Under the pieces are notes generated by a model. It made no database searches. It saw only the letters and a program-made list of their open reading frames with translations, and was not told the origin of the DNA. This document shows, one piece after another, positions 1 to 64,000 of a stretch of DNA of 64,000 bases. A program made the position numbers and the translations under genes. Position 1 is the stretch's first letter. Each line of letters opens with the position of its first letter. This DNA comes from Rhodopseudomonas sp. (GTDB lineage: Bacteria > Pseudomonadota > Alphaproteobacteria > Rhizobiales > Xanthobacteraceae), in NCBI GenBank assembly GCA_016124795.1, contig WGNB01000038.1:62001-126000 (forward strand). The letters are read 5' to 3'.

Positions 1-130
1 TTTTGTCGAGAGTCCGGAGAGTCAAATCTTAAAAAATCATTACGCACAAAAAACAGAGTCGGATCAAACAGCTAGCGATCGTGCGCGATACCGTTTTTGA
101 CGCCTTGGCACGCTCGATTAATAAACTGGA

Positions 131-2770
131 TTACCCGAGCGCGCGCTCGACGATATCGCTGAGATCGCGCGACAACGAAGCGCTGTTTTTGATTCGTTGC
201 AGCGCTGCTTGTGCGAGCGCGCGCCGGCCCGGTTCCAGTGTGCGCCAGGCGCGGAAAGCGGTCGCCATGCGGGCGGCGATCTGCGGGTTCTTCGGATCGA
301 GCGCCAGGATGGCGTCGGCGACGAAGCTATAGCCCGCACCGTCGGCACGGTTGAATTGCGTCGGGTTGGCTTGCGCGAAGGCGCCGATCAGGGCGCGGAC
401 CCGGTTCGGATTGGCAAAGGAGAAGGCTGGGTGCGCGGTCAGCGCACGGACATTGTCGAGCGTGACCGCTTGCGGCGCCGTTGCCTGCAACGAGAACCAT
501 TTGTCGATGACCAGCGCATTGTCGGCATAACGTCGATAGAAGTCGGCCAGCGCGGTATCGCGCGCCGGCACGTCATGCTGCGCCAAGGTTGCCAAGGCCG
601 CGAGGCGGTCGGTCATGTTGTCGGCGGAATCGTATTGACGTACCGCGCGCGCGATCGCGGCCGGTGACCGATCGGTCGCCAACAGATCAAGCGCGACGTT
701 GCGCAAGGCGCGTTTGCCGGCCGCCGCAGCGTCTGGCGAATAGGGACCGGCGACCGCCATGCGGTCGTAAGCCTTGGCCAGAGCGTCACCGAGCCTGGTA
801 CCGATCTCGATACGCAAGGCCGCGCGCGCGCGGTAAATCGCGTCCGGATCGATGTCGCCGCCGATCTCGCGCGCGATGTCGCCTTCGCCGGGCGGCGTGA
901 GCGCCAGCGCGACAAAAGCCGGCTCCAGCGTAACGTCGTCGAGAATGGCGGAGAATGCCGCGATCAGGCTGTTGTCGGTTTCCGGCGATTGCCCGGCGCG
1001 CAGCTTCGCGACGTTGCCGATCAGCAGCCGCACCGCGCCGGTTTGCAAGGCTTGCCAGCGATTGAACGGATCGCTGTCATGGGTGGCGAGGAAGGCGAGA
1101 TCCTCCGCAGTCAGATCGCTCACGAGTTTGATCGGCGCCGAGAAGCCGCGATTGATTGACAGCACCGGTCGTTGCGCGACGCCGGTAAAGACAAATTTGT
1201 GCTCGGCTTCGGTCAGCACCAATACGCCGCGCTCAACCGTATTGCCATCGGCAAGCGTCAGCGGCAGGTCGTTCCCGTCCGGGCCGATCAGTCCGGTGAC
1301 CAGCGGTATGACCATCGGCAATTTGGTCGGCTGGTTCGGCGTCGGCGGCACGACCTGCTTGCAGGTCAGTGTGTAGGTTCGCGTCGCCGCGTCGTGCGCG
1401 CCATGGACCGTCACCTCGGGCGTGCCGGCCTGGCTATACCACAGCATGAATTGCGTCATGTCGCGCTTGGCGACATCGGCGAAGCACTGGATGAACTGCT
1501 CGATGGTGGCGGCTTCGCCGTCGTGGCGTTCGAAATAGAGGTCCATGCCGGCGCGGAATTTCTCCTCGCCGAGCAGGGTGTGGACCATGCGCACCACCTC
1601 CGAGCCCTTCTCGTAGATGGTGGTGGTGTAGAAGTTGTTGATCTCTTTATAGGCGTCGGGCCGCACCGGATGCGCGAGCGGGCCGGCATCCTCGACGAAC
1701 TGGGTGGCGCGCAGGTTGCGCACGTCGGCGATGCGTTTGACCGGACGCGAGCGCATGTCGCTGCTGAATTCCTGATCGCGGAAGACGGTCAGGCCTTCCT
1801 TCAGGCAGAGCTGGAACCAGTCGCGGCAGGTGATGCGGTTGCCGGTCCAGTTGTGGAAATATTCGTGGGCGATGACAGCCTCGACGCCGCTGAAGTCGCT
1901 ATCCGTCGCGGTATCGCCCAGGGCGAGCACGTATTTGTCGTTGAAGACGTTAAGTCCCTTGTTCTCCATCGCGCCCATGTTGAAGTCGGACACGGCGACG
2001 ATCATGAAGATGTCGAGGTCGTATTCGCGGCCGAAGCGCTGTTCGTCCCAGCGCATCGAGCGCTTGAGCGCGTCCATGGCGTAACCGCAGGCGCCTTCCT
2101 TGCCGTGTTCGACGAAGATGCGCAGCGTGACGTCACGCCCGGACATGGTGCGGAACGTGTCTTCGACATGCGCGAGATCGCCGCCGACGAGCGCGAACAG
2201 ATAAGACGGCTTCTTGTGCGGATCGTGCCAGGTGGCGAAGTGACGGCCGCCGGGCAGGTCGCCTGCATCGATCAGATTGCCGTTCGACAGCAGCACCGGC
2301 GCCTGCGCCTTCTCGGCCTCGATGCGGGTGGTGTAGATCGCCATGATATCGGGACGATCCGGGAAATAGGTGATGCGGCGGAAGCCTTCGGCTTCGCATT
2401 GCGTGCAGAACGTGCCGCTCGAACGATAAAGGCCCGACAGCTGGGTATTGGCGGTGGGGTCGACCAGTGTTTCGATTTCCAGCGTGAAAGGTCCGTGCGG
2501 CGGCTGCGCGATGGTCAGCTTATCGGGCGTGGCGATATAGCTGTCGGCCGCCAGCGCCGCGCCGTTGAGCTTGAGCCCTTTGAGCGTCAGCCCGTCGCCG
2601 TCGAGCACCAGGGGCGCCGCCGGCGCTTGTGGATTGGGCGTCAGCGCCAGCGTCGCCCGTACCGCCGCCTCGGTCGGATGCAATTTCACATCGAGATCGA
2701 CGGTTTCGACCTGCCAATCAGGCTGGCGGTAATCTTTCAGGCGGATTTGGGGGGCAATGTCTGTGCGCAT
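131..2770 (-). CDS. pepN: Aminopeptidase N (M1 family zinc metallopeptidase)
   Basis: Cytoplasmic aminopeptidase that removes N-terminal residues from peptides. The 879-residue protein has the M1 exopeptidase motif GAMEN at residues 266-270, the zinc motif HEYFH at 302-306 and the third zinc ligand Glu near 325 (KEGLTV). The pattern matches the E. coli PepN subfamily, including the extra C-terminal helical part, and the length is usual for it. No signal peptide is visible. The start at 2770 is only 58 bases from the start of the divergent alcohol dehydrogenase gene, so the two promoters must share that short gap. Nothing else is clearly coded in the 130 bases left of its stop. Confidence 0.96.
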   Translation of the reverse strand: MRTDIAPQIRLKDYRQPDWQVETVDLDVKLHPTEAAVRATLALTPNPQAPAAPLVLDGDGLTLKGLKLNGAALAADSYIATPDKLTIAQPPHGPFTLEIETLVDPTANTQLSGLYRSSGTFCTQCEAEGFRRITYFPDRPDIMAIYTTRIEAEKAQAPVLLSNGNLIDAGDLPGGRHFATWHDPHKKPSYLFALVGGDLAHVEDTFRTMSGRDVTLRIFVEHGKEGACGYAMDALKRSMRWDEQRFGREYDLDIFMIVAVSDFNMGAMENKGLNVFNDKYVLALGDTATDSDFSGVEAVIAHEYFHNWTGNRITCRDWFQLCLKEGLTVFRDQEFSSDMRSRPVKRIADVRNLRATQFVEDAGPLAHPVRPDAYKEINNFYTTTIYEKGSEVVRMVHTLLGEEKFRAGMDLYFERHDGEAATIEQFIQCFADVAKRDMTQFMLWYSQAGTPEVTVHGAHDAATRTYTLTCKQVVPPTPNQPTKLPMVIPLVTGLIGPDGNDLPLTLADGNTVERGVLVLTEAEHKFVFTGVAQRPVLSINRGFSAPIKLVSDLTAEDLAFLATHDSDPFNRWQALQTGAVRLLIGNVAKLRAGQSPETDNSLIAAFSAILDDVTLEPAFVALALTPPGEGDIAREIGGDIDPDAIYRARAALRIEIGTRLGDALAKAYDRMAVAGPYSPDAAAAGKRALRNVALDLLATDRSPAAIARAVRQYDSADNMTDRLAALATLAQHDVPARDTALADFYRRYADNALVIDKWFSLQATAPQAVTLDNVRALTAHPAFSFANPNRVRALIGAFAQANPTQFNRADGAGYSFVADAILALDPKNPQIAARMATAFRAWRTLEPGRRALAQAALQRIKNSASLSRDLSDIVERALG

Positions 2771-2828
2771 TAAACTGATCTAAGGTGTCCGGCGGCGAAT
2801 TGGAAGAATGGAATTGAGGGGCAATCCG

Positions 2829-3836
2829 ATGACGGTCATGCGCGCTATGGTGCTGGATCGGCCCGGGTCGGCGTTGGTGCTGCGCGAACGGCCGCTGCCG
2901 GTTCCGGGTGCCGGCGAACTGCTGATCGCGGTGTCCGCTTGCGGCGTTTGCCGCACCGATCTGCACGTCGTCGATGGCGACCTGACCCATCCGAAGCTGC
3001 CGATCGTGCCGGGCCATGAAATCGTCGGCCGGGTCGCTGGCATCGGCGCCGGGGTCACAGGCTTTGCGGTCGGCGAGCGGGTCGGGGTGCCGTGGCTGGG
3101 CGCGACCTGCGGTGTTTGTCCCTATTGCCGTTCGGAGGCCGAAAACCTGTGCGATACGCCGGTCTTTACCGGCTATACCCGCGACGGCGGCTTTGCCAGC
3201 CATGCCGTCGCCGACGCGCGCTATTGCTTTCCGCTCGGCGAGGACGGCGATGATGCCGAGATCGCGCCCTGGCTGTGTGCCGGGCTGATCGGTTGGCGCA
3301 GTTACCGCATGGCGGGCGAAGCCAGGATCGGCAATGCCATGAACCTCGGGCTTTATGGCTTCGGCGCTGCCGCGCATATTCTGGCGCAGGTCGCAATCTG
3401 GCAGGGGCGGCGGATCTTCGCTTTCACGCGGCAAGGCGACGTCGCGGCACAGGATTTTGCCCGTTCGCTCGGCGCGGTCTGGGCCGGCGCTTCCGAGGAC
3501 GTGCCGCCGGAGCCGCTCGATGCCGCGATCATCTTCGCGCCGGTCGGGGCGCTGGTGCCGCTGGCGCTGAAAGCCGTGAGGAAAGGTGGCCGCGTGGTTT
3601 GCGGCGGCATTCACATGTCGGACATTCCGAGCTTTCCCTATGCGTCGTTGTGGGAAGAACGTCATCTGGTGTCGGTCGCCAATCTGACGCGCGCCGACGC
3701 GCATGAGTTTCTGGCGATCGCGCCGAAGGCCGGCGTGCAATGCGCCGTGACGCGCTATCCGTTGGCGCGCGCCAACGAGGCGCTGGCCGACCTGCGTGAC
3801 GGCCGGCTGCAAGGCGCGGCGGTGTTGGTGCCGTAA
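2829..3836 (+). CDS. Zinc-dependent alcohol dehydrogenase (MDR family)
   Basis: Predicted NAD(P)-dependent oxidation of a primary alcohol or reduction of an aldehyde. The 335-residue protein has catalytic zinc ligands in CGVCRTDLH (Cys41) and GHE (His63), and a four-cysteine structural zinc loop at C94, C97, C100 and C108. The Rossmann glycine pattern GLYGFGAAA follows in the second half. I chose ATG 2829 because GAGGGG (2816-2821) lies 7 bases upstream; an in-frame ATG at 2808 precedes that ribosome site and is probably not used. The closest recognised type is the AdhA/AdhP-like zinc-binding alcohol dehydrogenase; the substrate is unknown. It converges with the CDF transporter gene. Confidence 0.9.
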   Translation: MTVMRAMVLDRPGSALVLRERPLPVPGAGELLIAVSACGVCRTDLHVVDGDLTHPKLPIVPGHEIVGRVAGIGAGVTGFAVGERVGVPWLGATCGVCPYCRSEAENLCDTPVFTGYTRDGGFASHAVADARYCFPLGEDGDDAEIAPWLCAGLIGWRSYRMAGEARIGNAMNLGLYGFGAAAHILAQVAIWQGRRIFAFTRQGDVAAQDFARSLGAVWAGASEDVPPEPLDAAIIFAPVGALVPLALKAVRKGGRVVCGGIHMSDIPSFPYASLWEERHLVSVANLTRADAHEFLAIAPKAGVQCAVTRYPLARANEALADLRDGRLQGAAVLVP

Positions 3837-3883
3837 ATGTAATGCTGCTCCGGATGCGGCCGCGGCATTGGCCTTCGGATTAC

Positions 3884-3914
3884 GGGTTCGCGTTTTCAAC
3901 GCGCCCCGGAATGA
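3884..3914. repeat. Short imperfect inverted repeat of the CCCCGGAATGA type between convergent genes
   Basis: GGGTTCGCG and CGCGCCCCGGAATGAC form an imperfect inverted repeat between the stops of the alcohol dehydrogenase and CDF genes. The right arm (CGCGCCCCGGAATGA) is the same as the right arm of the better palindrome at 25187-25223, also between convergent stops. Such elements recur in intergenic DNA of Bradyrhizobium and relatives. It may act as a two-way terminator; that is inference. Confidence 0.5.
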
Positions 3915-3921
3915 CCAGGCG

Positions 3922-5292
3922 TTACCGCATCGGCTCGGCGTGGCCGATGACGCGCTTGATCATCGACGAATGTTCCTTCAGCGCCCGTTCCAGCGCGTCG
4001 ACTTTTTCATGTACGGTTTGCACCGTCATCTCGGGATCGACGCGGCAATGGAAATTGACGATCTCGCCGTCGTCGGTTTCGCGCACCCGCACGTCGTGGA
4101 TGTTGCGCAACGCGCGATCCTGCGCGGCGAGTTCGGCGAGCGCGGTCTTGACCGCGATCACCCGTTCCGGCGGCGCTTCGCGGCCGAGCGCGTCCTCAGG
4201 CTGCAGCGGCTCGATGTGGGTTTCGACCTCGACGCCGGGCCCCAACTCCTCGGCGATGGCGTCTTCGAGGCCGTCGGCCAGTTCGTGGGCAGCCATGAGG
4301 GACAACTTGCCGTCGACTTCAAGGTCGAGCGCGACGGCCAGCTTGTCGCGGATATTGTGGACGGTGACGTGATGAACGGCGAGCGCGCGATTGCGCGCGA
4401 TTACCATGACGCGATCGAGCACGGTTTCGTTGTCGAGTGCGACCGGATCGGTGGTCACGATCGGCTCCGCGCCCGGGATGCCGGCGCGCAGCGCGTCGCC
4501 GACGGCGAGCTTGATCGCGGTGACGCGGTCGAGCGGCAGGGTGCGGTTCACCGCCACGGTGAGGTCGATAAACGTGGTCTCGCCGACGGCGCGGGCGCGC
4601 ACACGTTCGACGTCGACCACGCCGGCGACGTCCTTGACGATATCGGTGATGTTGGCGGTGGCGCCGGCTGGCGCGGTGTCGGTCAGCGTCTCGATGGTGC
4701 GGCGGCCGAGCCGCCAGCCGGCGACACAGACCAGCAGCGCGACCGCAAGCGCCGCCACGGAGTCCGCCCACCACAGGCCGAAGCGCACGCCAATCAGGCC
4801 GATGATGACGGCGAGCGAGGCCCACAGGTCGGACGAGAAGTGCAGCGCGTCGGCTTCCAGCGCCTGGCTTTGCGTTGCCTTGGCGACGCGCGACAACGCG
4901 CGCGAACGGAAGAAGTCGATCAAAACCGAACCGGCCATCACCGCGAAGGCCCAATAGGTCGCGCTGACCTCATGCGATTCATGATCGACCAGTCGCTTGA
5001 CGGCTTCCCAGATCACGATACCGGAAAGCAGAAACAACAAGGCGGTTTCACCGAGCGCCGAGACGCTCTCGACCTTGCCGTGGCCGTAATGGTGCTCTTC
5101 GTCGGCCGGCTTGCCGGATACGCGCACCGCGGCATAGGTCATGATCGCGGCGCCGAGATCGATCAGCGAATGGCCGGCTTCGGACAGGATCGCCAGCGAC
5201 CCGGTCGCCAGACCGACGACGCCCTTGGCGATTGTCATCGCCGCTGACGCTGCGATCGAGCTTAACGCGACCTGTTCCTTTTGCTCCTGCAT
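3922..5292 (-). CDS. Cation diffusion facilitator (CDF) family metal exporter
   Basis: Inner-membrane divalent-metal/proton antiporter. The 456-residue protein begins with a six-helix CDF domain. Two HxxxD pairs are visible, H41/D45 in SEAGHSLID and H151/D155 in DALHFSSD, giving the HD-HD transport site usually found in Zn/Cd-type rather than Mn-type CDFs. A His-rich loop (EEHHYGHG) lies near residue 66. The cytoplasmic tail is about 250 residues, longer than the single roughly 90-residue domain of most family members, and appears to contain two ferredoxin-like C-terminal domains. I chose the ATG at 5292 (MQEQKEQ); an in-frame ATG at 5373 would add 27 residues with no family resemblance. Confidence 0.88.
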   Translation of the reverse strand: MQEQKEQVALSSIAASAAMTIAKGVVGLATGSLAILSEAGHSLIDLGAAIMTYAAVRVSGKPADEEHHYGHGKVESVSALGETALLFLLSGIVIWEAVKRLVDHESHEVSATYWAFAVMAGSVLIDFFRSRALSRVAKATQSQALEADALHFSSDLWASLAVIIGLIGVRFGLWWADSVAALAVALLVCVAGWRLGRRTIETLTDTAPAGATANITDIVKDVAGVVDVERVRARAVGETTFIDLTVAVNRTLPLDRVTAIKLAVGDALRAGIPGAEPIVTTDPVALDNETVLDRVMVIARNRALAVHHVTVHNIRDKLAVALDLEVDGKLSLMAAHELADGLEDAIAEELGPGVEVETHIEPLQPEDALGREAPPERVIAVKTALAELAAQDRALRNIHDVRVRETDDGEIVNFHCRVDPEMTVQTVHEKVDALERALKEHSSMIKRVIGHAEPMR

Positions 5293-5486
5293 CGCCTTTG
5301 TCCGGTCAACCGCAATCCACGATCCGAGGCCTGGGTTTGACGGCATTTTGACCGGGCGTGCAACCCGGGACAAAGGTTTAACCTAAGCTTTTAGGTCGCA
5401 GCTAACGTGCGAATGCGTCGCAACTGCACCGGCGGCGCGACGAACCTCGGTCGGCAGACCGGTTATCGGCGCGCGTGAAATCCGGA

Positions 5487-6551
5487 TCAGTCGGTAATGG
5501 CTTTCCCTGCGTCGGCGGTTTTTCCCGGTTTGGTTAGCCAGTTGCCAATCAGCGACGATAGTATGCCAGGCAGTTCGGTACGCCGGAACGGGATCGGCCG
5601 GCACAGGCCCATGGTGACCAGTCCGAGCCGCGCCATGCGCTGGGAAGCGTATACCGACTCCGCCGCGCTGGTCGCCAATCGTTCGGCGATCGCGCCACCG
5701 AGATGCTGGGTCAAGGCCGCGCCTGCAAAGTCGACCGCGCCGAGCTTGCCGGCCTCGAACACCAGCCGCTTCAGCAGATGCAGTGTCGCCAAGGCTGAGG
5801 GTCGGTGGCCATAGCAGGCGGCGATCTCGCGCACCATGCGCACCGCGCAGGCGATAAAGAACAAGGCGTCGGTGATGGCGGTCGGGCTGATCGCGGTGAT
5901 GCCGAAGGCGCGCGTGGAGGCGCGGCGGACAATCGTTTCGGCGCGCCGGTCGAGCGGCGTCATGACGGTCTGGGTCAGGATCTCGAGTTGCTGGGCTGGC
6001 GTATGGTGACGTTGCAGCTTACGCTGGAACGATTCAATCGTCGCCTTGCTCTCGCGGTCCTTCGGGACTTCGGCGATGACGTCGCGGATCGCCTGTTGCG
6101 CCTCGGCGGGCCGGATGGTCTGCCACTCGACGTTAAAGCGTTGCTGATTGGCCTCGACATTCTTCAGCGCAAGATAAGTGCGCATCTCGTGTGCGATCAG
6201 CGCCAGCGCTCCGGCAATGCCGAGCCCGGCCACGCCGCTCGCGACATAGCCGAGCGTGGGGCTCGAATTGAAAGCGGAGTCGATCCATAGATAAAGGTCG
6301 ATGCCGAACCAGGCGCAGACCGCGATGCCGAGGCCTGCGAGGCCGAAGCGGACCGCCGCGCTGCGCCGCTTTTTCTTGGTGACTACCGCCGCGGGACGCG
6401 GCTCGGCGGGCGGCGCCGGCACGATCCTGCCGGTCTGGGCGGTCGAGAATACGCGCGGCCCCGCGATCGTCGCGGCGTCAGCACCGGCCGGCTGCTCGGC
6501 CGTCATGACACGCGGGCGCAACGGTTCGTCGTGATGATCGGTCTGGCTCAT
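5487..6551 (-). CDS. ycjF: YcjF family membrane protein (UPF0283/TIGR01620)
   Basis: Inner-membrane protein of unknown biochemical role in the YcjF family. The 354-residue chain has a polar, Pro/Ala-rich N-terminus ending in a basic cluster (KKKRR), two hydrophobic segments around residues 70-115, and a helical cytoplasmic domain with the family-typical stretch VRMVREIAACYGHRPS. It overlaps the end of ycjX by four bases (ATGA), so the two are translationally coupled. ycjX-ycjF adjacency is the usual arrangement, and in Enterobacteria both belong to stress (heat/phage-shock) networks; no such regulation can be read here. Confidence 0.9.
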   Translation of the reverse strand: MSQTDHHDEPLRPRVMTAEQPAGADAATIAGPRVFSTAQTGRIVPAPPAEPRPAAVVTKKKRRSAAVRFGLAGLGIAVCAWFGIDLYLWIDSAFNSSPTLGYVASGVAGLGIAGALALIAHEMRTYLALKNVEANQQRFNVEWQTIRPAEAQQAIRDVIAEVPKDRESKATIESFQRKLQRHHTPAQQLEILTQTVMTPLDRRAETIVRRASTRAFGITAISPTAITDALFFIACAVRMVREIAACYGHRPSALATLHLLKRLVFEAGKLGAVDFAGAALTQHLGGAIAERLATSAAESVYASQRMARLGLVTMGLCRPIPFRRTELPGILSSLIGNWLTKPGKTADAGKAITD

Positions 6552-7990
6552 CGCAATTTGTCTCCGATGAGATAATCGAGCGCGAGGTCGAGATTGATGT
6601 GAGCGATGCCGTCGACCGGCGAGACGTCGATCACCGGCGGCTCGAATACCGGAATATTGAGAAACGGCTGGCCCCAGGCTTCCGGCTTGGGCGGCTTGGC
6701 CGGTACGTTGCCGACAAAGAACTTCTCCCAGGTGTCCTTGCCGACCGGCTTGCCGACGACGACCTGAACGCGGTGACCGTCGATCTCGACGGTATCCTCC
6801 TGGGTTGAAATGACCGAGGCGAGCGCCGCGACATCGATCTCGGCATTGCTGCTGGTGACGTCGAGCGCCGGCAGCGCGACCATGTTACGCAGCAGCGCCG
6901 CCAGATGATCGCGCTGGATATCCGGAACATGATCGGCCTTGGTGGCGGCGAACAGCACCTTCTCGATCCGGTTGACGCGCAACAGCCGGCGCAGAATGTT
7001 GCTCTGGCCGTAGCGGAAGCTGTCGAGGATGGCGTCGATCGCGCGGCGGGTATCGTCGAAGACTTCGCGGCCGGCCAACAGCGCGCCGAGTACATCGACC
7101 AGCACGACCTGACGCGAGAAGCTGCCGAAATATTGCCGGTAGAACGGCGTGACGATGTCGGCCTTGTAGGCCTCGAAGCGTTGCGCCATCAGCGCGCCGA
7201 GCGTGCCGGGTTTGCCATGATCGAATCCGGCTGGCAGGTCGAGCGGGGCAAACCATAGCGTGGGGTTGTCGGCGAGCGCGCCGGGGTCGAGAAAATGGCC
7301 GGGTTGCAGGAAGCTCAGACCATGCCGGTCGCGCGCCGCGCGCAGATAGGTCGCGTAAAGCTCGTGGGCTCGCTTTGCGTCGTCGCCATTATCGGCGGTG
7401 TCGGGCCCGTGGTCGGCAATGAAGCCGAGGAAGTCACGCGCGATCTCGGCGCGCAGGCCGCGTCGGGCGAGCTGCAGCGTGGCGCGCGACCAGTCGGCAT
7501 AGCTTTGCGTCAGCAGCGGCAGGTCGAGCAGCCATTCGCCGGGGTAGTCGACAATCCTGAGCCTCAAGGTGGCGATGCCGTCGCCGATCTGCCCGAGCAG
7601 AAAGCCGAGCGCGCCGGAGGGCGCGAAGCGGATGTCGATTTCGATCTCGCTGATGTCGGTGGTGCGTGCCGGCCAGTCCGCCGGGGTTGCCGCCATGTGC
7701 TCGATGTTCTGCTCATAGGGAAAGCGGGGCAGCCGGCTCGCGGGATGGCCGGCGAGCCGGGCGGCGACCAGCCGGCCTTCGCCCACCACTTTGAGAAGTG
7801 GCATGCGGTGCGGCTGATGCAGCGCGCTCAGCAGGTTATGCACCAGGCTGGTGATGAACACGGTCTTGCCGGCGCGGCTCAAGCCGGTCACAGCCAATGA
7901 GACCGTCGAGCCCTTCACCAGTTCCGTGAGATCGGGCGCGCCGGACAGCAAGTCGGCAAGGCCGGCCCCGGCGCGGTCGAGCAAAGACAT
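6548..7990 (-). CDS. ycjX: YcjX family P-loop NTPase (DUF463)
   Basis: Predicted GTPase-like protein of the YcjX family. The 480-residue protein has a Walker A motif GLSRAGKT at residues 36-43 and a NKxD-like TKADH segment in the second half. YcjX proteins are stress-induced GTP-binding proteins; the physiological target is not established. It is the first gene of a two-gene unit with ycjF downstream. The 138-base gap to the response-regulator stop (7991-8128) should hold its promoter; TCCTTTCCTCCC on the plus strand just upstream of the start reads as a GGGAGGAAAGGA ribosome site on the minus strand. Confidence 0.9.
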   Translation of the reverse strand: MSLLDRAGAGLADLLSGAPDLTELVKGSTVSLAVTGLSRAGKTVFITSLVHNLLSALHQPHRMPLLKVVGEGRLVAARLAGHPASRLPRFPYEQNIEHMAATPADWPARTTDISEIEIDIRFAPSGALGFLLGQIGDGIATLRLRIVDYPGEWLLDLPLLTQSYADWSRATLQLARRGLRAEIARDFLGFIADHGPDTADNGDDAKRAHELYATYLRAARDRHGLSFLQPGHFLDPGALADNPTLWFAPLDLPAGFDHGKPGTLGALMAQRFEAYKADIVTPFYRQYFGSFSRQVVLVDVLGALLAGREVFDDTRRAIDAILDSFRYGQSNILRRLLRVNRIEKVLFAATKADHVPDIQRDHLAALLRNMVALPALDVTSSNAEIDVAALASVISTQEDTVEIDGHRVQVVVGKPVGKDTWEKFFVGNVPAKPPKPEAWGQPFLNIPVFEPPVIDVSPVDGIAHINLDLALDYLIGDKLR

Positions 7991-8128
7991 TCTGATCCTT
8001 TCCTCCCGACCCGACGCGCCCGAAAGCGCGCCGCGTCACGATCCGAACGTCTTATATAGGGATGCGGGCCGCCGAAACATCGGCCCGGCACGCGCCGTGC
8101 GGCAATTTTCCCACGTCGCCGCCGGCGG

Positions 8129-9058
8129 CTAACGCGCCGCCAGCGAACGGGCGGCCAGCGCCGCGGCGGAGGTCCGGTTCTCGACCCCGAGCTTGGTAAA
8201 GATCTGCTCGAGATGCTTGTTGACCGTGCGTGGGCTCAAGGTGAGGATTTCGGCGACGTCACGGTTCGACTTGCCGCGCGCGATCCACAGCAGCACCTCG
8301 GCTTCGCGCTGGGTCAGATTGAGTTTGTCGCGCAGCACCAGCTGGTCGTCCTTTGGGTCGCCGTCGATCAGCCGTAGCAGGATTTCGTCGGCGGCGATGT
8401 GACTGATGATCGATAATTCCAGCTTGAGCCCGGATCCCGGCGCGCCGAGCGCCACCGAGCCGTTGTCGGTCGATGGCAAGCGTTCGGAATGGCGGGCCAG
8501 CCAGTCGCGCACATTGGCAGGCAGCAGATAGGCCTCCGAATTGAAGTCGGTAAATACCGTGCTAAGCAGTTTGGCGGCCTGCGGTGTCGCCCACAGAATC
8601 CGGCCGGCGCGATTGGTGGCGAGCAGGAACCGGCCCGAGGCATCGAGTGCCGACCGTGCGCTCTGCGAAATGCGGGCATTGGCCAGATGCACCCGGATGC
8701 GGGCCAGCAATTCGTCGGGCGCGATCGGCTTGGTCACGTAGTCAACGCCGCCGGCATCCAGTCCCTTGATGATGTCCTCGGTCTCGCTCAGACCGGTCAT
8801 GAAGATGATCGGTACGTGGCTGAGCGCGCTGTTGCGCTTGAGGCGCCGGCAGATCTCGAAGCCGTCAATGCCCGGCATGACGGCGTCCATCAGAATGACG
8901 TCGGGCGTGATGCGTTCGATCAGCGACAGCGCCTGTTCGCCGTCGAGCGCGACCAGCACGGTCATGCCGGCGCCCTCGATGGCGTCGGTCAGCATCCGCA
9001 AGGTATTGGGTGAATCGTCGACCACCAGGACGATGTCGCGCGGCTCGTGATTAGTCAT
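8129..9058 (-). CDS. Response regulator, REC plus LuxR/NarL-type HTH
   Basis: Predicted DNA-binding partner of the upstream kinase. The 309-residue protein has a receiver domain with phospho-acceptor Asp58 (ILMDAVMPG) and the conserved Lys in YVTKP, a PAS-like middle segment (about 135-225; LLATNRAGRILWATPQA), and a C-terminal LuxR-type HTH (LTQREAEVLLWIARGKSNRD...LSPRTVNKHLEQIFTKLGV). I chose ATG 9058 because it overlaps the kinase stop by 8 bases and begins just before the receiver; an in-frame ATG at 9112 lies inside the kinase gene. The likely target is the tandem repeat upstream of urtA. Confidence 0.9.
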   Translation of the reverse strand: MTNHEPRDIVLVVDDSPNTLRMLTDAIEGAGMTVLVALDGEQALSLIERITPDVILMDAVMPGIDGFEICRRLKRNSALSHVPIIFMTGLSETEDIIKGLDAGGVDYVTKPIAPDELLARIRVHLANARISQSARSALDASGRFLLATNRAGRILWATPQAAKLLSTVFTDFNSEAYLLPANVRDWLARHSERLPSTDNGSVALGAPGSGLKLELSIISHIAADEILLRLIDGDPKDDQLVLRDKLNLTQREAEVLLWIARGKSNRDVAEILTLSPRTVNKHLEQIFTKLGVENRTSAAALAARSLAAR

Positions 9059-12000
9059 GGTCGCTCCGGAACGACTCCAGGACGGCGACATAACGTTTGA
9101 GATCGAAGCCATCGGACAATACCCTTATGTAACTGACAAAATCCCGATGTTCGGAAGAGCTGGTCTCGATCGCGTCCAGCTTGTTCTGGATGCCGCGCAT
9201 ATAGCCGATCTGGCCGAGCCGGATCAGGTCGTCGATATCTTCGCGCGGCGGCATCATCTCCGGCGTCAGCATGGCGGCGGTGACGGAAGGCGCGCCGTTG
9301 GGCTTTTCGGCATAGATCCATTCGATGTCGAGGAGGCCATAGATCTTGCCGAGCAGTTGGCGCAGATCGAACGGCTTGATCATGTAATCGTCATGCACGG
9401 GATAGGGTTCGAGCTTGTGCTTGGGATCGGGCGCGAAAGCCGACAGCATGACGATCGCCGGGCGGTCCGGCCGCATCTGGCGCAATTGTTCGGCGACCTG
9501 CCAGCCGTCCATGTCCGGCATCGCGACGTCGAGCAGGATCAGGTTGGGCCGATGCAGATCGGCGAGCGCCAGACATTCCGCGCCGGTCCCGGCGGTCACG
9601 ACGTTGAAGTCGAGCGGTTCCAGCAAATCGCGCACCAGATCGCGGTGGTTTTCGTCGTCGTCGACCACCATGATGGTCTGGCGGCTGCCGCGATAGGCCC
9701 GCACCCGGTCTTCCATTGCCGAACTGGCGCGCGGGTTGAAGGATTCCGACAACAGCAGTTTTACTCTGAAGGTGCTGCCTTCGCCGATCGTCGAGGTGAC
9801 GCTTATTTCACCGCCCATCACCTCGGTCAGCAACCGGGTGATCGTCAGGCCGAGACCGGTGCCGGTGGCGCGGCGGTTGCGCGAAGCCTTCGCCCGCTCG
9901 AACGGCAGGAAGATCCTGTCGAGGTCGTCGGCATTGATGCCGATGCCGGTATCGCTGACGATGAATTCGGCGACCTGGTTGCGGTAGGTCATGCGGAAGG
10001 TGACCGCGCCCTCGTCGGTGAATTTCAGCGCGTTCGACAGAAGATTGATCAGGATCTGGCGCAGCCGGTTCTCGTCGGTGTGAACCGCGAAGGGCAGGCG
10101 CTCCGGCGGGTGAAAGTGAAAGGCGATGCCGCGCGCGGTCGCCTGTAGCTGGAACATGTCGACCAGTTGATCGAGAAATTCCTTAGTGCGCACTTCGGTT
10201 CGCTCGAGATGAAAGCGGCCGGCCTCGATCTTGGAAATGTCGAGCAGGCCGTCGATCAACCCGGACAGATGTTCGGCGCTATGGCGGATGACCTTGACCG
10301 CGCCGGTGCGGGTGGTCGGGATTGCCGGATCGCGTTCGAGCACCTGAGCATAGCCGAGGATCGAGTTGAGCGGCGTCCGCAGTTCGTGACTCAGGCCGAC
10401 GAGATGGCGGCTTTTGGCTTCGTTGGCGGCTTCGGCGACTTCCTTGGCGCGCTGCAATTTCGCGTCGGTGCGTTTATGCGCCTCGATTTCGCGCATCAAG
10501 AGGTCGGTCTGACGTGAAGTCTCCTCCTCGGCGACTCGCCGGCTTTCCTGTGCCAGCACCAGCAGCCAGGCGCCGATGCCAGCGATGATGGTGAGAATGA
10601 AATAGACCATCCACAGCGCCGACTTGAGGCTGCCGCGAGCGAGGAAGGAGTCCTGCGGGATTTGCAGGTAGACCAGCGACAGCACCGCGCCGATCAGGCT
10701 GGAGAATAACAGCAACACGCCGAGATACCGGCCAAGGTCGGTGTTGATCGGCGCCACAACCCATTCCGGCAGCAGCCGGCGCAGATATTTCAGAAACTGG
10801 CTGGAAACGCGGGCGTGCGGCTTGCACAGGTCGTGGCAGCGCGCTTCGAGCGAACAGCATAGCGAGCAGATCGGTCCGGAATAGGCGGGACACTGCGCCA
10901 TGTCCTCGGTGTCGAAATGATGCTCGCAGATCACGCAGCGCACTGTCTTCAGCCCGCCCCAGTCGCGCTGCGGCTCGCGCGCGATGTAGTAGGCGCCGCC
11001 GGTGGCATAGGCGATGGCCGGCGCGGCGACGAAGGCGACCGCCAGCGCCAGGAAGGCCGACATCGACTCCATCATGGTGCCGAAGGCCCCGGTCAGCGCA
11101 ACGATGCCGGCGGCGGCGGCCAGCACCATGGCGCCGACGCCGACCGGGTTGATGTCGTAGAGATGGGCGCGTTTGAATTCGATCATCGGCGGGCTCAGGC
11201 CGAGCGGCTTGTTGATGACGAGGTCGGCGACCAGCGCGCCGACCCAGGAGACCGCGACGATCGAATAGAAGCCGAGAATGCGCTCAAGCGCCTTGAAGAT
11301 GCCGAGCTCCATCAGCAGCAACGCGATTACAACGTTGAACACCAGCCAGACGACGCGGCCGGGGTGGCTGTGCGTCAGGCGCGAAAAGAAGTTCGACCAG
11401 GCGATCGAGCCGGCATAGGCGTTGGTGACGTTGATTTTGAGCTGCGAGATGATGACGAAAGCGCCGGTGAAGGCGAGTGCGATTTTCGGCGACGCGAACA
11501 TGTAATGAAAGGCGACCAGATACATCTGGGTCGGCTCGCTGGCCTTGTCGAGCGGCACCAGATGGCGGATCGCCAGCACGGCGAGAAACGAGCCGGCCAG
11601 CAGCTTCAACATGCCGGGGACGACCCAGCCCGGTCCGGCTGACAGATAAGACAGCCACCATGCGGTGCGGTGCCGGTCGTTGCGCACCGGCATGAAGCGC
11701 AGGAAGTCGACCTGTTCGCCGATCTGCGCGATCAGCGAGAACACGACGGTCGAGGCCATGCCGAACAGCACAAGGTCGAAGGCGTTGCCCTCCGGCTGAT
11801 CGGTGCCGGCGAACTGCGTCCATTGCGTGAAGGAGGGCAGGTCGGTCGCGGCGATGAAAATAAACGGCAGCAGATGCAGTACGATCCAGATCGGCTGGGT
11901 CCAGAGTTGAAATCGGCTGATGAAAGTGATGCCGTGCGTGACCAGCGGGATCACGACGACAGAGGATATGACGTAGCCGAGAAACAAAGGCAGGCCGAAA

Positions 12001-12431
12001 CACATTTCCAGCGCCAGCGACATGATCGCGGCTTCGATCGCGAAAAACAGAAATGTGAACGAGGCATAGATCAGCGATGTGATCGTCGAGCCGATGTAAC
12101 CGAAGCCGGCGCCGCGCGTCAGCAGATCGATATCGACACCATAGGTCGAGGCGTAATAGGCGATCGGCAACCCGGTAAAGAAGATCAGGGTCCCGACCAG
12201 CACGATGGCGGAGGTCGCGTTGGTGAAACCATAGCTTACGGTAATGGCGCCGCCGATCGCTTCCAGTGCCAGAAACGAGATCGCGCCGATCGCGGTGTTG
12301 GCGACCCGTGCGCTTGACCAGCGCCGCGCGCTCTTGGCGGTGAAGCGCAAGGCGAAGTCTTCGAGGGTCTGGTTGGCGACCCATTGATTGTAATTGCGCC
12401 GGACGCGGACAATCCGTTGCTGCACGGTCAT
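9051..12431 (-). CDS. Hybrid sensor histidine kinase fused to an NCS1-like permease domain
   Basis: Membrane sensor of 1126 residues. Residues about 40-475 form a multi-helix region resembling NCS1 nucleobase/allantoin permeases. Residues 499-536 form a cluster of eight cysteines (C499, C502, C514, C522, C525, C526, C532, C536), followed by two more helices (about 570-630) and a coiled coil. The kinase core has the H-box SHELRTPLN (His682), N-box NLLSNALKF and G-boxes DTGIGI and GTGLGL. A receiver follows with Asp968 (LLDVAMPDMDGW), then about 95 residues of unassigned tail. ATG 12431 is preferred because GGAG (12441-12444) sits 9 bases upstream; ATG 12446 is the alternative. The urt-fmd operon is divergent, so the likely ligand is urea, an amide or a related nitrogen compound. 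Confidence 0.92.
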   Translation of the reverse strand: MTVQQRIVRVRRNYNQWVANQTLEDFALRFTAKSARRWSSARVANTAIGAISFLALEAIGGAITVSYGFTNATSAIVLVGTLIFFTGLPIAYYASTYGVDIDLLTRGAGFGYIGSTITSLIYASFTFLFFAIEAAIMSLALEMCFGLPLFLGYVISSVVVIPLVTHGITFISRFQLWTQPIWIVLHLLPFIFIAATDLPSFTQWTQFAGTDQPEGNAFDLVLFGMASTVVFSLIAQIGEQVDFLRFMPVRNDRHRTAWWLSYLSAGPGWVVPGMLKLLAGSFLAVLAIRHLVPLDKASEPTQMYLVAFHYMFASPKIALAFTGAFVIISQLKINVTNAYAGSIAWSNFFSRLTHSHPGRVVWLVFNVVIALLLMELGIFKALERILGFYSIVAVSWVGALVADLVINKPLGLSPPMIEFKRAHLYDINPVGVGAMVLAAAAGIVALTGAFGTMMESMSAFLALAVAFVAAPAIAYATGGAYYIAREPQRDWGGLKTVRCVICEHHFDTEDMAQCPAYSGPICSLCCSLEARCHDLCKPHARVSSQFLKYLRRLLPEWVVAPINTDLGRYLGVLLLFSSLIGAVLSLVYLQIPQDSFLARGSLKSALWMVYFILTIIAGIGAWLLVLAQESRRVAEEETSRQTDLLMREIEAHKRTDAKLQRAKEVAEAANEAKSRHLVGLSHELRTPLNSILGYAQVLERDPAIPTTRTGAVKVIRHSAEHLSGLIDGLLDISKIEAGRFHLERTEVRTKEFLDQLVDMFQLQATARGIAFHFHPPERLPFAVHTDENRLRQILINLLSNALKFTDEGAVTFRMTYRNQVAEFIVSDTGIGINADDLDRIFLPFERAKASRNRRATGTGLGLTITRLLTEVMGGEISVTSTIGEGSTFRVKLLLSESFNPRASSAMEDRVRAYRGSRQTIMVVDDDENHRDLVRDLLEPLDFNVVTAGTGAECLALADLHRPNLILLDVAMPDMDGWQVAEQLRQMRPDRPAIVMLSAFAPDPKHKLEPYPVHDDYMIKPFDLRQLLGKIYGLLDIEWIYAEKPNGAPSVTAAMLTPEMMPPREDIDDLIRLGQIGYMRGIQNKLDAIETSSSEHRDFVSYIRVLSDGFDLKRYVAVLESFRSDHD

Positions 12432-12446
12432 GCGGCCGCGCTCCAT

Positions 12447-12740
12447 CGACGGCCCGGCGCCCGAATTTGTCGCGCTGTCGTCAAATCAGCCCCCCGTTAA
12501 CCGCTGCCAGCGGCGCGAAACTGAGCAGTGTGCGATGCAAAATAAAGCACACGGCCAGACATCTCCGGTCGACTTTTGCAGACTGAGAAGTCCTTCATTG
12601 CCGCCAACTTTATACGGCAATCGACGTAAGCGTATACGTCAATCGACGTATGCTGCAATGCACCAAATTAACCGACCATCCTTGGCATGGAGTGCGGATT
12701 CCTCGCCTCCTCGGTTCAAACCAAGTTCATGAGGCGCAGC
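12447..12740. promoter_or_regulatory. Divergent control region between the sensor kinase and urtA
   Basis: This 294-base gap has no supported gene. It holds the tandem 21-bp repeats (listed separately), a GTGTGC-N13-GCACAC inverted repeat at 12528-12552, and the urtA ribosome site GAGG at 12731-12734, six bases before ATG 12741. That ribosome site decides the urtA start, since upstream in-frame ATGs (12687, 12729) lack one. Confidence 0.7.
12611..12653 (+). promoter_or_regulatory. Tandem 21-bp operator-like repeat upstream of urtA
   Basis: Two copies, 12611-12631 and 12633-12653, agree at 19 of 21 positions. The core is CAATCGACGTA followed by A/T and GC, and each copy is preceded by TATACG. 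The repeat period is 22 bp, two helical turns. The second copy contains a perfect dyad TACGTC-AATC-GACGTA (12635-12650); the first has the same dyad with one mismatch. The repeat ends 87 bases before urtA ATG. A pair of in-phase dyads is what a dimeric NarL/LuxR-type regulator such as the neighbouring one would bind. Confidence 0.7.
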
Positions 12741-14009
12741 ATGCCAAAGAAACCGCCTACCGATCTTCAGTCCCCACTTCGGCGCAAACTGCTGGTCGGC
12801 ACCGCCGCCGCATCGGCTGCCGCTATGATGTCATCGCCGCAGCAGGCCTTCGCCCAGACCTTCCCGACCGCCAAGGTTAACACCACCGGGCTTGCCGTCA
12901 CCGACACCGAGGTGACGGTCGGCATCCTGCATTCGATCACCGGCACGATGGCGATTTCGGAAACCGGTTCGGTCGAAGCCGAAAAGCTGGCGATCTCGCA
13001 GATCAATGAATCCGGCGGCATCCTCGGCCGCAAGATCAAGTTCATTCAGGAAGACGGCGCCAGCGACTGGCCGACTTTCGCCGAAAAGGCCAAGAAGCTG
13101 CTGGTCGAGAACAAGTGCGCCTCGGTCATGGGCTGCTGGACCTCGGCTTCGCGCAAGGCGGTGTTGCCGGTCTTCGAACAATACAACGGTCTGCTGTACT
13201 ATCCGACCTTCTACGAAGGCCTCGAGGAGTCGCACAACGTCTTCTACACCGGCCAGGAAGCGACCCAGCAGATCATCGCCGGCCTGAACTGGGTTAACGA
13301 GACCAAGAAGGCCAGGAGCTTCTATCTGCTCGGCTCCGACTATATCTGGCCGCGGACCTCGAACAAAATCGCCCGCAAGCACATCGAAGGCCACCTCAAG
13401 GGCTGCAAGGTGCTCGGCGAAGAGTACTTCCCGCTCGGTCACACCCAGTTCAACTCGGTCATCAACAAGATCAAGTTGCACAAGCCGGACGTGATTTACG
13501 CCATCATCGTCGGCGGCTCGAACGTCGCCTTCTACAAGCAGCTCAAGGCGGCCGGCATCGATCTGTCGAAGCAGACGCTCCTGACGATCTCGGTTACCGA
13601 AGACGAGATCGACGGCATCGGCGGCGAAAACATCGCCGGTGCTTTCGCCTGCATGAAGTACTTCCAGTCGCTCGATAACCCGGCCAACAAGAAGTTCGTC
13701 GAGGCCTTCCAAAAGATGTGGGGCGCCAAGACCGTCATCGGCGATGTCACCCAGGCCGCTTATCTCGGCCCGTGGCTGTGGAAGTTCGCGGTCGAGAAAG
13801 CCGGCAGCTTCGATGTCGACAAGGTGGTGGCGGCTTCGCCCGGCATCGAGTTCAAGGACGCGCCGGAAGGCTATGTCCGTATCCACAAGAACCACCATCT
13901 GTGGAGCAAGACGCTGGTCGGCAAGGCGCGCACCGACGGTCAGTTCGACGTCGTCTACACCACGCCCGACCTGGTCGAGCCGAACCCCTTCCCGAAGGGC
14001 TATCAATAA
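12741..14009 (+). CDS. urtA: Urea/short-chain amide ABC transporter substrate-binding protein
   Basis: Periplasmic binding protein of the UrtA/FmdD family (HAAT). The 422-residue protein starts with a twin-arginine-like signal: basic N-region, RR at residues 14-15, a hydrophobic Ala-rich stretch, and a probable cut after AFA near residue 38. The mature start TVGILHSITGTMAISE and the later WTSASRKAVLP and FYEGLEESHNVFYTG are typical of UrtA and of FmdD from amide-using methylotrophs. The start was set by GAGG at 12731-12734. It is the first gene of urtABCDE-fmdAB and is followed by a GC-rich hairpin, which usually lets the binding protein be made in excess over the permease. Confidence 0.94.
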   Translation: MPKKPPTDLQSPLRRKLLVGTAAASAAAMMSSPQQAFAQTFPTAKVNTTGLAVTDTEVTVGILHSITGTMAISETGSVEAEKLAISQINESGGILGRKIKFIQEDGASDWPTFAEKAKKLLVENKCASVMGCWTSASRKAVLPVFEQYNGLLYYPTFYEGLEESHNVFYTGQEATQQIIAGLNWVNETKKARSFYLLGSDYIWPRTSNKIARKHIEGHLKGCKVLGEEYFPLGHTQFNSVINKIKLHKPDVIYAIIVGGSNVAFYKQLKAAGIDLSKQTLLTISVTEDEIDGIGGENIAGAFACMKYFQSLDNPANKKFVEAFQKMWGAKTVIGDVTQAAYLGPWLWKFAVEKAGSFDVDKVVAASPGIEFKDAPEGYVRIHKNHHLWSKTLVGKARTDGQFDVVYTTPDLVEPNPFPKGYQ

Positions 14010-14021
14010 GACCGAAGACGT

Positions 14022-14046
14022 CCCGGCGGCTGCTCCGGCCGCCGGG
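14022..14046 (+). terminator. Intercistronic hairpin between urtA and urtB
   Basis: A perfect 9-bp stem, CCCGGCGGC pairing with GCCGCCGGG around a 7-base loop, is followed by the pyrimidine-rich ATTCTTCTTTCT. It lies 12 bases after the urtA stop inside the operon. A partial terminator or 3'-end stabiliser for the urtA message is the usual role of such a structure. Confidence 0.65.
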
Positions 14047-14114
14047 ATTCTTCTTTCTCACCGAAAACTCAAACGGCACACCGGCGCACGCAGGCGTCGC
14101 ATGGGGCACGCGCA

Positions 14115-15038
14115 ATGTTTGGCTATTCGTTCGGCGAACTGGGTTCGATCTTCGCGATGCAGGCGTTCTCCGGCCTGATCCTGTTCTCGGTGTTCCTGCT
14201 CATGGCGCTCGGCCTGGCGATCATCTTCGGCCAGATGGGCGTCATCAACATGGCTCATGGCGAGTTCATGATCCTCGGCGCCTATATGACCTATCTGACC
14301 TCGCACATCTTTCAGGCTTATCTGCCGGGCTTGTTCTCGATCTATTTCTTCGTCGCGATGGTGGTCGCCTTCATTGTCTCGGGCGCCGCCGGACTGGCGG
14401 TCGAGTGGATTCTGATCCGCCATCTTTATCGACGGCCGCTCGACACATTGCTGGCGACATGGGGCCTCAGCCTGATGATGCAGCAGGCGTTCCGCACCAT
14501 CTTTGGCGCGCGCGAAGTCGGGGTCGAATTGCCGCAATGGATGATGGGCGCGCTACCCGTGACCGACGTCATCGAGGTGCAGATCAACGGCCTGTTCGTG
14601 ATGGCGCTGACCTTGCTGATCACCGGCGGCGTTGCGCTGCTGATGTTCCGGTCGCGTTGGGGGTTGCAGGTCCGCGCCGTCGTTACCAATCGCGTGATGA
14701 GCGGCGCGGTCGGCATCGACACTCGGCGCATCGACCGGCTCACCTTTGGACTCGGCTGCGGCATTGCCGGGATCGCCGGCGCCGCCTTCACCATGATCGG
14801 GTCGACCGGGCCGACCTCGGGCCAGCTCTACATCGTCGACACCTTCCTCGTGGTCGTGTTCGGTGGTGCGCAGAGCCTGATCGGCACTATCGCCTCGGCC
14901 TTCACCATCTCGCAATCGCAATCGACGCTCGAATTCTTCCTGTCGGGCTCGATGGCGAAGGTGCTGACCCTGCTTGTTGTGATCGGGCTGCTGATGCTGC
15001 GCCCGCAGGGCCTGTTTGTCCTCAAGGTCAGAAAGTAA
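14115..15038 (+). CDS. urtB: Urea/amide ABC transporter permease UrtB
   Basis: Inner-membrane permease of the LivH/UrtB type. The 307-residue protein has eight or more hydrophobic segments and the family signature GQMGVINMAHGEFMILGAY near residues 35-55, plus FGGAQSLIGTI near the C-terminus. It lacks the long periplasmic N-terminal extension seen in some UrtB proteins and in that respect resembles the shorter FmdE type. The 105-base gap from urtA holds the hairpin; urtC follows after 4 bases. Confidence 0.92.
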   Translation: MFGYSFGELGSIFAMQAFSGLILFSVFLLMALGLAIIFGQMGVINMAHGEFMILGAYMTYLTSHIFQAYLPGLFSIYFFVAMVVAFIVSGAAGLAVEWILIRHLYRRPLDTLLATWGLSLMMQQAFRTIFGAREVGVELPQWMMGALPVTDVIEVQINGLFVMALTLLITGGVALLMFRSRWGLQVRAVVTNRVMSGAVGIDTRRIDRLTFGLGCGIAGIAGAAFTMIGSTGPTSGQLYIVDTFLVVVFGGAQSLIGTIASAFTISQSQSTLEFFLSGSMAKVLTLLVVIGLLMLRPQGLFVLKVRK

Positions 15039-15042
15039 ACCG

Positions 15043-16176
15043 ATGTCGACCGCAAACACCACCACGAAGAACCGTCACCTCGAACTCATTGGCATCGGCC
15101 TGATCGCGCTGTTGATCCTGGTGGTGCTGCCGGTCTGGCTCGATGCCTTCCGGCTCAACCTGGTCGGCAAGTATCTCACTTACGCCTTCGTCGCGGTCGG
15201 TCTGGTGCTGTGCTGGGGCTATACCGGCATCCTGAGCCTGGGGCAGGGCATCTTCTTCGGGCTCGGCGGCTATTGCATGGCGATGTTCCTGAAGCTCGAA
15301 GCCTCGAGCGTCGCCAACACCAAGATCCAGTCGACGCCGGGCATCCCCGACTTCATGGACTGGAACCAGCTCACCCACCTGCCGTTCTTCTGGGTGCCGT
15401 TCAAGTCGCTGCCGTTCGCGTTGATCGCGGTGATCGCCGTGCCATCGCTGGCCGCTTTCATCCTCAGCTACGCGATGTTCAAGCGGCGGGTCGGCGGCGT
15501 CTACTTCGCCATCATCACCCAGGCCTTTGCCGCGGTGCTGACCATCCTGATCATCGGCCGGCAGGGTTATACCGGCGGCATCAACGGCATCACCGACCTG
15601 CGCACCATGTGGGGCTGGGACATTCGCACCGACGGTGCCAAGGAAATCCTGTATTTCGCATGCGCCTTTCTGCTGATCGGCATGATGTTCCTGGCCCGCT
15701 TCGTGTTGTCGAGCAAGCTCGGGCGTATCCTGGTCGCGATCCGTGACAAGGAAGACCGGGTCCGCTTCTCCGGCTACGACGTGGCGAGCGTCAAGGTCTT
15801 CATCTTCTGCCTGGCCTCGGCCATCGCCGCTGTCGGCGGCGCGATGTTCACGCTGCAGGTCGGCTTCATGTCGCCGTCCTTCGTCGGCATCGTGCCGTCG
15901 ATCGAGATGGTGATTTTCTGCGCGGTCGGCGGCCGGCAATCGGTCGTCGGTGCGGTGGTCGGCACTTTGCTGGTCAATTACGCCAAGACCAGCTTTTCCG
16001 AATCCTTCCCCGAACTGTGGCTGTTCGCGATGGGCGGTCTGTTCATCGCGGTGGTGCTCGCCTTCCCGCGTGGCATCGCCGGGCTATTCACCGATCAGGT
16101 CGTGCCGCTCTTCATGAAATGGAAAAGCGCCCGCGACGGCGCCACGCCGGACGCCACCCCGGCGCCGGCCGAGTAA
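15043..16176 (+). CDS. urtC: Urea/amide ABC transporter permease UrtC
   Basis: Inner-membrane permease of the LivM/UrtC type, 377 residues from ATG 15043, four bases after the urtB stop; an in-frame upstream start at 15016 lies within urtB and is not needed. It has about ten hydrophobic segments, the motif GYTGILSLGQGIFFGLGGY, a hydrophilic insert (about residues 85-115, typical of UrtC and absent from LivM), and VGGRQSVVGAVVGTLLVNY near the C-terminus. It forms the membrane channel with UrtB. Confidence 0.92.
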   Translation: MSTANTTTKNRHLELIGIGLIALLILVVLPVWLDAFRLNLVGKYLTYAFVAVGLVLCWGYTGILSLGQGIFFGLGGYCMAMFLKLEASSVANTKIQSTPGIPDFMDWNQLTHLPFFWVPFKSLPFALIAVIAVPSLAAFILSYAMFKRRVGGVYFAIITQAFAAVLTILIIGRQGYTGGINGITDLRTMWGWDIRTDGAKEILYFACAFLLIGMMFLARFVLSSKLGRILVAIRDKEDRVRFSGYDVASVKVFIFCLASAIAAVGGAMFTLQVGFMSPSFVGIVPSIEMVIFCAVGGRQSVVGAVVGTLLVNYAKTSFSESFPELWLFAMGGLFIAVVLAFPRGIAGLFTDQVVPLFMKWKSARDGATPDATPAPAE

Positions 16177-16187
16177 GGAACCAGACC

Positions 16188-16934
16188 ATGGCCAACAGCA
16201 CAGACTTCCTGCTCGCGCTCGAAGGCGTCACCGTCTCTTTCGACGGCTTCAAGGCGGTCAACGATCTCAATCTCTATATCGATAAAGGCGAGCTGCGCGT
16301 GATCATCGGGCCGAACGGCGCGGGCAAGACCACGGTGCTCGACCTGATCTGCGGGCGGACGCGGGTGTCGAACGGCTCGATCAAGTTCCAGGACCATGAA
16401 ATCACCGGCCTGACCGAGCACGAAATCGTCAAGCGCGGCATCGGCCGAAAATTCCAGACGCCGTCGATCTACGACGACCTATCGGTGTTCGAAAACCTGG
16501 AGATTTCGTTCCCCCGCGGCCGCAACGTGTTTGGCGCGCTGTTCTGGAATCGGACCAGCGAAATCATCGAGCGCGTCCAGGAAATCGCCGAGATGATCTA
16601 TTTGTCCGACCAGATCAACCAGCGGGCCGAGACATTGAGCCATGGCCAGAAGCAATGGCTGGAGATCGGTATGCTGCTGATCCAGGACCCCGAACTGCTG
16701 ATGCTCGACGAGCCGGTGGCCGGCATGAGCGTGTCGGAGCGGGTCAAGACAGCGGCGCTACTGAACACCATCATCAAGAACCGCTCGGTGGTGGTGATCG
16801 AGCATGACATGAAATTCGTCGAAAGCATCGCGCACCGCGTCACCGTGCTGCACCAAGGCAAGGTGCTGGCCGAAGGCGACATGGAAGCCATTCAGGCCGA
16901 TCCGCACGTCAAGGAAGTCTATCTCGGCCACTAA
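16188..16934 (+). CDS. urtD: Urea/amide ABC transporter ATP-binding protein UrtD
   Basis: ATPase subunit (LivG type), 248 residues. Walker A GPNGAGKT is at 41-48, the signature is LSHGQKQWLEIGM, and Walker B is LLMLDEPVAGM; SHGQ in the signature together with PVAGMS is characteristic of UrtD. ATG 16188 was chosen because AAGGAA (16175-16180) lies 7 bases upstream and the family alignment starts there; a longer in-frame reading from 16017 is only read-through of urtC in another frame. Confidence 0.93.
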   Translation: MANSTDFLLALEGVTVSFDGFKAVNDLNLYIDKGELRVIIGPNGAGKTTVLDLICGRTRVSNGSIKFQDHEITGLTEHEIVKRGIGRKFQTPSIYDDLSVFENLEISFPRGRNVFGALFWNRTSEIIERVQEIAEMIYLSDQINQRAETLSHGQKQWLEIGMLLIQDPELLMLDEPVAGMSVSERVKTAALLNTIIKNRSVVVIEHDMKFVESIAHRVTVLHQGKVLAEGDMEAIQADPHVKEVYLGH

Positions 16935-16996
16935 CTTGCCAAGTGCGCCGGCGTCGCGCCGGCGTCGGGAAATTTTGCCAGCTCACGGGGAATGCC

Positions 16997-17683
16997 ATGT
17001 TCGATGTCCGCGCTCTCAATGTCGCTTACGGCCAAAGTCAGGTGCTGCACGGCATCGACATGTCGGTCAAACCCGGTGAAATCGTCGCGGTGGTCGGCCG
17101 CAACGGCATGGGTAAATCGACGCTGATGAAATCGCTGATCGGTGTCATTCCGTCGTCGGGCGAGATCGATGTTGACGGCATTGACGTCTCCGGCATGCCG
17201 AGCTTCGCGCGCGTCAAGCGCGGCCTGGCCTACGTGCCGCAGGGCCGGCAGATCTTCGGCACCATGACGGTCAAGGAAAACATCGAGACCGGGTTGGTGG
17301 TAACGGGAAAAAGCGAAATTCCGGACGAGATCTTCAGTCTGTTTCCAATCCTGTGGGAGTTCGAAAAGCGCCGCGGCGGCAACCTGTCGGGCGGCCAGCA
17401 GCAGCAGCTAGCGATCGCGCGCGCGCTCGCCAGCGATCCGAAGATCTTGCTGCTCGACGAGCCGACCGAAGGCATTCAGCCCTCGATCATCAAGGAGCTT
17501 GCTGTGGTGCTCAAGCAGATCCGCGACATGCGCAACCTGACGATCGTTGTCTGCGAACAGGTCCTGAGCTTCGTGCTCGATGTCGCCGACCGCATCCTGG
17601 TGATGGAGAATGGCCGGATCGTGCATTCCGACAAGCGCGAGCAGGTCGATGAGGCCGCGATCGCCGCCTACCTCGCGGTCTGA
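16997..17683 (+). CDS. urtE: Urea/amide ABC transporter ATP-binding protein UrtE
   Basis: ATPase subunit (LivF type), 228 residues. Walker A GRNGMGKS is at 34-41, the signature is LSGGQQQQLAIARAL and Walker B is ILLLDEPTEGIQPSII; the EGIQPSII ending is typical of UrtE. ATG 16997 follows CACGGGGAATGCC; an upstream in-frame start at 16943 would add 18 basic residues with no family support. The gap from urtD (16935-16996) carries a CGCCGGCG-rich direct repeat able to fold. Confidence 0.92.
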   Translation: MFDVRALNVAYGQSQVLHGIDMSVKPGEIVAVVGRNGMGKSTLMKSLIGVIPSSGEIDVDGIDVSGMPSFARVKRGLAYVPQGRQIFGTMTVKENIETGLVVTGKSEIPDEIFSLFPILWEFEKRRGGNLSGGQQQQLAIARALASDPKILLLDEPTEGIQPSIIKELAVVLKQIRDMRNLTIVVCEQVLSFVLDVADRILVMENGRIVHSDKREQVDEAAIAAYLAV

Positions 17684-17774
17684 CGCCTCATATGGCGCGC
17701 CGGCGTCAAGGGGCTAGTCGGCATCGTCTCACATGCAGTGCCTCGATCTAGGTATTTTGAAGGAGGATAATGAA

Positions 17775-19004
17775 ATGCCTGAGACCCTCATCAAAGTCGA
17801 CTTGAAGGAGTCGCCTTACAAGAACGACATGATCCATAACCGTTGGCATCCGGATGTGCCGATGGTGGCGTCGGTGAAGCCCGGCGACGATTTTATCATC
17901 CAGACCTATGACTGGACCGGCGGCTATATCAAGAACAACGATTCCGCCGACGACGTGCGCGACGTCGATCTGACCACGGTGCACTTCCTGTCGGGTCCAA
18001 TCGAGGTCAAGGGCGCCGAGCCCGGCGATCTTCTGGTCGTCGATCTTCTCGATATTGGCGCGCTGCCGGACAGCCTGTGGGGCTTCAACGGCTTCTTCTC
18101 GAAGAAGAACGGCGGCGGCTTTCTGACCGAGCATTTCCCGCTGGCGCAGAAGTCGATCTGGGACATCAAGGGCATGTTCACGGAATCGCGCCATGTGCCG
18201 GGCGTGAAATATGCCGGCCTGATCCATCCCGGCCTTATCGGCTGTCTGCCCGACCAGAAAATGCTGGATACCTGGAACAAGCGCGAGGTCGATTTCATCG
18301 CGACCAACCCGACGCGCGTGCCGCCGCTCGCCAATGCGCCGTTCCCCTCGACCGCGCACGCCGGCAAGGCGACCGGCGACGTGAAATCAAAGATCGCGGC
18401 TGAAGGCGCGCGCACCGTGCCGCCGCGCGAACATGGCGGCAATTGCGACATCAAGGATCTGTCGCGCGGCTCGAAAATCTATTTCCCGGTTTATGTGCCG
18501 GGGGCGGGATTGTCGATGGGCGACCTGCATTTCAGCCAGGGTGACGGTGAAATCACCTTCTGTGGTGCCATCGAAATGGCCGGCTGGCTGCACATCAAGG
18601 TCGATCTCATCAAGGGCGGCATGGCGAAATACGGCGTCAAGAATCCGATCTTCCGGCCGTCGCCGATCACGCCGAATTATCAGAACTATCTGATCTTCGA
18701 AGGCATCTCGGTCGACGAGCAGGGCCAGCAGCATTATCTCGACGTGCATGTGGCCTATCGTCAGGCGTGCCTGAATGCGATCGAGTACTTGACCAAGTTC
18801 GGCTATTCGAAGGCGCAGGCCTATTCGATCCTGGGCACCGCGCCGGTGCAAGGTCACATCTCGGGCGTCGTCGACATTCCGAATGCCTGCGCGACCTTGT
18901 ATCTGCCGACCGAAATCTTCGATTTCGACATCATGCCGAGCGCGGCCGGTCCGATCAAGCACATCAAGGGCGGCGTCGACATGCCGCTGTCGCCCGACAA
19001 GTAA
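17775..19004 (+). CDS. fmdA: Formamidase (acetamidase/formamidase family)
   Basis: Cytoplasmic hydrolase converting formamide (and more weakly other short amides) to the acid and ammonia. The 409-residue length and segments such as TYDWTGGYIKNNDSADDV, VPPREHGGNCDIKDLSRG and SMGDLHFSQGDGEI are those of FmdA. The start at 17775 is set by a strong AAGGAGG (17760-17766) 8 bases upstream. It lies directly after urtE, as expected when the transporter brings in the amide that this enzyme consumes; released ammonium would be the nitrogen source. Confidence 0.95.
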   Translation: MPETLIKVDLKESPYKNDMIHNRWHPDVPMVASVKPGDDFIIQTYDWTGGYIKNNDSADDVRDVDLTTVHFLSGPIEVKGAEPGDLLVVDLLDIGALPDSLWGFNGFFSKKNGGGFLTEHFPLAQKSIWDIKGMFTESRHVPGVKYAGLIHPGLIGCLPDQKMLDTWNKREVDFIATNPTRVPPLANAPFPSTAHAGKATGDVKSKIAAEGARTVPPREHGGNCDIKDLSRGSKIYFPVYVPGAGLSMGDLHFSQGDGEITFCGAIEMAGWLHIKVDLIKGGMAKYGVKNPIFRPSPITPNYQNYLIFEGISVDEQGQQHYLDVHVAYRQACLNAIEYLTKFGYSKAQAYSILGTAPVQGHISGVVDIPNACATLYLPTEIFDFDIMPSAAGPIKHIKGGVDMPLSPDK

Positions 19005-19007
19005 CGA

Positions 19008-19033
19008 CCCCCGCGTGCGACCCGGGCGCGGGG
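19008..19033 (+). terminator. GC-rich hairpin between fmdA and fmdB
   Basis: CCCCGCG (within 19008-19015) pairs with CGCGGGG (19027-19033) four bases after the fmdA stop. There is no T-run, so it is more likely an attenuating or stabilising intercistronic structure than a full terminator. Confidence 0.4.
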
Positions 19034-19104
19034 TGTCGGCGAGGCATCCCGCGTCCGTCTTCTTCGACGATCAGTCCTGAACAAGCCAGCCGGTGAGGCG
19101 TTTC

Positions 19105-19440
19105 ATGCCGACTTACGAATACCTTTGCGAAGACTGCGGGCCGTTCACCGATTTCCGGCCGATGTCGGAAAGCGACTTGCCTTGCGCCTGTCCGCAATGC
19201 CGCGAGAGCGCGCCGCGCGCTTATCTAACCGCGCCCTACATGTCGGGGTTGTCGGCGGCCCGCCGGAATGCCTTTGCCACCAACGAGCGCAGCGCGCATG
19301 CGCCGCAAACCACGGCCGGCACCGGCAAGAGTCATCCGTCGAATTGCGGCTGCTGTTCCGGTAAATCGCGCCTGACTTACCGGCACAAGGACGGCAGCAA
19401 GAGCTTTCCGTCGAGCCGACCGTGGATGATTTCGCACTGA
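19105..19440 (+). CDS. fmdB: FmdB family zinc-ribbon protein
   Basis: Small zinc-ribbon protein, 111 residues. It opens with the FmdB pattern MPTYEYLCEDCGPF followed by a second CxxC pair (CACPQC), giving a four-cysteine zinc site within the first 35 residues. FmdB is genetically linked to formamidase expression in Methylophilus; the mechanism is not known. ATG 19105 was chosen over GTG 19093 because GAGG (19095-19098) lies 6 bases upstream. The C-terminal half is Ser/Gly-rich with one CGCC cluster. It is the last gene of the urt-fmd operon and converges with the next transporter operon. Confidence 0.9.
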   Translation: MPTYEYLCEDCGPFTDFRPMSESDLPCACPQCRESAPRAYLTAPYMSGLSAARRNAFATNERSAHAPQTTAGTGKSHPSNCGCCSGKSRLTYRHKDGSKSFPSSRPWMISH

Positions 19441-19462
19441 CGGCGGCGCGTCAGACCTGCAA

Positions 19463-20161
19463 TTAGACTTGCAGGTAGCGCTGCCGCACGGTGGCGTCGT
19501 CGCCGAGCGCTTGCGAGGTGCCGGTCCACACGACATGGCCTTTCTCGATCACGACATGGCGGTCGGCGATCTTCATCAGCGCATTGATGTGCTTGTCGAC
19601 GACCAGGATCGCCTGGCCTTCTTGCTTGAGCAGCGTCAGGCAATTCCAGATTTCGGTGCGGATCTTCGGCGCCAGCCCTTCGGTCGCTTCATCCAGGATG
19701 AGCACCTTGGGGTTGGTCATCAGCGCGCGGCCGATTGCCAGCATCTGCTGCTCGCCGCCGGACAGTTCGTTGCCCATGTTGCTGCGGCGCGCTTTCAGTG
19801 ACGGGAAAAACGTATAGACCCGTTCCAGCGTCCATTGCGCCTTGCCGCTGCGCGACGCGGCCGTGGCGATCAGGTTCTCCTCGACGCTGAGCGTCGGGAA
19901 AATCTGCCGACCTTCCGGCACCAGGCCGATGCCCGCCTGCGCGATCCGGTAGGGCGGCAGGCCGACCAGAGACTTGCCGTTAAAGGTCGCGCTCCCGCTC
20001 ATCGGCGGCACCAGCCCCATCAGCGCGAAGATCGTCGTGGTCTTGCCCATGCCGTTGCGGCCGAGCAGCGTGACGACCTCGCCGTCATTGACGGTAAAAC
20101 CGATGTCGAACAGCACCTGAGCCGGGCCGTAGCCGGCGGCGAGTTTTTCGACCGTGAGCAT
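19463..20161 (-). CDS. HAAT ABC transporter ATP-binding protein, LivF type
   Basis: ATPase subunit, 232 residues, with Walker A GRNGMGKT at 34-41, signature LSGGEQQMLAIGRAL and Walker B LILDEATEGLAP. It is the last gene of a five-gene minus-strand ABC operon and overlaps the LivG-type gene by one base. Given the aromatic-acid genes beyond the binding-protein gene, it probably powers uptake of an aromatic or organic acid rather than branched-chain amino acids; this is inference. Confidence 0.92.
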   Translation of the reverse strand: MLTVEKLAAGYGPAQVLFDIGFTVNDGEVVTLLGRNGMGKTTTIFALMGLVPPMSGSATFNGKSLVGLPPYRIAQAGIGLVPEGRQIFPTLSVEENLIATAASRSGKAQWTLERVYTFFPSLKARRSNMGNELSGGEQQMLAIGRALMTNPKVLILDEATEGLAPKIRTEIWNCLTLLKQEGQAILVVDKHINALMKIADRHVVIEKGHVVWTGTSQALGDDATVRQRYLQV

Positions 20162-20913
20162 TATTCCAGCTCCTCACCGAGATAGGCGGTGGTCACGGCC
20201 GGATCGGCGCGCACGGCGTCGGGCGCGCCGCTCGCCAGGACGCGGCCATAGACCAGCACCGAAATCCGGTCCGCCAGCGCGAACACCGCGTTCATGTCGT
20301 GTTCGACCAGCAGCATCGCGAAGCGGCCTTTGAGCCGCTGCAACACGCCGACGATCCGCTCCGACTCCTCCGGTCCGGTGCCGGCCATCGGTTCGTCGAG
20401 CAACAGCAGTTTGGGCTGCATGGCCAGCGCGATCGCCAGTTCGAGCGCGCGCTTTTCGCCGTGCGACAGATGCGCGGCAAGCACACCAGCGCGGCCGTCG
20501 AGCGAGACCTCGGTCAGCGCCGCCATTGCCTGATCGTTGAGCGCGCTTTCGCTCGCCGCGCTGCCGATGAATTTATAGCTCGAACCGGAGCGTGCCTGCA
20601 CCGCAAGCGCGACATTCTCCAGCGCGGAAAACCGCGGCAGGATCGAGGTAATCTGGAACGACCGCGCCAGTCCAAGCGCGGCGCGTTTGTTCGGCGGCAA
20701 CGCGGTGATGTCGGCGCCATTGAGCAGGATTTTGCCGGAACTCGGTTCGAGTGTGCCGGAGATCTGGTTGATCAGCGTCGTTTTGCCGGCGCCGTTCGGG
20801 CCAATGACGGCATGTAGTTCGCCGGCGCCGATCTCGAGAGATACGCCATCGGTGACCTGGAGGCCGCCGAAGTTCTTGCGCAGGTCCTCGATGCGCAACA
20901 CAGGCTCAGTCAT
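20161..20913 (-). CDS. HAAT ABC transporter ATP-binding protein, LivG type
   Basis: ATPase subunit, 250 residues, with Walker A GPNGAGKT at 38-45, signature LSHGEKRALELAIAL and Walker B LLLLDEPMAGTGPEES. It overlaps the permease gene upstream by 8 bases and the LivF-type gene by one base, indicating coupled translation. Pairing with the LivF-type protein gives the usual heterodimeric ATPase. Confidence 0.92.
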   Translation of the reverse strand: MTEPVLRIEDLRKNFGGLQVTDGVSLEIGAGELHAVIGPNGAGKTTLINQISGTLEPSSGKILLNGADITALPPNKRAALGLARSFQITSILPRFSALENVALAVQARSGSSYKFIGSAASESALNDQAMAALTEVSLDGRAGVLAAHLSHGEKRALELAIALAMQPKLLLLDEPMAGTGPEESERIVGVLQRLKGRFAMLLVEHDMNAVFALADRISVLVYGRVLASGAPDAVRADPAVTTAYLGEELE

Positions 20914-21889
20914 GGCTGAGTTTCCGCTTGATGGCGCCGAACAGGCCGATCAGCCCGCCGCGCGCGAACAGCACGATCAGCACCAGCATCGGCCCGAAAA
21001 TCAGTTTCCAGTTTTCGGTGACGCCGCCGAGCACGCTCTCCAGCAGGATATAGGACGCCGCGCCGAGGATGGCGCCGTGCAATGTGCCGAGCCCGCCGAA
21101 CAGCACCATGATGATCAGTTCGCCCGAGCGCTGCCACGACATATAAGCCGGGCTGACGAATTCGGTGGCGTTGGCGAGCAGGAAGCCGGCGAGACCGCCA
21201 AGGCAGCCGGCGATCACATAGGCGACACGCTGATAGCGGAAGACGTCAAAGCCGATGGTCGCCATCCGGGTCGGGTTATCGCGCGCGCCGCGGAACACCC
21301 GGCCGAAGCGCGAACCGATCAGCGCCCGGCACAACAGATAGCTGGCGAGCAGGAAGGCGAAGACGCAATAGTAAAACGCGCGGTCGTTGTCGAAGATCGC
21401 ATAGCCGAACAGCGTCGAGCGCGTCTTCACCGAAATGCCGTCGTCGCCGCCATAGGGCGCCAGCGAGCCGGCGACAAAATAGGCCATCTGGCCGAAGGCC
21501 AGTGTGATCATGATGAAATAGACGTTCTTGGTGCGCAGGCAGATGGTGCCGGTGAGATAGGCGAAGATCGCGCTGACGGCGAGCGCCGCCGGCAAGGTGA
21601 TCGCCATGTCGGTGATGCCTTCCGCGCCGAAGATCGCCACCGCATAGGCGCCAATGCCGACAAAGGCGGCGTGGCCGAACGTCACCAGTCCGCCGAAGCC
21701 GCACAGCAGGTCGACGGCGATCGCCGCGATGGCGAAGACCATGACGCTGGTGAACAAGCCGAGCCAGTAGGTCTCCGCGCCATAGGCGCAGGCGATCGGC
21801 GCGAGCGCCAGAACGGCGAAAATCGCCACTGGCAGCCATTCGATTTTGCCGCGGGCGACCGGCGCAGCGGCGGATTCAAGCATCGACAT
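20906..21889 (-). CDS. HAAT ABC transporter permease, LivM type
   Basis: Inner-membrane permease, 327 residues from ATG 21889, with about ten hydrophobic segments, the signature CGFGGLVTFGHAAFVGIGAY and FGGLGTLHGAILGA. The start lies 2 bases after the LivH-type stop, as expected in a tightly packed operon; the open frame extends further upstream to 22474 but only as a shadow of the livH-type gene. Confidence 0.9.
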   Translation of the reverse strand: MSMLESAAAPVARGKIEWLPVAIFAVLALAPIACAYGAETYWLGLFTSVMVFAIAAIAVDLLCGFGGLVTFGHAAFVGIGAYAVAIFGAEGITDMAITLPAALAVSAIFAYLTGTICLRTKNVYFIMITLAFGQMAYFVAGSLAPYGGDDGISVKTRSTLFGYAIFDNDRAFYYCVFAFLLASYLLCRALIGSRFGRVFRGARDNPTRMATIGFDVFRYQRVAYVIAGCLGGLAGFLLANATEFVSPAYMSWQRSGELIIMVLFGGLGTLHGAILGAASYILLESVLGGVTENWKLIFGPMLVLIVLFARGGLIGLFGAIKRKLSHD

Positions 21890-21891
21890 GG

Positions 21892-22815
21892 TCAGCGCCC
21901 CCGTGCCGGGAACAGGCCGGCCGGCCGGAAATACAGCACCAGCGCCATCAGCACGTAAATCAGCATCGACGCCAGCGCCGGGCCGACGGTGCGGGCCGGC
22001 GAGGGCGCCATCGCCAGCCGCAGGATGTCGATCATGAAGGAGCGGCCGAGCGTATCGACCAGTCCGACCAGCAGCGCTGCGATGAAAGCGCCGCGCATCG
22101 AACCGATGCCGCCGATCACGATGACGACGAAGGCCAGGATCAGCACGCTGTCGCCCATGCCGGGTTCGACCGACAGGATCGGTGCGATCATCACGCCGGC
22201 GAAGGCCGCCAGCATGGTGCCGAAGCCGAACACGATCATGAACAGCCGGCGGATATCGACGCCGAGCGCCGAGACGATCGGCGCGTGGGTCGCGCCGGCG
22301 CGGACCAGCATGCCGACGCGGGTTCGGCTGACAAGGATGTAAAGCAGCAGGCCGACGGCAAGGCCGGCGCCGATAATGACCAGCCGCCAGATCGGATAGA
22401 TCAGGCCGGGCATCAAGACGACCACGCCGGACAGACTGTCCGGAATGGGCAGGCTGAGCGGGGCCGCGCCCCACACCACCTTCACGCCCTGGTTCAGGAA
22501 CAGAATGATGCCGAAGGTCGCGATCACCTGTTCGAGGTGATCGCGATCATAGAGATGGCGAAACACCGTGAATTCGAGCAGCAGGCCGAAGGCCAGCGCC
22601 GCGACCAGCGCAAGCAGCAGCGCGGCGACGAAACTGCCGGTCAGCGTATAGAACATCACCGCCAGATAAGCGCCCAGCATGTACTGGACGCCATGGGCCA
22701 GGTTGATGAAATCCATGACGCCGAAGACCAGCGTCAGGCCCGCCGCGATCAGAAACAGCAGCACGCCGAATTGCAGGCCGTTGAGGATTTGAACAATGAA
22801 GAGCGTAAAGGACAT
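21892..22815 (-). CDS. HAAT ABC transporter permease, LivH type
   Basis: Inner-membrane permease, about 307 residues, with the family signature GVMDFINLAHGVQYMLGAY and the later motif VVIGGIGSMRGAFIAALL. I prefer ATG 22815 (MSFTLFIVQ) because the family alignment begins there; ATG 22848 would add 11 basic residues and neither start has a strong ribosome site. Translation may be affected by the hairpin just upstream (22858-22889). Confidence 0.88.
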   Translation of the reverse strand: MSFTLFIVQILNGLQFGVLLFLIAAGLTLVFGVMDFINLAHGVQYMLGAYLAVMFYTLTGSFVAALLLALVAALAFGLLLEFTVFRHLYDRDHLEQVIATFGIILFLNQGVKVVWGAAPLSLPIPDSLSGVVVLMPGLIYPIWRLVIIGAGLAVGLLLYILVSRTRVGMLVRAGATHAPIVSALGVDIRRLFMIVFGFGTMLAAFAGVMIAPILSVEPGMGDSVLILAFVVIVIGGIGSMRGAFIAALLVGLVDTLGRSFMIDILRLAMAPSPARTVGPALASMLIYVLMALVLYFRPAGLFPARGR

Positions 22816-22857
22816 GGCGCGCGAAGCCGCGGTTCGTCTGGGTTCCATTTAGCCGAA

Positions 22858-22889
22858 GGGCTCCTTCCCCCTTGCGGGGAAAGGAGCCC
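22858..22889 (-). terminator. Intercistronic hairpin between binding-protein and permease genes
   Basis: GGGCTCCTT-CCCC and GGGGAAAGGAGCCC form a long stem with one bulge and a short TTGC-type loop, 27 bases after the binding-protein stop on the minus strand. Like the hairpin after urtA, it sits exactly where an operon would need to make more binding protein than permease. Confidence 0.65.
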
Positions 22890-22915
22890 GTCGTCCGTTC
22901 GGTCTGAGACAGCCC

Positions 22916-24088
22916 TTACTTCATCTTGCAGTCTTTGGCGAAGGGGTCGGTGTAGTCGGTGAACACCTTCTTGACGATCGAGGTGGCGAACTTGCCGTCG
23001 TCGCGCTTGACGACTTTCACCTGGTAGAAGTCCTGGATCGGATAGTGGTTGGTGTTGAACTTGAACTTGCCGCGCAGCGAGGTGAACGGCGCCTTCGCCA
23101 TGGCGGCGCGCAGCGCGGCCTTGTCGGTGGTCTTGCCGCCGGTCGCCTTCAGCGCGCCGTCGATCAGGAGCGCCGCGTCGTAAGCCTGGAAGGCGTAGGA
23201 GGCCGGCACCTTGCCGTCATAGGCCTTCTCGTAGCCGGCGACGAACTTCTTGTTCTGCGGCGTATCGAGATCGGGCGCCCAGTTGGCGCCGGCCATGAAG
23301 CCGAGCGCGGCGTCCTTCTGTGCCGGCAAGGTCGACTCGTCGACGGTGAAGGCCGAGAGGAACTTGACCTTGTCGGCGAGGCCCGCCTGACGGAACTGCT
23401 TGACGAAGTTCACGCCCATGCCGCCGGGCAGGAACACGAAGACGGCATCGGCGCCGGACGCCGAGATGCGCGACAGTTCGGCCGAATAGTCGAGCTGGCC
23501 GAGCGGCACGTAGACTTCGTCGGCGATCGCGCCCTTGTAGTAGGTCTTGAAGCCGGCCAGCGAATCCTTACCCGCCGGATAGTTCGGCGCCATGATGAAG
23601 GCTTTCTTGATGCCGGAGTCGGTCGCGAACTTGCCCATCACCTCGTGAACCTGGTTGTTCTGGTAGGAGGTGACGAAGAAGTTCGGGTTACAGTCCTTGC
23701 CAGCGAAGTTCGAGGTGCCGGCGTTCGGCGAGATCAGGAAGGCGCCGCTTTCGGTCACGGGCTTCATGATCGCGACCAGGATATTCGAAAAGATCGGGCC
23801 GACGACGAAATCGACCTTGTCACGGTCGACCAGCGCCTTGGCCTTGCTGACGGCGACGTCGGGCTTGAGTTCATCGTCCTGCACGATCAGTTCGACGTCG
23901 CGGCCGCCCAGTTTGCCGCCATTGTCCTTGACCGCCAGTTCGAAACCGTTGCGCAATTGCTGGCCGAGCACGGCGGCCGGGCCCGACAACGTGGTGACGA
24001 TGCCGATCTTGAGCTTATCCTGCGCCTGCGCGGTGCCGGCGACGCCCATCAGCGCGACCGCGGCAACCGTCATCAACAATTTGTTCAT
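22916..24088 (-). CDS. HAAT ABC transporter substrate-binding protein (LivK-like)
   Basis: Periplasmic binding protein of the Peripla_BP_6 fold, 390 residues, with a Sec signal peptide (MNKLLMTVAAVALMGVAGTA) cut after AQA near residue 22. The mature start KLKIGIVTTLSGPAAVLGQQ is family-typical. Its ligand cannot be read from sequence. The location opposite the aromatic catabolic genes, and a candidate operator shared with them, suggest an aromatic or hydroaromatic acid. It is the first gene of the minus-strand transporter operon. Confidence 0.92.
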   Translation of the reverse strand: MNKLLMTVAAVALMGVAGTAQAQDKLKIGIVTTLSGPAAVLGQQLRNGFELAVKDNGGKLGGRDVELIVQDDELKPDVAVSKAKALVDRDKVDFVVGPIFSNILVAIMKPVTESGAFLISPNAGTSNFAGKDCNPNFFVTSYQNNQVHEVMGKFATDSGIKKAFIMAPNYPAGKDSLAGFKTYYKGAIADEVYVPLGQLDYSAELSRISASGADAVFVFLPGGMGVNFVKQFRQAGLADKVKFLSAFTVDESTLPAQKDAALGFMAGANWAPDLDTPQNKKFVAGYEKAYDGKVPASYAFQAYDAALLIDGALKATGGKTTDKAALRAAMAKAPFTSLRGKFKFNTNHYPIQDFYQVKVVKRDDGKFATSIVKKVFTDYTDPFAKDCKMK

Positions 24089-24586
24089 TGTCCAACCCCT
24101 CTGGAGAATCCTGCGCCAAACTCACATGCCAGGTTCACGCGACACGCTCGCGCGGCCCGGCATGAAACGAGACTATGCCCCGCCCGCATGGGCTTGGCTA
24201 CTTTGGGTTCGCCCTTTTCCGTTCAGCCGTCTTGATGCGTGACCGGTTCGTAACCGGCCGGTGTGGCTGTGACGAGATCGGCTTCCCAAGTGAAATATTT
24301 TAGATATAAAATATCTTCCTTGGGAAGCCCTATCTTTAAGCAAGGCGCGGAAGCTTCTGACGTTATTTACCGCATTGCCGGGAATGTCCCACCGGCTATG
24401 ACGGACATGCTAAACGAGACACCGACGCGAGCGCGATTGATCGATGCGTGGGACGGGATCGGCGCGGCGGTCGGTTGGATGTCGGCCCGCGCGGGCGGGC
24501 AGCCGGTCTGGATAAAACGTCGCCGTTGCGGCGTTTCATGCGGGTTCGGACGTACTAACGTTTAAGTCAACGATCGGAGTGATGAC
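24089..24586. promoter_or_regulatory. Divergent control region between the ABC transporter and cupin genes
   Basis: This 498-base gap contains the 50-bp palindrome (24280-24329), CGGTTCG/CGAACCG-like small repeats around 24243-24260, and the cupin ribosome site GGAG shortly before ATG 24587. An open frame at 24263-24565 runs through the palindrome and shows no recognisable protein features, so I leave it out. Confidence 0.6.
24280..24329. promoter_or_regulatory. Long palindrome, candidate MarR-type operator
   Basis: The outer arms GGCTTCCCAAG (24280-24290) and CTTGGGAAGCC (24319-24329) match perfectly, and the AT-rich inside (AATATTTTA / TATAAAATAT) is also nearly symmetric, so both halves agree over about 20 of 25 positions. 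The inner 23 bases (24294-24316) match 26650-26672 at 18 of 23 positions. MarR-family regulators bind AT-rich palindromes of this size; the MarR gene at 29782 is the obvious candidate. Confidence 0.6.
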
Positions 24587-25039
24587 ATGCAGATTTTGAC
24601 CCCCGGCATCACCAAGGCCGGCACCGGCATTGACGGGATCACCTGGAATATTCTGGGCCAGACCTATGTGCCGAAGACCCTGTCGGAGAACTCCTTCTCC
24701 TGGCATGCGACATTTCCGCCCGGCACCTTCGTGCCGCCGCATATCCATCCGACCCAGGATGAATTCATCTATTTGTTCGAGGGCCGGCTCGATCTCGTGC
24801 TCGACGGCCACGATTTCGTCGCCGAACCGGGCGACGTCATCCGCATGCCGATGAACATTCCGCACGGCATTTTCAACAAGTTGGAACAGACGGCGAAGTG
24901 CTTCTTCTGGGTGACGCCGACCCGCCGGCTTTACGACTTGTTCTGGGCGATTCATTCGATGAAGGATCAGAACCCGAATGAGGTCGTCGAACTCTCGGCG
25001 CGTTATGAAGTGATGTTCCTGCCGCCGCCGCCGATGTAA
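24587..25039 (+). CDS. Cupin-domain protein
   Basis: Single-domain cupin, 150 residues. The first cupin motif is visible as PPHIHPTQDEFIYLFEGRLD (two His and a Glu as metal ligands) and the second as PGDVIRMPMNIPHGIFN (third His). It is far too short to be a bicupin gentisate dioxygenase (about 350 residues). Its place between the transporter and catabolic operons suggests a small metal-dependent oxygenase, isomerase or ligand-binding protein of the aromatic pathway; the reaction cannot be assigned. Confidence 0.85.
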   Translation: MQILTPGITKAGTGIDGITWNILGQTYVPKTLSENSFSWHATFPPGTFVPPHIHPTQDEFIYLFEGRLDLVLDGHDFVAEPGDVIRMPMNIPHGIFNKLEQTAKCFFWVTPTRRLYDLFWAIHSMKDQNPNEVVELSARYEVMFLPPPPM

Positions 25040-25070
25040 CGCGACGGGGTTGCCCCTGCGCGGGCCGGGA

Positions 25071-25223
25071 CCGCGTAACCCCTGTTTGTCCGTATCGTGA
25101 AAGCCGGGGTTACGGGGGCGCCCGCATACGCCGGCATGACAGGTTCGGTTGCCGGGCCTGACAGCCGACGGGTTTAACCTCACAGCGTCATTCCGGGTTC
25201 GCGCGTCGCGCGCCCCGGAATGA
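25071..25223. repeat. Intergenic palindromic repeat cluster between convergent genes
   Basis: Two inverted repeats lie between the cupin and flavoprotein stops: CGTAACCCC/GGGGTTACG (25071-25079 and 25103-25111), and a strong palindrome at 25187-25223 with arms TCATTCCGGGTTCGCGC and GCGCGCCCCGGAATGA. The right arm of the second matches the repeat at 3884-3914. The position between two convergent stops suggests use as a bidirectional terminator. Confidence 0.65.
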
Positions 25224-25231
25224 GAGGCCGG

Positions 25232-26479
25232 TTACGCCGCCTTGCTGATATTGACCTGCGATTTGGCAAAGCCAGCGGTCGCGGCATAGCCGCGCACGAT
25301 CGCCATGCGCTGATCGTAACTCAGCACGCCATCGATGTCGTTGAAGCCGCCGGGCGCAAGGTTTTCGACCGCGTCGATGACGCCTTCCGGTCCGCCCTTG
25401 CGGTTCATTTTGACGATTTGCGCCGTCAACGGCAGGCGCTCGCGGTCGTATTGCCACAACGCATGCATCGGATTGTCGGCGGTGACCAGGCGATCGGCCA
25501 AGCATCGGGCGTCGAGAATGGCCTGTGATGCGCCGTTCGAGCCGACCGGATACATCGGATGGGCGGCGTCGCCGAGCAGCGTGACCCGGCCGTGCGACCA
25601 GCGCGGCAGCGCGTCGCGGTCGCACAGCGGATATTCATAGAACTCGCCGGTTGCCTCGATCAGGTGGCTGACATCGATCTGCGGCAGATTGAATTTCTCG
25701 ACGTAAGGTCGCAGGTCGTCCCAACGGCCGGGGCGCGACCAGTCTTCCTTGCGCGGCGGAACGCCGCCGTCCGAGACCTTGGCCATCACCGCCCAGTTGG
25801 TCAGGCGGCGGTCGGGCGCTGTGCCGGCGCCAATCGGATAGAGTACGAATTTCGCCGCCATGCCGCCGGCGATCATCATCGAGCGCCCGGTCATGAACTG
25901 GGGCCAGTCGACCGCGCCGCGCCACAGCATCGTGCCGTTCCACTGGGCCGGGCCTTCGTTCGGGAACAGCTTGTCGCGGACGGTCGAATGAATGCCGTCG
26001 GCGCCGATCAGGATGTCGCCGCGCGCCGTGGCGCGATGATGGCCGTTGCGATCGAAAAAGAACGCCGAGACGCCGCCTTCATCCTGCTGGAAGGCGCCGA
26101 GCCGATGGCCGGTGTGGATCTTGCCTTCGCCGAGCCGGGCGCGGGCGGCCTGATAGATCACGCCTTGCAAGCGGCCGCGGTGGATCGAGAACTGCGGCAC
26201 GTCGAATCCGGCGTCGGTGCCGCGCAATTCATGCCAGACCGTCTGACCGAAACGGTTGGCGTAAAACAGCTCGTAGGTGCGGATCGCGACCGCGTCGAGT
26301 CGCTCCAGCAGGCCGAGCCCGGCCAGTTCGCGGATCGCGTGCGGCAGCGTGTTGATGCCGACGCCCAGTTCACGCACGCTGTCGGCCTGCTCAAAAATTT
26401 CGCAATCGATGCCGCGCGCGTGCAACATCAAGGCTGTGGTTAAACCGCCGACGCCGCCACCGATGATAATTGCCTTCAT
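25232..26479 (-). CDS. FAD-dependent aromatic monooxygenase (salicylate hydroxylase/PhzS-like)
   Basis: Single-component flavoprotein hydroxylase, 415 residues. The FAD-binding GxGxxG is near the N-terminus (IIGGGVGGLTTALMLHARG), the DG motif is GADGIHSTVRDKLFP, and the second FAD motif is VTLLGDAAHPMYPVGSNGAS. The order and length fit the p-hydroxybenzoate/salicylate hydroxylase class. It is divergent from the fused monooxygenase gene (26724) and would share its control region (26480-26723). The substrate is probably an aromatic related to that pathway, but this cannot be read from sequence. Confidence 0.88.
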   Translation of the reverse strand: MKAIIIGGGVGGLTTALMLHARGIDCEIFEQADSVRELGVGINTLPHAIRELAGLGLLERLDAVAIRTYELFYANRFGQTVWHELRGTDAGFDVPQFSIHRGRLQGVIYQAARARLGEGKIHTGHRLGAFQQDEGGVSAFFFDRNGHHRATARGDILIGADGIHSTVRDKLFPNEGPAQWNGTMLWRGAVDWPQFMTGRSMMIAGGMAAKFVLYPIGAGTAPDRRLTNWAVMAKVSDGGVPPRKEDWSRPGRWDDLRPYVEKFNLPQIDVSHLIEATGEFYEYPLCDRDALPRWSHGRVTLLGDAAHPMYPVGSNGASQAILDARCLADRLVTADNPMHALWQYDRERLPLTAQIVKMNRKGGPEGVIDAVENLAPGGFNDIDGVLSYDQRMAIVRGYAATAGFAKSQVNISKAA

Positions 26480-26649
26480 GACGCAAACCCTGAGAAACGC
26501 TACAGAACTGTGGTAAACTTCTTCGCATTCTGGACTGGTGCGGGCAACCTTCAGTTGGGAATATGGTGACCGGAACTTGAGTGGCCGCGCCCCTCGCTGC
26601 GGCGGCTATCATGACCGATCGCCGGGGCGCGGCAAATACTTTAACTCTA

Positions 26650-26672
26650 AAAATTTTATATTTGTAATATCT
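26650..26672 (+). promoter_or_regulatory. Candidate operator upstream of the aromatic-CoA operon
   Basis: AAAATTTTATATTTGTAATA begins a 23-base AT-rich element that agrees with the core of the 24280-24329 palindrome at 18 of 23 positions, in an otherwise GC-rich gap (26480-26723) between the divergent flavoprotein and fused monooxygenase genes. It lies about 50 bases before ATG 26724, where a repressor would block the promoter. Confidence 0.5.
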
Positions 26673-26723
26673 CGCGACCTTTGCCACATTACCGGTCCCG
26701 ATCATCAATAATGGAGCCGGCCG

Positions 26724-29014
<2,291 letters not shown>

Positions 29015-29015
<1 letters not shown>

Positions 29016-29785
29016 TGGCCGCGCTGACCGGCCGTCATGTTTTGATTACAGGTGGCGGCTCCGGTATTGGCGCGGCGATCGCGCGTGCCCTGGCGGGCGA
29101 GGGCGCGGCGCTGTCGCTGGTCGGCCGCCGCAAGGCGCCGCTCGACGCGATGGTCGCCGCGTTGCCAAAGGCGACGGCGATTGTCGCCGACATCACCAAG
29201 GAAGCCGATTGCGCCGCGATGATGACCCAGGCGCATGCCGCCTTCGGTCCGGTCGATATCGTGGTGGCCAATGCCGGCATGGCGTCGAGCGCGCCGATGA
29301 ACAAGATCGATCTGGCGCATTGGCAGCAGGCGCTCGACGTCAATCTGACCGGTTCGTTTCTGACCGTCAGCGCCGCGCTGGCCGATGTGACGCGCGCGCC
29401 GGTCGACGCCACGCGCCGCATTGTTTTCGTGGCCTCGAGCGCCGGCCTGAAGGGCTACCCTTACGTCGCCGCCTATGTCGCGGCCAAGCACGGCGTCGTC
29501 GGTCTGATGCGGGCTTTGAGCCTTGAACTGGCCGCCAAGGGCGTCACCGTCAACGCGGTCTGCCCCGGCTTTACCGATACTGCTTTGCTCGATGCCGCCG
29601 CCGACAAGATTTCGGCCAAGACCGGCCGCAGCGCCGATCAATCGCGCGCCGAACTGGCCAAGGACAATGCGCATGGTCGGCTGATCACGCCCGAGGAGGT
29701 TGCCCAGACCGTGCTGTGGCTGTGCTCGCCGGGAGCTGCTTCCGTCAATGGTCAGGCGATAGCCCTCACCGGAGGTCCCCTATGA
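29015..29785 (+). CDS. SDR family oxidoreductase
   Basis: NAD(P)-dependent short-chain dehydrogenase, 256 residues, with the cofactor motif TGGGSGIG at 12-19, NAG, and the catalytic YxxxK as YVAAK near residue 150. It begins on the last base of the previous stop (TGATG), so it is translationally coupled. In this operon it would act as the hydroxyacyl-CoA dehydrogenase step after ring reduction. No paaH/fadB-like dehydrogenase occurs in the operon, which supports that reading. Confidence 0.9.
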
Positions 29786-30294
29786 CGCTCGCTGCCAAAC
29801 CGCGCGAACGCGCCGCTTCGCGGCCGATCAGCAAGCAGCGGCTTCGGCTCTGGCTGCGGCTGTTGCGCGCGGCCCGCGCCATCGAAGCCGAGTTGCGCGA
29901 GAAACTTCGCAAGGAATTCGCGATCACGCTGCCGCAGTTCGACGTGATGGCGGCTTTGGCGCGCCAGGATGGCGGCAAGGACGGCAAAGAGACCGGCATG
30001 AACATGACCGAGCTGTCGCGCATGCTGATGGTGTCGAACGGCAATGTCACCGGCATTATCGACCGGCTCGCGGCCGAGAAGCTGGTCCAGCGTCAGGCGC
30101 CGGCCAGCGATCGTCGCTCCTTTATCGTTCGCCTGACGCCGAAAGGCGCGGCCCAGTTCGCCATTGTCGCCAAGGCCCATGAGGGCTGGGTTGACGATCT
30201 GTTGGCCGGTTTCGACGCGGCCGAAGCCGAGGTTCTGATCGAGCAATTGGGCGATCTCGCCAGCGGCGTTCGCAAGGGAGGTGTCGAGCTATGA
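29782..30294 (+). CDS. MarR family transcriptional regulator
   Basis: Winged-helix regulator, 170 residues, with a typical MarR core: [16 protein letters not shown], then [22 protein letters not shown] (recognition helix) and the wing segment [19 protein letters not shown]. The start at 29782 has GGAGG (29771-29775) 6 bases upstream and overlaps the SDR stop. Placed inside the operon, it probably regulates it in response to the aryl-CoA intermediate, as MarR proteins do in other aryl-CoA pathways. Candidate sites are 24280-24329 and 26650-26672. Confidence 0.92.
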
Positions 30295-31100
30295 ACATGG
30301 CCGATTTTCAGCCGAACCATTTCTACTGGCGGGTTGAGGGCCAGGTCGCGGTCATCACCTTGATGCGGCCCGAGCGCAAGAATCCGATGACCTTCGAGTC
30401 TTACGCGGAAATGCGCGATACCTTCCGCCAACTGGTCTATGCCGACGATATCAAGGCCGTGGTCATCGGCTCGAATGGCGGCAATTTCTGTTCCGGCGGC
30501 GATGTCCATGACATCATCGGGCCGTTGCTCGATCGTGACATGAAGGGCCTTCTCGAATTCACCCGCATGACCGGCGATCTGACCAAGGCGATGCGTGCCT
30601 GTCCGCAGCCGATCATTTCGGCGATCGACGGCATCTGTGTCGGTGCCGGCGCGATGATCGCGCTGTTCTCCGACATGCGCCTTGGTACGCCGCAGGCCAA
30701 GACCGCCTTCTTGTTCAATCGCGTCGGTCTGGCCGGTTGCGACATGGGCGCCTGCGCGATGTTGCCGCGCGTGATCGGGCAGGGCCGGGCGTCCGAGCTT
30801 CTCTATACCGGCCGTGTCATGACCGCCAATGAAGGCGAGCGCTGGGGCTTTTTCAACAGTCTGGTGGTGGCCGAACAGCTCGAAGCCGAAGCCTTGGCGC
30901 TGGCGCAGAAGCTCGTCGATGGCCCGACATTTGCTAACATGATGACCAAGACCATGCTGGCGCAGGAATGGTCGATGTCGATCGATCAGGCGATTGAAGC
31001 GGAAGCCCAGGCTCAGGCGATCTGTATGCAGACCAAGGATTTCGGCCGCGCTTATGAAGCCTTCGTCGCCAAGGGTCGGCCGCGCTTTGCCGGAGATTGA
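30291..31100 (+). CDS. Enoyl-CoA hydratase family protein
   Basis: Crotonase-fold protein, 269 residues. The oxyanion-hole segments are [13 protein letters not shown] and [20 protein letters not shown], and [18 protein letters not shown] covers the usual catalytic region. The second catalytic Glu of classic hydratases (GxxPGxGGTQRL pattern) is not obvious, so the exact reaction (hydration or ring hydrolysis) is open. An ATGA overlap with the MarR gene and an AAGGGAGG ribosome site (30274-30281) mark the start. Confidence 0.9.
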
Positions 31101-31103
31101 TTG

Positions 31104-32252
31104 ATGCCGGATCAGAGCTTCCTCACCTGGCCGTTTTTCGAACAACGTCATCGCGCCTTCGCCGAACAGCTTGACGCCTGGGCGGCCGAGCATCTGGCGC
31201 ATGTCGATCATCACGATGTCGATGCCGCCTGCCGCAAGCTCGTCGCGGCGCTCGGCCGGGCCGGCTTCCTGCGGCATACCGCGCCGGGCGAAGCGGAGAC
31301 CGACAAGATCGACGTCCGTACATTGGCGCTCGCGCGTGAAACGCTGGGACGTCACGCCGGCCTTGCCGATTTCGCCTTTGCCATGCAGGGGCTCGGTGCC
31401 GGGCCGATCTCGCTGTTCGGCAGCAAGGCGCAACGCGATGCCTGGCTGCCGAAGACGCGGGCCGGCGAGGCGATTGCCGCCTTCGCCTTGACCGAGGCGC
31501 CGTCCGGCTCCGACGTCGCCAATATCACGACGGCGGCGCGGCGGGACGGCGATGATTATGTCATAGACGGCGAGAAGTGCTGGATTTCGAACGGCGGCAT
31601 TGCCGACCTTTACGTGGTGTTCGCCCGTACCGGCGAGGCGCCGGGTGCGCGCGGCTTGTCCGCTTTCATCGTGGCCGGCGACAATCCCGGCCTGTCGATC
31701 GCCGAACGCATCGAGGTGATCGCGCCGCATCCTTTGGCACGGCTGACTTTCAAGAACTGCCGGGTGTCGGCCGACAGCCTGATCGGCAAGGCCGGTGACG
31801 GCTTCAAGATCGCGATGGCGACGCTCGACGTGTTCCGCACCACGGTCGGCGCCGCCGCGCTCGGTTTTGCCCGCCGCGCGCTCGACGAAACGCTCAGCCG
31901 CGCCCGCAACCGCCATCTGTTCGGCGCGCCGCTCGGCGATCTGCAAATGGTGCAGGGCCATATCGCCGACATGGCGCTCGATATCGATGCCGCGGCGTTG
32001 CTGGTATATCGCGCGGCCTGGACCAAGGACATGGGCGCTGCGCGCGTCACCCGCGAAGCGGCGATGGCCAAGCTCTACGCCACCGAGGCGGCGCAGCGCG
32101 TCATCGACACGGCGGTGCAAATTCACGGCGGCGACGGCGTTCGTTCCGGCCATCCGGTCGAAACGCTGTACCGCGATATCCGGGCGCTGCGTATTTACGA
32201 AGGTGCGTCCGACGTCCAGAAAATCATCATTGCCCGGGCAGTCCTCACTTAG
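31104..32252 (+). CDS. Acyl-CoA dehydrogenase
   Basis: FAD acyl-CoA dehydrogenase, 382 residues. Visible are [15 protein letters not shown], the FAD-binding [18 protein letters not shown], the QIHGGDGV motif and the C-terminal [17 protein letters not shown] containing the canonical catalytic Glu. It starts three bases after the hydratase stop (ATG 31104; TTG 31101 is less likely). In the operon it would desaturate the alicyclic CoA ester formed after ring reduction. Confidence 0.92.
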
Positions 32253-32265
32253 GCGGAGCTTCATT

Positions 32266-33894
32266 ATGGCAAACATCACACTCGGACCGTCGGCGCATGT
32301 CGATACCTTCACGCGCGACAACCTGCCGCCCTTCGATATGTGGCCGGAGATTTTGCTCGACCGGCCGGAATTCCAATATCCCGATTATCTCAACGCCGCC
32401 GTCGAATTGACCGACCGCAATGTCGAGCGCGGCTTCGGCGATCGGGTCGCCCTGATCGGCAACGGACGCCGCCGTACCTATAAAGAGCTGACCGACTGGA
32501 CGAACCGGCTCGCCCATGCGCTGGTCGAGAATTACGGCGTCAAGCCCGGCAACCGCGTGCTCATCCGGTCCGGCAACAACCCGGCGCTGGTCGCAGTCTG
32601 GCTGGCCGCGACCAAGGTCGGCGCGGTGGTCGTCAATACCATGCCGATGCTGCGGGCCGGCGAACTGAGCCAGATCGTCGACAAGGCCGAAATCAGCCTG
32701 GCGCTGTGCGACAGCCGCATCGCCGACGAACTGATCGCCTGCGCCAAGACCAGCAAGTTTCTCAAGCAGGTGGTCAATTTCGACGGCACCTCGAACCACG
32801 ACGCCGAACTCGACCGCATCGCGCTCGACAAGCCGGTGACGTTCGAGGCGGTCAAGACCGGCCGCGACGACGTCGCGCTGCTCGGCTTCACCTCCGGCAC
32901 CACCGGCGAGCCGAAGGCGACCATGCATTTCCATCGCGATCTGCTGATCATCGCCGATGGTTATGCCCGCGAGGTGCTCAAGGTCACCGAAAACGACGTC
33001 TTCGTCGGGTCGCCGCCTTTGGCCTTCACCTTCGGCCTCGGTGGGCTTGCGATCTTCCCGCTGCGCTTCGGCGCCACCGCCACCTTGCTGGAGAACGCTT
33101 CGCCACCCAGCATGATCCAGATTATCGAAACCTATAAGGCGACGATCTGCTTCACCGCGCCGACCGCCTATCGCGCCATGCTGGCGGCGATGGACAAGGG
33201 CGCCGACCTGTCGTCGCTGCGGATCGCGGTCTCGGCCGGCGAAACGCTGCCGGGGCCGGTGTTCGAGGAATGGACCGCCAAGGCCAAGGTGCCGATCCTC
33301 GATGGCATCGGTTCGACCGAAATGCTGCACATCTTCATCAGCAACCGGATCGGCGACGCGCGCCCGGCCACGACCGGCAAGCCGTTGACCGGTTATGTCG
33401 CCAAGATCGTCGACAAGGACATGAACGAAGTCGAGCGTGGCAGTTACGGCTGGCTGGCGGTGCGTGGCCCGGTCGGCTGCCGTTACCTCGCCGACAAGCG
33501 TCAGGCGAATTATGTGCATGATGGTTGGAACGTCACTGGCGACACTTTCATGCAGGACGCCGACGGCTATTTCCATTTCGTCGCCCGTGCCGACGACATG
33601 ATCGTGTCGGCCGGCTATAACATCGCCGGTCCCGAGGTCGAGGCGGCGCTGCTCGCCCATGCCGACGTTGCCGAATGCGCCGTGGTCGCGCAGGCCGACG
33701 TCGAGCGCGGTTCGGTCGTGGCGGCCTTTATCGTTCTGCGGAGCGGAGTTACCGGCGACGAAGCCTGTCGTAAGATGCTACAGGATCACGTCAAGGCGGT
33801 GATTGCGCCTTATAAGTATCCGCGTGCCGTTCATTTCGTCGAAACCCTGCCGAAAACGCAAACCGGCAAGATCCAACGCTTCCGTTTGCGCTAG
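32266..33894 (+). CDS. Benzoate/2-aminobenzoate-CoA ligase (AMP-forming)
   Basis: Adenylate-forming ligase, 542 residues. P-loop LLGFTSGTTGEPKATMHFHR, then DGIGSTEMLHIFISN, the ATP-binding VTGDTFMQDADGYFHFVARADD and the C-terminal catalytic Lys in PKTQTGKIQRFRL. The SGTTGEPKATMHFHRD and GSTEMLHIF forms are those of benzoate-CoA and 2-aminobenzoate-CoA ligases rather than fatty-acid ligases. It would activate anthranilate (or a related aryl acid) for the fused monooxygenase. Start ATG 32266 has GGAG (32255-32258) 7 bases upstream. Confidence 0.9.
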   Translation: MANITLGPSAHVDTFTRDNLPPFDMWPEILLDRPEFQYPDYLNAAVELTDRNVERGFGDRVALIGNGRRRTYKELTDWTNRLAHALVENYGVKPGNRVLIRSGNNPALVAVWLAATKVGAVVVNTMPMLRAGELSQIVDKAEISLALCDSRIADELIACAKTSKFLKQVVNFDGTSNHDAELDRIALDKPVTFEAVKTGRDDVALLGFTSGTTGEPKATMHFHRDLLIIADGYAREVLKVTENDVFVGSPPLAFTFGLGGLAIFPLRFGATATLLENASPPSMIQIIETYKATICFTAPTAYRAMLAAMDKGADLSSLRIAVSAGETLPGPVFEEWTAKAKVPILDGIGSTEMLHIFISNRIGDARPATTGKPLTGYVAKIVDKDMNEVERGSYGWLAVRGPVGCRYLADKRQANYVHDGWNVTGDTFMQDADGYFHFVARADDMIVSAGYNIAGPEVEAALLAHADVAECAVVAQADVERGSVVAAFIVLRSGVTGDEACRKMLQDHVKAVIAPYKYPRAVHFVETLPKTQTGKIQRFRLR

Positions 33895-33908
33895 CCTCAA
33901 GGATTTCC

Positions 33909-34316
33909 ATGACCCAACCTTTCGAATTTTTGCAACCCAAGTCCTGGGCGCCGCCGAAAGGCTATGCCAACGGTATAGCCGCTGAGGGCCGTCAGGTTTT
34001 CATCGCCGGCCAGATCGGCTGGACCGCCGAGGCGAAGCTCGTCAGCGACGATTTCGTCGCCCAGGTCGAGCAGGCGCTGTCGAACATCGTGGCGGTGCTG
34101 GCGGAAGCCGGCGGCGAGCCGCGTCATCTGGTGCGGCTGACCTGGTATCTCACCGACAAGAAGGAATATCTGGCGCGCCAGCAGGAAATCGGCGCGGCCT
34201 ATAGGAAAGTCATTGGCCGGCATTTCCCGGTGATGTCGGCGGTGGCGGTGGCCGGTCTGCTCGAAGAGGGCGCCAAGGTCGAGATCGAAGCGACCGCCGT
34301 GATCGCGGCCGGTTGA
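33909..34316 (+). CDS. RidA family protein (enamine/imine deaminase)
   Basis: Small YjgF/YER057c/UK114 protein, 135 residues, with the typical GRQVFIAGQIGW, VRLTWYLTDKKEYL and a C-terminal VEIEATAVIAAG. The Arg used by RidA for catalysis is usually near residue 105; here that region reads KVIGRHFPVMSAVAV, so an Arg is present nearby. RidA proteins hydrolyse enamines/imines to ketones with release of ammonia. In this operon that activity could remove the amino group of the 2-amino-cyclohexenone-carboxyl-CoA made from anthranilate. Start has AAGGA 5 bases upstream. Confidence 0.88.
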   Translation: MTQPFEFLQPKSWAPPKGYANGIAAEGRQVFIAGQIGWTAEAKLVSDDFVAQVEQALSNIVAVLAEAGGEPRHLVRLTWYLTDKKEYLARQQEIGAAYRKVIGRHFPVMSAVAVAGLLEEGAKVEIEATAVIAAG

Positions 34317-34367
34317 ACCGGCGCCTGGCCGTTCGGCGCGGCTGAAACACGACGAGGCGGGATCGCG

Positions 34368-35159
34368 ATGGAAGAAACGGCACAGGCTCTGGCGCGGGCG
34401 CGCCGCGAGGCGACCGCGCTCGATGCGTTTCCCGGGCCTTTGCCGGCCGACCTGACGCAAGCTTATGCGATCCAGCAACGGGTTCTGGCCGCGGCCGGAC
34501 CGGCCGGCGGCTGGAAGGTGGCGATGATCCCGCCGCCGGTCCGAAGTCAGTTCAAGGTCGACCGGATTGCCGGGCCGATCCTGACGAGCACGATCCAGCG
34601 CAGCGAAAGCGCGAAGGCTGACTTTGTCGCCAGCGTGTACGAAGGCGGGTTCTCGGCGCTCGAAGCCGAGTTTGCTTTCGTGATGGGCCGGGATCTGAAC
34701 CCGGCGGATGCGCCTTATGACGACGCGACAATCGCGGCGTCGGTTGCTTCGCTACATGCCGCGGTCGAAATCGCATCGAGCCCGATCTCTTCGATGTTCA
34801 CGCTCGGACCGCTGGCGATGGTCGGCGATTTCGGCGGCAATGCCGGCGCCATCGTCGGCCCGGCATTTGCCGATTGGCGCGAAGGTCCGCTGGAGCGGCT
34901 TGTCTCGCGCACCAGCGTTGACGGCGTTGTTGTTGGCGAAGGTTCGGCGGCGAAGGTGCCGGGCGGTCCGTTGGCGGCGTTGAGTTATCTTGCCCATCAT
35001 CTGGCCGCGCTTGGCGTGGGGCTCGCGGTGGGCGATGTCGTGTTGACCGGCATGACCACTGGCGTTCATCCCGTCAAACCGGGCAGTCGCGCCGTGGTCG
35101 AGTTTCCCGGCGTTGCCGAAATCCGCATCGACGTGCAGGCGATCGCCGGGCGGCGCTAA
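34368..35159 (+). CDS. 2-keto-4-pentenoate hydratase (MhpD/FAH-fold) family protein
   Basis: FAH-superfamily hydratase/decarboxylase-like protein, 263 residues. The metal-binding acidic motif appears as LEAEFAFVMGRDL, with AAVEIASSP after it and the C-terminal GLAVGDVVLTGMTTGVHPVKPG. Such enzymes hydrate 2-hydroxy-dienoates after aromatic meta-cleavage, or decarboxylate them. No extradiol dioxygenase is visible in the window, so its substrate is uncertain. It follows RidA by 51 bases on the same strand. Confidence 0.85.
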   Translation: MEETAQALARARREATALDAFPGPLPADLTQAYAIQQRVLAAAGPAGGWKVAMIPPPVRSQFKVDRIAGPILTSTIQRSESAKADFVASVYEGGFSALEAEFAFVMGRDLNPADAPYDDATIAASVASLHAAVEIASSPISSMFTLGPLAMVGDFGGNAGAIVGPAFADWREGPLERLVSRTSVDGVVVGEGSAAKVPGGPLAALSYLAHHLAALGVGLAVGDVVLTGMTTGVHPVKPGSRAVVEFPGVAEIRIDVQAIAGRR

Positions 35160-35228
35160 AGCCGGGCGTGCCTTTGGCGCGAATAGACGTTAGAACCGAA
35201 GCCGTGCTTTCAACGGTGGGTTTCGCGC

Positions 35229-36902
35229 TTGGAAAATCCGGATTTTCTGATTATCGGCGGCGGCACCGCCGGTTCGGTTCTTGCGTCGCGTCTGAGCGAA
35301 GACGGCGTGACCCGTGTGTTGTTGATTGAAGCTGGCCGCGATACGCCGCCCGCGACGACGCCGGCCGATATCGCCGATACTTTTCCCAGTTCGTCTTTGA
35401 ACCGCGATTACTTTTGGCCGGAGCTGAAGGCGGAGCGTGTGATCGGCGAAGCGCGTCGGCCTTATCCGCAAGCGCGCATCATGGGTGGCGGTTCGAGCGT
35501 CATGGGCATGTGGGCGCTGCGCGGCGTGCCCGCCGATTTCGACGCCTGGGCCGCGGCCGGTGCGCAAGGCTGGGCCTGGTCAGATGTGGTCAAAATCTAT
35601 CGTCAGATCGAGAACGACGAAGTGTCCCGGCGCGATGTCAATGCCGCCGGTCCGATGCCGATCCGGCGGGTGCCGCAAGCGCAATGGCCGGCCTTCGCGC
35701 AAGGCTTGCGGGAGGCGGCGGTGCGGCGCGGCTTCCGGCTGGTCGACGATATCAATGAAGATGGCGGCGACGGCTTCTTTGGCCTGCCGCTCAGTCAAGG
35801 TCATGAGCAAAGAGCCTCGAGCGCGCGCCTCTATCTGACCGAGGCGGTGCGGCGGCGACCGAACTTGCGGATCATGGCGGACATCCGCGTTACCTCGCTG
35901 ACGATCTCCGGCGGTCGTGTCGATGCGGTCAACATCGAACAGGGTGGGCACGGTCAGACCGTGGCGCCGCGCCATGTGATCCTGAGCGCCGGCGGCATTC
36001 ATTCGCCGGCGATGTTGCTGCGCTCCGGTGTCGGACCGGGTGAGGCCCTGCAAAAACTCGGCATCGCCGTCGCGGTCGAGCGGCCGGGCGTTGGCGCCAA
36101 TCTGCAAAACCATCCTTATCTGCATTTCGCGTTGACAATCCCGCAAGGGCAGCGACTGGCGTCCGGTCTGCGTCAGTTCGGCTTGGCTGGGCTGCGTCAT
36201 TCGTCCGGACTAGCCGGTTGCCAGCCGAGCGATCTGTTGGCGTTCGCGATCGGCCGGGTCAGTCCGCGCGGCTTTGGCGCGGCGCTCGGCATGGTCGGCG
36301 CGGCGTTATATTCGCCGCAATCGCGCGGGCAGGTGACGCTTGATGCACCCGACGTTCGCGTGTTGCCGCGCATCGATTTCCGGCTGCTGTCCGACCCGCG
36401 CGACAGGCCGCGTTTCCTGCAAGCGGCGCGCTTTGCCGAAAGTCTGCTCGGCGATAGCGCGGTCGCGCCGGCGTTTGAGGATGCCTTTATTCTGCCGCCG
36501 GTCTTGTCGCTGCATCAATTCAATCAACCGGGCCTGAAAGGCGCGTTGTTTGAAATGGCGGCGCAGGTCGCGCTCAATTTGCCGGCGGCGGTCAAGCGCC
36601 GGATGCTGGAGCGGGTGATCGCGCCCGGGCGCTGGGTCGGTAACGCCCGTCGCAAGGCGCCGGCGACCGACGCCGAAATCGTCGCCGCGGCCGCGCCGAT
36701 GGGGCACCCGACCAGCACATGTGCCATCGGCCGGCCCGATAATCCGATGGCGGTGGTCGATCATCAATGCCGTGTCTATGGTCTCGAAAATCTGCGGGTG
36801 GTTGACGCCTCGGTGATGCCATCGGTGCCGAGCGGCAATACCAATCTGCCGACCACCATGGTTGCCGAGAAGATGGCGCAGACCATTCGCGCCGGACTTT
36901 AA
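35229..36902 (+). CDS. GMC family FAD-dependent oxidoreductase
   Basis: Glucose-methanol-choline oxidoreductase, 557 residues. The FAD motif IIGGGTAGSVLASRLSE is at the N-terminus, followed by GGGSSVMGMWALRGVPADFD, the GMC signature AGGIHSPAMLLRSGVG and the C-terminal catalytic GHPTSTCAIG and NTNLPTTMVAEKMA. It would oxidise an alcohol; the substrate is unknown. The start appears to be TTG at 35229, with GGTGGG about 9 bases upstream and no ATG or GTG in a better place. It ends 24 bases from the convergent ATPase operon. Confidence 0.88.
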   Translation: MENPDFLIIGGGTAGSVLASRLSEDGVTRVLLIEAGRDTPPATTPADIADTFPSSSLNRDYFWPELKAERVIGEARRPYPQARIMGGGSSVMGMWALRGVPADFDAWAAAGAQGWAWSDVVKIYRQIENDEVSRRDVNAAGPMPIRRVPQAQWPAFAQGLREAAVRRGFRLVDDINEDGGDGFFGLPLSQGHEQRASSARLYLTEAVRRRPNLRIMADIRVTSLTISGGRVDAVNIEQGGHGQTVAPRHVILSAGGIHSPAMLLRSGVGPGEALQKLGIAVAVERPGVGANLQNHPYLHFALTIPQGQRLASGLRQFGLAGLRHSSGLAGCQPSDLLAFAIGRVSPRGFGAALGMVGAALYSPQSRGQVTLDAPDVRVLPRIDFRLLSDPRDRPRFLQAARFAESLLGDSAVAPAFEDAFILPPVLSLHQFNQPGLKGALFEMAAQVALNLPAAVKRRMLERVIAPGRWVGNARRKAPATDAEIVAAAAPMGHPTSTCAIGRPDNPMAVVDHQCRVYGLENLRVVDASVMPSVPSGNTNLPTTMVAEKMAQTIRAGL

Positions 36903-36926
36903 GCGCTTCGTTTGCCCCGACTTTTG

Positions 36927-37538
36927 CTAATCGGTGTCGCGGCCGGACCAGCGCGTGCGGATGGTCTCCTCACGCTCCATCGTGTCGAGCTGTTCGTCGA
37001 CCCGCCGCATGGCGTCCTCGACTTCGGGCAACAACACTTTTTCCAGCGCCTGAGCGCGCCGCTCGGTGCGCTTGTATTCGCGCGCCAGCCGTTCGAGATT
37101 GCCGGCGCGTGCCGCGATGTCGGCCGCCAGAGCGGTCAGCGTGCGAAAGGCGGCGCGGCAGGCCTTGGCCTCGGGCGAAGCGTCGACGGCGGGCGGATCG
37201 TCCGAGGGCTCGATCGGCGCGGCGTCCTCAACCGTCAGCATGGCAAGCCCAAGGAACAATGTGCGCTGTGGCGCCGGCAAGGATGGTGCGGCCGGCGCCG
37301 GATAGACCTGTAGCTGATCGAGGCCGTGACGCTCGACCGCCGCGGCCAGCGCGGCGGCGGCGACATGGTTGGCTTGGGCCAGCGCGTCGGTGCGCTTGCG
37401 ATAGGCCTTCAATTGCCGCAGCATTTCCGCGGCCAGCAGCGTGCGCTTCTCGTCGAGGAACTGATAGCCTTGCCGCATCAGCCGGCGTTCGTCGGCAAGT
37501 TCGATCGCCGCGCTGCGGGTCGGCGCGACCTCACGCAT
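36927..37538 (-). CDS. ntpD: V/A-type ATP synthase subunit D
   Basis: Central-shaft subunit that rotates inside the A3B3 hexamer. The 203-residue, largely helical protein starts with the D-subunit pattern VAPTRSAAIELADERRLMRQGYQFLDEKR and ends with a long coiled helix. ATG 37538 was chosen because it matches the family start and overlaps the subunit B stop by 8 bases; ATG 37598 lies within B. It is the last gene of the nine-gene ATPase operon. Confidence 0.88.
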   Translation of the reverse strand: MREVAPTRSAAIELADERRLMRQGYQFLDEKRTLLAAEMLRQLKAYRKRTDALAQANHVAAAALAAAVERHGLDQLQVYPAPAAPSLPAPQRTLFLGLAMLTVEDAAPIEPSDDPPAVDASPEAKACRAAFRTLTALAADIAARAGNLERLAREYKRTERRAQALEKVLLPEVEDAMRRVDEQLDTMEREETIRTRWSGRDTD

Positions 37539-38943
37539 GGAGTTGATCCGCGACTTCGGCGGTTTGGCTTGGCGCGATGTATTGCGCGATCTGCGCATCG
37601 GACAGGCGCGACAGCTCGGCCTTGGGCAATCGTTGCAGCACCGCCCAGCCGGCCGCCATGCTGTCTTCCAGCGTGCGGCGTCCGCTTTGGCCGATCAGCG
37701 ACGATTCAAAACGGTCGGCGAAATCGAGATAGTTGAGATCGAGGGGCGTCAGGCCGTCGCGGCCGACCACGCTGGCCAGAACCCGCACCCGCACCGCCTT
37801 GGCGTAAGAGGCGAAGAGCTGATTGGCGAGTGCCGGATGATCGGCGTGGGAATAGTTCTTGCCGATGCCCTGATCCATCAGGCGCGACAGGCTCGGCAGC
37901 ACATTGATCGGCGGGAATACGCCCTTGTGGTCCAGCGCGCGGTCGAGCACGACCTGGCCTTCGGTGATATAGCCGGTGAGATCGGGGATCGGATGGCTGA
38001 TGTCTTCGGCCGGCATGGTCAGGATCGGCAACTGGGTGACCGTGCCCTTGGCGCCGCGCTGGCAGCCGGCGCGCTCGTAGATCGAGGCGAGATCGGAATA
38101 CATGTAGCCCGGATAACCCTTGCGGCTCGGCACTTCGCCGTGGCTGGCCGAGACTTCGCGCAAGGCTTCGCAGTAATTGGTCATGTCGGTCATGATGACC
38201 AGGACGTGGCGGTCTTCCTGCGCGGCCAGATATTCCGCTGCGGTCAGCGCGAAGCGCGGCGTCAGCAGACGCTGCGTCGAGGATTCGCTGGCCAGATTGA
38301 GGAACATCGCGGTGTGGGCGAGTGCGCCGGAATCCTGCATCGCCTGGCGGAAGGTCTCGGCGGCGTCGTGCGAAATGCCGATGCCGACAAAGACGATGGC
38401 AAAGCCCTGCTCGCCGGCGCGTCGCAGCCGGGCGTTCTGGGCGATGTCGCTGGCGATGCGGTCGTGCGGCATGCCGCCGGAGGAGAACAGCGGCAACTTC
38501 TGGCCGCGCACCAGGCTGTTCATCAGGTCGATGGCGGTGACGCCGGTCTCGATGAAGTCGCGCGGCAGGTCGCGCTGCGTCGGGTTGATCGGCACGCCGT
38601 CGATCCGCATGCGCTTATGGGCCGGCACCGGCGGTCCGCCATCGGTCGGTTCGCCGACGCCGTTGAAGACCCTGCCGAGCAGGCCGGGCCCGACCGAAAA
38701 GTGCAAGGGTTCGCCGACGAAGCGGACCTTGATGTCGCGCAAGCCGAGGCCAATGGTCGATTCAAGCACCTCGACCACCATGGCGTCGCGATCGAGCGAG
38801 GCGACACGGCCGAGCCGCGGCGGAGCGTCGTCGCTCAGGATCTCGACGGCTTCGTTGAGGCCGGCTTCGACATTGCGCCGCAGATACAAAAGCGGGCCGT
38901 CGATCGCGGTGGCGGTGCCTTGCACCCATAAATCAGGCCGCAT
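37531..38943 (-). CDS. ntpB: V/A-type ATP synthase subunit B
   Basis: Non-catalytic nucleotide-binding subunit, 470 residues. Family motifs are GLGLRDIKVRFVGEPL, LMNSLVRGQKLPLFSSGGMPHD (degenerate P-loop, as expected in B), MTDMTNYCEALREVSASHGEVPSRKGYPGYMY and the PSLSRLMDQGIGKNYSHADH segment. Full length for bacterial/archaeal B. It overlaps subunit A by 11 bases and D by 8. Confidence 0.95.
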   Translation of the reverse strand: MRPDLWVQGTATAIDGPLLYLRRNVEAGLNEAVEILSDDAPPRLGRVASLDRDAMVVEVLESTIGLGLRDIKVRFVGEPLHFSVGPGLLGRVFNGVGEPTDGGPPVPAHKRMRIDGVPINPTQRDLPRDFIETGVTAIDLMNSLVRGQKLPLFSSGGMPHDRIASDIAQNARLRRAGEQGFAIVFVGIGISHDAAETFRQAMQDSGALAHTAMFLNLASESSTQRLLTPRFALTAAEYLAAQEDRHVLVIMTDMTNYCEALREVSASHGEVPSRKGYPGYMYSDLASIYERAGCQRGAKGTVTQLPILTMPAEDISHPIPDLTGYITEGQVVLDRALDHKGVFPPINVLPSLSRLMDQGIGKNYSHADHPALANQLFASYAKAVRVRVLASVVGRDGLTPLDLNYLDFADRFESSLIGQSGRRTLEDSMAAGWAVLQRLPKAELSRLSDAQIAQYIAPSQTAEVADQLHA

Positions 38944-40657
38944 CGGAGGCCGCCTTTCCCAGCGCAGTCATCGCGGCCTGAAGCGCCGTGCGCAGTTCGG
39001 TGAATTTCTCAAGCTGGTCCTCGCCGATCTCCTCGCCCATTCGCTGGACACGGCGCAGGATGTCGAGCGCGGCAATGGCCTGCGGCGGCGCGCCGCGTTC
39101 GAGCGCGGCCTGCGCCTGATCGATGAAGTCGAGAATGATGGTCAGCATGGCGGTCTGGCGTTGCGGCGAGCAATAGCGGTCGACTTCGGAAAACGCCGAC
39201 TGGCGCAGGAAGGCTTCGTTGATCAGTTCGGCGCAGAGCAAAGTTACCTGCTGTGCCGGCGGCAGCGAGTCCTTGCCGACGATGCGCGCCATCCGTTCGA
39301 GGTCGGCCTGGGCTTCCAGTAGCGACAGCAGCTTTTCGCGATGGGGCTGCCATTGCGAATTGCCGCGCGCCGCCCACCAGGCGGCGAAGCGCCCGGCATT
39401 CTCCGAATAGGATTGCAGCGGATGGATCGCCGGATAGAACCGCGCTTGCGCGCGTTCGCGGTCGAGTCCCCAGAAGCAGCGAACGTAACGCTTGGTATGG
39501 CTGGTGACCGGTTCGGAAAAATCGCCGGCCGGCGGCGACACCGCGCCAATGATGGTGAGCGAGCCGTCCTTGTCGCCGAGCGTCCTGACCCGCGCCGCGC
39601 GTTCGTAGAACTCCGCCAGCCGCGAGCCGAGGTAAGCCGGGTAGGCGGCTTCGCCCGGCAATTCGCCGAGGCGGCCGGAGACTTCGCGTAGCGCTTCGGC
39701 CCAGCGGCTGGTCGAATCCGCCATCAGCGCGACATGCAGGCCCTGGTCGCGGAAATATTCGCCGACGGTGACGGCGGTGTAGATCGAAGCTTCGCGCGCG
39801 GCGACCGGCATGTTCGAGGTATTGGCGATGATGACGGTGCGCTCCATCAGCCCGCGTCCGGTGCGCGGATCGGCGAGCTTGGGAAATTCACGCAAGACCT
39901 CGGCCATCTCGTTGCCGCGTTCGCCGCAACCGACATAGACGATGACGTCGGCGTCGCACCATTTCGCCAGCGTCTCCTGCAACACCGTCTTGCCGGTGCC
40001 GAAGCCGCCGGGGATCGCGGCCTGACCGCCGCGCGACACCGGAAACAGCGTGTCGAGGATGCGCTGGCCGGTGACCATCGGTTCGTCGGCCGGCAGACGG
40101 CGGCGTACCGGTCGGGCCTTGCGGATCGCCCAGGTCTGGAAGAAGCCGATATCGGCGACATCGCCGCTTGCGGTTCTGACCGTGCAGAGGATGGCGTCGA
40201 GCGGTTGCGGGCCCGCGGCTGCGATGGTCTCGACGGTGCCGGCAAGATCGGGCGGCAACAAAACGCTTTGCACGACGCCGTCGCCGGGCAGGTCGCCGAT
40301 CGCCGCGCCGGCGGTCAGTGTGTCGCCTTGTCTGACCAGCGGACGGAACGCGATGGTCGCAGGCGCCGGCTTCTCCCCGGCGTCGAGCGGACGCAGCAGG
40401 CCGTCGAAGATATGGCCGAGCAGATGCGGGCCGAGCCGCACCGACATCGCCGCGCCGGTGCCGCGCACGCTGTCGCCCGGCCGCATGCCGGTGGTGTCCT
40501 CGTAGACCTGACCGACCAGCTCATCGTCCTTCAGGCGGATGACCTCGCCGGGCCGGCGGTGCGGACCGACCTCGATCGCTTCGCCGATGCGAAAGGCGCT
40601 GGTTACTGTCGCGTAGACCACCGGCCCGCCGACCCATCGGATGACAGCGTCACTCAT
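38933..40657 (-). CDS. ntpA: V/A-type ATP synthase subunit A (catalytic)
   Basis: Catalytic ATPase subunit, 574 residues, typical for A-type. The P-loop is GGFGTGKT at 217-224; the usual form is GPFGSGKT, so two positions vary while Gly, Lys and Thr are kept. The catalytic Glu lies in VGCGERGNEMAEVL (near 245), and NTSNMPVAAREASIYT and DSTSRWAEALREVSGRLGE follow. The bulge domain characteristic of A (versus F-type beta) is present in the first 200 residues. ATG 40657 overlaps the subunit E stop by 8 bases. Confidence 0.95.
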   Translation of the reverse strand: MSDAVIRWVGGPVVYATVTSAFRIGEAIEVGPHRRPGEVIRLKDDELVGQVYEDTTGMRPGDSVRGTGAAMSVRLGPHLLGHIFDGLLRPLDAGEKPAPATIAFRPLVRQGDTLTAGAAIGDLPGDGVVQSVLLPPDLAGTVETIAAAGPQPLDAILCTVRTASGDVADIGFFQTWAIRKARPVRRRLPADEPMVTGQRILDTLFPVSRGGQAAIPGGFGTGKTVLQETLAKWCDADVIVYVGCGERGNEMAEVLREFPKLADPRTGRGLMERTVIIANTSNMPVAAREASIYTAVTVGEYFRDQGLHVALMADSTSRWAEALREVSGRLGELPGEAAYPAYLGSRLAEFYERAARVRTLGDKDGSLTIIGAVSPPAGDFSEPVTSHTKRYVRCFWGLDRERAQARFYPAIHPLQSYSENAGRFAAWWAARGNSQWQPHREKLLSLLEAQADLERMARIVGKDSLPPAQQVTLLCAELINEAFLRQSAFSEVDRYCSPQRQTAMLTIILDFIDQAQAALERGAPPQAIAALDILRRVQRMGEEIGEDQLEKFTELRTALQAAMTALGKAASDAA

Positions 40658-41339
40658 GCGGTAAACCTTCGGTCGTTGATTGGGCCGAGCCTTGCGCCAG
40701 CGCGTCAAGCAGCAGCGCGGCAATCGCCCGGTTGTCATACAGAAGGCCGGCGACCGTGGCGTCGAGCACGGCCTGGTCAGCCGTGACGCGCAGGCCGGCG
40801 GCGATGGCGGGGTCGGCGGTGAAGGTGAGGACGAGACCGTCCTGGTTTGCAAAACCGGCGACGAAGCCGGCCTGATCGGCAGCGCTCCAGTCGTGCGGGT
40901 GCTCGACCGTCCAGGGACCGGGCCGCAACCGGCTCGAACACAGCGCTGCGATTTTGTCGGTCCAGACCTTGCGGGCGGCGAGGTCGCGCCAACGCGCCGT
41001 GAGCGTCTCATGCAGCAAGGGCCAGGCGGCTTCGAGCGCGCGGCTCGCCTGTCGCTGCTCGCGGTTGCGCGCGGCCGTGTCGAGCTCGGCACTGGCGCGG
41101 GTCAGCCGCCGTTCGCCCTCGCGCCTCAAGTCGGCGATCGCGCCGCGCAGCTTCTGGCGTGCGCTAACGCGCGCCTGGGCGACGATCGCGCGCGCGTCGG
41201 TTCGGGCCGATGCCAGAACGGCGTCGCCTTCTTCATTCAACTGGCGTTCGATTTCCTGGGTCAGCGCGTCGGCCTGGAGCGACGGAATGAGGCTCGTCGG
41301 CTCGGGCGCTTGCGAGATCGGAAGGTCGGATCGGTTCAT
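40650..41339 (-). CDS. V/A-type ATP synthase subunit E (peripheral stalk)
   Basis: Stator protein, 229 residues. The first half is a long Ala/Arg/Glu-rich helix (about 25-115) as in E subunits, followed by a compact C-terminal domain (VTADQAVLDATVAGLL). Sequence conservation of E is weak, so the call rests on length, helical pattern and position between F and A. It overlaps F by four bases and A by eight. Confidence 0.8.
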   Translation of the reverse strand: MNRSDLPISQAPEPTSLIPSLQADALTQEIERQLNEEGDAVLASARTDARAIVAQARVSARQKLRGAIADLRREGERRLTRASAELDTAARNREQRQASRALEAAWPLLHETLTARWRDLAARKVWTDKIAALCSSRLRPGPWTVEHPHDWSAADQAGFVAGFANQDGLVLTFTADPAIAAGLRVTADQAVLDATVAGLLYDNRAIAALLLDALAQGSAQSTTEGLPHE

Positions 41340-41632
41340 AGATCGATCCCCAGAATTCGCCGCAGCTTGCCGCCCAGATCGGGCGGCTGATCGCGGAACA
41401 AAACATCCGGGACAATCGCCAGCCCCGGCCTTTCCGCGAGCCGCGCGACGTCCAGTTCGGGCGCGGCGATGCGGCGCGCCAACCCGGCGGTGATGATGAC
41501 GAGGTCGGCGCGGGAGCGCGCCTCGCGCAAGGCGGCGCCGGCTTCGTCCGGCGCCGGGACGACGGTCTCGATGCCGGCCAGGCGATAGCCCGCGGCGGTC
41601 AATTCGTCGCCGATGAAAACCGCCGATGCCAT
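41336..41632 (-). CDS. V/A-type ATP synthase subunit F
   Basis: Small central-shaft subunit, 98 residues, with the F pattern FIGDELTAAGYRLAGIETV at the start and LVIITAGLARRI in the middle. It is the usual length and sits one base after the K gene stop. Confidence 0.88.
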   Translation of the reverse strand: MASAVFIGDELTAAGYRLAGIETVVPAPDEAGAALREARSRADLVIITAGLARRIAAPELDVARLAERPGLAIVPDVLFRDQPPDLGGKLRRILGIDL

Positions 41633-41633
41633 A

Positions 41634-41990
41634 TCAGCCGGCCCGGTTGAGAATGAGGACGGCGACGATCAGGCCATAGATCGCGATGCCTTCGGCGAGG
41701 CCGACGAGGATCAGCACGCGTCCGAGCAGTTCGGGCTTTTCCGCGAGCGCACCGACCGCCGCGCTGCCGACGGAGGCGACCGCGTAGCCGGCGGCGAGCG
41801 TCGACAGACCGGCGGCGATAGCCGCCGCCATCATGGCCCAAGGTGCCACCGACGAGTCGGCGGCGGCGCGTGTCGCGGTTTGCGCCGCCGCCGGATCGAT
41901 TTGAAACATCAGGATGGTGACGCCGACGGCGACAATCGAGGCCGCCGCGAGCACCAAAGCCGGAATACGCAAGTTCACCGTCATGGTCAT
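41634..41990 (-). CDS. ntpK: V/A-type ATP synthase subunit K (membrane ring, c subunit)
   Basis: Ion-carrying ring subunit, 118 residues. A hydrophobic leader (residues 8-30, probably cleaved as in some A-type c subunits) is followed by a single two-helix hairpin. Helix 1 is Gly/Ala-rich (about 50-80), the loop is AEKPEL and helix 2 carries the ion-binding Glu100 in GLAEGIAIYGLIV. The helix-1 Gln seen in Na+-type rings is absent, which points to protons; that is inference. The start is ATG 41990 or 41984. Confidence 0.9.
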   Translation of the reverse strand: MTMTVNLRIPALVLAAASIVAVGVTILMFQIDPAAAQTATRAAADSSVAPWAMMAAAIAAGLSTLAAGYAVASVGSAAVGALAEKPELLGRVLILVGLAEGIAIYGLIVAVLILNRAG

Positions 41991-41998
41991 TCGCCTTG

Positions 41999-43846
41999 TT
42001 AAATTTGTTCCGATGGCTGGTCTTGGACGATCACCGGCGGTGGCAGCGGCTTGAACGCGCGGCCGGTGCCGGTGAGAAAACGGACGAAGAATTCGAACAG
42101 CAGCAGGCGGGTGGTCTGGATGCTGACCACCATCCCTTCGAGCGCGATCACCAGTACATTGCCGAGCGCCAGCACGATCCAGAAGCCGTAACGTCCGCTG
42201 GCCTGCGCCATCTCGACGATGGCCACCGACAGACCGGCATGGGCCAGCGCGAAGGCGCCGACGCGGGCAAAGGATACGGTGTTGACCAGAAGCCGCAGCA
42301 CCTGTTCGACAAACTCCGCCGCCGCGGTGGCCAACGCGGTCAGCCGTCCGTGCTCGGCCAGCGCGACCGCGCCGAGGATGAACCAAAGCGTGCCGAGAGT
42401 CGCGATCAACAGGCCATTCTGCCGCAGCGTTTCAAGCGGCGTCATCATCAGGCCGACATAGGCGACGGTGAGGCCGGCGCGATGGCCCCACCAATGCAGC
42501 GCTTCGCCGCGCCAGTGCATCTGCACGGCGTCAAGCACGAGCCCGAGCGCGATGATCGCCATGCCGGCGATGACAGCGACGATCAGAAGCATGATCGGTT
42601 CGTCCATCGGGCGCAGCCAGAGCGCCGGGATGACGTGCTCGAGGCCGAACACGCTGCCGAACAGGATGCCGAACAGCATCGCCATGATGCCGCCCGGCAC
42701 CAGCATTCGGGTCATGGGGATCCGGCCGCCGAGCGCCAGCCCGGCGATCAGGACGATGGCGCCTTGGCCGACATCGCCGAACATGAAACCGAAGATCGAC
42801 GAGGCGATCACCGCCAGCAATTGGCTCGGGTCGCTTTCGTTCCGTCCGGGCGTGCCGAGCATTCGGGCGAAGACTTCGAAGGCGCGCGCCCAGCCCGGAT
42901 TGTTCAGCATCATCGGCGCGCTCATGCCCGCCGGCGCATCCGTCAGCCGCAGAATATAGCGGACCCCGCAGCCTTCGAGCGCGGCGCGCAAGCGTGCGCC
43001 GGTGACGTCGCTGGTCCAGCCGGTCACCCAGGCCAGCCGCTGGCTGCCGCGCAGGTCCTTGGCGTGCGCGTTCAGCCATTCGATCAAGGCCATGTCGCCG
43101 AGCGCCGGCGCGATCTGGAGCCGCTGTGACAGTTCGGCCAATTGCGCCCGCGAAGTAGAGCGACGGTCTTCGATGCCGGCGACGCGTTCGGCGATGGCGG
43201 TCGTTGCCGCCCCGGCCGATGCCGGCAGCCAGGCTGGCAGTCTGGCCGTCGTGGCTTTCAGCGCCGGCAGTTGCGCCTCGATGTCGGCGATATCGGTGGT
43301 CCGGCCGACAATCAGAGCGTAGCTCGCGTCGGGTGTCTGCCAGGACTTAAAAAGTGTCAGCGCCGGCAGGTCGCGCAGCGTGCCGCCGGCCGGCAATATC
43401 AGCAACCGGCTTTGTAATTTCGGGCCGGCCTGGGCGAGGCTGCGCAGATCGGGAAAATCGGCGCCGGCACTTTGCAGGGCCGCTTGCAGACGCGCCAACT
43501 CGGCGATGTCCTGGGTCAGGTGCTCGATGGTGGCAATGATCGGATCGGCCTCGCGCGTCCAGGCGGTCAGCCTTTCGCGCGCCGACTTCAAGGTGTCGCT
43601 CAGGTTTTCCGGCTGTCGCTGCGGTGTCGTGGTTGCTGCCGGCCAATAGGTCCGGTAATGGCGCGCCAATTCGTGGTGCGTTTTGATGGCGTCGTCGAGG
43701 CCGGGAAACAGCAAACGGTCGCTGACCTGGCTGCGCGCTTCCAGTTCGACGGCGCCTGTGCGCGACAGGCATTCCATCACCCGCGCCAGTTCCTGGTGCA
43801 CGGTCGCCAGTTCGAACCACTGGGCAGCGACCGGACGTAGCGTCAT
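41999..43846 (-). CDS. ntpI: V/A-type ATP synthase subunit I (a subunit)
   Basis: Membrane stator subunit, 615 residues. The first half (1 to about 310) is the cytoplasmic coiled arm. The second half has about eight membrane segments with FGFMFGDVGQGAIVLI near 352 and the essential Arg528 in NTVSFARVGAFALAHAG, the residue that faces the ring Glu during ion transport. Full length for bacterial I subunits. It overlaps the C gene by four bases. Confidence 0.95.
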   Translation of the reverse strand: MTLRPVAAQWFELATVHQELARVMECLSRTGAVELEARSQVSDRLLFPGLDDAIKTHHELARHYRTYWPAATTTPQRQPENLSDTLKSARERLTAWTREADPIIATIEHLTQDIAELARLQAALQSAGADFPDLRSLAQAGPKLQSRLLILPAGGTLRDLPALTLFKSWQTPDASYALIVGRTTDIADIEAQLPALKATTARLPAWLPASAGAATTAIAERVAGIEDRRSTSRAQLAELSQRLQIAPALGDMALIEWLNAHAKDLRGSQRLAWVTGWTSDVTGARLRAALEGCGVRYILRLTDAPAGMSAPMMLNNPGWARAFEVFARMLGTPGRNESDPSQLLAVIASSIFGFMFGDVGQGAIVLIAGLALGGRIPMTRMLVPGGIMAMLFGILFGSVFGLEHVIPALWLRPMDEPIMLLIVAVIAGMAIIALGLVLDAVQMHWRGEALHWWGHRAGLTVAYVGLMMTPLETLRQNGLLIATLGTLWFILGAVALAEHGRLTALATAAAEFVEQVLRLLVNTVSFARVGAFALAHAGLSVAIVEMAQASGRYGFWIVLALGNVLVIALEGMVVSIQTTRLLLFEFFVRFLTGTGRAFKPLPPPVIVQDQPSEQI

Positions 43847-44619
43847 GCCGCCTCCTGTGCGCGTGCCGGCGTAAACAGCCGTCGTCGGCTCAGTCCGCCG
43901 CGCAGCCGTTCCAGATCGAGCGCGACCAGGACCAGATGGCTGAACACCGCGACCGGAGAGGCGCCGTGTCGGCGAAACAGCCGGGTTACGGCGCGGGCAA
44001 GGTCGAGCCGGTGCGGCGCGCTGGTGTCGGGCGGCAGGCTTGCCGTCAACTGGGCGTGGTGGTCGATGATGAGTTGCATCAACGCGGATAGAGCCCGGAT
44101 GTCAGTTCTGTCAGGCGTTGGCCACAGCGAGCGCCAATGCGCTGTCCAGCGTGTTGCCAGACTGCTGGCATGATCGGACGTCGGCAAGAGCGGCGCGAAA
44201 GGGGATTTTTCCAGGCGCGCCAGCCGTTGCGGAATATCGCCTTCGGTGAAGTCGGCCCATCGTGTGTCATGCTTGAGCCAGACCGGGATGTCGTCGCGCA
44301 GCAGGGCCGCCAGCGCCGGCAGGTCGGGCGCCAAGGCCGTCCATTGCGTCGCCGCTTGCCAATCGCGATCGAGCCAGGTCGCGATTTCAGCGACGTAGTC
44401 GCGCCACGCCGCGCCGAGGTGTCGTTCAATGGCGTGACTGGTCATTGCGGCATTCAGGCGGTCGACGAAGCGGCGAAGCGGCGTGGCGCGGGCGCGATCG
44501 AGATAATGATCGAAGGATTGCGCCGCTTCGAGCGCGCGCCAGTCATCTTCCGTCAGGCGTTCGCCATGACGCGCCTGGAGTCTGGCTTGCACATAGCGCC
44601 AGCGTGGCTGGTTGCTCAC
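43843..44619 (-). CDS. V/A-type ATP synthase subunit C-like protein
   Basis: Predicted socket subunit linking the rotor to the ring, 258 residues. It is mostly helical, with a YVQARLQARHGERLTEDDWR start that matches the beginning of C/AC39 subunits, and NAAMTSHAIERHLGAAWRDYV. It is shorter and more divergent than classic C (about 330-350 residues); the identification rests on the start motif and operon position. It overlaps I and G/H by four bases each. Confidence 0.75.
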   Translation of the reverse strand: MSNQPRWRYVQARLQARHGERLTEDDWRALEAAQSFDHYLDRARATPLRRFVDRLNAAMTSHAIERHLGAAWRDYVAEIATWLDRDWQAATQWTALAPDLPALAALLRDDIPVWLKHDTRWADFTEGDIPQRLARLEKSPFAPLLPTSDHASSLATRWTAHWRSLWPTPDRTDIRALSALMQLIIDHHAQLTASLPPDTSAPHRLDLARAVTRLFRRHGASPVAVFSHLVLVALDLERLRGGLSRRRLFTPARAQEAA

Positions 44620-44963
44620 GGGCCACCGGTCAACGTGGCGGCAACCCGACGCACCGCCTGGATCAGCGCTTCGTCATCATTGCCAACGGCGGAATCGACG
44701 TTGTCGCTTTGTGGCGCGCTATTCTCGGTCAGCCGCTGAATTTCGGTCTGGAGTTTTTCCAGATAGCGTGTGTGTAATTTCGTCGCGCAATTTTCGGCGC
44801 GGCGGGCTATCGCGCTGGCCTCGTCGCGAGCTGCCGCGAGGACTTGCCGGGCCTGTTCGGAGCGCTGGCGCAGCATCTCGACGCCGTCGCGCTCGCTCTT
44901 GAGCACGCGCTCGATTGCGGTAACGACGGGATCGTTGTGATGCTCGTCCGCTTGCCGCGTCAT
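44616..44963 (-). CDS. V/A-type ATP synthase subunit G/H-like protein (peripheral stalk)
   Basis: Small coiled-coil stator protein, 115 residues. The central helix ERDGVEMLRQRSEQARQVLA resembles subunit G/H, which pairs with E. The C-terminal third (after residue 80) is less helical and unusual. It is the first gene of the ATPase operon; its promoter should lie in 44964-45011. Confidence 0.7.
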   Translation of the reverse strand: MTRQADEHHNDPVVTAIERVLKSERDGVEMLRQRSEQARQVLAAARDEASAIARRAENCATKLHTRYLEKLQTEIQRLTENSAPQSDNVDSAVGNDDEALIQAVRRVAATLTGGP

Positions 44964-45011
44964 GATAAGTCGCCCGTGAAATTTCCGATCCGCAATTGTC
45001 TTCGAAATTGA

Positions 45012-45036
45012 CGCCGCCGCGAAAACAGCGGCGGCG
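45012..45036. terminator. Perfect 9-bp hairpin between rhodanese and ATPase genes
   Basis: CGCCGCCGC and GCGGCGGCG pair perfectly around a 7-base loop (GAAAACA). A second, tighter dyad, GACTGATCAATCAGTC, lies at 45070-45085 just after the rhodanese stop. Together they probably end most rhodanese transcripts before the ATPase operon, although no strong T-run follows on the minus strand. Confidence 0.5.
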
Positions 45037-45092
45037 CAGTCTCATCTTTAACGAAAGAGTCGCATCGGTGACTGATCAATCAGTCGCCCGAA

Positions 45093-45548
45093 TTACTTCT
45101 CCCAGGGAAACCCTTTCTTCTCGAAGTCGGCCGTGTTGGCAATGACGGCCGTGGCGTTCTTGAAGCCGATGCGCTTCATATCGGCGGCGGCCAGAGTTGC
45201 GCGTCCGCCGGTGGCGCACTGCAGATAGATCTTGGTCTTCATGTTGACCGTCTTGGGATAGCCCATTTTCTTCCAGATCTGGAATTCCAGCAGGCCGCGC
45301 GGAATGTTAATGGTGCCCTTGACGTGACCGGCGGCATATTCGGCCGGTTCGCGGATGTCGATCAGCAGGGCGCCGTTCGGGTTCTTGGCGGCGGCAAGAT
45401 AAGTGTCGAGGTCGGCCGTCTTGACCGTTTTGCGCACCTTGGTGACGTAGCTGCCGAAGCTGTCCGGCCAGTTTTCGGCGGCATAGGCCGGCGCGCTGAT
45501 AGCGAGTGCGGTGAACAGAACAAGGGCGAAACGCATTGCGCTTTTCAT
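45093..45548 (-). CDS. Exported rhodanese-domain protein
   Basis: Single-domain rhodanese, 151 residues, with a Sec signal peptide (MKSAMRFALVLFTALAISAP, probable cut after AYA at 23). The active-site loop CATGGR starts at Cys111 and DIREPAEY is the usual DxR motif, so it should carry a persulfide in the periplasm. ATG 45548 was chosen because the signal peptide begins there and GGGAG lies upstream. It is divergent from the STAS-like gene and shares the FNR-type box at 45626-45639. Confidence 0.9.
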   Translation of the reverse strand: MKSAMRFALVLFTALAISAPAYAAENWPDSFGSYVTKVRKTVKTADLDTYLAAAKNPNGALLIDIREPAEYAAGHVKGTINIPRGLLEFQIWKKMGYPKTVNMKTKIYLQCATGGRATLAAADMKRIGFKNATAVIANTADFEKKGFPWEK

Positions 45549-45625
45549 GACAATCGGCTCCCGGGGTTGAAGATTAGGGTTAGATAATCCCGCCATGATT
45601 TGTGCGGGTTTCCCGGCGGTCATCA

Positions 45626-45639
45626 TTGATATGTATCAA
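45626..45639. promoter_or_regulatory. FNR/FixK/ANR-type box (TTGAT-N4-ATCAA)
   Basis: Perfect TTGAT-ATGT-ATCAA, midway between the divergent rhodanese (start 45548) and STAS-like (start 45697) genes. The centre is 64 bases from the STAS ATG, with a TTTGATAG -10-like hexamer in between, a distance that allows class II activation. FNR/FixK proteins switch on genes at low oxygen. Confidence 0.8.
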
Positions 45640-45696
45640 CGTGAAATTGCATGGCCTGGCCGTTTGATAGTCCTGTCAAATCCGAAGGAGGCGATC

Positions 45697-46080
45697 ATGA
45701 TCGAACGTTTGACCGGTTTTCCAGACCATGTCTTGCCAGACAATGTCTTGGCATTCGTTTGCAAAGGTCGCGTGACGAAGGCCGATTACGAGGGCGTTTT
45801 GATCCCGGCGGTCACCAAGGCGCTGGAAACTTATGACAAGCTCGATCTGTATTATGAAATCGCCGCCGATTTCGAGGGGTTCGATCCGGGCGCGATGTGG
45901 GCCGACGCGAAGGTCGGGCTGGCGCATCTCAGCCGTTGGCGCAAGATCGCGGTGGTGACGGATGTCGACTGGATCGGCCACGCGGTCGCGATGTTCGGCT
46001 TCATGATGCCGGCCGAGGTGAAGGTGTTTCCGCTGGCCGAAGCCGCGAAGGCGCGCGCCTGGATCGGTCAGGCGGCTTAG
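45697..46080 (+). CDS. STAS/SpoIIAA-like protein
   Basis: Small soluble protein, 127 residues, of the SpoIIAA-like (DUF3478) type: LTGFPDHVLAFVCKGRVTKADY is the family-like start (with a short insertion), and WRKIAVVTDVDWI and VKVFPLAEAAKARAWI follow. These domains have an STAS-like fold and may bind lipids or act as protein adaptors; no biochemical role is assigned. The start has AAGGAGG (45685-45691) 5 bases upstream. The FNR-type box lies upstream. Confidence 0.85.
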   Translation: MIERLTGFPDHVLPDNVLAFVCKGRVTKADYEGVLIPAVTKALETYDKLDLYYEIAADFEGFDPGAMWADAKVGLAHLSRWRKIAVVTDVDWIGHAVAMFGFMMPAEVKVFPLAEAAKARAWIGQAA

Positions 46081-46198
46081 CCATTTTCGCTGGCCGATTT
46101 TTATTGAAGCCGTGTTGCGATTGTTGCCGTCGCCATTACTGCTGCGCGCGGCTGAATTTGCATTGCAAAAAAGTCGCAGTTGGAACGAATGCCGACTG

Positions 46199-46212
46199 TT
46201 GATTCATATCAA
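46199..46212. promoter_or_regulatory. FNR/FixK/ANR-type box upstream of the YeeE/YedE genes
   Basis: Perfect TTGAT-TCAT-ATCAA. A TATAAT hexamer follows at 46239-46244 (an alternative -10, TATAGA, is at 46233-46238). The box centre would then be about 41-46 bases before the transcription start, the class II activation position. The start of transcription would fall near 46247-46251, very close to ATG 46254. Confidence 0.82.
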
Positions 46213-46253
46213 GGTGTCGCCAATTCGCTGAATATAGATATAATTTAAAGAAT

Positions 46254-46790
46254 ATGTCAGCCGTGGGTTTGCCGATGCCAACAGCCGTCCGCCCTTTCTG
46301 GCCGCCGCTTGCCGCCGGTATCGTGCTCGGGCTGGTGCTGCTGCTGACGTTTCTGCTCAATGGTTACGGCCTTGGCGCCAGTGGATTTTTCACACGGTTG
46401 ACGGCCTGGCTGGGCGGCGAATTGGCCGGCCCGGTGACGCAGGCCAACAGCTATCTCGGGCCTTTCCTGAAAGGCGCCAATCCGCTGGCGAGCTGGATCA
46501 GTTGGGAAATCGTCGGCGTGATGCTCGGTGCCTTGTTGGCGGCGCTGACCGGCGGCCGGTTTCGCTTGCGGCTTGATGGCGCGCCGCGCCTGGGCGGTGG
46601 CGGCCGGATCGCTCTGGCGCTGGGCGGCGGTGTCCTGACCGGCTTCGGCGCGCGGCTGGCGCGTGGCTGCACCAGCGGCATCGGCTTGTCGGGAAGCGCG
46701 CCGCTGGCGGTGGCCGGCTTTCTGTTTCTCATCGGCTTTTTCATTGTCGGCATCGCCGTCAGTTTCCTGACCCGGAGGATCTGGGCATGA
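46254..46790 (+). CDS. YeeE/YedE family transporter, first half-protein
   Basis: Inner-membrane protein, 178 residues, with about four to five hydrophobic segments. The conserved Cys motif of the YeeE/YedE (thiosulfate/sulfur transport) family is GFGARLARGCTSGIGLSG. Many family members are about 350 residues with two such halves; here the halves are separate genes, as in PmpA/PmpB. It overlaps the second half by four bases. The start may instead be ATG 46275, because the inferred transcription start leaves almost no leader before 46254. Confidence 0.88.
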   Translation: MSAVGLPMPTAVRPFWPPLAAGIVLGLVLLLTFLLNGYGLGASGFFTRLTAWLGGELAGPVTQANSYLGPFLKGANPLASWISWEIVGVMLGALLAALTGGRFRLRLDGAPRLGGGGRIALALGGGVLTGFGARLARGCTSGIGLSGSAPLAVAGFLFLIGFFIVGIAVSFLTRRIWA

Positions 46791-47434
46791 CGCTTCCGCT
46801 TTACGACAGTGGCGTTGCCTCCGGTCTGCTGAGCGGGATGCTGTTCGGTTATGTGCTGGAGAACGCCGGTTTCGGCAGTCCGCGCAAATTGACGGCGCAG
46901 TTTCGTTTCAGCGACTGGTCGGTGTTCAAGGTGATGTTCACCGCCATCGTGGTTGCCGCGATTGGCTTGTATGTCGCGACCGCTTTCGGCTGGATGAAGG
47001 CCGGAAGCATCTTCATTCCGACGACATATTTCTGGGCGACCTTGACCGGCGGCGCCTTGGTCGGCGCCGGCATGGCGATCGGCGGTTATTGCCCGGGCAC
47101 GTCGTCGGTCGCTGTGGCGGCCGGCCGTCTCGACGGTCTGTTCTTTATCGTCGGCATGGTGCTTGGCACCGCGCTGTTTGCCGGTGTGTTCGATCGCATC
47201 GAAGGTTTCTATAGCGCCGCCGCCGGACCGGTGTCGCAGACCTTGCCGGAGTTGTTCGGCATTCCGGAATGGCTGGTGCTGGTGGCGCTCGTCGTGCTGG
47301 CCGTTCTTGGCTTTGTCGCCGGAACGATGCTGGAGCGATTGTATGGCGGCCCGCTGAGCGCCGCACAGGTCGAGACGGAGGGCGAGATCGCGTCCGTTAC
47401 CGAGATTGAAATCGTTGAAATAACGGCCGGCTGA
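46787..47434 (+). CDS. YeeE/YedE family transporter, second half-protein
   Basis: Inner-membrane protein, 215 residues, with about five hydrophobic segments. It carries the second conserved Cys motif GGYCPGTSSVAVAAG. Together with the first half it would form a full YeeE/YedE-type channel that passes thiosulfate or another sulfur species using cysteine relays. The last 25 residues are acidic and Glu/Ile-rich and probably cytoplasmic. Coupled to the first half by ATGA overlap. Confidence 0.88.
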   Translation: MTLPLYDSGVASGLLSGMLFGYVLENAGFGSPRKLTAQFRFSDWSVFKVMFTAIVVAAIGLYVATAFGWMKAGSIFIPTTYFWATLTGGALVGAGMAIGGYCPGTSSVAVAAGRLDGLFFIVGMVLGTALFAGVFDRIEGFYSAAAGPVSQTLPELFGIPEWLVLVALVVLAVLGFVAGTMLERLYGGPLSAAQVETEGEIASVTEIEIVEITAG

Positions 47435-47466
47435 CGCCGTCGGCGCGGTCGAACAGGGAGATGGAT

Positions 47467-47856
47467 ATGCGAACTCGGAAAAATGCCCCGGCGCGGGTTG
47501 TCGGTAGCCTGTCGGCCATGGCGGCGGCGCTCGCGGTGACGGCGGCGGCGCCGACCCCGGTTGCCGCTGCTGCTGCCGGTGCTTCTGCTTCTGCTGTGCA
47601 ATTGGCACAGGCGGCGCGAAATCCTTGCGGCCCCGCCAGCCCCTGCGGTCCGGCACGCCGCGGTGCTCCGGGCGGCAGCCCTTGCGCGCCCGCCGCCGAT
47701 CAGGGAAGTCCTTGCGGTCCGGCGCGTGGCCGGCCGCAGGCATCGCCGTGCGCTCCCGGTCAATCGGAAAGTCCCTGTGCGCCGGCACGCGGCAATCGCC
47801 GGGGACCGGCAGGCCCTTGTTCGCCGGCCAGTCCTTGTGCGCCGTCGCGCTCGTAA
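47467..47856 (+). CDS. Exported low-complexity protein with eight PCxP motifs
   Basis: I do not recognise this protein. It is 129 residues with an N-terminal signal-like stretch (basic RTRKN, then Ala-rich to about residue 45). The rest is Pro/Gly/Ala/Ser and Cys with eight PC[GAS]P motifs, spaced 6-16 residues apart, and Arg-rich spacers. There is no other hydrophobic or conserved core. If exported, eight cysteines in a flexible chain could bind metal or carry sulfane sulfur. ATG 47467 was chosen because AGGGAG (47455-47460) is 6 bases upstream and directly abuts ATG 47461. It lies between the sulfur transporter genes and the His-rich protein. Confidence 0.75.
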   Translation: MRTRKNAPARVVGSLSAMAAALAVTAAAPTPVAAAAAGASASAVQLAQAARNPCGPASPCGPARRGAPGGSPCAPAADQGSPCGPARGRPQASPCAPGQSESPCAPARGNRRGPAGPCSPASPCAPSRS

Positions 47857-47871
47857 GGGCGGAGCACCGAC

Positions 47872-48675
47872 ATGGCGCAGGCTGGGCTTCCGGGAACTAA
47901 AACTGCGGCGCTCAGCGCCGGGCCGGCCTGCTTGTCCGATAGCGAAGGCGCGGGCGATGATTTGCGCGCGCTTGAGTACGATGAATGTCGCGTGATGTAT
48001 GATGCCGCCGCCGACGCGGTTGAATGCATGGCGGCTATGGCGGCTCGCGGCAGGAACCCGGTGACCGAGGTGCTGGACGGCGTCGACGCGGTCGAAGAGT
48101 GGGCACATTTCCCGGCCGGCGACATCGTCGACCCGGTGACGCACAGCCAGTTTTATTACCACGCTCACGCAGCCGCCGAGCGTGCCAGCGGTGAACACGG
48201 CCACTTCCATACTTTCGTGCGGCCGAAGCTCTTGTGCCCCGATCGGTCGCCCATGGCGATCGCTGAGAGCGCGGAATCGCTGCCGGACACGACTTGGGTC
48301 GCCCATCTCGTTGGCATCTCGACCGATGAACGCGGACACCCGATCCGGTTGTTCACTACCAACCGTTGGGTCACCGACGAGGTTTGGTATGATGCGGAAA
48401 CGGTGATCGCGATGCTCGATAGTTTTGACATCACCGTCGAGCAACCGTCGGTCGATCTCAACCGCTGGGTCTCGGCGATGGTCCAGCTGTTCCGGCCACA
48501 AATCGCGATCTTGTTGCGCAAGCGTGACGCGGTCATCGCGCAATGGCGGATAGAACATTCCGAATGTGATGTGTTCGAGGATCGGGAATTGCAGATTGTG
48601 TCGGAAACCCCCATCGATTTTCTCAACCAGATCCGCGCCGTCGAAACGGCGTTGAACGGATCTAGGCAAAACTGA
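47872..48675 (+). CDS. His-rich protein of unknown function (possibly DUF6969)
   Basis: Soluble protein, 267 residues, no signal peptide. The clear feature is the segment HFPAGDIVDPVTHSQFYYHA followed by EHGHFHTF. It places His at about 79, 91, 97, 99, 109, 111 and 113, a dense potential metal or heme site. I tentatively recall this as DUF6969 but cannot confirm it. The second half (LFTTNRWVTDEVWYDA) has no known domain. It is in line with the Cys-rich protein (15-base gap) and the Mo protein (11-base gap), with GGGCGGAG upstream of the start. Confidence 0.75.
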   Translation: MAQAGLPGTKTAALSAGPACLSDSEGAGDDLRALEYDECRVMYDAAADAVECMAAMAARGRNPVTEVLDGVDAVEEWAHFPAGDIVDPVTHSQFYYHAHAAAERASGEHGHFHTFVRPKLLCPDRSPMAIAESAESLPDTTWVAHLVGISTDERGHPIRLFTTNRWVTDEVWYDAETVIAMLDSFDITVEQPSVDLNRWVSAMVQLFRPQIAILLRKRDAVIAQWRIEHSECDVFEDRELQIVSETPIDFLNQIRAVETALNGSRQN

Positions 48676-48686
48676 CGGAGCCGCCC

Positions 48687-49610
48687 ATGGATCGCCGCAC
48701 TTTTCTGGCCGCAGGCTCAAGCGCGCTGATCGGGACTGTACTGTCAGGTGGGCAACAGGCTTCGGCCGCCGTTGGCGCGTTGTCGGTGCGCGCGACCCCG
48801 GGCGGGCCTTTGCTGACACCAACCGACAAGTTCTTTGCCTATTCGCAGATGCGCTATCCGGAGACGCTGCCGACCGGCGTTGCGATCGACGGTCTGGTCA
48901 ATACGCCGGCGCGTTACAACATCGACGATCTCGCCAAGCTGCCGACCATCAAAAAGATCATGACGCTGGAATGCTTCGTCAACACCGCCGGTGGGCCGCT
49001 GATCTTCAATACTCCGTTCGAAGGTGTGCCGTTGTCGGCGCTGTTCGACAAAGCCGGCATCAAGCCGGAAGCCAAATCGGCGCGGATCGAAACCAGCGAC
49101 GGTCATCCGCCATTCCTGCTGCCGCTGACGGAATTGCAGCGCAAGGAAACGATGCTGGTTGCCAAACACGGCGATGCCGCGGTGCCGATGCGGCACGGCA
49201 GTCCCTATACCCGGCTGTTCATTCCCGGCGCCGGTGGCAACCACCATCCGAAATGGGTGAGCCGTATCACGCTGGTCGCCAATGCCGCGCCCGAACATCC
49301 GGCGCCGCCGATGGCCGGCTTTCTCATGCCCGCACCACCCGAGGTGGTCACGACCATGGCCGGGGTGACGCTCACCGGTTATGCCTTCACCGGCGCCGAG
49401 CCGGTCGGTAAGGTCGAGTTCTCGACCGATAACGGTTACACTTATCGCACCATGCCGCTGCCGCCGCAGCCCGATCCGGATGTCTGGATCACCTGGGACG
49501 TGACCTTTAAGCCGCCGGAGCCGGGCTTTTATGTGCTGCGGGTCAAGGCGACCAGCGCCAGCGGCCGCAAACAGGATTTTCCCGGCGTGATCGCGATCGA
49601 GGTGCGCTGA
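48687..49610 (+). CDS. Tat-exported sulfite-oxidase-fold molybdenum protein
   Basis: Predicted periplasmic molybdopterin oxidoreductase, 307 residues. The N-terminus DRRTFLAAGSSALIG is a Tat signal. The Moco domain (about 45-210) has Cys96 (TLECFVNTAGG) at the molybdenum-ligand position and GGNHHPKWVSRITL near 195. A Mo-co dimerisation domain (about 215-307; VTLTGYAFTGAEPVGKVEFS, WDVTFKPPEPGFYVLRVKA) follows, as in SorA/SoxC-type enzymes. The oxidised substrate is probably a sulfur oxyanion, but the family also includes other reactions. No heme domain is fused; the triheme cytochrome two genes on may take the electrons. Confidence 0.85.
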   Translation: MDRRTFLAAGSSALIGTVLSGGQQASAAVGALSVRATPGGPLLTPTDKFFAYSQMRYPETLPTGVAIDGLVNTPARYNIDDLAKLPTIKKIMTLECFVNTAGGPLIFNTPFEGVPLSALFDKAGIKPEAKSARIETSDGHPPFLLPLTELQRKETMLVAKHGDAAVPMRHGSPYTRLFIPGAGGNHHPKWVSRITLVANAAPEHPAPPMAGFLMPAPPEVVTTMAGVTLTGYAFTGAEPVGKVEFSTDNGYTYRTMPLPPQPDPDVWITWDVTFKPPEPGFYVLRVKATSASGRKQDFPGVIAIEVR

Positions 49611-49611
49611 C

Positions 49612-50253
49612 ATGAAGGTCGCATCGATGGTGGCGACTTTATGGAGCGAATTGCGCGGGTTGCGCCGTGCGCTGCTGACGCTGGCGCTGTTGTTCTTCGT
49701 CATCATGTTGCTCGAAGTCGATCTCGGCCATCGGCCGATTTTGGCGCGTCAGGATTCCTGGGGCGCGCTGGTGCCGGTGGTCTGGTTGCCGATCTCGTTG
49801 CTCGCGCTGATGGCGGTGCAGGTTGCGCCGTCCTGGGCGACTTCATTGTTCGCACAGGCGGTGATGGCGATATCCGCTGCTGTCGGCATGATCGGCTCTG
49901 GGCTGCATATGATGACCAGCGGCGTCGATCCCGACCATCTTGCCCGCGCTTTCTCCAGCAATGTTTGGGGTGGACCGGCTTCGCCGAACTGGCCGGTGGC
50001 GATTGCGCTCGCCTCGGTGCTTGGTTTCATCGCCGTCACCAGTGCCCAGCGCGACGGTGAAACGCTGCCGGATCGAGCCTTGGGCGCGACCGCGATTATC
50101 GCCGATCTGCTGATCGTGGCCGGGTGCGGCTTCGCGGCGGTGCCGTCGCTGGTGTTGCCGAGCGCCGTCTGTCTGGTCGTGGCGGCGCTGTTGCTGCTGG
50201 CGACGCTGCTTGCGCTACTTATTAACGCACGAACGGAAAGGGCCATGCCATGA
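49612..50253 (+). CDS. Multi-pass membrane protein, paralogue of the 50807-51406 product
   Basis: I do not recognise a named family. It is 213 residues with about six hydrophobic segments. Segments that align with the later membrane protein are EVDLGHRP, ALVPVVWLP, GMIGSGLHM and NVWGGPASPNWP, including His residues in matching positions. With the cytochrome between the two genes, it may be a quinol- or heme-binding membrane subunit. It starts one base after the Mo protein stop and overlaps the cytochrome by four bases. Confidence 0.82.
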   Translation: MKVASMVATLWSELRGLRRALLTLALLFFVIMLLEVDLGHRPILARQDSWGALVPVVWLPISLLALMAVQVAPSWATSLFAQAVMAISAAVGMIGSGLHMMTSGVDPDHLARAFSSNVWGGPASPNWPVAIALASVLGFIAVTSAQRDGETLPDRALGATAIIADLLIVAGCGFAAVPSLVLPSAVCLVVAALLLLATLLALLINARTERAMP

Positions 50254-50804
50254 CGCGCAAGGCGTTGTTGGTCAATACGCTGCTCGCGGTCGGAGCGATT
50301 GTTATCGTTGTGGGTGGGTTTTTCGCCACTTTCGCGATGTGGCGCCACCTTGACGAGGCTCGCGCGGTTTCGCTCGGCATTCCCTATACAGAATTCAACT
50401 GGAAGACGGCGCATGCCCAGGAACGCGGTTGCGTCGCCTGCCATGCCGATCATCTGGCGGAGGACGTCAACCGTCTCGTGGTGGCACGCAAGAAACCGGT
50501 GCAGCACGGCATCTTTGTTACCAGTTATGACATCCCGATGCGGGTTGAGGACTGCTTCATCTGTCACGGCAAATCCTTTGCCGCCAGCATGCACTCGCGC
50601 CATCTGCATGCGGCCGCTTTCACCAACATGGGCGGCAATTGCGATTCCTGCCACACCATGGTGAACGGCAAGATGGTGCTCTACGACGATCAGTCGCGCT
50701 ACGATGTCATCAATGGGGTCAGTTTCAAACCGACGCCGGCTTTTACCTCGCAATCGACCGATAGCCTGATCGATGGCCTCAAGAGCGTAGCGAAAGCGAA
50801 CTGA
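50250..50804 (+). CDS. Membrane-anchored triheme cytochrome c
   Basis: Periplasmic electron carrier, 184 residues. One N-terminal hydrophobic helix (about 7-30), uncleaved in appearance, is followed by three CxxCH sites: CVACH at 61-65, CFICH at 102-106 and CDSCH at 131-135. Extra His residues nearby (for example HSRHLHAAAF) could be distal ligands. The layout is NapC/NirT-like in spirit but with three hemes and no close match. The most likely partners are the two membrane proteins on either side and the Mo protein upstream. Confidence 0.88.
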   Translation: MTRKALLVNTLLAVGAIVIVVGGFFATFAMWRHLDEARAVSLGIPYTEFNWKTAHAQERGCVACHADHLAEDVNRLVVARKKPVQHGIFVTSYDIPMRVEDCFICHGKSFAASMHSRHLHAAAFTNMGGNCDSCHTMVNGKMVLYDDQSRYDVINGVSFKPTPAFTSQSTDSLIDGLKSVAKAN

Positions 50805-50806
50805 CC

Positions 50807-51406
50807 ATGCTGGGCCGTCTCCTCATTGTGGTCGCGATGATGTTGTTCGGCCCGTTATTTATCGAGGTCTATCTTTATCACCCGATGATCGCGCTTGAAC
50901 ACGATATGGCGGCGCTGGTGCCGCTAGTGGCGAGCCCTTTGGCGATCCTGACCGGCTTTCTGATGCTGGCTGTCGATCGTCGAATGACGGCCGGCCTGTT
51001 CGGGCTGGTCTGCCTGGGCGAAGTAGCGGTCGGCGTTGTCGGTGCGGCGATCCATATCGCCATCCACGCGCCTTCGTTTGCGAGCCTGGTGACCGAGCCA
51101 AACGTCTGGCTTGGTAATCCGCCGCCATTGGTGCCGTTGTCATTTGCTGCCGCCGGTTGTCTCGGACTGATCCCGGTTGTCTTGCCCGGGCAACGGTTGA
51201 TGCTGGAACCGCCGGTAGCGATCGCCCGTATTCTTTATGCGTTGGCTGCATTGTGCGGTCTGGTTGCCGTGGTGACCGGCGCGCAGGCCGAGGCCGGCGT
51301 CATCGCCTTGTGCGCGGTGATCGCAGCGCTGGGCTTCGGTTCGTTCGGTTATGTCGCAGAAGCCGGCATGCTGGCTTATGGGTTATGGCGCGACCGCGCG
51401 GCTTGA
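50807..51406 (+). CDS. Multi-pass membrane protein, paralogue of the 49612-50253 product
   Basis: Not assigned to a named family. It is 199 residues with about six hydrophobic segments. Matching segments with the first paralogue include EVYLYHPM, ALVPLVASP, GVVGAAIHI and NVWLGNPPPLVP. It is separated from the cytochrome by two bases. Its last 24 bases overlap the end of the convergent PPDK-like gene, so transcripts from both strands meet here. Confidence 0.82.
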   Translation: MLGRLLIVVAMMLFGPLFIEVYLYHPMIALEHDMAALVPLVASPLAILTGFLMLAVDRRMTAGLFGLVCLGEVAVGVVGAAIHIAIHAPSFASLVTEPNVWLGNPPPLVPLSFAAAGCLGLIPVVLPGQRLMLEPPVAIARILYALAALCGLVAVVTGAQAEAGVIALCAVIAALGFGSFGYVAEAGMLAYGLWRDRAA

Positions 51407-52987
51407 CCGGTCCGGCGACTTGGTGCGCCAGCTATTGACTTCGGCCAGTTCGGCGTCGGGGCTTTCTTCCACCACATCGCAGCGGCCGAGGTAGAGAGTC
51501 CCGGTCTCGCCATCGATTGAGAGCCAATCGCCTTCCTTAATCGGCGCGTCGGCCAGTTTCGCGCGCGCGCCCGGCGCGACGCCAAGTGCGGCGCAACCAA
51601 CCACGCAGGGCTTGCCCATTTGGCGCGCTACCAGTGCGGCATGGGCGGTACGGCCGCCGATCGCGGTAACGATGCCAGTAGCGACCGAAAATCCGGCGAC
51701 ATCAGCGGTGCTGGTATCGGGCCGCACCAGAATGATGGGGTCGCCGGCCGCGGCCAGCCGGGCGGCGCTATCGGAATCGAAGGCAATGCGTCCGACAGCG
51801 ATGCCGGCCGAGGCGCCGATACCATGGGCGACGGGGTCGTGCGCCGTCGCGAAATGCGGTTGGGTCAGCTTGTCGAGTGGTATGCCCTCCAGCCGCTGCA
51901 AGCCCTGCGCCGGCGTGATCAAACCCTCGCGCACCAGTTCGATGGCGAAACGCAGCGCTGCGATCGGTGTGCGCTTGGCGGCGCGGGTCTGGAGGATCCA
52001 CAGATGACCGTCCTCAATGGTGAATTCGACGTCCTGGACGTCAGCGAAGTCACGCTCCAGCAGCGTCAGGGTGTCGCGTAATTGGGTTGCGACCGCCGGC
52101 AGTCTTTGCCGGATGACGTGTTCCGTATCGGGTGTGCGTGCGCCGGAGACAACGTCCTCGCCTTGCGCGCCGAACAATACGTCGATCACCGGTTCGGCCG
52201 AACCTGTCGAGGGATCGCGCGAGAAGGCGACGCCGGCACCGGATTTGAGATTGCGGTTGCCGTAAACCATGGCCTGCACGGTGACGGCAGTGCCTTTGAG
52301 GTCGTCGAGGCCTTCCAACCGGCGATAGGTTTGCGCGCGTGGGCTGGTCCAGGAGCGATAGACTGCGTTGGCCGCCGCCGTCAGTTGTTTGAACGGATCG
52401 TCGGGCATGGCGTCGTCTCCGCCGTCGATGAGATCGAGATGGTCCGCGGCCAAACGCTCAAGCGCTTCGCCATCCAGACTTTGCTCGCCGCCGACACCTT
52501 CCATCGCGATCATCGCCTTGAGCCGGGCTTTGAACGGCGCCGGGTCGAGGCCGAGCACGACGTCGGCATAGCTTTCGAGGAAACGGTGACGGCAATCCCA
52601 GGCAAAGCGCGGATTGCATGTGGCGCGGATCAGGCCCCTGACGGCGTCGGCGCTGCAGCCGACGTTGAGCACGGTGTCGAGCATGCCGGGCATCGAGCGC
52701 GCCGCGCCCGAGCGTACCGACACCAGCAGCGGATTGCGTCGGTCGCCGAAGATTCGGCCGGTGGCGCTTTCCAGGAAGGCAATGCCGTCGCGCAGGCCGA
52801 TAGCGATCTGACGGTGGGCGTCCTTGTCGCCGGCGACGATGGCCGCGCACAATTCGATCGGCAACACGAAGGCGGGCGGAACCGGCAGGCCGAGCGCCGC
52901 CATGCGCGCCAGATTGGCGGCTTTGCCACCGACGATCTCGGCTGTGGGTTGCTCGGTCGAGCCGGCGCCGATGCGGACAATCTGCAT
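51383..52987 (-). CDS. PPDK-like ATP-binding and phosphohistidine protein without PEP domain
   Basis: 534 residues. The N-terminal ATP-grasp region of pyruvate phosphate dikinase is clear: GGKAANLARM (20-29), PLLVSVRSGAARSMPGMLDT (86-105), and VEFTIEDGHLWILQTR ending near 335. The central phosphohistidine domain has GGRTAHAALVARQMGKPCVV with His449. The protein then stops: the roughly 340-residue PEP/pyruvate barrel of PPDK is absent. It should be able to phosphorylate His449 from ATP but needs another acceptor. The neighbouring 642-residue protein, 17 bases upstream on the same strand, is a candidate partner. Confidence 0.88.
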   Translation of the reverse strand: MQIVRIGAGSTEQPTAEIVGGKAANLARMAALGLPVPPAFVLPIELCAAIVAGDKDAHRQIAIGLRDGIAFLESATGRIFGDRRNPLLVSVRSGAARSMPGMLDTVLNVGCSADAVRGLIRATCNPRFAWDCRHRFLESYADVVLGLDPAPFKARLKAMIAMEGVGGEQSLDGEALERLAADHLDLIDGGDDAMPDDPFKQLTAAANAVYRSWTSPRAQTYRRLEGLDDLKGTAVTVQAMVYGNRNLKSGAGVAFSRDPSTGSAEPVIDVLFGAQGEDVVSGARTPDTEHVIRQRLPAVATQLRDTLTLLERDFADVQDVEFTIEDGHLWILQTRAAKRTPIAALRFAIELVREGLITPAQGLQRLEGIPLDKLTQPHFATAHDPVAHGIGASAGIAVGRIAFDSDSAARLAAAGDPIILVRPDTSTADVAGFSVATGIVTAIGGRTAHAALVARQMGKPCVVGCAALGVAPGARAKLADAPIKEGDWLSIDGETGTLYLGRCDVVEESPDAELAEVNSWRTKSPDRSSRAVAP

Positions 52988-53004
52988 GGAATGGGTATCC
53001 TCGT

Positions 53005-54933
53005 TCAGGTCTTGAGATCGGCCAGCACGCGTTCGCGCAGCAGGTGGCCGAAGCCGGCGAAGCGGTCGGTCGCCCGCTCGATGGCGCGGGTCAGTTCGAG
53101 TACCGACAGCGCGGTCTTCTGGTCGAAGTCGCCGCGCAGAACGATCGCGGTAATGGCGCGTTCGGCGCGGTCGCCTTCGTGCTCGGCCTCGATCAACCGG
53201 GCTATCGCGGCGAAGGCGTCTTCCGAGTCGATTTGCCGCCCGTCCGGCACATCGGCGGCGGCCGACGCGCCGGTGGCCGCGGCTTCGGCGCCTTCGACGG
53301 CGGCGGCGCAGAGCGTGGCAAGCGGCGCCAGCAGTTTCGCGTCGATCGCTTCCGGCACCAGCGAGGCGATGAAGGCGGCCTGTTCGAGTTCGTCGATGGT
53401 CTGCTCGGCCTGATTCACCAACAGTTCGATCGAGCGGTCGGCCTCGAAGCGTTCGATCTCCTGGCGGGCGTCGAGTGCGATCCGGTCGGCCTTTTCCTCG
53501 ATGTGGTGAGCCTGTGCCGCGAGCGCGGCGCGGTCGAACGGGCGGGTCGCCTGCTGCTCGGCAATGAATTGAGCAATGCCGGCGGCGATGTCGCGCGCCA
53601 ATCCGGTCTGGCGGACGACGATGGCCAGCAGCAGGCGATCGACACGTTGCAGGTGGCGCACCAGATCGGCTTCGATCCGGTCACGCGCCAACCGTACGGA
53701 GCCGCCTTCGAGCAGCGCTTCGGCCGAGACCCGTAACACGGTCTTGAGGAAATCCATCGCGGCCTCACGGCCGAGCGCATGATCGAGCCGTTCGCCGAAG
53801 CCGATGCGGGTCGGCGTGGCGTGGTGGACGGCGGAAGCGACCAGTTCGTCGCCGCCAAGCGCGAGGAAGCCGCGATGGCCGACGCGATGGCGCGCCGCCC
53901 AGTCGAGCACGGCGATGGCGTCGGCTTTGGCGATCCAGTTGCGCAGTACCTTGCGTGCCTTGTTCCAGTCGATCAGGAAGACCAGCGATGCGCCGATCGT
54001 TTCGAGAAAGGCGTCGCGTGCTTTCGTGTCGGACGCGATGAACTGGCCGGTGACTAAATAGAATACACCGTCATCGCCGAGACCCTCGGCGCTCTTGCGG
54101 TCGAGTCCGCTCCACTGAACGGCAAAGTCGCGAAACAGCCCGGTAAAGAACCGGGCGCGCGCCAGATGGACGTCGGTATAGGTAACCGTCACGGTATCGC
54201 CGTCGACGGCGATGACGACGACATGGGCGTCGGTTTCGCCGATGTCGTTTTGGATGATGAGGCGGGCGCCCGCGCGCGCTGCCGTGGTCGCCAGACCGGG
54301 ATGGTCGAATTTCAGTTTCCGGGTCGCGTCGAGGCCGCGCATGAAGGCTTCGACCACTGGCCGGTCTTGCGCGCTCAGACCGTGCACGTGAGCGCCGGCG
54401 AATTCCTCTTCGGCATGTTCGGCGGCCAGCCGGTTGAGTGCCTTGTGCAGGTCCATTACCAGCCGATGCAGGCTGCCGCCATTGCCGCCGGAAATATGTG
54501 TGAGCCGGCCGATCTGCGACAGTTCGAGGGTGTCGGCCGGTTGCGGTGAGGCGGCCGAGCGCAACACCGTCAGGCGCTGGCGGGCGCTGTCGCCGGCCTC
54601 CGGGTCGCCGGCCCGGACGGCATCGATCATCGCCTCGACGTCGCCCCAGATCGCGGCTTCGAGCGCGCGGAGTCCGGTCGCCAAGATCCGCGCGTCGGCG
54701 ATCAGGGCCGCGCTATTGACCAGGGCTTCCATCGCCATCGTATCGATGCCGGCTTGGCGGCATTCGTCGTTCAGATTGAAGCGGCTGCCGGCCGGGTCAT
54801 GGGCGTGGCGAGCCGCCGCCTGCAATACGCTGAGGCGTACCTTGACCCGGTCATTGGCGGCCAACCCCTGCGCGATCCGCGCCGGCAGCAGGATTTCGGT
54901 CTGGCCAAGTTCTTCGATGATCTGCGATTTCAT
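53005..54933 (-). CDS. Large protein with C-terminal PhoU/DUF47-like helical domain
   Basis: 642 residues, no signal peptide or membrane helix. The first 460 residues are not recognised; a mixed segment RLIIQNDIGETDAHVVVIAV and the following beta-rich stretch lie near 225-260. From about 470 the pattern HHIEEKADRIALDARQEIER, then EHEGDRAERAI and RAIERATDRFAGFGHLLRER, resembles DUF47/PhoU-type proteins that act in phosphate control. ATG 54933 has GAGGAG about 8 bases upstream. It is transcribed before the PPDK-like gene with only 17 bases between, so the two probably work together. Confidence 0.7.
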   Translation of the reverse strand: MKSQIIEELGQTEILLPARIAQGLAANDRVKVRLSVLQAAARHAHDPAGSRFNLNDECRQAGIDTMAMEALVNSAALIADARILATGLRALEAAIWGDVEAMIDAVRAGDPEAGDSARQRLTVLRSAASPQPADTLELSQIGRLTHISGGNGGSLHRLVMDLHKALNRLAAEHAEEEFAGAHVHGLSAQDRPVVEAFMRGLDATRKLKFDHPGLATTAARAGARLIIQNDIGETDAHVVVIAVDGDTVTVTYTDVHLARARFFTGLFRDFAVQWSGLDRKSAEGLGDDGVFYLVTGQFIASDTKARDAFLETIGASLVFLIDWNKARKVLRNWIAKADAIAVLDWAARHRVGHRGFLALGGDELVASAVHHATPTRIGFGERLDHALGREAAMDFLKTVLRVSAEALLEGGSVRLARDRIEADLVRHLQRVDRLLLAIVVRQTGLARDIAAGIAQFIAEQQATRPFDRAALAAQAHHIEEKADRIALDARQEIERFEADRSIELLVNQAEQTIDELEQAAFIASLVPEAIDAKLLAPLATLCAAAVEGAEAAATGASAAADVPDGRQIDSEDAFAAIARLIEAEHEGDRAERAITAIVLRGDFDQKTALSVLELTRAIERATDRFAGFGHLLRERVLADLKT

Positions 54934-55059
54934 CTGCCTGCTCCTCGGAGAAGGCATTAGCGCACGGGATTGTGACAACAGCTTTGAGCTGGATCATTCA
55001 CCGAAATGTCATAATCGACGCCTTGGTCGACGAGCCGCACCGCCGGCCCATGATCGGTC

Positions 55060-55599
55060 TTAGGAGGCGGCCGGCCGATAAGCGATCGCTTCCGCGATGA
55101 GATGTCCGGCCTGTGGCGGCGTCGCGTCCATCGATGTGACCGATGTCCGGTGGCGTGCAAGCAGGGCGGTGACGTTATGAAGGATGGCGTCGGCTGGCGT
55201 CGTCCGCTGCGCCGGGGAGTTGTGGTCGACGAGGTCGCGGCTCAACGCATACAGCATTGCCTGCTCGATTTGTTCGGCGCGCAATTCCAATTGGGCGATC
55301 TGCGCCCGTAATTCCTGCGCGGCGGGCTCGCTCATGGTCGGCAGCGGCTTGAGCCTCTGGCGGATGGTCCGCAATGGGCGCACTGCAGTGTCGCGCCAGA
55401 CAGCAATGTTGGCATCGATCGATGTCAGTGTCTCGTCGGATAGCGTGAGCGCGTAAGCATGGCCGAGCCATGCGACGAACAACAGGAAATTGACATCGAC
55501 GTTGCGTTCGTTCTGAAGCGCCAGGCATTCGGTGGCGACGCCGGGCCTGGCGTAGACCGAGAGCGAGAATGCCCAGAACGGATTGTTGCAATCGAGCAT
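55060..55599 (-). CDS. TIGR02444 (DUF2390) family protein
   Basis: 179 residues. The start NPFWAFSLSVYARPGVATEC and the following NVDVNFLLFVAWLGH are typical of the TIGR02444 family, common in proteobacteria and without assigned function. The rest is helical with an acidic/Arg pattern. It follows ubiX by 16 bases on the same strand. Confidence 0.82.
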   Translation of the reverse strand: MLDCNNPFWAFSLSVYARPGVATECLALQNERNVDVNFLLFVAWLGHAYALTLSDETLTSIDANIAVWRDTAVRPLRTIRQRLKPLPTMSEPAAQELRAQIAQLELRAEQIEQAMLYALSRDLVDHNSPAQRTTPADAILHNVTALLARHRTSVTSMDATPPQAGHLIAEAIAYRPAAS

Positions 55600-55615
55600 C
55601 GAGGCGTGCCCGCGC

Positions 55616-56311
55616 TCAGCGCGGCGTCTTGGCTTTTGGCCGCGTCAGGTCGCCGGTCCAACGCCGCACCAGATTGAGATCGATGTCGAACAGGTCGAGC
55701 ACTCGGCCCAGCGTATGGTCGATCATGTCTTCGAGCGAGGTCGGCTGGGTGTAGAAAGCCGGGACCGGCGGATAGACGATGGCGCCGGCTTCGGTCACCG
55801 CTGCCATGTTGCGGATATGGCCGAGATGTAGCGGCGTTTCGCGCAGCATGAGCACGACGCGGCGGCGCTCTTTCAAAGCCACGTCGGCGGCGCGTGAAAT
55901 CAGGTTGGCGGTCACGCCGGTGGCGATCTCCGCCATGGTCTTGATCGAGCAGGGCGCAACCACCATGCCGAGATTGCGGAACGAGCCGCTGGAACAGGCC
56001 GCGCCGATATCCTGATTGGAATGCACGACATCGGCCAGCGCTTCCACGTCGGCGACTTTGTAGTTCGTCTCGGAGGCTAGCGTCAGATGCGCGGCGCGCG
56101 ACATCACCAGATGGGTTTCGATTTCGCTGTCCTTCAACAGTTCCAGAAGCCTTACGCCGTAGATCGCGCCCGATGCGCCGCTGATGCCGATGATGAGGCG
56201 CTTGGCCGGATCGTTGGAGTTCTTGTCGCGTTTGGCATTGTGCAGCACGGAGCGGGTTTTCCTTGACCGGAGATCGTGGCGCGGCGGCCGGACCGCGGCT
56301 GGCACCGGCAC
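55616..56311 (-). CDS. ubiX: UbiX family flavin prenyltransferase
   Basis: Makes prenylated FMN, the cofactor of UbiD-type decarboxylases. The 231-residue reading has the FMN-binding start LIIGISGASGAIYGVRLLEL, the central PCSIKTMAEIATG and the C-terminal RAADVALKERRRVVLMLRETPLH, all standard for UbiX. The first 40 residues before LIIGISG are not family-like, so the real start may be GTG 56248 (VLHNAKRDK) instead of ATG 56311. No UbiD gene is visible in the window, so it may serve ubiquinone synthesis or a UbiD elsewhere. Confidence 0.9.
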   Translation of the reverse strand: MPVPAAVRPPRHDLRSRKTRSVLHNAKRDKNSNDPAKRLIIGISGASGAIYGVRLLELLKDSEIETHLVMSRAAHLTLASETNYKVADVEALADVVHSNQDIGAACSSGSFRNLGMVVAPCSIKTMAEIATGVTANLISRAADVALKERRRVVLMLRETPLHLGHIRNMAAVTEAGAIVYPPVPAFYTQPTSLEDMIDHTLGRVLDLFDIDLNLVRRWTGDLTRPKAKTPR

Positions 56312-56596
56312 TATATTTCGTGCCTCTAGATTACAGCAGATAAAGCCCTGCCGCTAACGCGAATTTGGCGGCAATTCCGGGGCCTCCGCAAGGCGCTCAA
56401 GGCGACGATAGCAGGGGTGTTCGCCGCTTGGGCGCTCACGATAGCATCCCTTGTGACATGGCTGAATTTGTCGTTGTCCCTGCCTTGGCGGCGGTGCTAC
56501 CTCATTTGGGCTATACGAAATGGGCGGCATTGACGCTTGCCGGATGCGGGCCGACGGGGCTTTTCGGCCGGATTTTGTCTTTACGCGGAGTAAACC

Positions 56597-58402
56597 ATGG
56601 ATCAGAAGTCGCCGCCTCAGGGCCGGCCGAAATTGCGTTCCAAACTCTGGTTCGACAATCCCGACAACCCCGGCATGACGGCGATCTATCTTGAGCGCTA
56701 TCTCAATTATGGACTCACGATCGAGGAACTGACCTCGGGTAAGCCGATTATCGGCATCGCGCAGACCGGCTCCGACCTGTCCCCCTGCAACCGTCATCAT
56801 ATTGAGCTGGCCGTGCGCGTGCGCGACGGCATCCGTGATGCCGGTGGCATTCCCTTTGAATTTCCGGTCCACCCGATTCAGGAGACAAGCCGCCGGCCGG
56901 GCGCTGCGCTCGATCGCAATCTGGCCTATCTCGGGCTGGTTGAAGTTCTGTTCGGATATCCACTGGACGGTGTGGTGCTGACGACCGGTTGCGACAAGAC
57001 GACGCCGGCCTGCCTGATGGCGGCCGCGACCGTCAATATTCCGGCAATCGTGCTGTCCGGCGGACCGATGCTCAATGGCTGGTGGAAGGGCGAACGTGCC
57101 GGTTCCGGTACCGTGGTCTGGCAGGCCAAGGCCGATCTGGCGGCGGAAAAGATCAGCTACAAGGAGTTCCTCGACATCGTCACCTGGTCGGCGCCGTCGG
57201 CGGGCCACTGCAATACCATGGGGACCGCCTCGACCATGAATGCGCTGGCCGAAGCGCTCGGCATGTCGCTGCCGGGCTGCGGCGCTATACCCGCGCCTTA
57301 TCGCGAGCGACCGGCGATGGCCTATCAGACCGGTAAGCGCGCGGTCGAAATCGTGCTAGAGAACCTCCGGCCATCCGATATCCTGACGCGCGAGGCGTTT
57401 GAAAACGCCATCGTGGCTTGCACCGCGATTGGCGGTTCGACCAACGCGCCTATTCACCTCAACGCGCTGGCGCGCCACATCGGTGTCAAGCTCGGTATCG
57501 AGGAATGGGAGACGGTCGGTTACGACGTGCCGTTGCTGCTCGATATGCAGCCGAGCGGCAAATATCTCGGCGAGGAATATTACCGCGCCGGCGGCTTGCC
57601 GGCGGTGATGAACACGCTGCTCAAGGCCGGCCGCATCCATGGCAATGCCATGACCATCAACGGTCGGACTATGGCGGAGAATGTAACTGGCTGCGAGGTG
57701 ACCGACGAAGACGTGATCCGGCCTTATGACGCGCCACTCAAGACCCAGGCCGGCTTCCGTATTCTCAAAGGCAATCTGTTCGATTCCGCGGTGATGAAGA
57801 CCAGCGGCATTTCGCAGGATTTCAGGACCCGCTTTCTGTCCAATCCGAACGACCCGGATGCTTTCGAGGGTCGCGCCGTGGTGTTCGAGGGGCCGGAGGA
57901 TTATCACGCCCGCATCGACGATCCATCGCTGGAGATCGACGAACACACACTGTTGTTCATTCGGGGCGTCGGTCCGATCGGCTATCCCGGTTCGGCCGAG
58001 GTTGTCCATATGCATCCGCCGGCGGCCTTGCTGAAGAAGGGCATCGCGTCCTTGCCCTGCATTGGCGATGGTCGTCAGTCCGGCACCTCGGGTTCGCCGT
58101 CGATCCTGAACGCTTCGCCGGAAGCCGCGGCGATGGGTGGGCTGGCGATCCTGAAGACCGGCGACCGCGTGCGCATCGATCTGCGCAAGGGTACTGCAAA
58201 CATGCTGGTGCCCGACGCCGAGCTAGCCGACCGCCGCGCTGTCTTGCTCAAGAACGGTGGCTTTCCTTATCCGGCGAGCCAGACGCCGTGGCAGGAAATT
58301 CAGCGTGGCATGGTGGATCAACTCGGCGAGGGCATGGTGCTCAAGCCGGCGGTCGAATTCCATCGCATTGCCGAGAAGTCGATTCCAAGGGACAATCACT
58401 AG
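56597..58402 (+). CDS. IlvD/Edd family dehydratase (sugar-acid dehydratase type)
   Basis: Iron-sulfur dehydratase, 601 residues. Three Cys for a [2Fe-2S] cluster are at C64 (SDLSPCN), C132 ([10 protein letters not shown]) and C205 ([13 protein letters not shown]), the arrangement of dihydroxy-acid and sugar-acid (arabonate/xylonate/gluconate type) dehydratases. The C-terminal [17 protein letters not shown] is also standard. Length and the [13 protein letters not shown] start fit sugar-acid dehydratases better than IlvD of branched-chain synthesis. It heads a plus-strand operon and is joined without a gap to the hydrolase gene. Confidence 0.9.
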
Positions 58403-59167
58403 ATGACGCCGTCGCAAAATTCGCCGATTCCAGTTGTGTTTCTGCAAGGCATTGGCGGTGCCGCGAGGCTATGGGACCCGCAGGTTGCAAGCTTTGCCGC
58501 CGCCGGTTATCGGCCGGTCGCGCTCGATCTGCCCGGCTATGGCGATCGGCCGCCGGTCGATCACATGGACTTTGAGATGCTGGCGGCCGACGTCGAAGCA
58601 GCGATCGACGCTCGCCAGTTGGACCGGCCGGTGATCGTCGGTCATTCGCTCGGGGGCATGATTGCGCAAACCTGTTTGCGGCGGCGGCCGGATGGTTATC
58701 GTGCCGCGGTGCTGTCGGGTACCAGTCCGGCCTTCGGCAATCCGAGCGGCGACTTTCAGAAGAAGTTTGTCGCGGACCGTTTGGCGCCGCTCGATGCCGG
58801 TCAGACCATGGCCGATATGGCGGGCGAGGTCGCGCAACAACTCATGGGCCCGAATGCCGATCCTGCCAACCGTGCGTTGCTGATTGAGGTCATGGGTTCG
58901 ATCTCGCCGCGCACGTATCGCGCGGCCGTGCAATGTCTGGTCAATTTCGACGAGCGCGGCAATCTGGCCGCGATCAGGACACCGGTTTTGTGTCTGGTCG
59001 GCGATCTCGATCGCAATGCGCCGCCGGCGATGATGGAAAAGATGGCCGGTAAAATCCCGGCGGCACGATATGTGCTTCTGGCTGGGCTCGGCCATATGCC
59101 GAATCTGGAAGCGCCGGATCGTTACGATGCGGCGATCATGAATTTTTTGCGTGACGTCAAACCCTGA
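58403..59167 (+). CDS. Alpha/beta hydrolase
   Basis: 254 residues. The nucleophile elbow GHSLGG places Ser82; Asp is in LVGDLDRNAP and His in LAGLGHMPNLEAPD, completing the triad. The size and spacing match small carboxylesterase/lactonase or ring-cleavage hydrolases (3-oxoadipate enol-lactonase class). Its start codon follows the dehydratase stop directly, so the two are co-translated and probably act in one pathway. Confidence 0.88.
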   Translation: MTPSQNSPIPVVFLQGIGGAARLWDPQVASFAAAGYRPVALDLPGYGDRPPVDHMDFEMLAADVEAAIDARQLDRPVIVGHSLGGMIAQTCLRRRPDGYRAAVLSGTSPAFGNPSGDFQKKFVADRLAPLDAGQTMADMAGEVAQQLMGPNADPANRALLIEVMGSISPRTYRAAVQCLVNFDERGNLAAIRTPVLCLVGDLDRNAPPAMMEKMAGKIPAARYVLLAGLGHMPNLEAPDRYDAAIMNFLRDVKP

Positions 59168-59239
59168 AGCCCGGCTCATGCAAAGTTGCCAATGCGACCC
59201 GCGACCCAAAGCGATCCGAGATGAAGTGGAGTGCCGCCG

Positions 59240-60505
59240 ATGAATGCTCTCGATACCCATGATCAAGACGCGCCGATTTTCGCGCCGGACGCGTTCCGGC
59301 TGAGCGACTTCCAGGCCGAATTGATCGGCAAGGCGCGCCGCTTCGGCAAAGCCAAGCTGGCGCCACGCGCCGCCATCCACGATCGCGAGGCGACGTTTCC
59401 GATCGAGAATTTCCGCGACATGCATCCTGAGGGTCTGCTGTCGATCTGCATTCCGAAGGAAGACGGCGGCACCGGCGCCGACTTTCAGACTTATTGTCTG
59501 GCGGCCGCCGAGCTTGGCCGTTACTGCGGCGCCACCGCGTTGTCGTGGAATATGCATGTCTGCTCGACGCTGTGGTCGGGACCGCTGTCCGATGACCTTG
59601 AGATGACGCAGGAAGACCGCAAGGCTCATATCGCGCGCCGGCGCGTGCACTATAAGCGTATCATCGACGATGGCGCGGTCTATGCGCAGCCGTTCTCCGA
59701 AGGGGGCGCGGCAGCCGCCGGTGGCGTGGCTTTCGGCACCGAGGCCAAACCGGTCGACGGCGGCTTTATCGTCAATGGCAAGAAGATCTTCGCATCCTTG
59801 TCGGGCAATGCCGATTATTACGGCGTGTTGTGCACCGAGCGCGCGGAGGGGGAGGCGGCCAGCCGCCGCAACACCTTGTATCTCGGCGTGCCGGCCAATG
59901 CCGAGGGTGTATCGGTGGTCGGCGACTGGGACCCGCTCGGCATGCGCGGTACGGTGTCGCGCACGCTGCTGTTTAAGGATGTGTTCGTGCCGAGCGACGG
60001 CATGTTGATGCCGCATGGCATCTACTTTCAGGCGGCGTCGCGCTGGCCGCACATGTTCATCACGTTGTCGCCGACTTATATGGGGCTGGCGCAGGCGGCC
60101 TACGATTTCACGGTCGGTTATCTGCGCGGCGAATTGCCGGGCATGCCGCCGGTCAAGCGCCGCATGTTCCCGACCAAGCAGATCGCGGTCGCCGAAATGC
60201 GCATCATGCTGGAGCAGACCAAGGCCTTGTGGTTCCAGGCGATCACCGAAGCCCGCGCCAATCCGAGCAAGGATCAGGTGCTGCGCGCCTATGCGGCGCA
60301 ATATACCGTGATGGAAAACGCCAATGCCGTTGCGGTCAAGGCGATCCGCACCTGCGGCGGTCAGGCGATGCTGAAATCGCTGCCGCTTGAGCGGATCTAC
60401 CGTGACAGTCGCTGCGGGGCGCTGATGTTGCCCTGGACGGCGGAAATCTGCGTCGATCGTATCGGCCGCGAAGCCCTGTACGAACCGGGCGAGAAGGACG
60501 AGTAG
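59240..60505 (+). CDS. Acyl-CoA dehydrogenase family protein, atypical active site
   Basis: 421 residues with the ACAD fold: ALSWNMHVCSTLWSGPL, SFALT-type region VYAQPFSEGG, FIVNGKKIFASLSGNADYY, DPLGMRGTVSRTL and AVKAIRTCGGQAMLK. The usual C-terminal Y-E-G-T segment with the catalytic Glu is replaced by GALMLPWTAEI, so the base, if any, must be elsewhere. Start ATG 59240 has GGAG (59228-59231) 8 bases upstream. It sits in the operon with the acyl-CoA ligase. Confidence 0.85.
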   Translation: MNALDTHDQDAPIFAPDAFRLSDFQAELIGKARRFGKAKLAPRAAIHDREATFPIENFRDMHPEGLLSICIPKEDGGTGADFQTYCLAAAELGRYCGATALSWNMHVCSTLWSGPLSDDLEMTQEDRKAHIARRRVHYKRIIDDGAVYAQPFSEGGAAAAGGVAFGTEAKPVDGGFIVNGKKIFASLSGNADYYGVLCTERAEGEAASRRNTLYLGVPANAEGVSVVGDWDPLGMRGTVSRTLLFKDVFVPSDGMLMPHGIYFQAASRWPHMFITLSPTYMGLAQAAYDFTVGYLRGELPGMPPVKRRMFPTKQIAVAEMRIMLEQTKALWFQAITEARANPSKDQVLRAYAAQYTVMENANAVAVKAIRTCGGQAMLKSLPLERIYRDSRCGALMLPWTAEICVDRIGREALYEPGEKDE

Positions 60506-60521
60506 GCGCGGGATCAGGCCG

Positions 60522-62045
60522 ATGAACCTCGCTGAACTCATCGAGCGTAACGCCGCCTTCACGCCGGACAAGACGGCGCTGCGGTTCGAAGGTCGGGCGC
60601 TCGGCTATGCCGATTTCGCGGCGCGGATCGCGCAGACGGCGCGCGCCTTGAAATCGGAACTTGGCGTCGGTCGTGGCGACCGGGTCGCGATCCTGGCGCT
60701 CAATTGCCCCGACTATCTGGTGCTGCTTTATGCCTGCGCCCGGCTTGGCGCGATCCTGTTGCCGTTGAACTGGCGGCTGGCGGTGCCGGAACAGGTTTTC
60801 ATTCTGAGCGATGCCTCGGCCAAAGTGCTCGTGGTCGAACAAACCTTCAGCGCGCTGGTGCCGTCGTTGAAGGAAGCCTTGCCCGACATCCGCGTTGTTG
60901 GCCTGGGCGCCGCCGATGGCGCGGAGATCGCTTTCGACGATCTCTTGGCGCAAGGCAGCGGCGACGGCCACAATCCGCATATCGACGAGCGTTGCCCTCT
61001 GTTGCTCGTCTACACTTCGGGCACCACCGGTCGCCCGAAAGGCGCGATGTTGCGGCAGGAGGCGCTGTTGTGGAACGGCGTCATGAGCCAGCACATGCAT
61101 GACATGACGGCGGCCGATCACATTCTCACGGTGCTGCCGTTCTTTCATGTCGGTGGTCTCAATATCCAGACGACGCCGGCGCTGCATCTCGGCGCTACCG
61201 TCACGATTCACGCCCGTTTTGCCCCGGATGCGACCTTGCAGGCGATCGCGCAGGACAAGCCGACGCTGACCGTGCTGGTGCCGGCGACGATTCAGGCGGT
61301 GCTGGCGGACAAGAGCTGGGCGACGACCGACCTGTTGTCCTTGCGCGCGCTGTCGACGGGATCGACGCAGGTTCCGGTGCCGCTGATCGAAGCGGTTGAG
61401 GCGCGTGGTGTGCCGGTGCTCCAGGTCTATGGTTCGACAGAAACCTGCCCGGTCGCGGTTTATACCCGGATTGGCGGCGATCTGTCGCGCAAGCAATCGA
61501 CCGGCTTGCCGGGGATTTTATGCGAGGCGCGGATCGTCGACGATAAGGGCCGGATTGCGCCGGTCGGCGCGGCCGGCGAGGTGCTGGTGCGCGGGCCGAA
61601 TGTGTTCTTCGAATACTGGGGCAATGAAGCGGCGACCGGCGAAGCCTTGCGCAATGGCTGGTATCACACCGGCGACATCGGCACCCGCGACGCCGACGGC
61701 TATTTCTATATTCACGACCGCAAGAAGAACATGATCATCTCGGGCGGCGAGAACATTTACCCGGCCGAGGTCGAGCGCGTGTTGCACGGCCATCCCGACG
61801 TTGCCGAAGCGGCCGTGATCGGGCGTCCCGATCCGAAATGGCAGGAAGTGCCGGTCGCCTACGTGGTGCGGCGCGCCGGCAGTGATTGCAGCGCCGATGT
61901 TCTGATTGCGCATTTGTCCGCGCAACTGGCGCGCTTCAAGGTGCCGCGAGAGGTCGTATTCGTCGAAACCTTGCCGCGCAATGCGCTCGGCAAGGTGCAA
62001 CATTTCATGCTGAAGGAACAGGCGTGCGCGCCGCCGCCCTCTTGA
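60522..62045 (+). CDS. AMP-forming acyl-CoA ligase (FadD/AcsA-like)
   Basis: 507 residues. Motifs: LVYTSGTTGRPKGAM (P-loop), YGSTETCPVAVYT, GEVLVRGPNVFFEYWGNEAA, YHTGDIGTRDADGYFYIHDR, KNMIISGGENIYPAEVERVL and the catalytic Lys in RNALGKVQHFMLKE. It activates a carboxylic acid to its CoA ester; substrate class (aliphatic or aryl-alkanoic) cannot be fixed. It follows the dehydrogenase by 16 bases. Confidence 0.9.
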   Translation: MNLAELIERNAAFTPDKTALRFEGRALGYADFAARIAQTARALKSELGVGRGDRVAILALNCPDYLVLLYACARLGAILLPLNWRLAVPEQVFILSDASAKVLVVEQTFSALVPSLKEALPDIRVVGLGAADGAEIAFDDLLAQGSGDGHNPHIDERCPLLLVYTSGTTGRPKGAMLRQEALLWNGVMSQHMHDMTAADHILTVLPFFHVGGLNIQTTPALHLGATVTIHARFAPDATLQAIAQDKPTLTVLVPATIQAVLADKSWATTDLLSLRALSTGSTQVPVPLIEAVEARGVPVLQVYGSTETCPVAVYTRIGGDLSRKQSTGLPGILCEARIVDDKGRIAPVGAAGEVLVRGPNVFFEYWGNEAATGEALRNGWYHTGDIGTRDADGYFYIHDRKKNMIISGGENIYPAEVERVLHGHPDVAEAAVIGRPDPKWQEVPVAYVVRRAGSDCSADVLIAHLSAQLARFKVPREVVFVETLPRNALGKVQHFMLKEQACAPPPS

Positions 62046-62143
62046 GGTGCGCGCCGCGGGCGCGCCTCGAAGGATGACGGTGGCGGATCTTGGGCCGTCG
62101 CCGTTCGAGGCTCGCTTCGCTCGCACCTCAGGGTGACGGATAG
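62044..62143. repeat. Intergenic palindromic repeat (CTCGAAGGATGAC type)
   Basis: GAGGTGCG (from 62044) and CGCACCTCA (near 62122-62130) are the outer arms of a long imperfect hairpin. Inside are GCGCGCCGCGGGCGCGCCTCGA and TTCGAGGCTCGCTTCGC parts and the words AAGGATGAC and CAGGGTGAC. Elements of this kind (CTCGAAGGATGA...) are scattered in intergenic DNA of Bradyrhizobium-type genomes. Here it lies within an operon, between the ligase and the opine-dehydrogenase-like gene. Confidence 0.65.
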
Positions 62144-62154
62144 AGGATAAAATA

Positions 62155-63246
62155 ATGAAGATTGCAGTTTTGGGCGGCGGTAACGGGTCGTTCGCCGCGG
62201 CCGGTGATTTCGCGCTGGCCGGTCACGATACGCGGCTGTGGCGGCGCGATGCCGCGGCGGTGGTGGCGCACCGCGCGGCCGGCGAGACGGTCACGGTCAA
62301 GGATTTCGCCGGCAAGCGTGAAGCCCGGTTGACGCTGGTGACCGACGATATCGCGCATGCCGTAAAGGATGTTGAACTGATCCTGTGTCCGGCGCCGGCC
62401 ACAGCCCAGCACGATATCGCCAAGGCGCTGGCGCCGCATCTGGTCGACGGTCAGGTGGTTTATCTGCCGCCCGGCACGTTTGGCTCAGTGATATTCGCCA
62501 AGGCCGCCTATGAGGCTGGCAACAAAGCCAAGGCCGCTTTTGCCGAAACCGGAACGCTGCCGTGGCTAACGCGCAAGCACGGGCCGCATGAGGTCGCCAT
62601 CACCATCCGCGCCAAGCGGCTGCCGACCGGCGTGTTTCCGCTCATTCACAAGGATCATGCGCTCAAGGTGATCGGCGAGGCCTTCCCGGGCGCGATCGAG
62701 GATTGCGGCGATGCGCTGTCGGCCGCGCTGATGAATGCGGGGCCGATCATTCATCCGCCGCTGATCACCATGAATGCCGGGCCGCTCGAACATTTCGATA
62801 AGTGGGATATTCACAAAGAGGGTACGCAGCCGGCGATCCGCCGCGTCACCGATGCGCTCGACGCCGAACGTATCGCGGTGCGAGAGGCGCTGGGCTATGG
62901 CGGGCCGCATTTTCCGCTCGCCGATCATTATGCCAAGGAAGGCCCGGAATGGATGTACGGTCGCGGCTCGCATGACAAGCTGACCGATAGCGGCGACTGG
63001 CGCGAGCATATCGTGCTGACCCAGCATCGCTATATGCTCGAGGATCTGCGGATCGGTCTGTCGTTCTTCGCGTCGGTCGCGCAACTGGCCGGCGTCGACA
63101 TGAAACTGGCGCGCGGTTTCCTAGCCATTGGCGGCGCGATCTGCGGTCAGGATTTCATGGCGACCGGCCGCACGCTCGACTCTCTGGGACTCGGCGCGCT
63201 CGACCGCGCCCAATTGCAGGCTTTGCTGCGGGTCGGTTTCGCATGA
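62155..63246 (+). CDS. NAD/NADP octopine/nopaline dehydrogenase family protein
   Basis: Opine-dehydrogenase-like oxidoreductase, 363 residues. The Rossmann start AVLGGGNGSFAAAGDFALAG and a 6-phosphogluconate-dehydrogenase-type C-terminal domain (NAGPIIHPPLITMNAGPLEH) are visible. Members catalyse reductive amination or oxidise hydroxy acids; the role in an acyl-CoA operon is not obvious. It overlaps the start of the next gene by 4 bases. Confidence 0.85.
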   Translation: MKIAVLGGGNGSFAAAGDFALAGHDTRLWRRDAAAVVAHRAAGETVTVKDFAGKREARLTLVTDDIAHAVKDVELILCPAPATAQHDIAKALAPHLVDGQVVYLPPGTFGSVIFAKAAYEAGNKAKAAFAETGTLPWLTRKHGPHEVAITIRAKRLPTGVFPLIHKDHALKVIGEAFPGAIEDCGDALSAALMNAGPIIHPPLITMNAGPLEHFDKWDIHKEGTQPAIRRVTDALDAERIAVREALGYGGPHFPLADHYAKEGPEWMYGRGSHDKLTDSGDWREHIVLTQHRYMLEDLRIGLSFFASVAQLAGVDMKLARGFLAIGGAICGQDFMATGRTLDSLGLGALDRAQLQALLRVGFA

Positions 63247-64000
63247 TGGCGCGGGAACGGATTGCCTGCCTCGGCGCCGGCCGCATGGGGCGCGGCATCG
63301 CGGTGGTGTTTGCTTATGCCGGTCATGCCGTGTCGATTGTCGATTTCAAGGCGCGGCCCGCCGCCGATTTCGACAGGCTGGCTGGCGACGCGATGGCGGA
63401 AGTCAAACGGACGCTGGCGAGTCTGGCCGCGCTCGGGCTCTTCGACGCTTCTGCGATCGAGACCATCGCGGCGCGGATTACGGTGGTGCCGGAAAGCGGG
63501 GCGGGGGCCGCGCTGTCGTCGGCCGACGTGATCTTCGAGGGTGTGCCGGAAGTGCTCGACCTCAAGCGCGAGGCGCTGGCGCGCTGCGCGCAACTGGCGG
63601 GCGACAAGCCGATTATCGCCTCGACGACGTCGACCATTCTGGTCGACGATCTGTCCGGCGCTGTCGCCGGTCCGGAGCGTTTTCTTAATGCCCATTGGCT
63701 CAACCCGGCCTATCTGGTGCCGCTGGTCGAACTGTCGCCCGGCGCCGGCACCGATCCGGGGGTGACCGAGCGATTGAAGGCGCTGCTGGAGCGTATCGGC
63801 AAGGTGCCGGTGGTCTGCGCGGCGCGGCCCGGCTACATCGTGCCGCGCATTCAGACCCTGGCGATGAATGAGGCCGCGCGCATGGTCGAGGAGGGCGTCG
63901 CCTCGCCTGAGGATATCGATAAGGCGATCAAGTACGGCTTTGGCTTCCGCTTCGCCGTGCTGGGGCTTCTGGAGTTCATCGACTGGGGTGGCGGCGATAT
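63243..64000 (+). CDS. 3-hydroxyacyl-CoA dehydrogenase, partial (cut by window end)
   Basis: Beta-oxidation dehydrogenase oxidising an L-3-hydroxyacyl-CoA with NAD+. About 252 residues are in the window and no stop is reached. The NAD motif CLGAGRMGRGIAVVFAYAGH is near the start, ASTTSTILV and HWLNPAYLVPLVELSPG cover the catalytic region, and GYIVPRIQTLAMNEAARMVE begins the C-terminal domain. It is the HBD/PaaH type. The start is ATG 63243 (ATGATG) overlapping the previous stop, or ATG 63246. Confidence 0.9.
   Translation, partial: MMARERIACLGAGRMGRGIAVVFAYAGHAVSIVDFKARPAADFDRLAGDAMAEVKRTLASLAALGLFDASAIETIAARITVVPESGAGAALSSADVIFEGVPEVLDLKREALARCAQLAGDKPIIASTTSTILVDDLSGAVAGPERFLNAHWLNPAYLVPLVELSPGAGTDPGVTERLKALLERIGKVPVVCAARPGYIVPRIQTLAMNEAARMVEEGVASPEDIDKAIKYGFGFRFAVLGLLEFIDWGGGD

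Follow-up and report, generated by a model that had tools for sequence, protein, structure and literature searches.

The window, a stretch of 64,000 nucleotides of Rhodopseudomonas sp. (contig WGNB01000038.1), carries a cluster of genes for sulfur and redox proteins. A preliminary description of this DNA had listed ten genes and two perfect FNR-type boxes; all ten ORFs were found where it placed them, together with exactly two boxes. The rhodanese gene lies on the minus strand and the remaining nine on the plus strand (Table 1). From position 46254 on, the intergenic gaps are -4, 26, 15, 11, 1, -4 and 2 bp. These short or overlapping gaps, already pointed out in that description, make the eight genes compatible with one operon, predicted to run from 46254 to 51406. 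The most likely start positions are 45548 for the rhodanese and 45697 for the STAS-like gene, since the longest-ORF starts of both genes reach or overrun the first box. The palindrome TTGATNNNNATCAA, typical of FNR/FixK regulons, is found upstream of the operon and in the divergent promoter region, and these are its only copies in the 64 kb. About 0.007 perfect sites were expected from base composition, and with one mismatch allowed two sites were attained in 33 of 100 shuffles of the sequence.

Table 1. Genes and putative regulatory sites of the locus (positions in the window).
Feature	Position	Strand	Remarks
Exported single-domain rhodanese, ~151 aa	45093..45548	-	PF00581; signal peptide and ATG start by eye; divergent from the other genes
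FNR/FixK-type box, perfect, TTGATATGTATCAA	45626..45639		Divergent promoter region
SpoIIAA-like (STAS-like) protein	45697..46080	+	PF11964, 95.8 bits
FNR/FixK-type box, perfect, TTGATTCATATCAA	46199..46212		TATAAT 3' of box, 46239-46244
Half YeeE/YedE transporter, C-terminal half type (PmpA-like)	46254..46790	+	PF04143; conserved Cys in ARGCTSG
Half YeeE/YedE transporter, N-terminal half type (PmpB-like)	46787..47434	+	PF04143 and DUF6691; conserved Cys in GGYCPGTS
Predicted exported PC-repeat protein	47461..47856	+	8 Cys, each in PC[GAS]P; four CxPxR
DUF6969 protein	47872..48675	+	PF22308; no signal peptide by eye; six near-invariant His
Sulfite-oxidase-fold Mo protein	48687..49610	+	PF00174; Tat-type N-terminus by eye; single Cys C96
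Membrane protein A	49612..50253	+	Six hydrophobic segments; 33% identity to membrane protein B
Membrane-anchored triheme cytochrome c	50250..50804	+	CVACH, CFICH, CDSCH; one hydrophobic segment
Membrane protein B	50807..51406	+	Six hydrophobic segments

The operon opens with two half transporters of the YeeE/YedE family. The PmpA-like half matches Sulf_transp (PF04143) with 72.1 bits over profile positions 173-308 and the PmpB-like half with 63.2 bits over positions 4-149, the latter matching DUF6691 as well; alignments of 5 and 4 sequences revealed one conserved cysteine in each. The Serratia transporters PmpA and PmpB show the same arrangement, i.e. two half-size YeeE proteins of the N- and C-half types with one conserved cysteine each, and sulfur import into the cytoplasm has been termed poorly understood (PMC11582611). 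The proteins of the window differ in being longer (178 and 215 aa versus about 130) and in sharing their operon with genes for a PC-repeat protein and DUF6969. The PC-repeat protein has the features of an exported Cys-repeat precursor, with 8 PC motifs behind a hydrophobic N-terminus; no Pfam match was obtained for it or for membrane protein B. It contains four CxPxR motifs, the type on which an FGE acts; one FGE-family gene is present elsewhere in the genome and no FGE-like match was detected around the window operon. The following gene codes for a member of the DUF6969 family (PF22308, 257.6 bits for a cut-off of 27), in which conservation analysis identified six near-invariant histidines. 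Upstream of the operon, the rhodanese matches PF00581 with 45.2 bits and its best relative at the compared loci is the rhodanese part of a repeat-rhodanese fusion (L031:3329-3961). The SpoIIAA-like protein has no relative at the 51 other DUF6969 loci searched.

The order half YeeE, half YeeE, PC-repeat protein, DUF6969 was recovered at six further loci (L031, L061, L066, L071, L129 and L130), far beyond close relatives. L129 and L130 belong to one genus of another class, and in both a rhodanese gene comes after the core. The order rhodanese-YeeE-repeat-DUF6969 is also encountered, e.g. at L063, L067, L152 (Ciceribacter thiooxidans, where YeeE is split into two overlapping ORFs) and L153 (Sinorhizobium meliloti ml66). 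The sulfurtransferase-YeeE genes of the latter share rhodanese, YeeE, PC repeat and DUF6969 with the window; the S. meliloti rhodanese is exported and two-domain, its YeeE is full-length whereas the window encodes half transporters, and no Mo-cytochrome gene is annotated nearby in the stretch examined. These gene orders show a conserved core, made up of two half YeeE transporters, a predicted exported PC-repeat protein and DUF6969, that is apparently undescribed so far.

DUF6969 itself was detected in 39 of the 249 genomes of the order sample and in none of ten genus-mates. In Sinorhizobium meliloti 1021 its gene lies on pSymA, at about 1280762-1281349 of NC_003037.1, and overlaps the repeat gene. 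A same-strand predicted exported PC-repeat protein lies within 5 kb at 38 of 61 DUF6969 loci, the window included, some of which come from the same genus and are not independent (e.g. L056/L058, L060/L062 and L129/L130). Counting both strands, the 594 kb surrounding DUF6969 genes contain 49 PC-repeat ORFs and 380 kb from other places a single one, a count that is not blind, the rule having been drawn up after many loci were inspected. Eleven of the 13 genomes positive for CNPCNPC, a pattern picked partly from genomes on which it was later run, fall within the 39 DUF6969 genomes of the 249 (P 2e-8). At 16 of the 61 loci PC repeat, YeeE and FGE are all absent by the rule, and 8 of these 16 are not within 5 kb of a stretch end. 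That DUF6969 and exported Cys-repeat proteins repeatedly occur together did not figure in the preliminary description, and no account of such a two-gene unit was found in the literature searched.

A sulfur role, proposed earlier for the whole locus, is reasonable for the YeeE-YeeE-PC repeat-DUF6969 unit because the core is conserved, because the repeats are fused to rhodanese (L031) or to a BLH-phosphatase-type domain (L061, L066 and L071, with a domain scan for L066) and because sox-like genes, named by eye, are present in the host. These include, on contig C54, a SoxC-like gene with SoxD-, SoxB- and SoxA-like neighbours, also named by eye. The operon may represent a two-part periplasmic sulfur system induced at low oxygen, a tentative reading to which we grant somewhat less than an even chance. 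We infer sulfur as the cargo of the core, and its chemistry as follows. DUF6969 would be a cytosolic metalloprotein that binds or modifies the PC-repeat precursor prior to Sec export. The exported repeat cysteines would then take up sulfane sulfur from or via the rhodanese and hand it to the single conserved cysteine of each of the PmpA- and PmpB-like halves for import. The Tat-exported Mo enzyme would oxidise or reduce a sulfur-oxygen species and the membrane triheme cytochrome, between its paralogous six-helix proteins, would wire it to the quinone pool. The two FNR/FixK-type boxes would ensure induction when oxygen is low.

The main rival to this sulfur system is a metal-binding, bufferin-like role, in which the PC-repeat protein would bind copper or another thiophilic element and be exported after maturation in the cytosol by DUF6969, an unrelated counterpart of the MNIO partner, while YeeE and rhodanese would deliver sulfur to the metal sites or take it away. 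The logic is indeed shared with the bufferins and their MNIO (DUF692) enzymes, in that a small exported Cys-repeat protein adjoins a conserved His-rich cytosolic protein, and fusions of bufferins to cytochrome c and to FGE have been described (PMC12452194). Parallels to both exist at the DUF6969 loci, as P460 or cytochrome c domains are fused to repeats at some of them (e.g. L060 and L038) and an FGE-like protein is encoded within 5 kb at 15 of the 61. Since it takes the place of YeeE, which is found at 19 loci, none of them with both, the DUF6969/PC-repeat pair is not bound to sulfur import. Near DUF6969, Skermanella and Burkholderia glumae also carry genes for ECF-type sigma factors together with NrsF or zf-HC2, and the latter has arsenosugar genes there as well. 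Against a metal cargo, a YeeE-family neighbour is present in the window and at 18 other loci, with rhodanese at 16 of these 19, and none of the ten window proteins belongs to a Pfam metal-transport family. The rhodanese count corresponds to 16 of the 61 loci, namely 14 two-domain cases, L031 and the divergent window gene; in L032 and on the window plus strand the flagged match is to the repeats of the L031 fusion and not to a rhodanese, and L033, with a weak relative on the opposite strand, was excluded. The repeat protein, unlike bufferins, matches no Pfam family, that of the bufferins included, no MNIO enzyme was identified among the ten window proteins with Pfam and NCBIfam, and DUF6969 is another Pfam family without match to the MNIO families in either database. 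On balance a metal cargo is conceivable but doubtful, at roughly one chance in three.

The function of DUF6969 can be read in more than one way. The six near-invariant histidines, together with E108 and D87, resemble a metal centre. The AlphaFold2 model of the protein is confident (pLDDT 86.5) and matched no PDB fold at E<=0.001. DUF6969 could be a new metalloenzyme fold, sequence-unrelated to MNIOs, that modifies the cysteines of PC-repeat proteins destined for Sec export. It would then define a class of peptide maturation that spans alpha-, beta- and gammaproteobacteria as well as Rokubacteria and provides periplasmic rhodaneses, phosphatase-like domains and cytochromes with poly-Cys arms for sulfane sulfur or metals; this broader proposal is rather unlikely as it stands. 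Equally unlikely is that DUF6969 is no enzyme and acts as a sensor or chaperone of the repeat protein. Such a role would suit a small protein without signal peptide that adjoins an exported repeat protein and has no fold match pointing to an enzyme class; the resemblance of its conserved residues to a metal centre argues against it. Two apparent DUF6969 fusions in Rokubacteria (ORFs of 838 and 888 aa) were rejected as read-in frames over an upstream gene, by eye DUF3179.

The second part of the operon is a molybdoprotein-membrane-cytochrome-membrane cassette. The Mo protein matches Oxidored_molyb (PF00174) with 77.3 bits and, in the PDB, the structures 6y0k, 2xts and 2blf (SorA), in an alignment that includes the second domain. 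Its sole cysteine, C96, aligns with a cysteine of 6y0k and 2xts that we take to be the Mo ligand, and it stands where the sulfite oxidase superfamily has this residue. The C-terminal stretch aligns weakly to the SO dimerisation region (PF03404, 14.4 bits, below cut-off). An exported sulfite-oxidase-fold Mo protein paired with a cytochrome c recalls SorAB, SorT and SoxCD, but the window protein scores far below the cut-offs for SorA (NCBIfam, 52.8 of 600 bits), SoxC (TIGR04555, 64 of 420 bits) and SorT, its cytochrome is triheme, anchored and accompanied by two membrane proteins, and the likely soxC of the host sits on a different contig. The three CXXCH motifs and single hydrophobic segment of the cytochrome go with weak c3/c7-family matches (Cytochrom_c3_2, 26.7 bits for a cut-off of 25). 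Membrane protein A gave a sub-threshold Pfam match only, and an AlphaFold2 model of the membrane proteins was discarded (pLDDT 45.7).

In contrast with the core, this cassette is not conserved. None of its four proteins has a relative at the 51 other DUF6969 loci. In overlapping samples of 249 genomes of the order, 120 of relatives and 349 of the phylum, the cytochrome, for which a first scan of genome contigs gave no match, obtained two weak matches outside this genome, and the membrane A/B profile matched this genome alone out of 299. The cytochrome and membrane genes thus appear private to this genome within the samples searched. The Mo protein was sought in 119 relatives, in plasmids and at the 51 loci. 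The relatives hold low-scoring family members (best among the matches listed: 50.1 bits, 37% identity over 132 residues), such as one in G041 aligned over residues 43-298 with 32% identity and 32.6 bits. Of 83 matching plasmid records, 58 cover more than 80% of the query, all below 60% identity (32.9% for the best among the matches listed); the two inspected, from Thermus and Halarchaeum, have no adjoining cytochrome or rhodanese annotated. The ten genes had been presented as a single module, to be checked by conservation of the gene order from YeeE through the cassette outside close relatives. The order of the core is kept whereas that of the cassette is not, so that the Mo-cytochrome half fails this check, and one conserved ten-gene module was rejected in favour of two parts, a conserved core and a cassette private to this genome within the samples searched.

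The tie between the two parts may therefore be accidental. The cassette could be an independent respiratory or repair unit, e.g. a quinol-fed S-oxide reductase in the style of MsrPQ, that shares the core promoter by chance, which would be compatible with any reading of the core. Its absence from the 51 other loci, with cytochrome and membrane pair restricted to this genome, fits such independence, and FNR-type control together with a weak c3/c7-family cytochrome would suit a reductase; c3/c7-type cytochromes have low potentials. MsrPQ likewise combines an SO-fold Mo protein with a membrane partner. However, the window Mo protein scores 20.1 bits for the MsrP model (NF003767) where 207 are required and differs by its alignment to the dimerisation region, proteins A and B are unrelated by Pfam to the MsrQ type, and the gaps of 11, 1, -4 and 2 bp after DUF6969 make co-transcription likely. 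Independence of the cassette is accordingly possible, though clearly less than probable.

Control by oxygen, also proposed earlier, is suggested by the two FNR/FixK-type boxes, which point to induction at low oxygen, and the host genome encodes a regulator of the Crp family whose ETVSR helix is FixK-like (L131). At 55 other operon heads, perfect boxes number 2 where 0.23 would be expected; when up to one mismatch is allowed, there are 5 for 1.2 expected. This test overlooked L031, L079, L129 and L130, whose boxes lie upstream of YeeE and outside the assumed head. Of 18 other YeeE loci, 4 have a box with at most one mismatch in the 200 bp that precede the first YeeE gene (0.23 expected), an excess whose significance is overstated since the test was set up after those boxes were seen and L129 and L130 belong to the same genus. 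Oxygen control is thus supported in part, the other 14 loci having no box under the same rule.

The operon joins a recurrent unstudied pair, a Cys-repeat protein and its His-rich partner, to a sulfur importer and to a Mo-cytochrome unit seen nowhere else in the samples searched, suggesting a new mode of sulfur or metal handling outside the cell membrane. It offers a candidate answer to the question of the route by which periplasmic sulfane sulfur reaches YeeE-type importers. The DUF6969/PC-repeat pair is also present on pSymA of the genetically tractable Sinorhizobium meliloti 1021, so that the cargo, sulfur or metal, and the cytosolic preparation of exported poly-Cys proteins are directly testable.

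The ten ORFs and the two perfect FNR-type boxes of the preliminary description are present in the window sequence, and its suggestion of an operon of at least eight genes agrees with the packing of the genes at 46254-51406, which overlap or lie at most 26 bp apart. The box sequence TTGATNNNNATCAA occurs in exactly two copies in the 64 kb, with a spacing of 573 bp, where about 0.007 perfect sites are expected from base composition. Once one mismatch is allowed, two box sites turn up often enough by chance (in 33 of 100 shuffles). The host genome encodes a Crp-family regulator (locus L131) with the recognition helix ETVSR, which we take to be FixK-like.

Features located in the window and in compared loci (L numbers)
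Sequence	Feature	Position	Strand	Remarks
Window	A/V-type ATPase subunit D gene (PF01813)	36927-37598	-	5' of the region
Window	A/V-type ATPase subunit I gene (PF01496)	41999-43846	-	5' of the region
Window	Rhodanese	likely start 45548	-	
Window	First FNR-type box			between the rhodanese and STAS-like gene starts
Window	STAS-like gene	likely start 45697	+	preceded by GGAGG
Window	Second FNR-type box			41 bp 5' of first half transporter; TATAAT between box and gene
Window	534-aa protein, PPDK_N and PEP-utilizers domains	51383-52987	-	convergent 24-bp overlap with last operon gene
L104	Repeat ORF	9353-10897		CNPC repeats and P460-like tail (by eye)
L129	FNR-type box	6199		about 100 bp 5' of half YeeE gene
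L130	FNR-type box	5482		about 100 bp 5' of half YeeE gene

The eight-gene order proposed for the operon is conserved in part. Its first four genes, coding for a C-type half YeeE, an N-type half YeeE, an exported PC-repeat protein and DUF6969 (PF22308), recur in six other loci (L031, L061, L066, L071, L129 and L130). The cytochrome and membrane genes were not found in other genomes of the samples searched, two weak cytochrome hits aside. The repeats are fused to a rhodanese in L031 and to a BLH-phosphatase-type domain in L061, L066 and L071; in L129 and L130, which share a genus outside the window's class, a two-domain rhodanese is found 3' of DUF6969. Four of the 18 other YeeE loci (L031, L129, L130 and L079) have an FNR-type box with no more than one mismatch in the 200 bp 5' of the first YeeE gene, against 0.23 expected. 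Of the six loci sharing the window order, three have such a box, and L061, L066 and L071 have none. The boxes of L129 and L130, in a genus of a different class, suggest that the YeeE-YeeE-repeat-DUF6969 order may share its oxygen control. Across all 55 other operon heads tested the box excess is small (two perfect boxes for 0.23 expected, five with at most one mismatch for 1.2 expected).

DUF6969 was found in 39 of 249 genomes of the order search (own genome counted) and in 12 of 344 genomes of the phylum search. Its distribution is patchy, as it is missing from ten genus-mates and from eight other same-family genomes of the order search. A set of 61 DUF6969 loci was assembled from the window, 11 contigs, 40 order-search regions and nine phylum-search regions. 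A predicted exported PC-repeat protein repeatedly adjoins DUF6969, with repeats of the types CNPCNPC, NPCAPANPCA, APCAAGAPC, NPCGPAKKK and, in the window, PCGPxSPCGP. Defined as at least three PC spaced by at most 30 residues after a hydrophobic N-terminus, on the same strand and within 5 kb of DUF6969, it is present at 38 of the 61 loci, a count that leaves out weak or opposite-strand repeat proteins seen by eye at L070, L072, L073, L076 and L123. On either strand, 49 repeat ORFs were counted in 594 kb near DUF6969 versus one in 380 kb away from it. This lone ORF (L104) belongs to a genome without DUF6969 match (G037) and is either an independent repeat protein or one with a missing partner. 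At the scale of whole genomes, 13 of 249 contain the CNPCNPC pattern, and 11 of these belong to the 39 that carry DUF6969 (P 2e-8); the reversed control pattern was met in one of 249.

DUF6969 itself has no signal peptide visible by eye. Residues H97, H99, H109, H111, H113 and H145 are kept in 52-54 of 54 rows, H145 also in all of a set of 60. Nearly all rows share D87, E108, N164, W166, R218 and D219. An AlphaFold2 model from 10 sequences reached a mean pLDDT of 86.5, with most core blocks above 90. Foldseek gave no match at E<=0.001 among 350,542 PDB chains; when PDB sequences were searched with a profile, the best hit reached only E 0.09. We read DUF6969 as a putative metal-binding protein whose fold is not yet solved.

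Two types of loci can be told apart. A YeeE-family protein is encoded at 19 of the 61 loci and an FGE-like exported protein at 15, and never both (0/61; 4.7 expected, P 0.0014). These labels cluster strongly on a tree of DUF6969, whose 59 rows comprise 54 loci of the set and five plasmid rows (L040, L041, L077, L079, L080, L129 and L130 are missing owing to a length filter) and in which the window groups with L031 and L032 (support 100/99). A P460-like domain is often the fusion partner of the repeats at FGE-type loci. In L038, as well as in L059 and L124 (by cluster and by eye), the repeats are fused to a cytochrome c domain. Given such varied fusions, the repeats would serve as an arm carried by various periplasmic domains of redox or sulfur type. 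At five loci from relatives (L034, L035, L036, L122, L123) DUF6969 stands, by eye, beside TRAP-transporter-like and universal-stress-like genes, with an FGE-like gene in four.

We regard the core as real, conserved and little noticed; in the window a private redox cassette is attached to it. For the role of the core, our first choice is sulfur handling because of YeeE, the rhodanese and the SoxC-, SoxD-, SoxB- and SoxA-like genes (named by eye) on contig C54 of the host (locus L107). Sulfurtransferase, YeeE, repeat protein and DUF6969 genes follow one another in this order in Sinorhizobium meliloti ml66 and in Ciceribacter thiooxidans, with YeeE as two overlapping ORFs in the latter. On S. meliloti 1021 pSymA the repeat protein gene overlaps DUF6969 and no YeeE match lies in the surrounding 14.6 kb. 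The DUF6969 of S. meliloti shares 75% identity with a DUF6969 from family f6 of the host's order, which suggests that this order is Hyphomicrobiales. A bufferin-like metal-binding role ranks only slightly lower, given the FGE-type loci and the sigma factor neighbours, as in Skermanella mucosa (DUF6969, repeat protein, DUF302, sigma factor, NrsF); the confidences placed in the rival readings do not exclude one another. Burkholderia glumae plasmid p79s4p carries, in this order, genes for thioredoxin, CcdA, a sigma-70 family factor, zf-HC2, a transporter, a Cys-repeat protein and DUF6969, followed by MTA phosphorylase and arsenosugar genes. Its exported KCAPKCAPK-type protein and DUF6969 are flanked on one side by the sigma factor/zf-HC2 pair and on the other by genes of arsenosugar biosynthesis, neighbours that hint at a possible metalloid link. 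DUF6969 also occurs in Azospirillum sp. B510 and A. brasilense, where a repeat protein is neither visible nor annotated in the stretch.

No paper was found on DUF6969 or on CNPCNPC, NPCAPANPC or SPCGPA in a search that mostly excluded subscription literature, so that absence from print is not shown; NPCNPC returned papers unrelated by their titles. No description of this gene set was found in the literature covered on multiheme sulfite dehydrogenases, on PmpA/PmpB and on the pairs YeeE/rhodanese and FGE/P460.

According to PF04143, the first half transporter is a C-terminal half and the second an N-terminal half, with a single conserved Cys each (ARGCTSG and GGYCPGTS, respectively). The same two half types with one conserved Cys each are described for PmpA and PmpB in a study that found no evidence for a part of Hyphomicrobium denitrificans PmpAB in oxidative sulfur metabolism (PMC11582611). 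A sulfur role is therefore not to be taken for granted.

The only Cys of the Mo protein, C96, is aligned with a Cys that serves as the Mo ligand in solved sulfite oxidases and dehydrogenases. The protein nevertheless scores far below the model cut-offs of SorA, SorT, SoxC and MsrP. The Arg next after the Cys in 6y0k has no counterpart in its alignment, which is not decisive for the reaction because 2xts also lacks it. Membrane proteins A and B are 33% identical, with six hydrophobic segments each, and were detected in their own genome alone (1/299 genomes). The cytochrome was found outside its own genome only as two weak hits (E 7.5e-4 and 8.2e-4) with an internal stop (1/249, 2/120 and 2/349 genomes positive in the order, relatives and phylum samples, which overlap). 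We conclude that the Mo-cytochrome half either was added in this lineage or occurs too rarely to have been sampled. Base composition does not settle the matter: against a mean GC of 0.639 (sd 0.028) for window genes, the cytochrome (0.575), rhodanese (0.584) and STAS-like gene (0.594) are low, and the Mo gene and both membrane genes lie within one sd. The A/V-type ATPase genes located 5' of the region are, we find, unusual for an apparent alphaproteobacterium.
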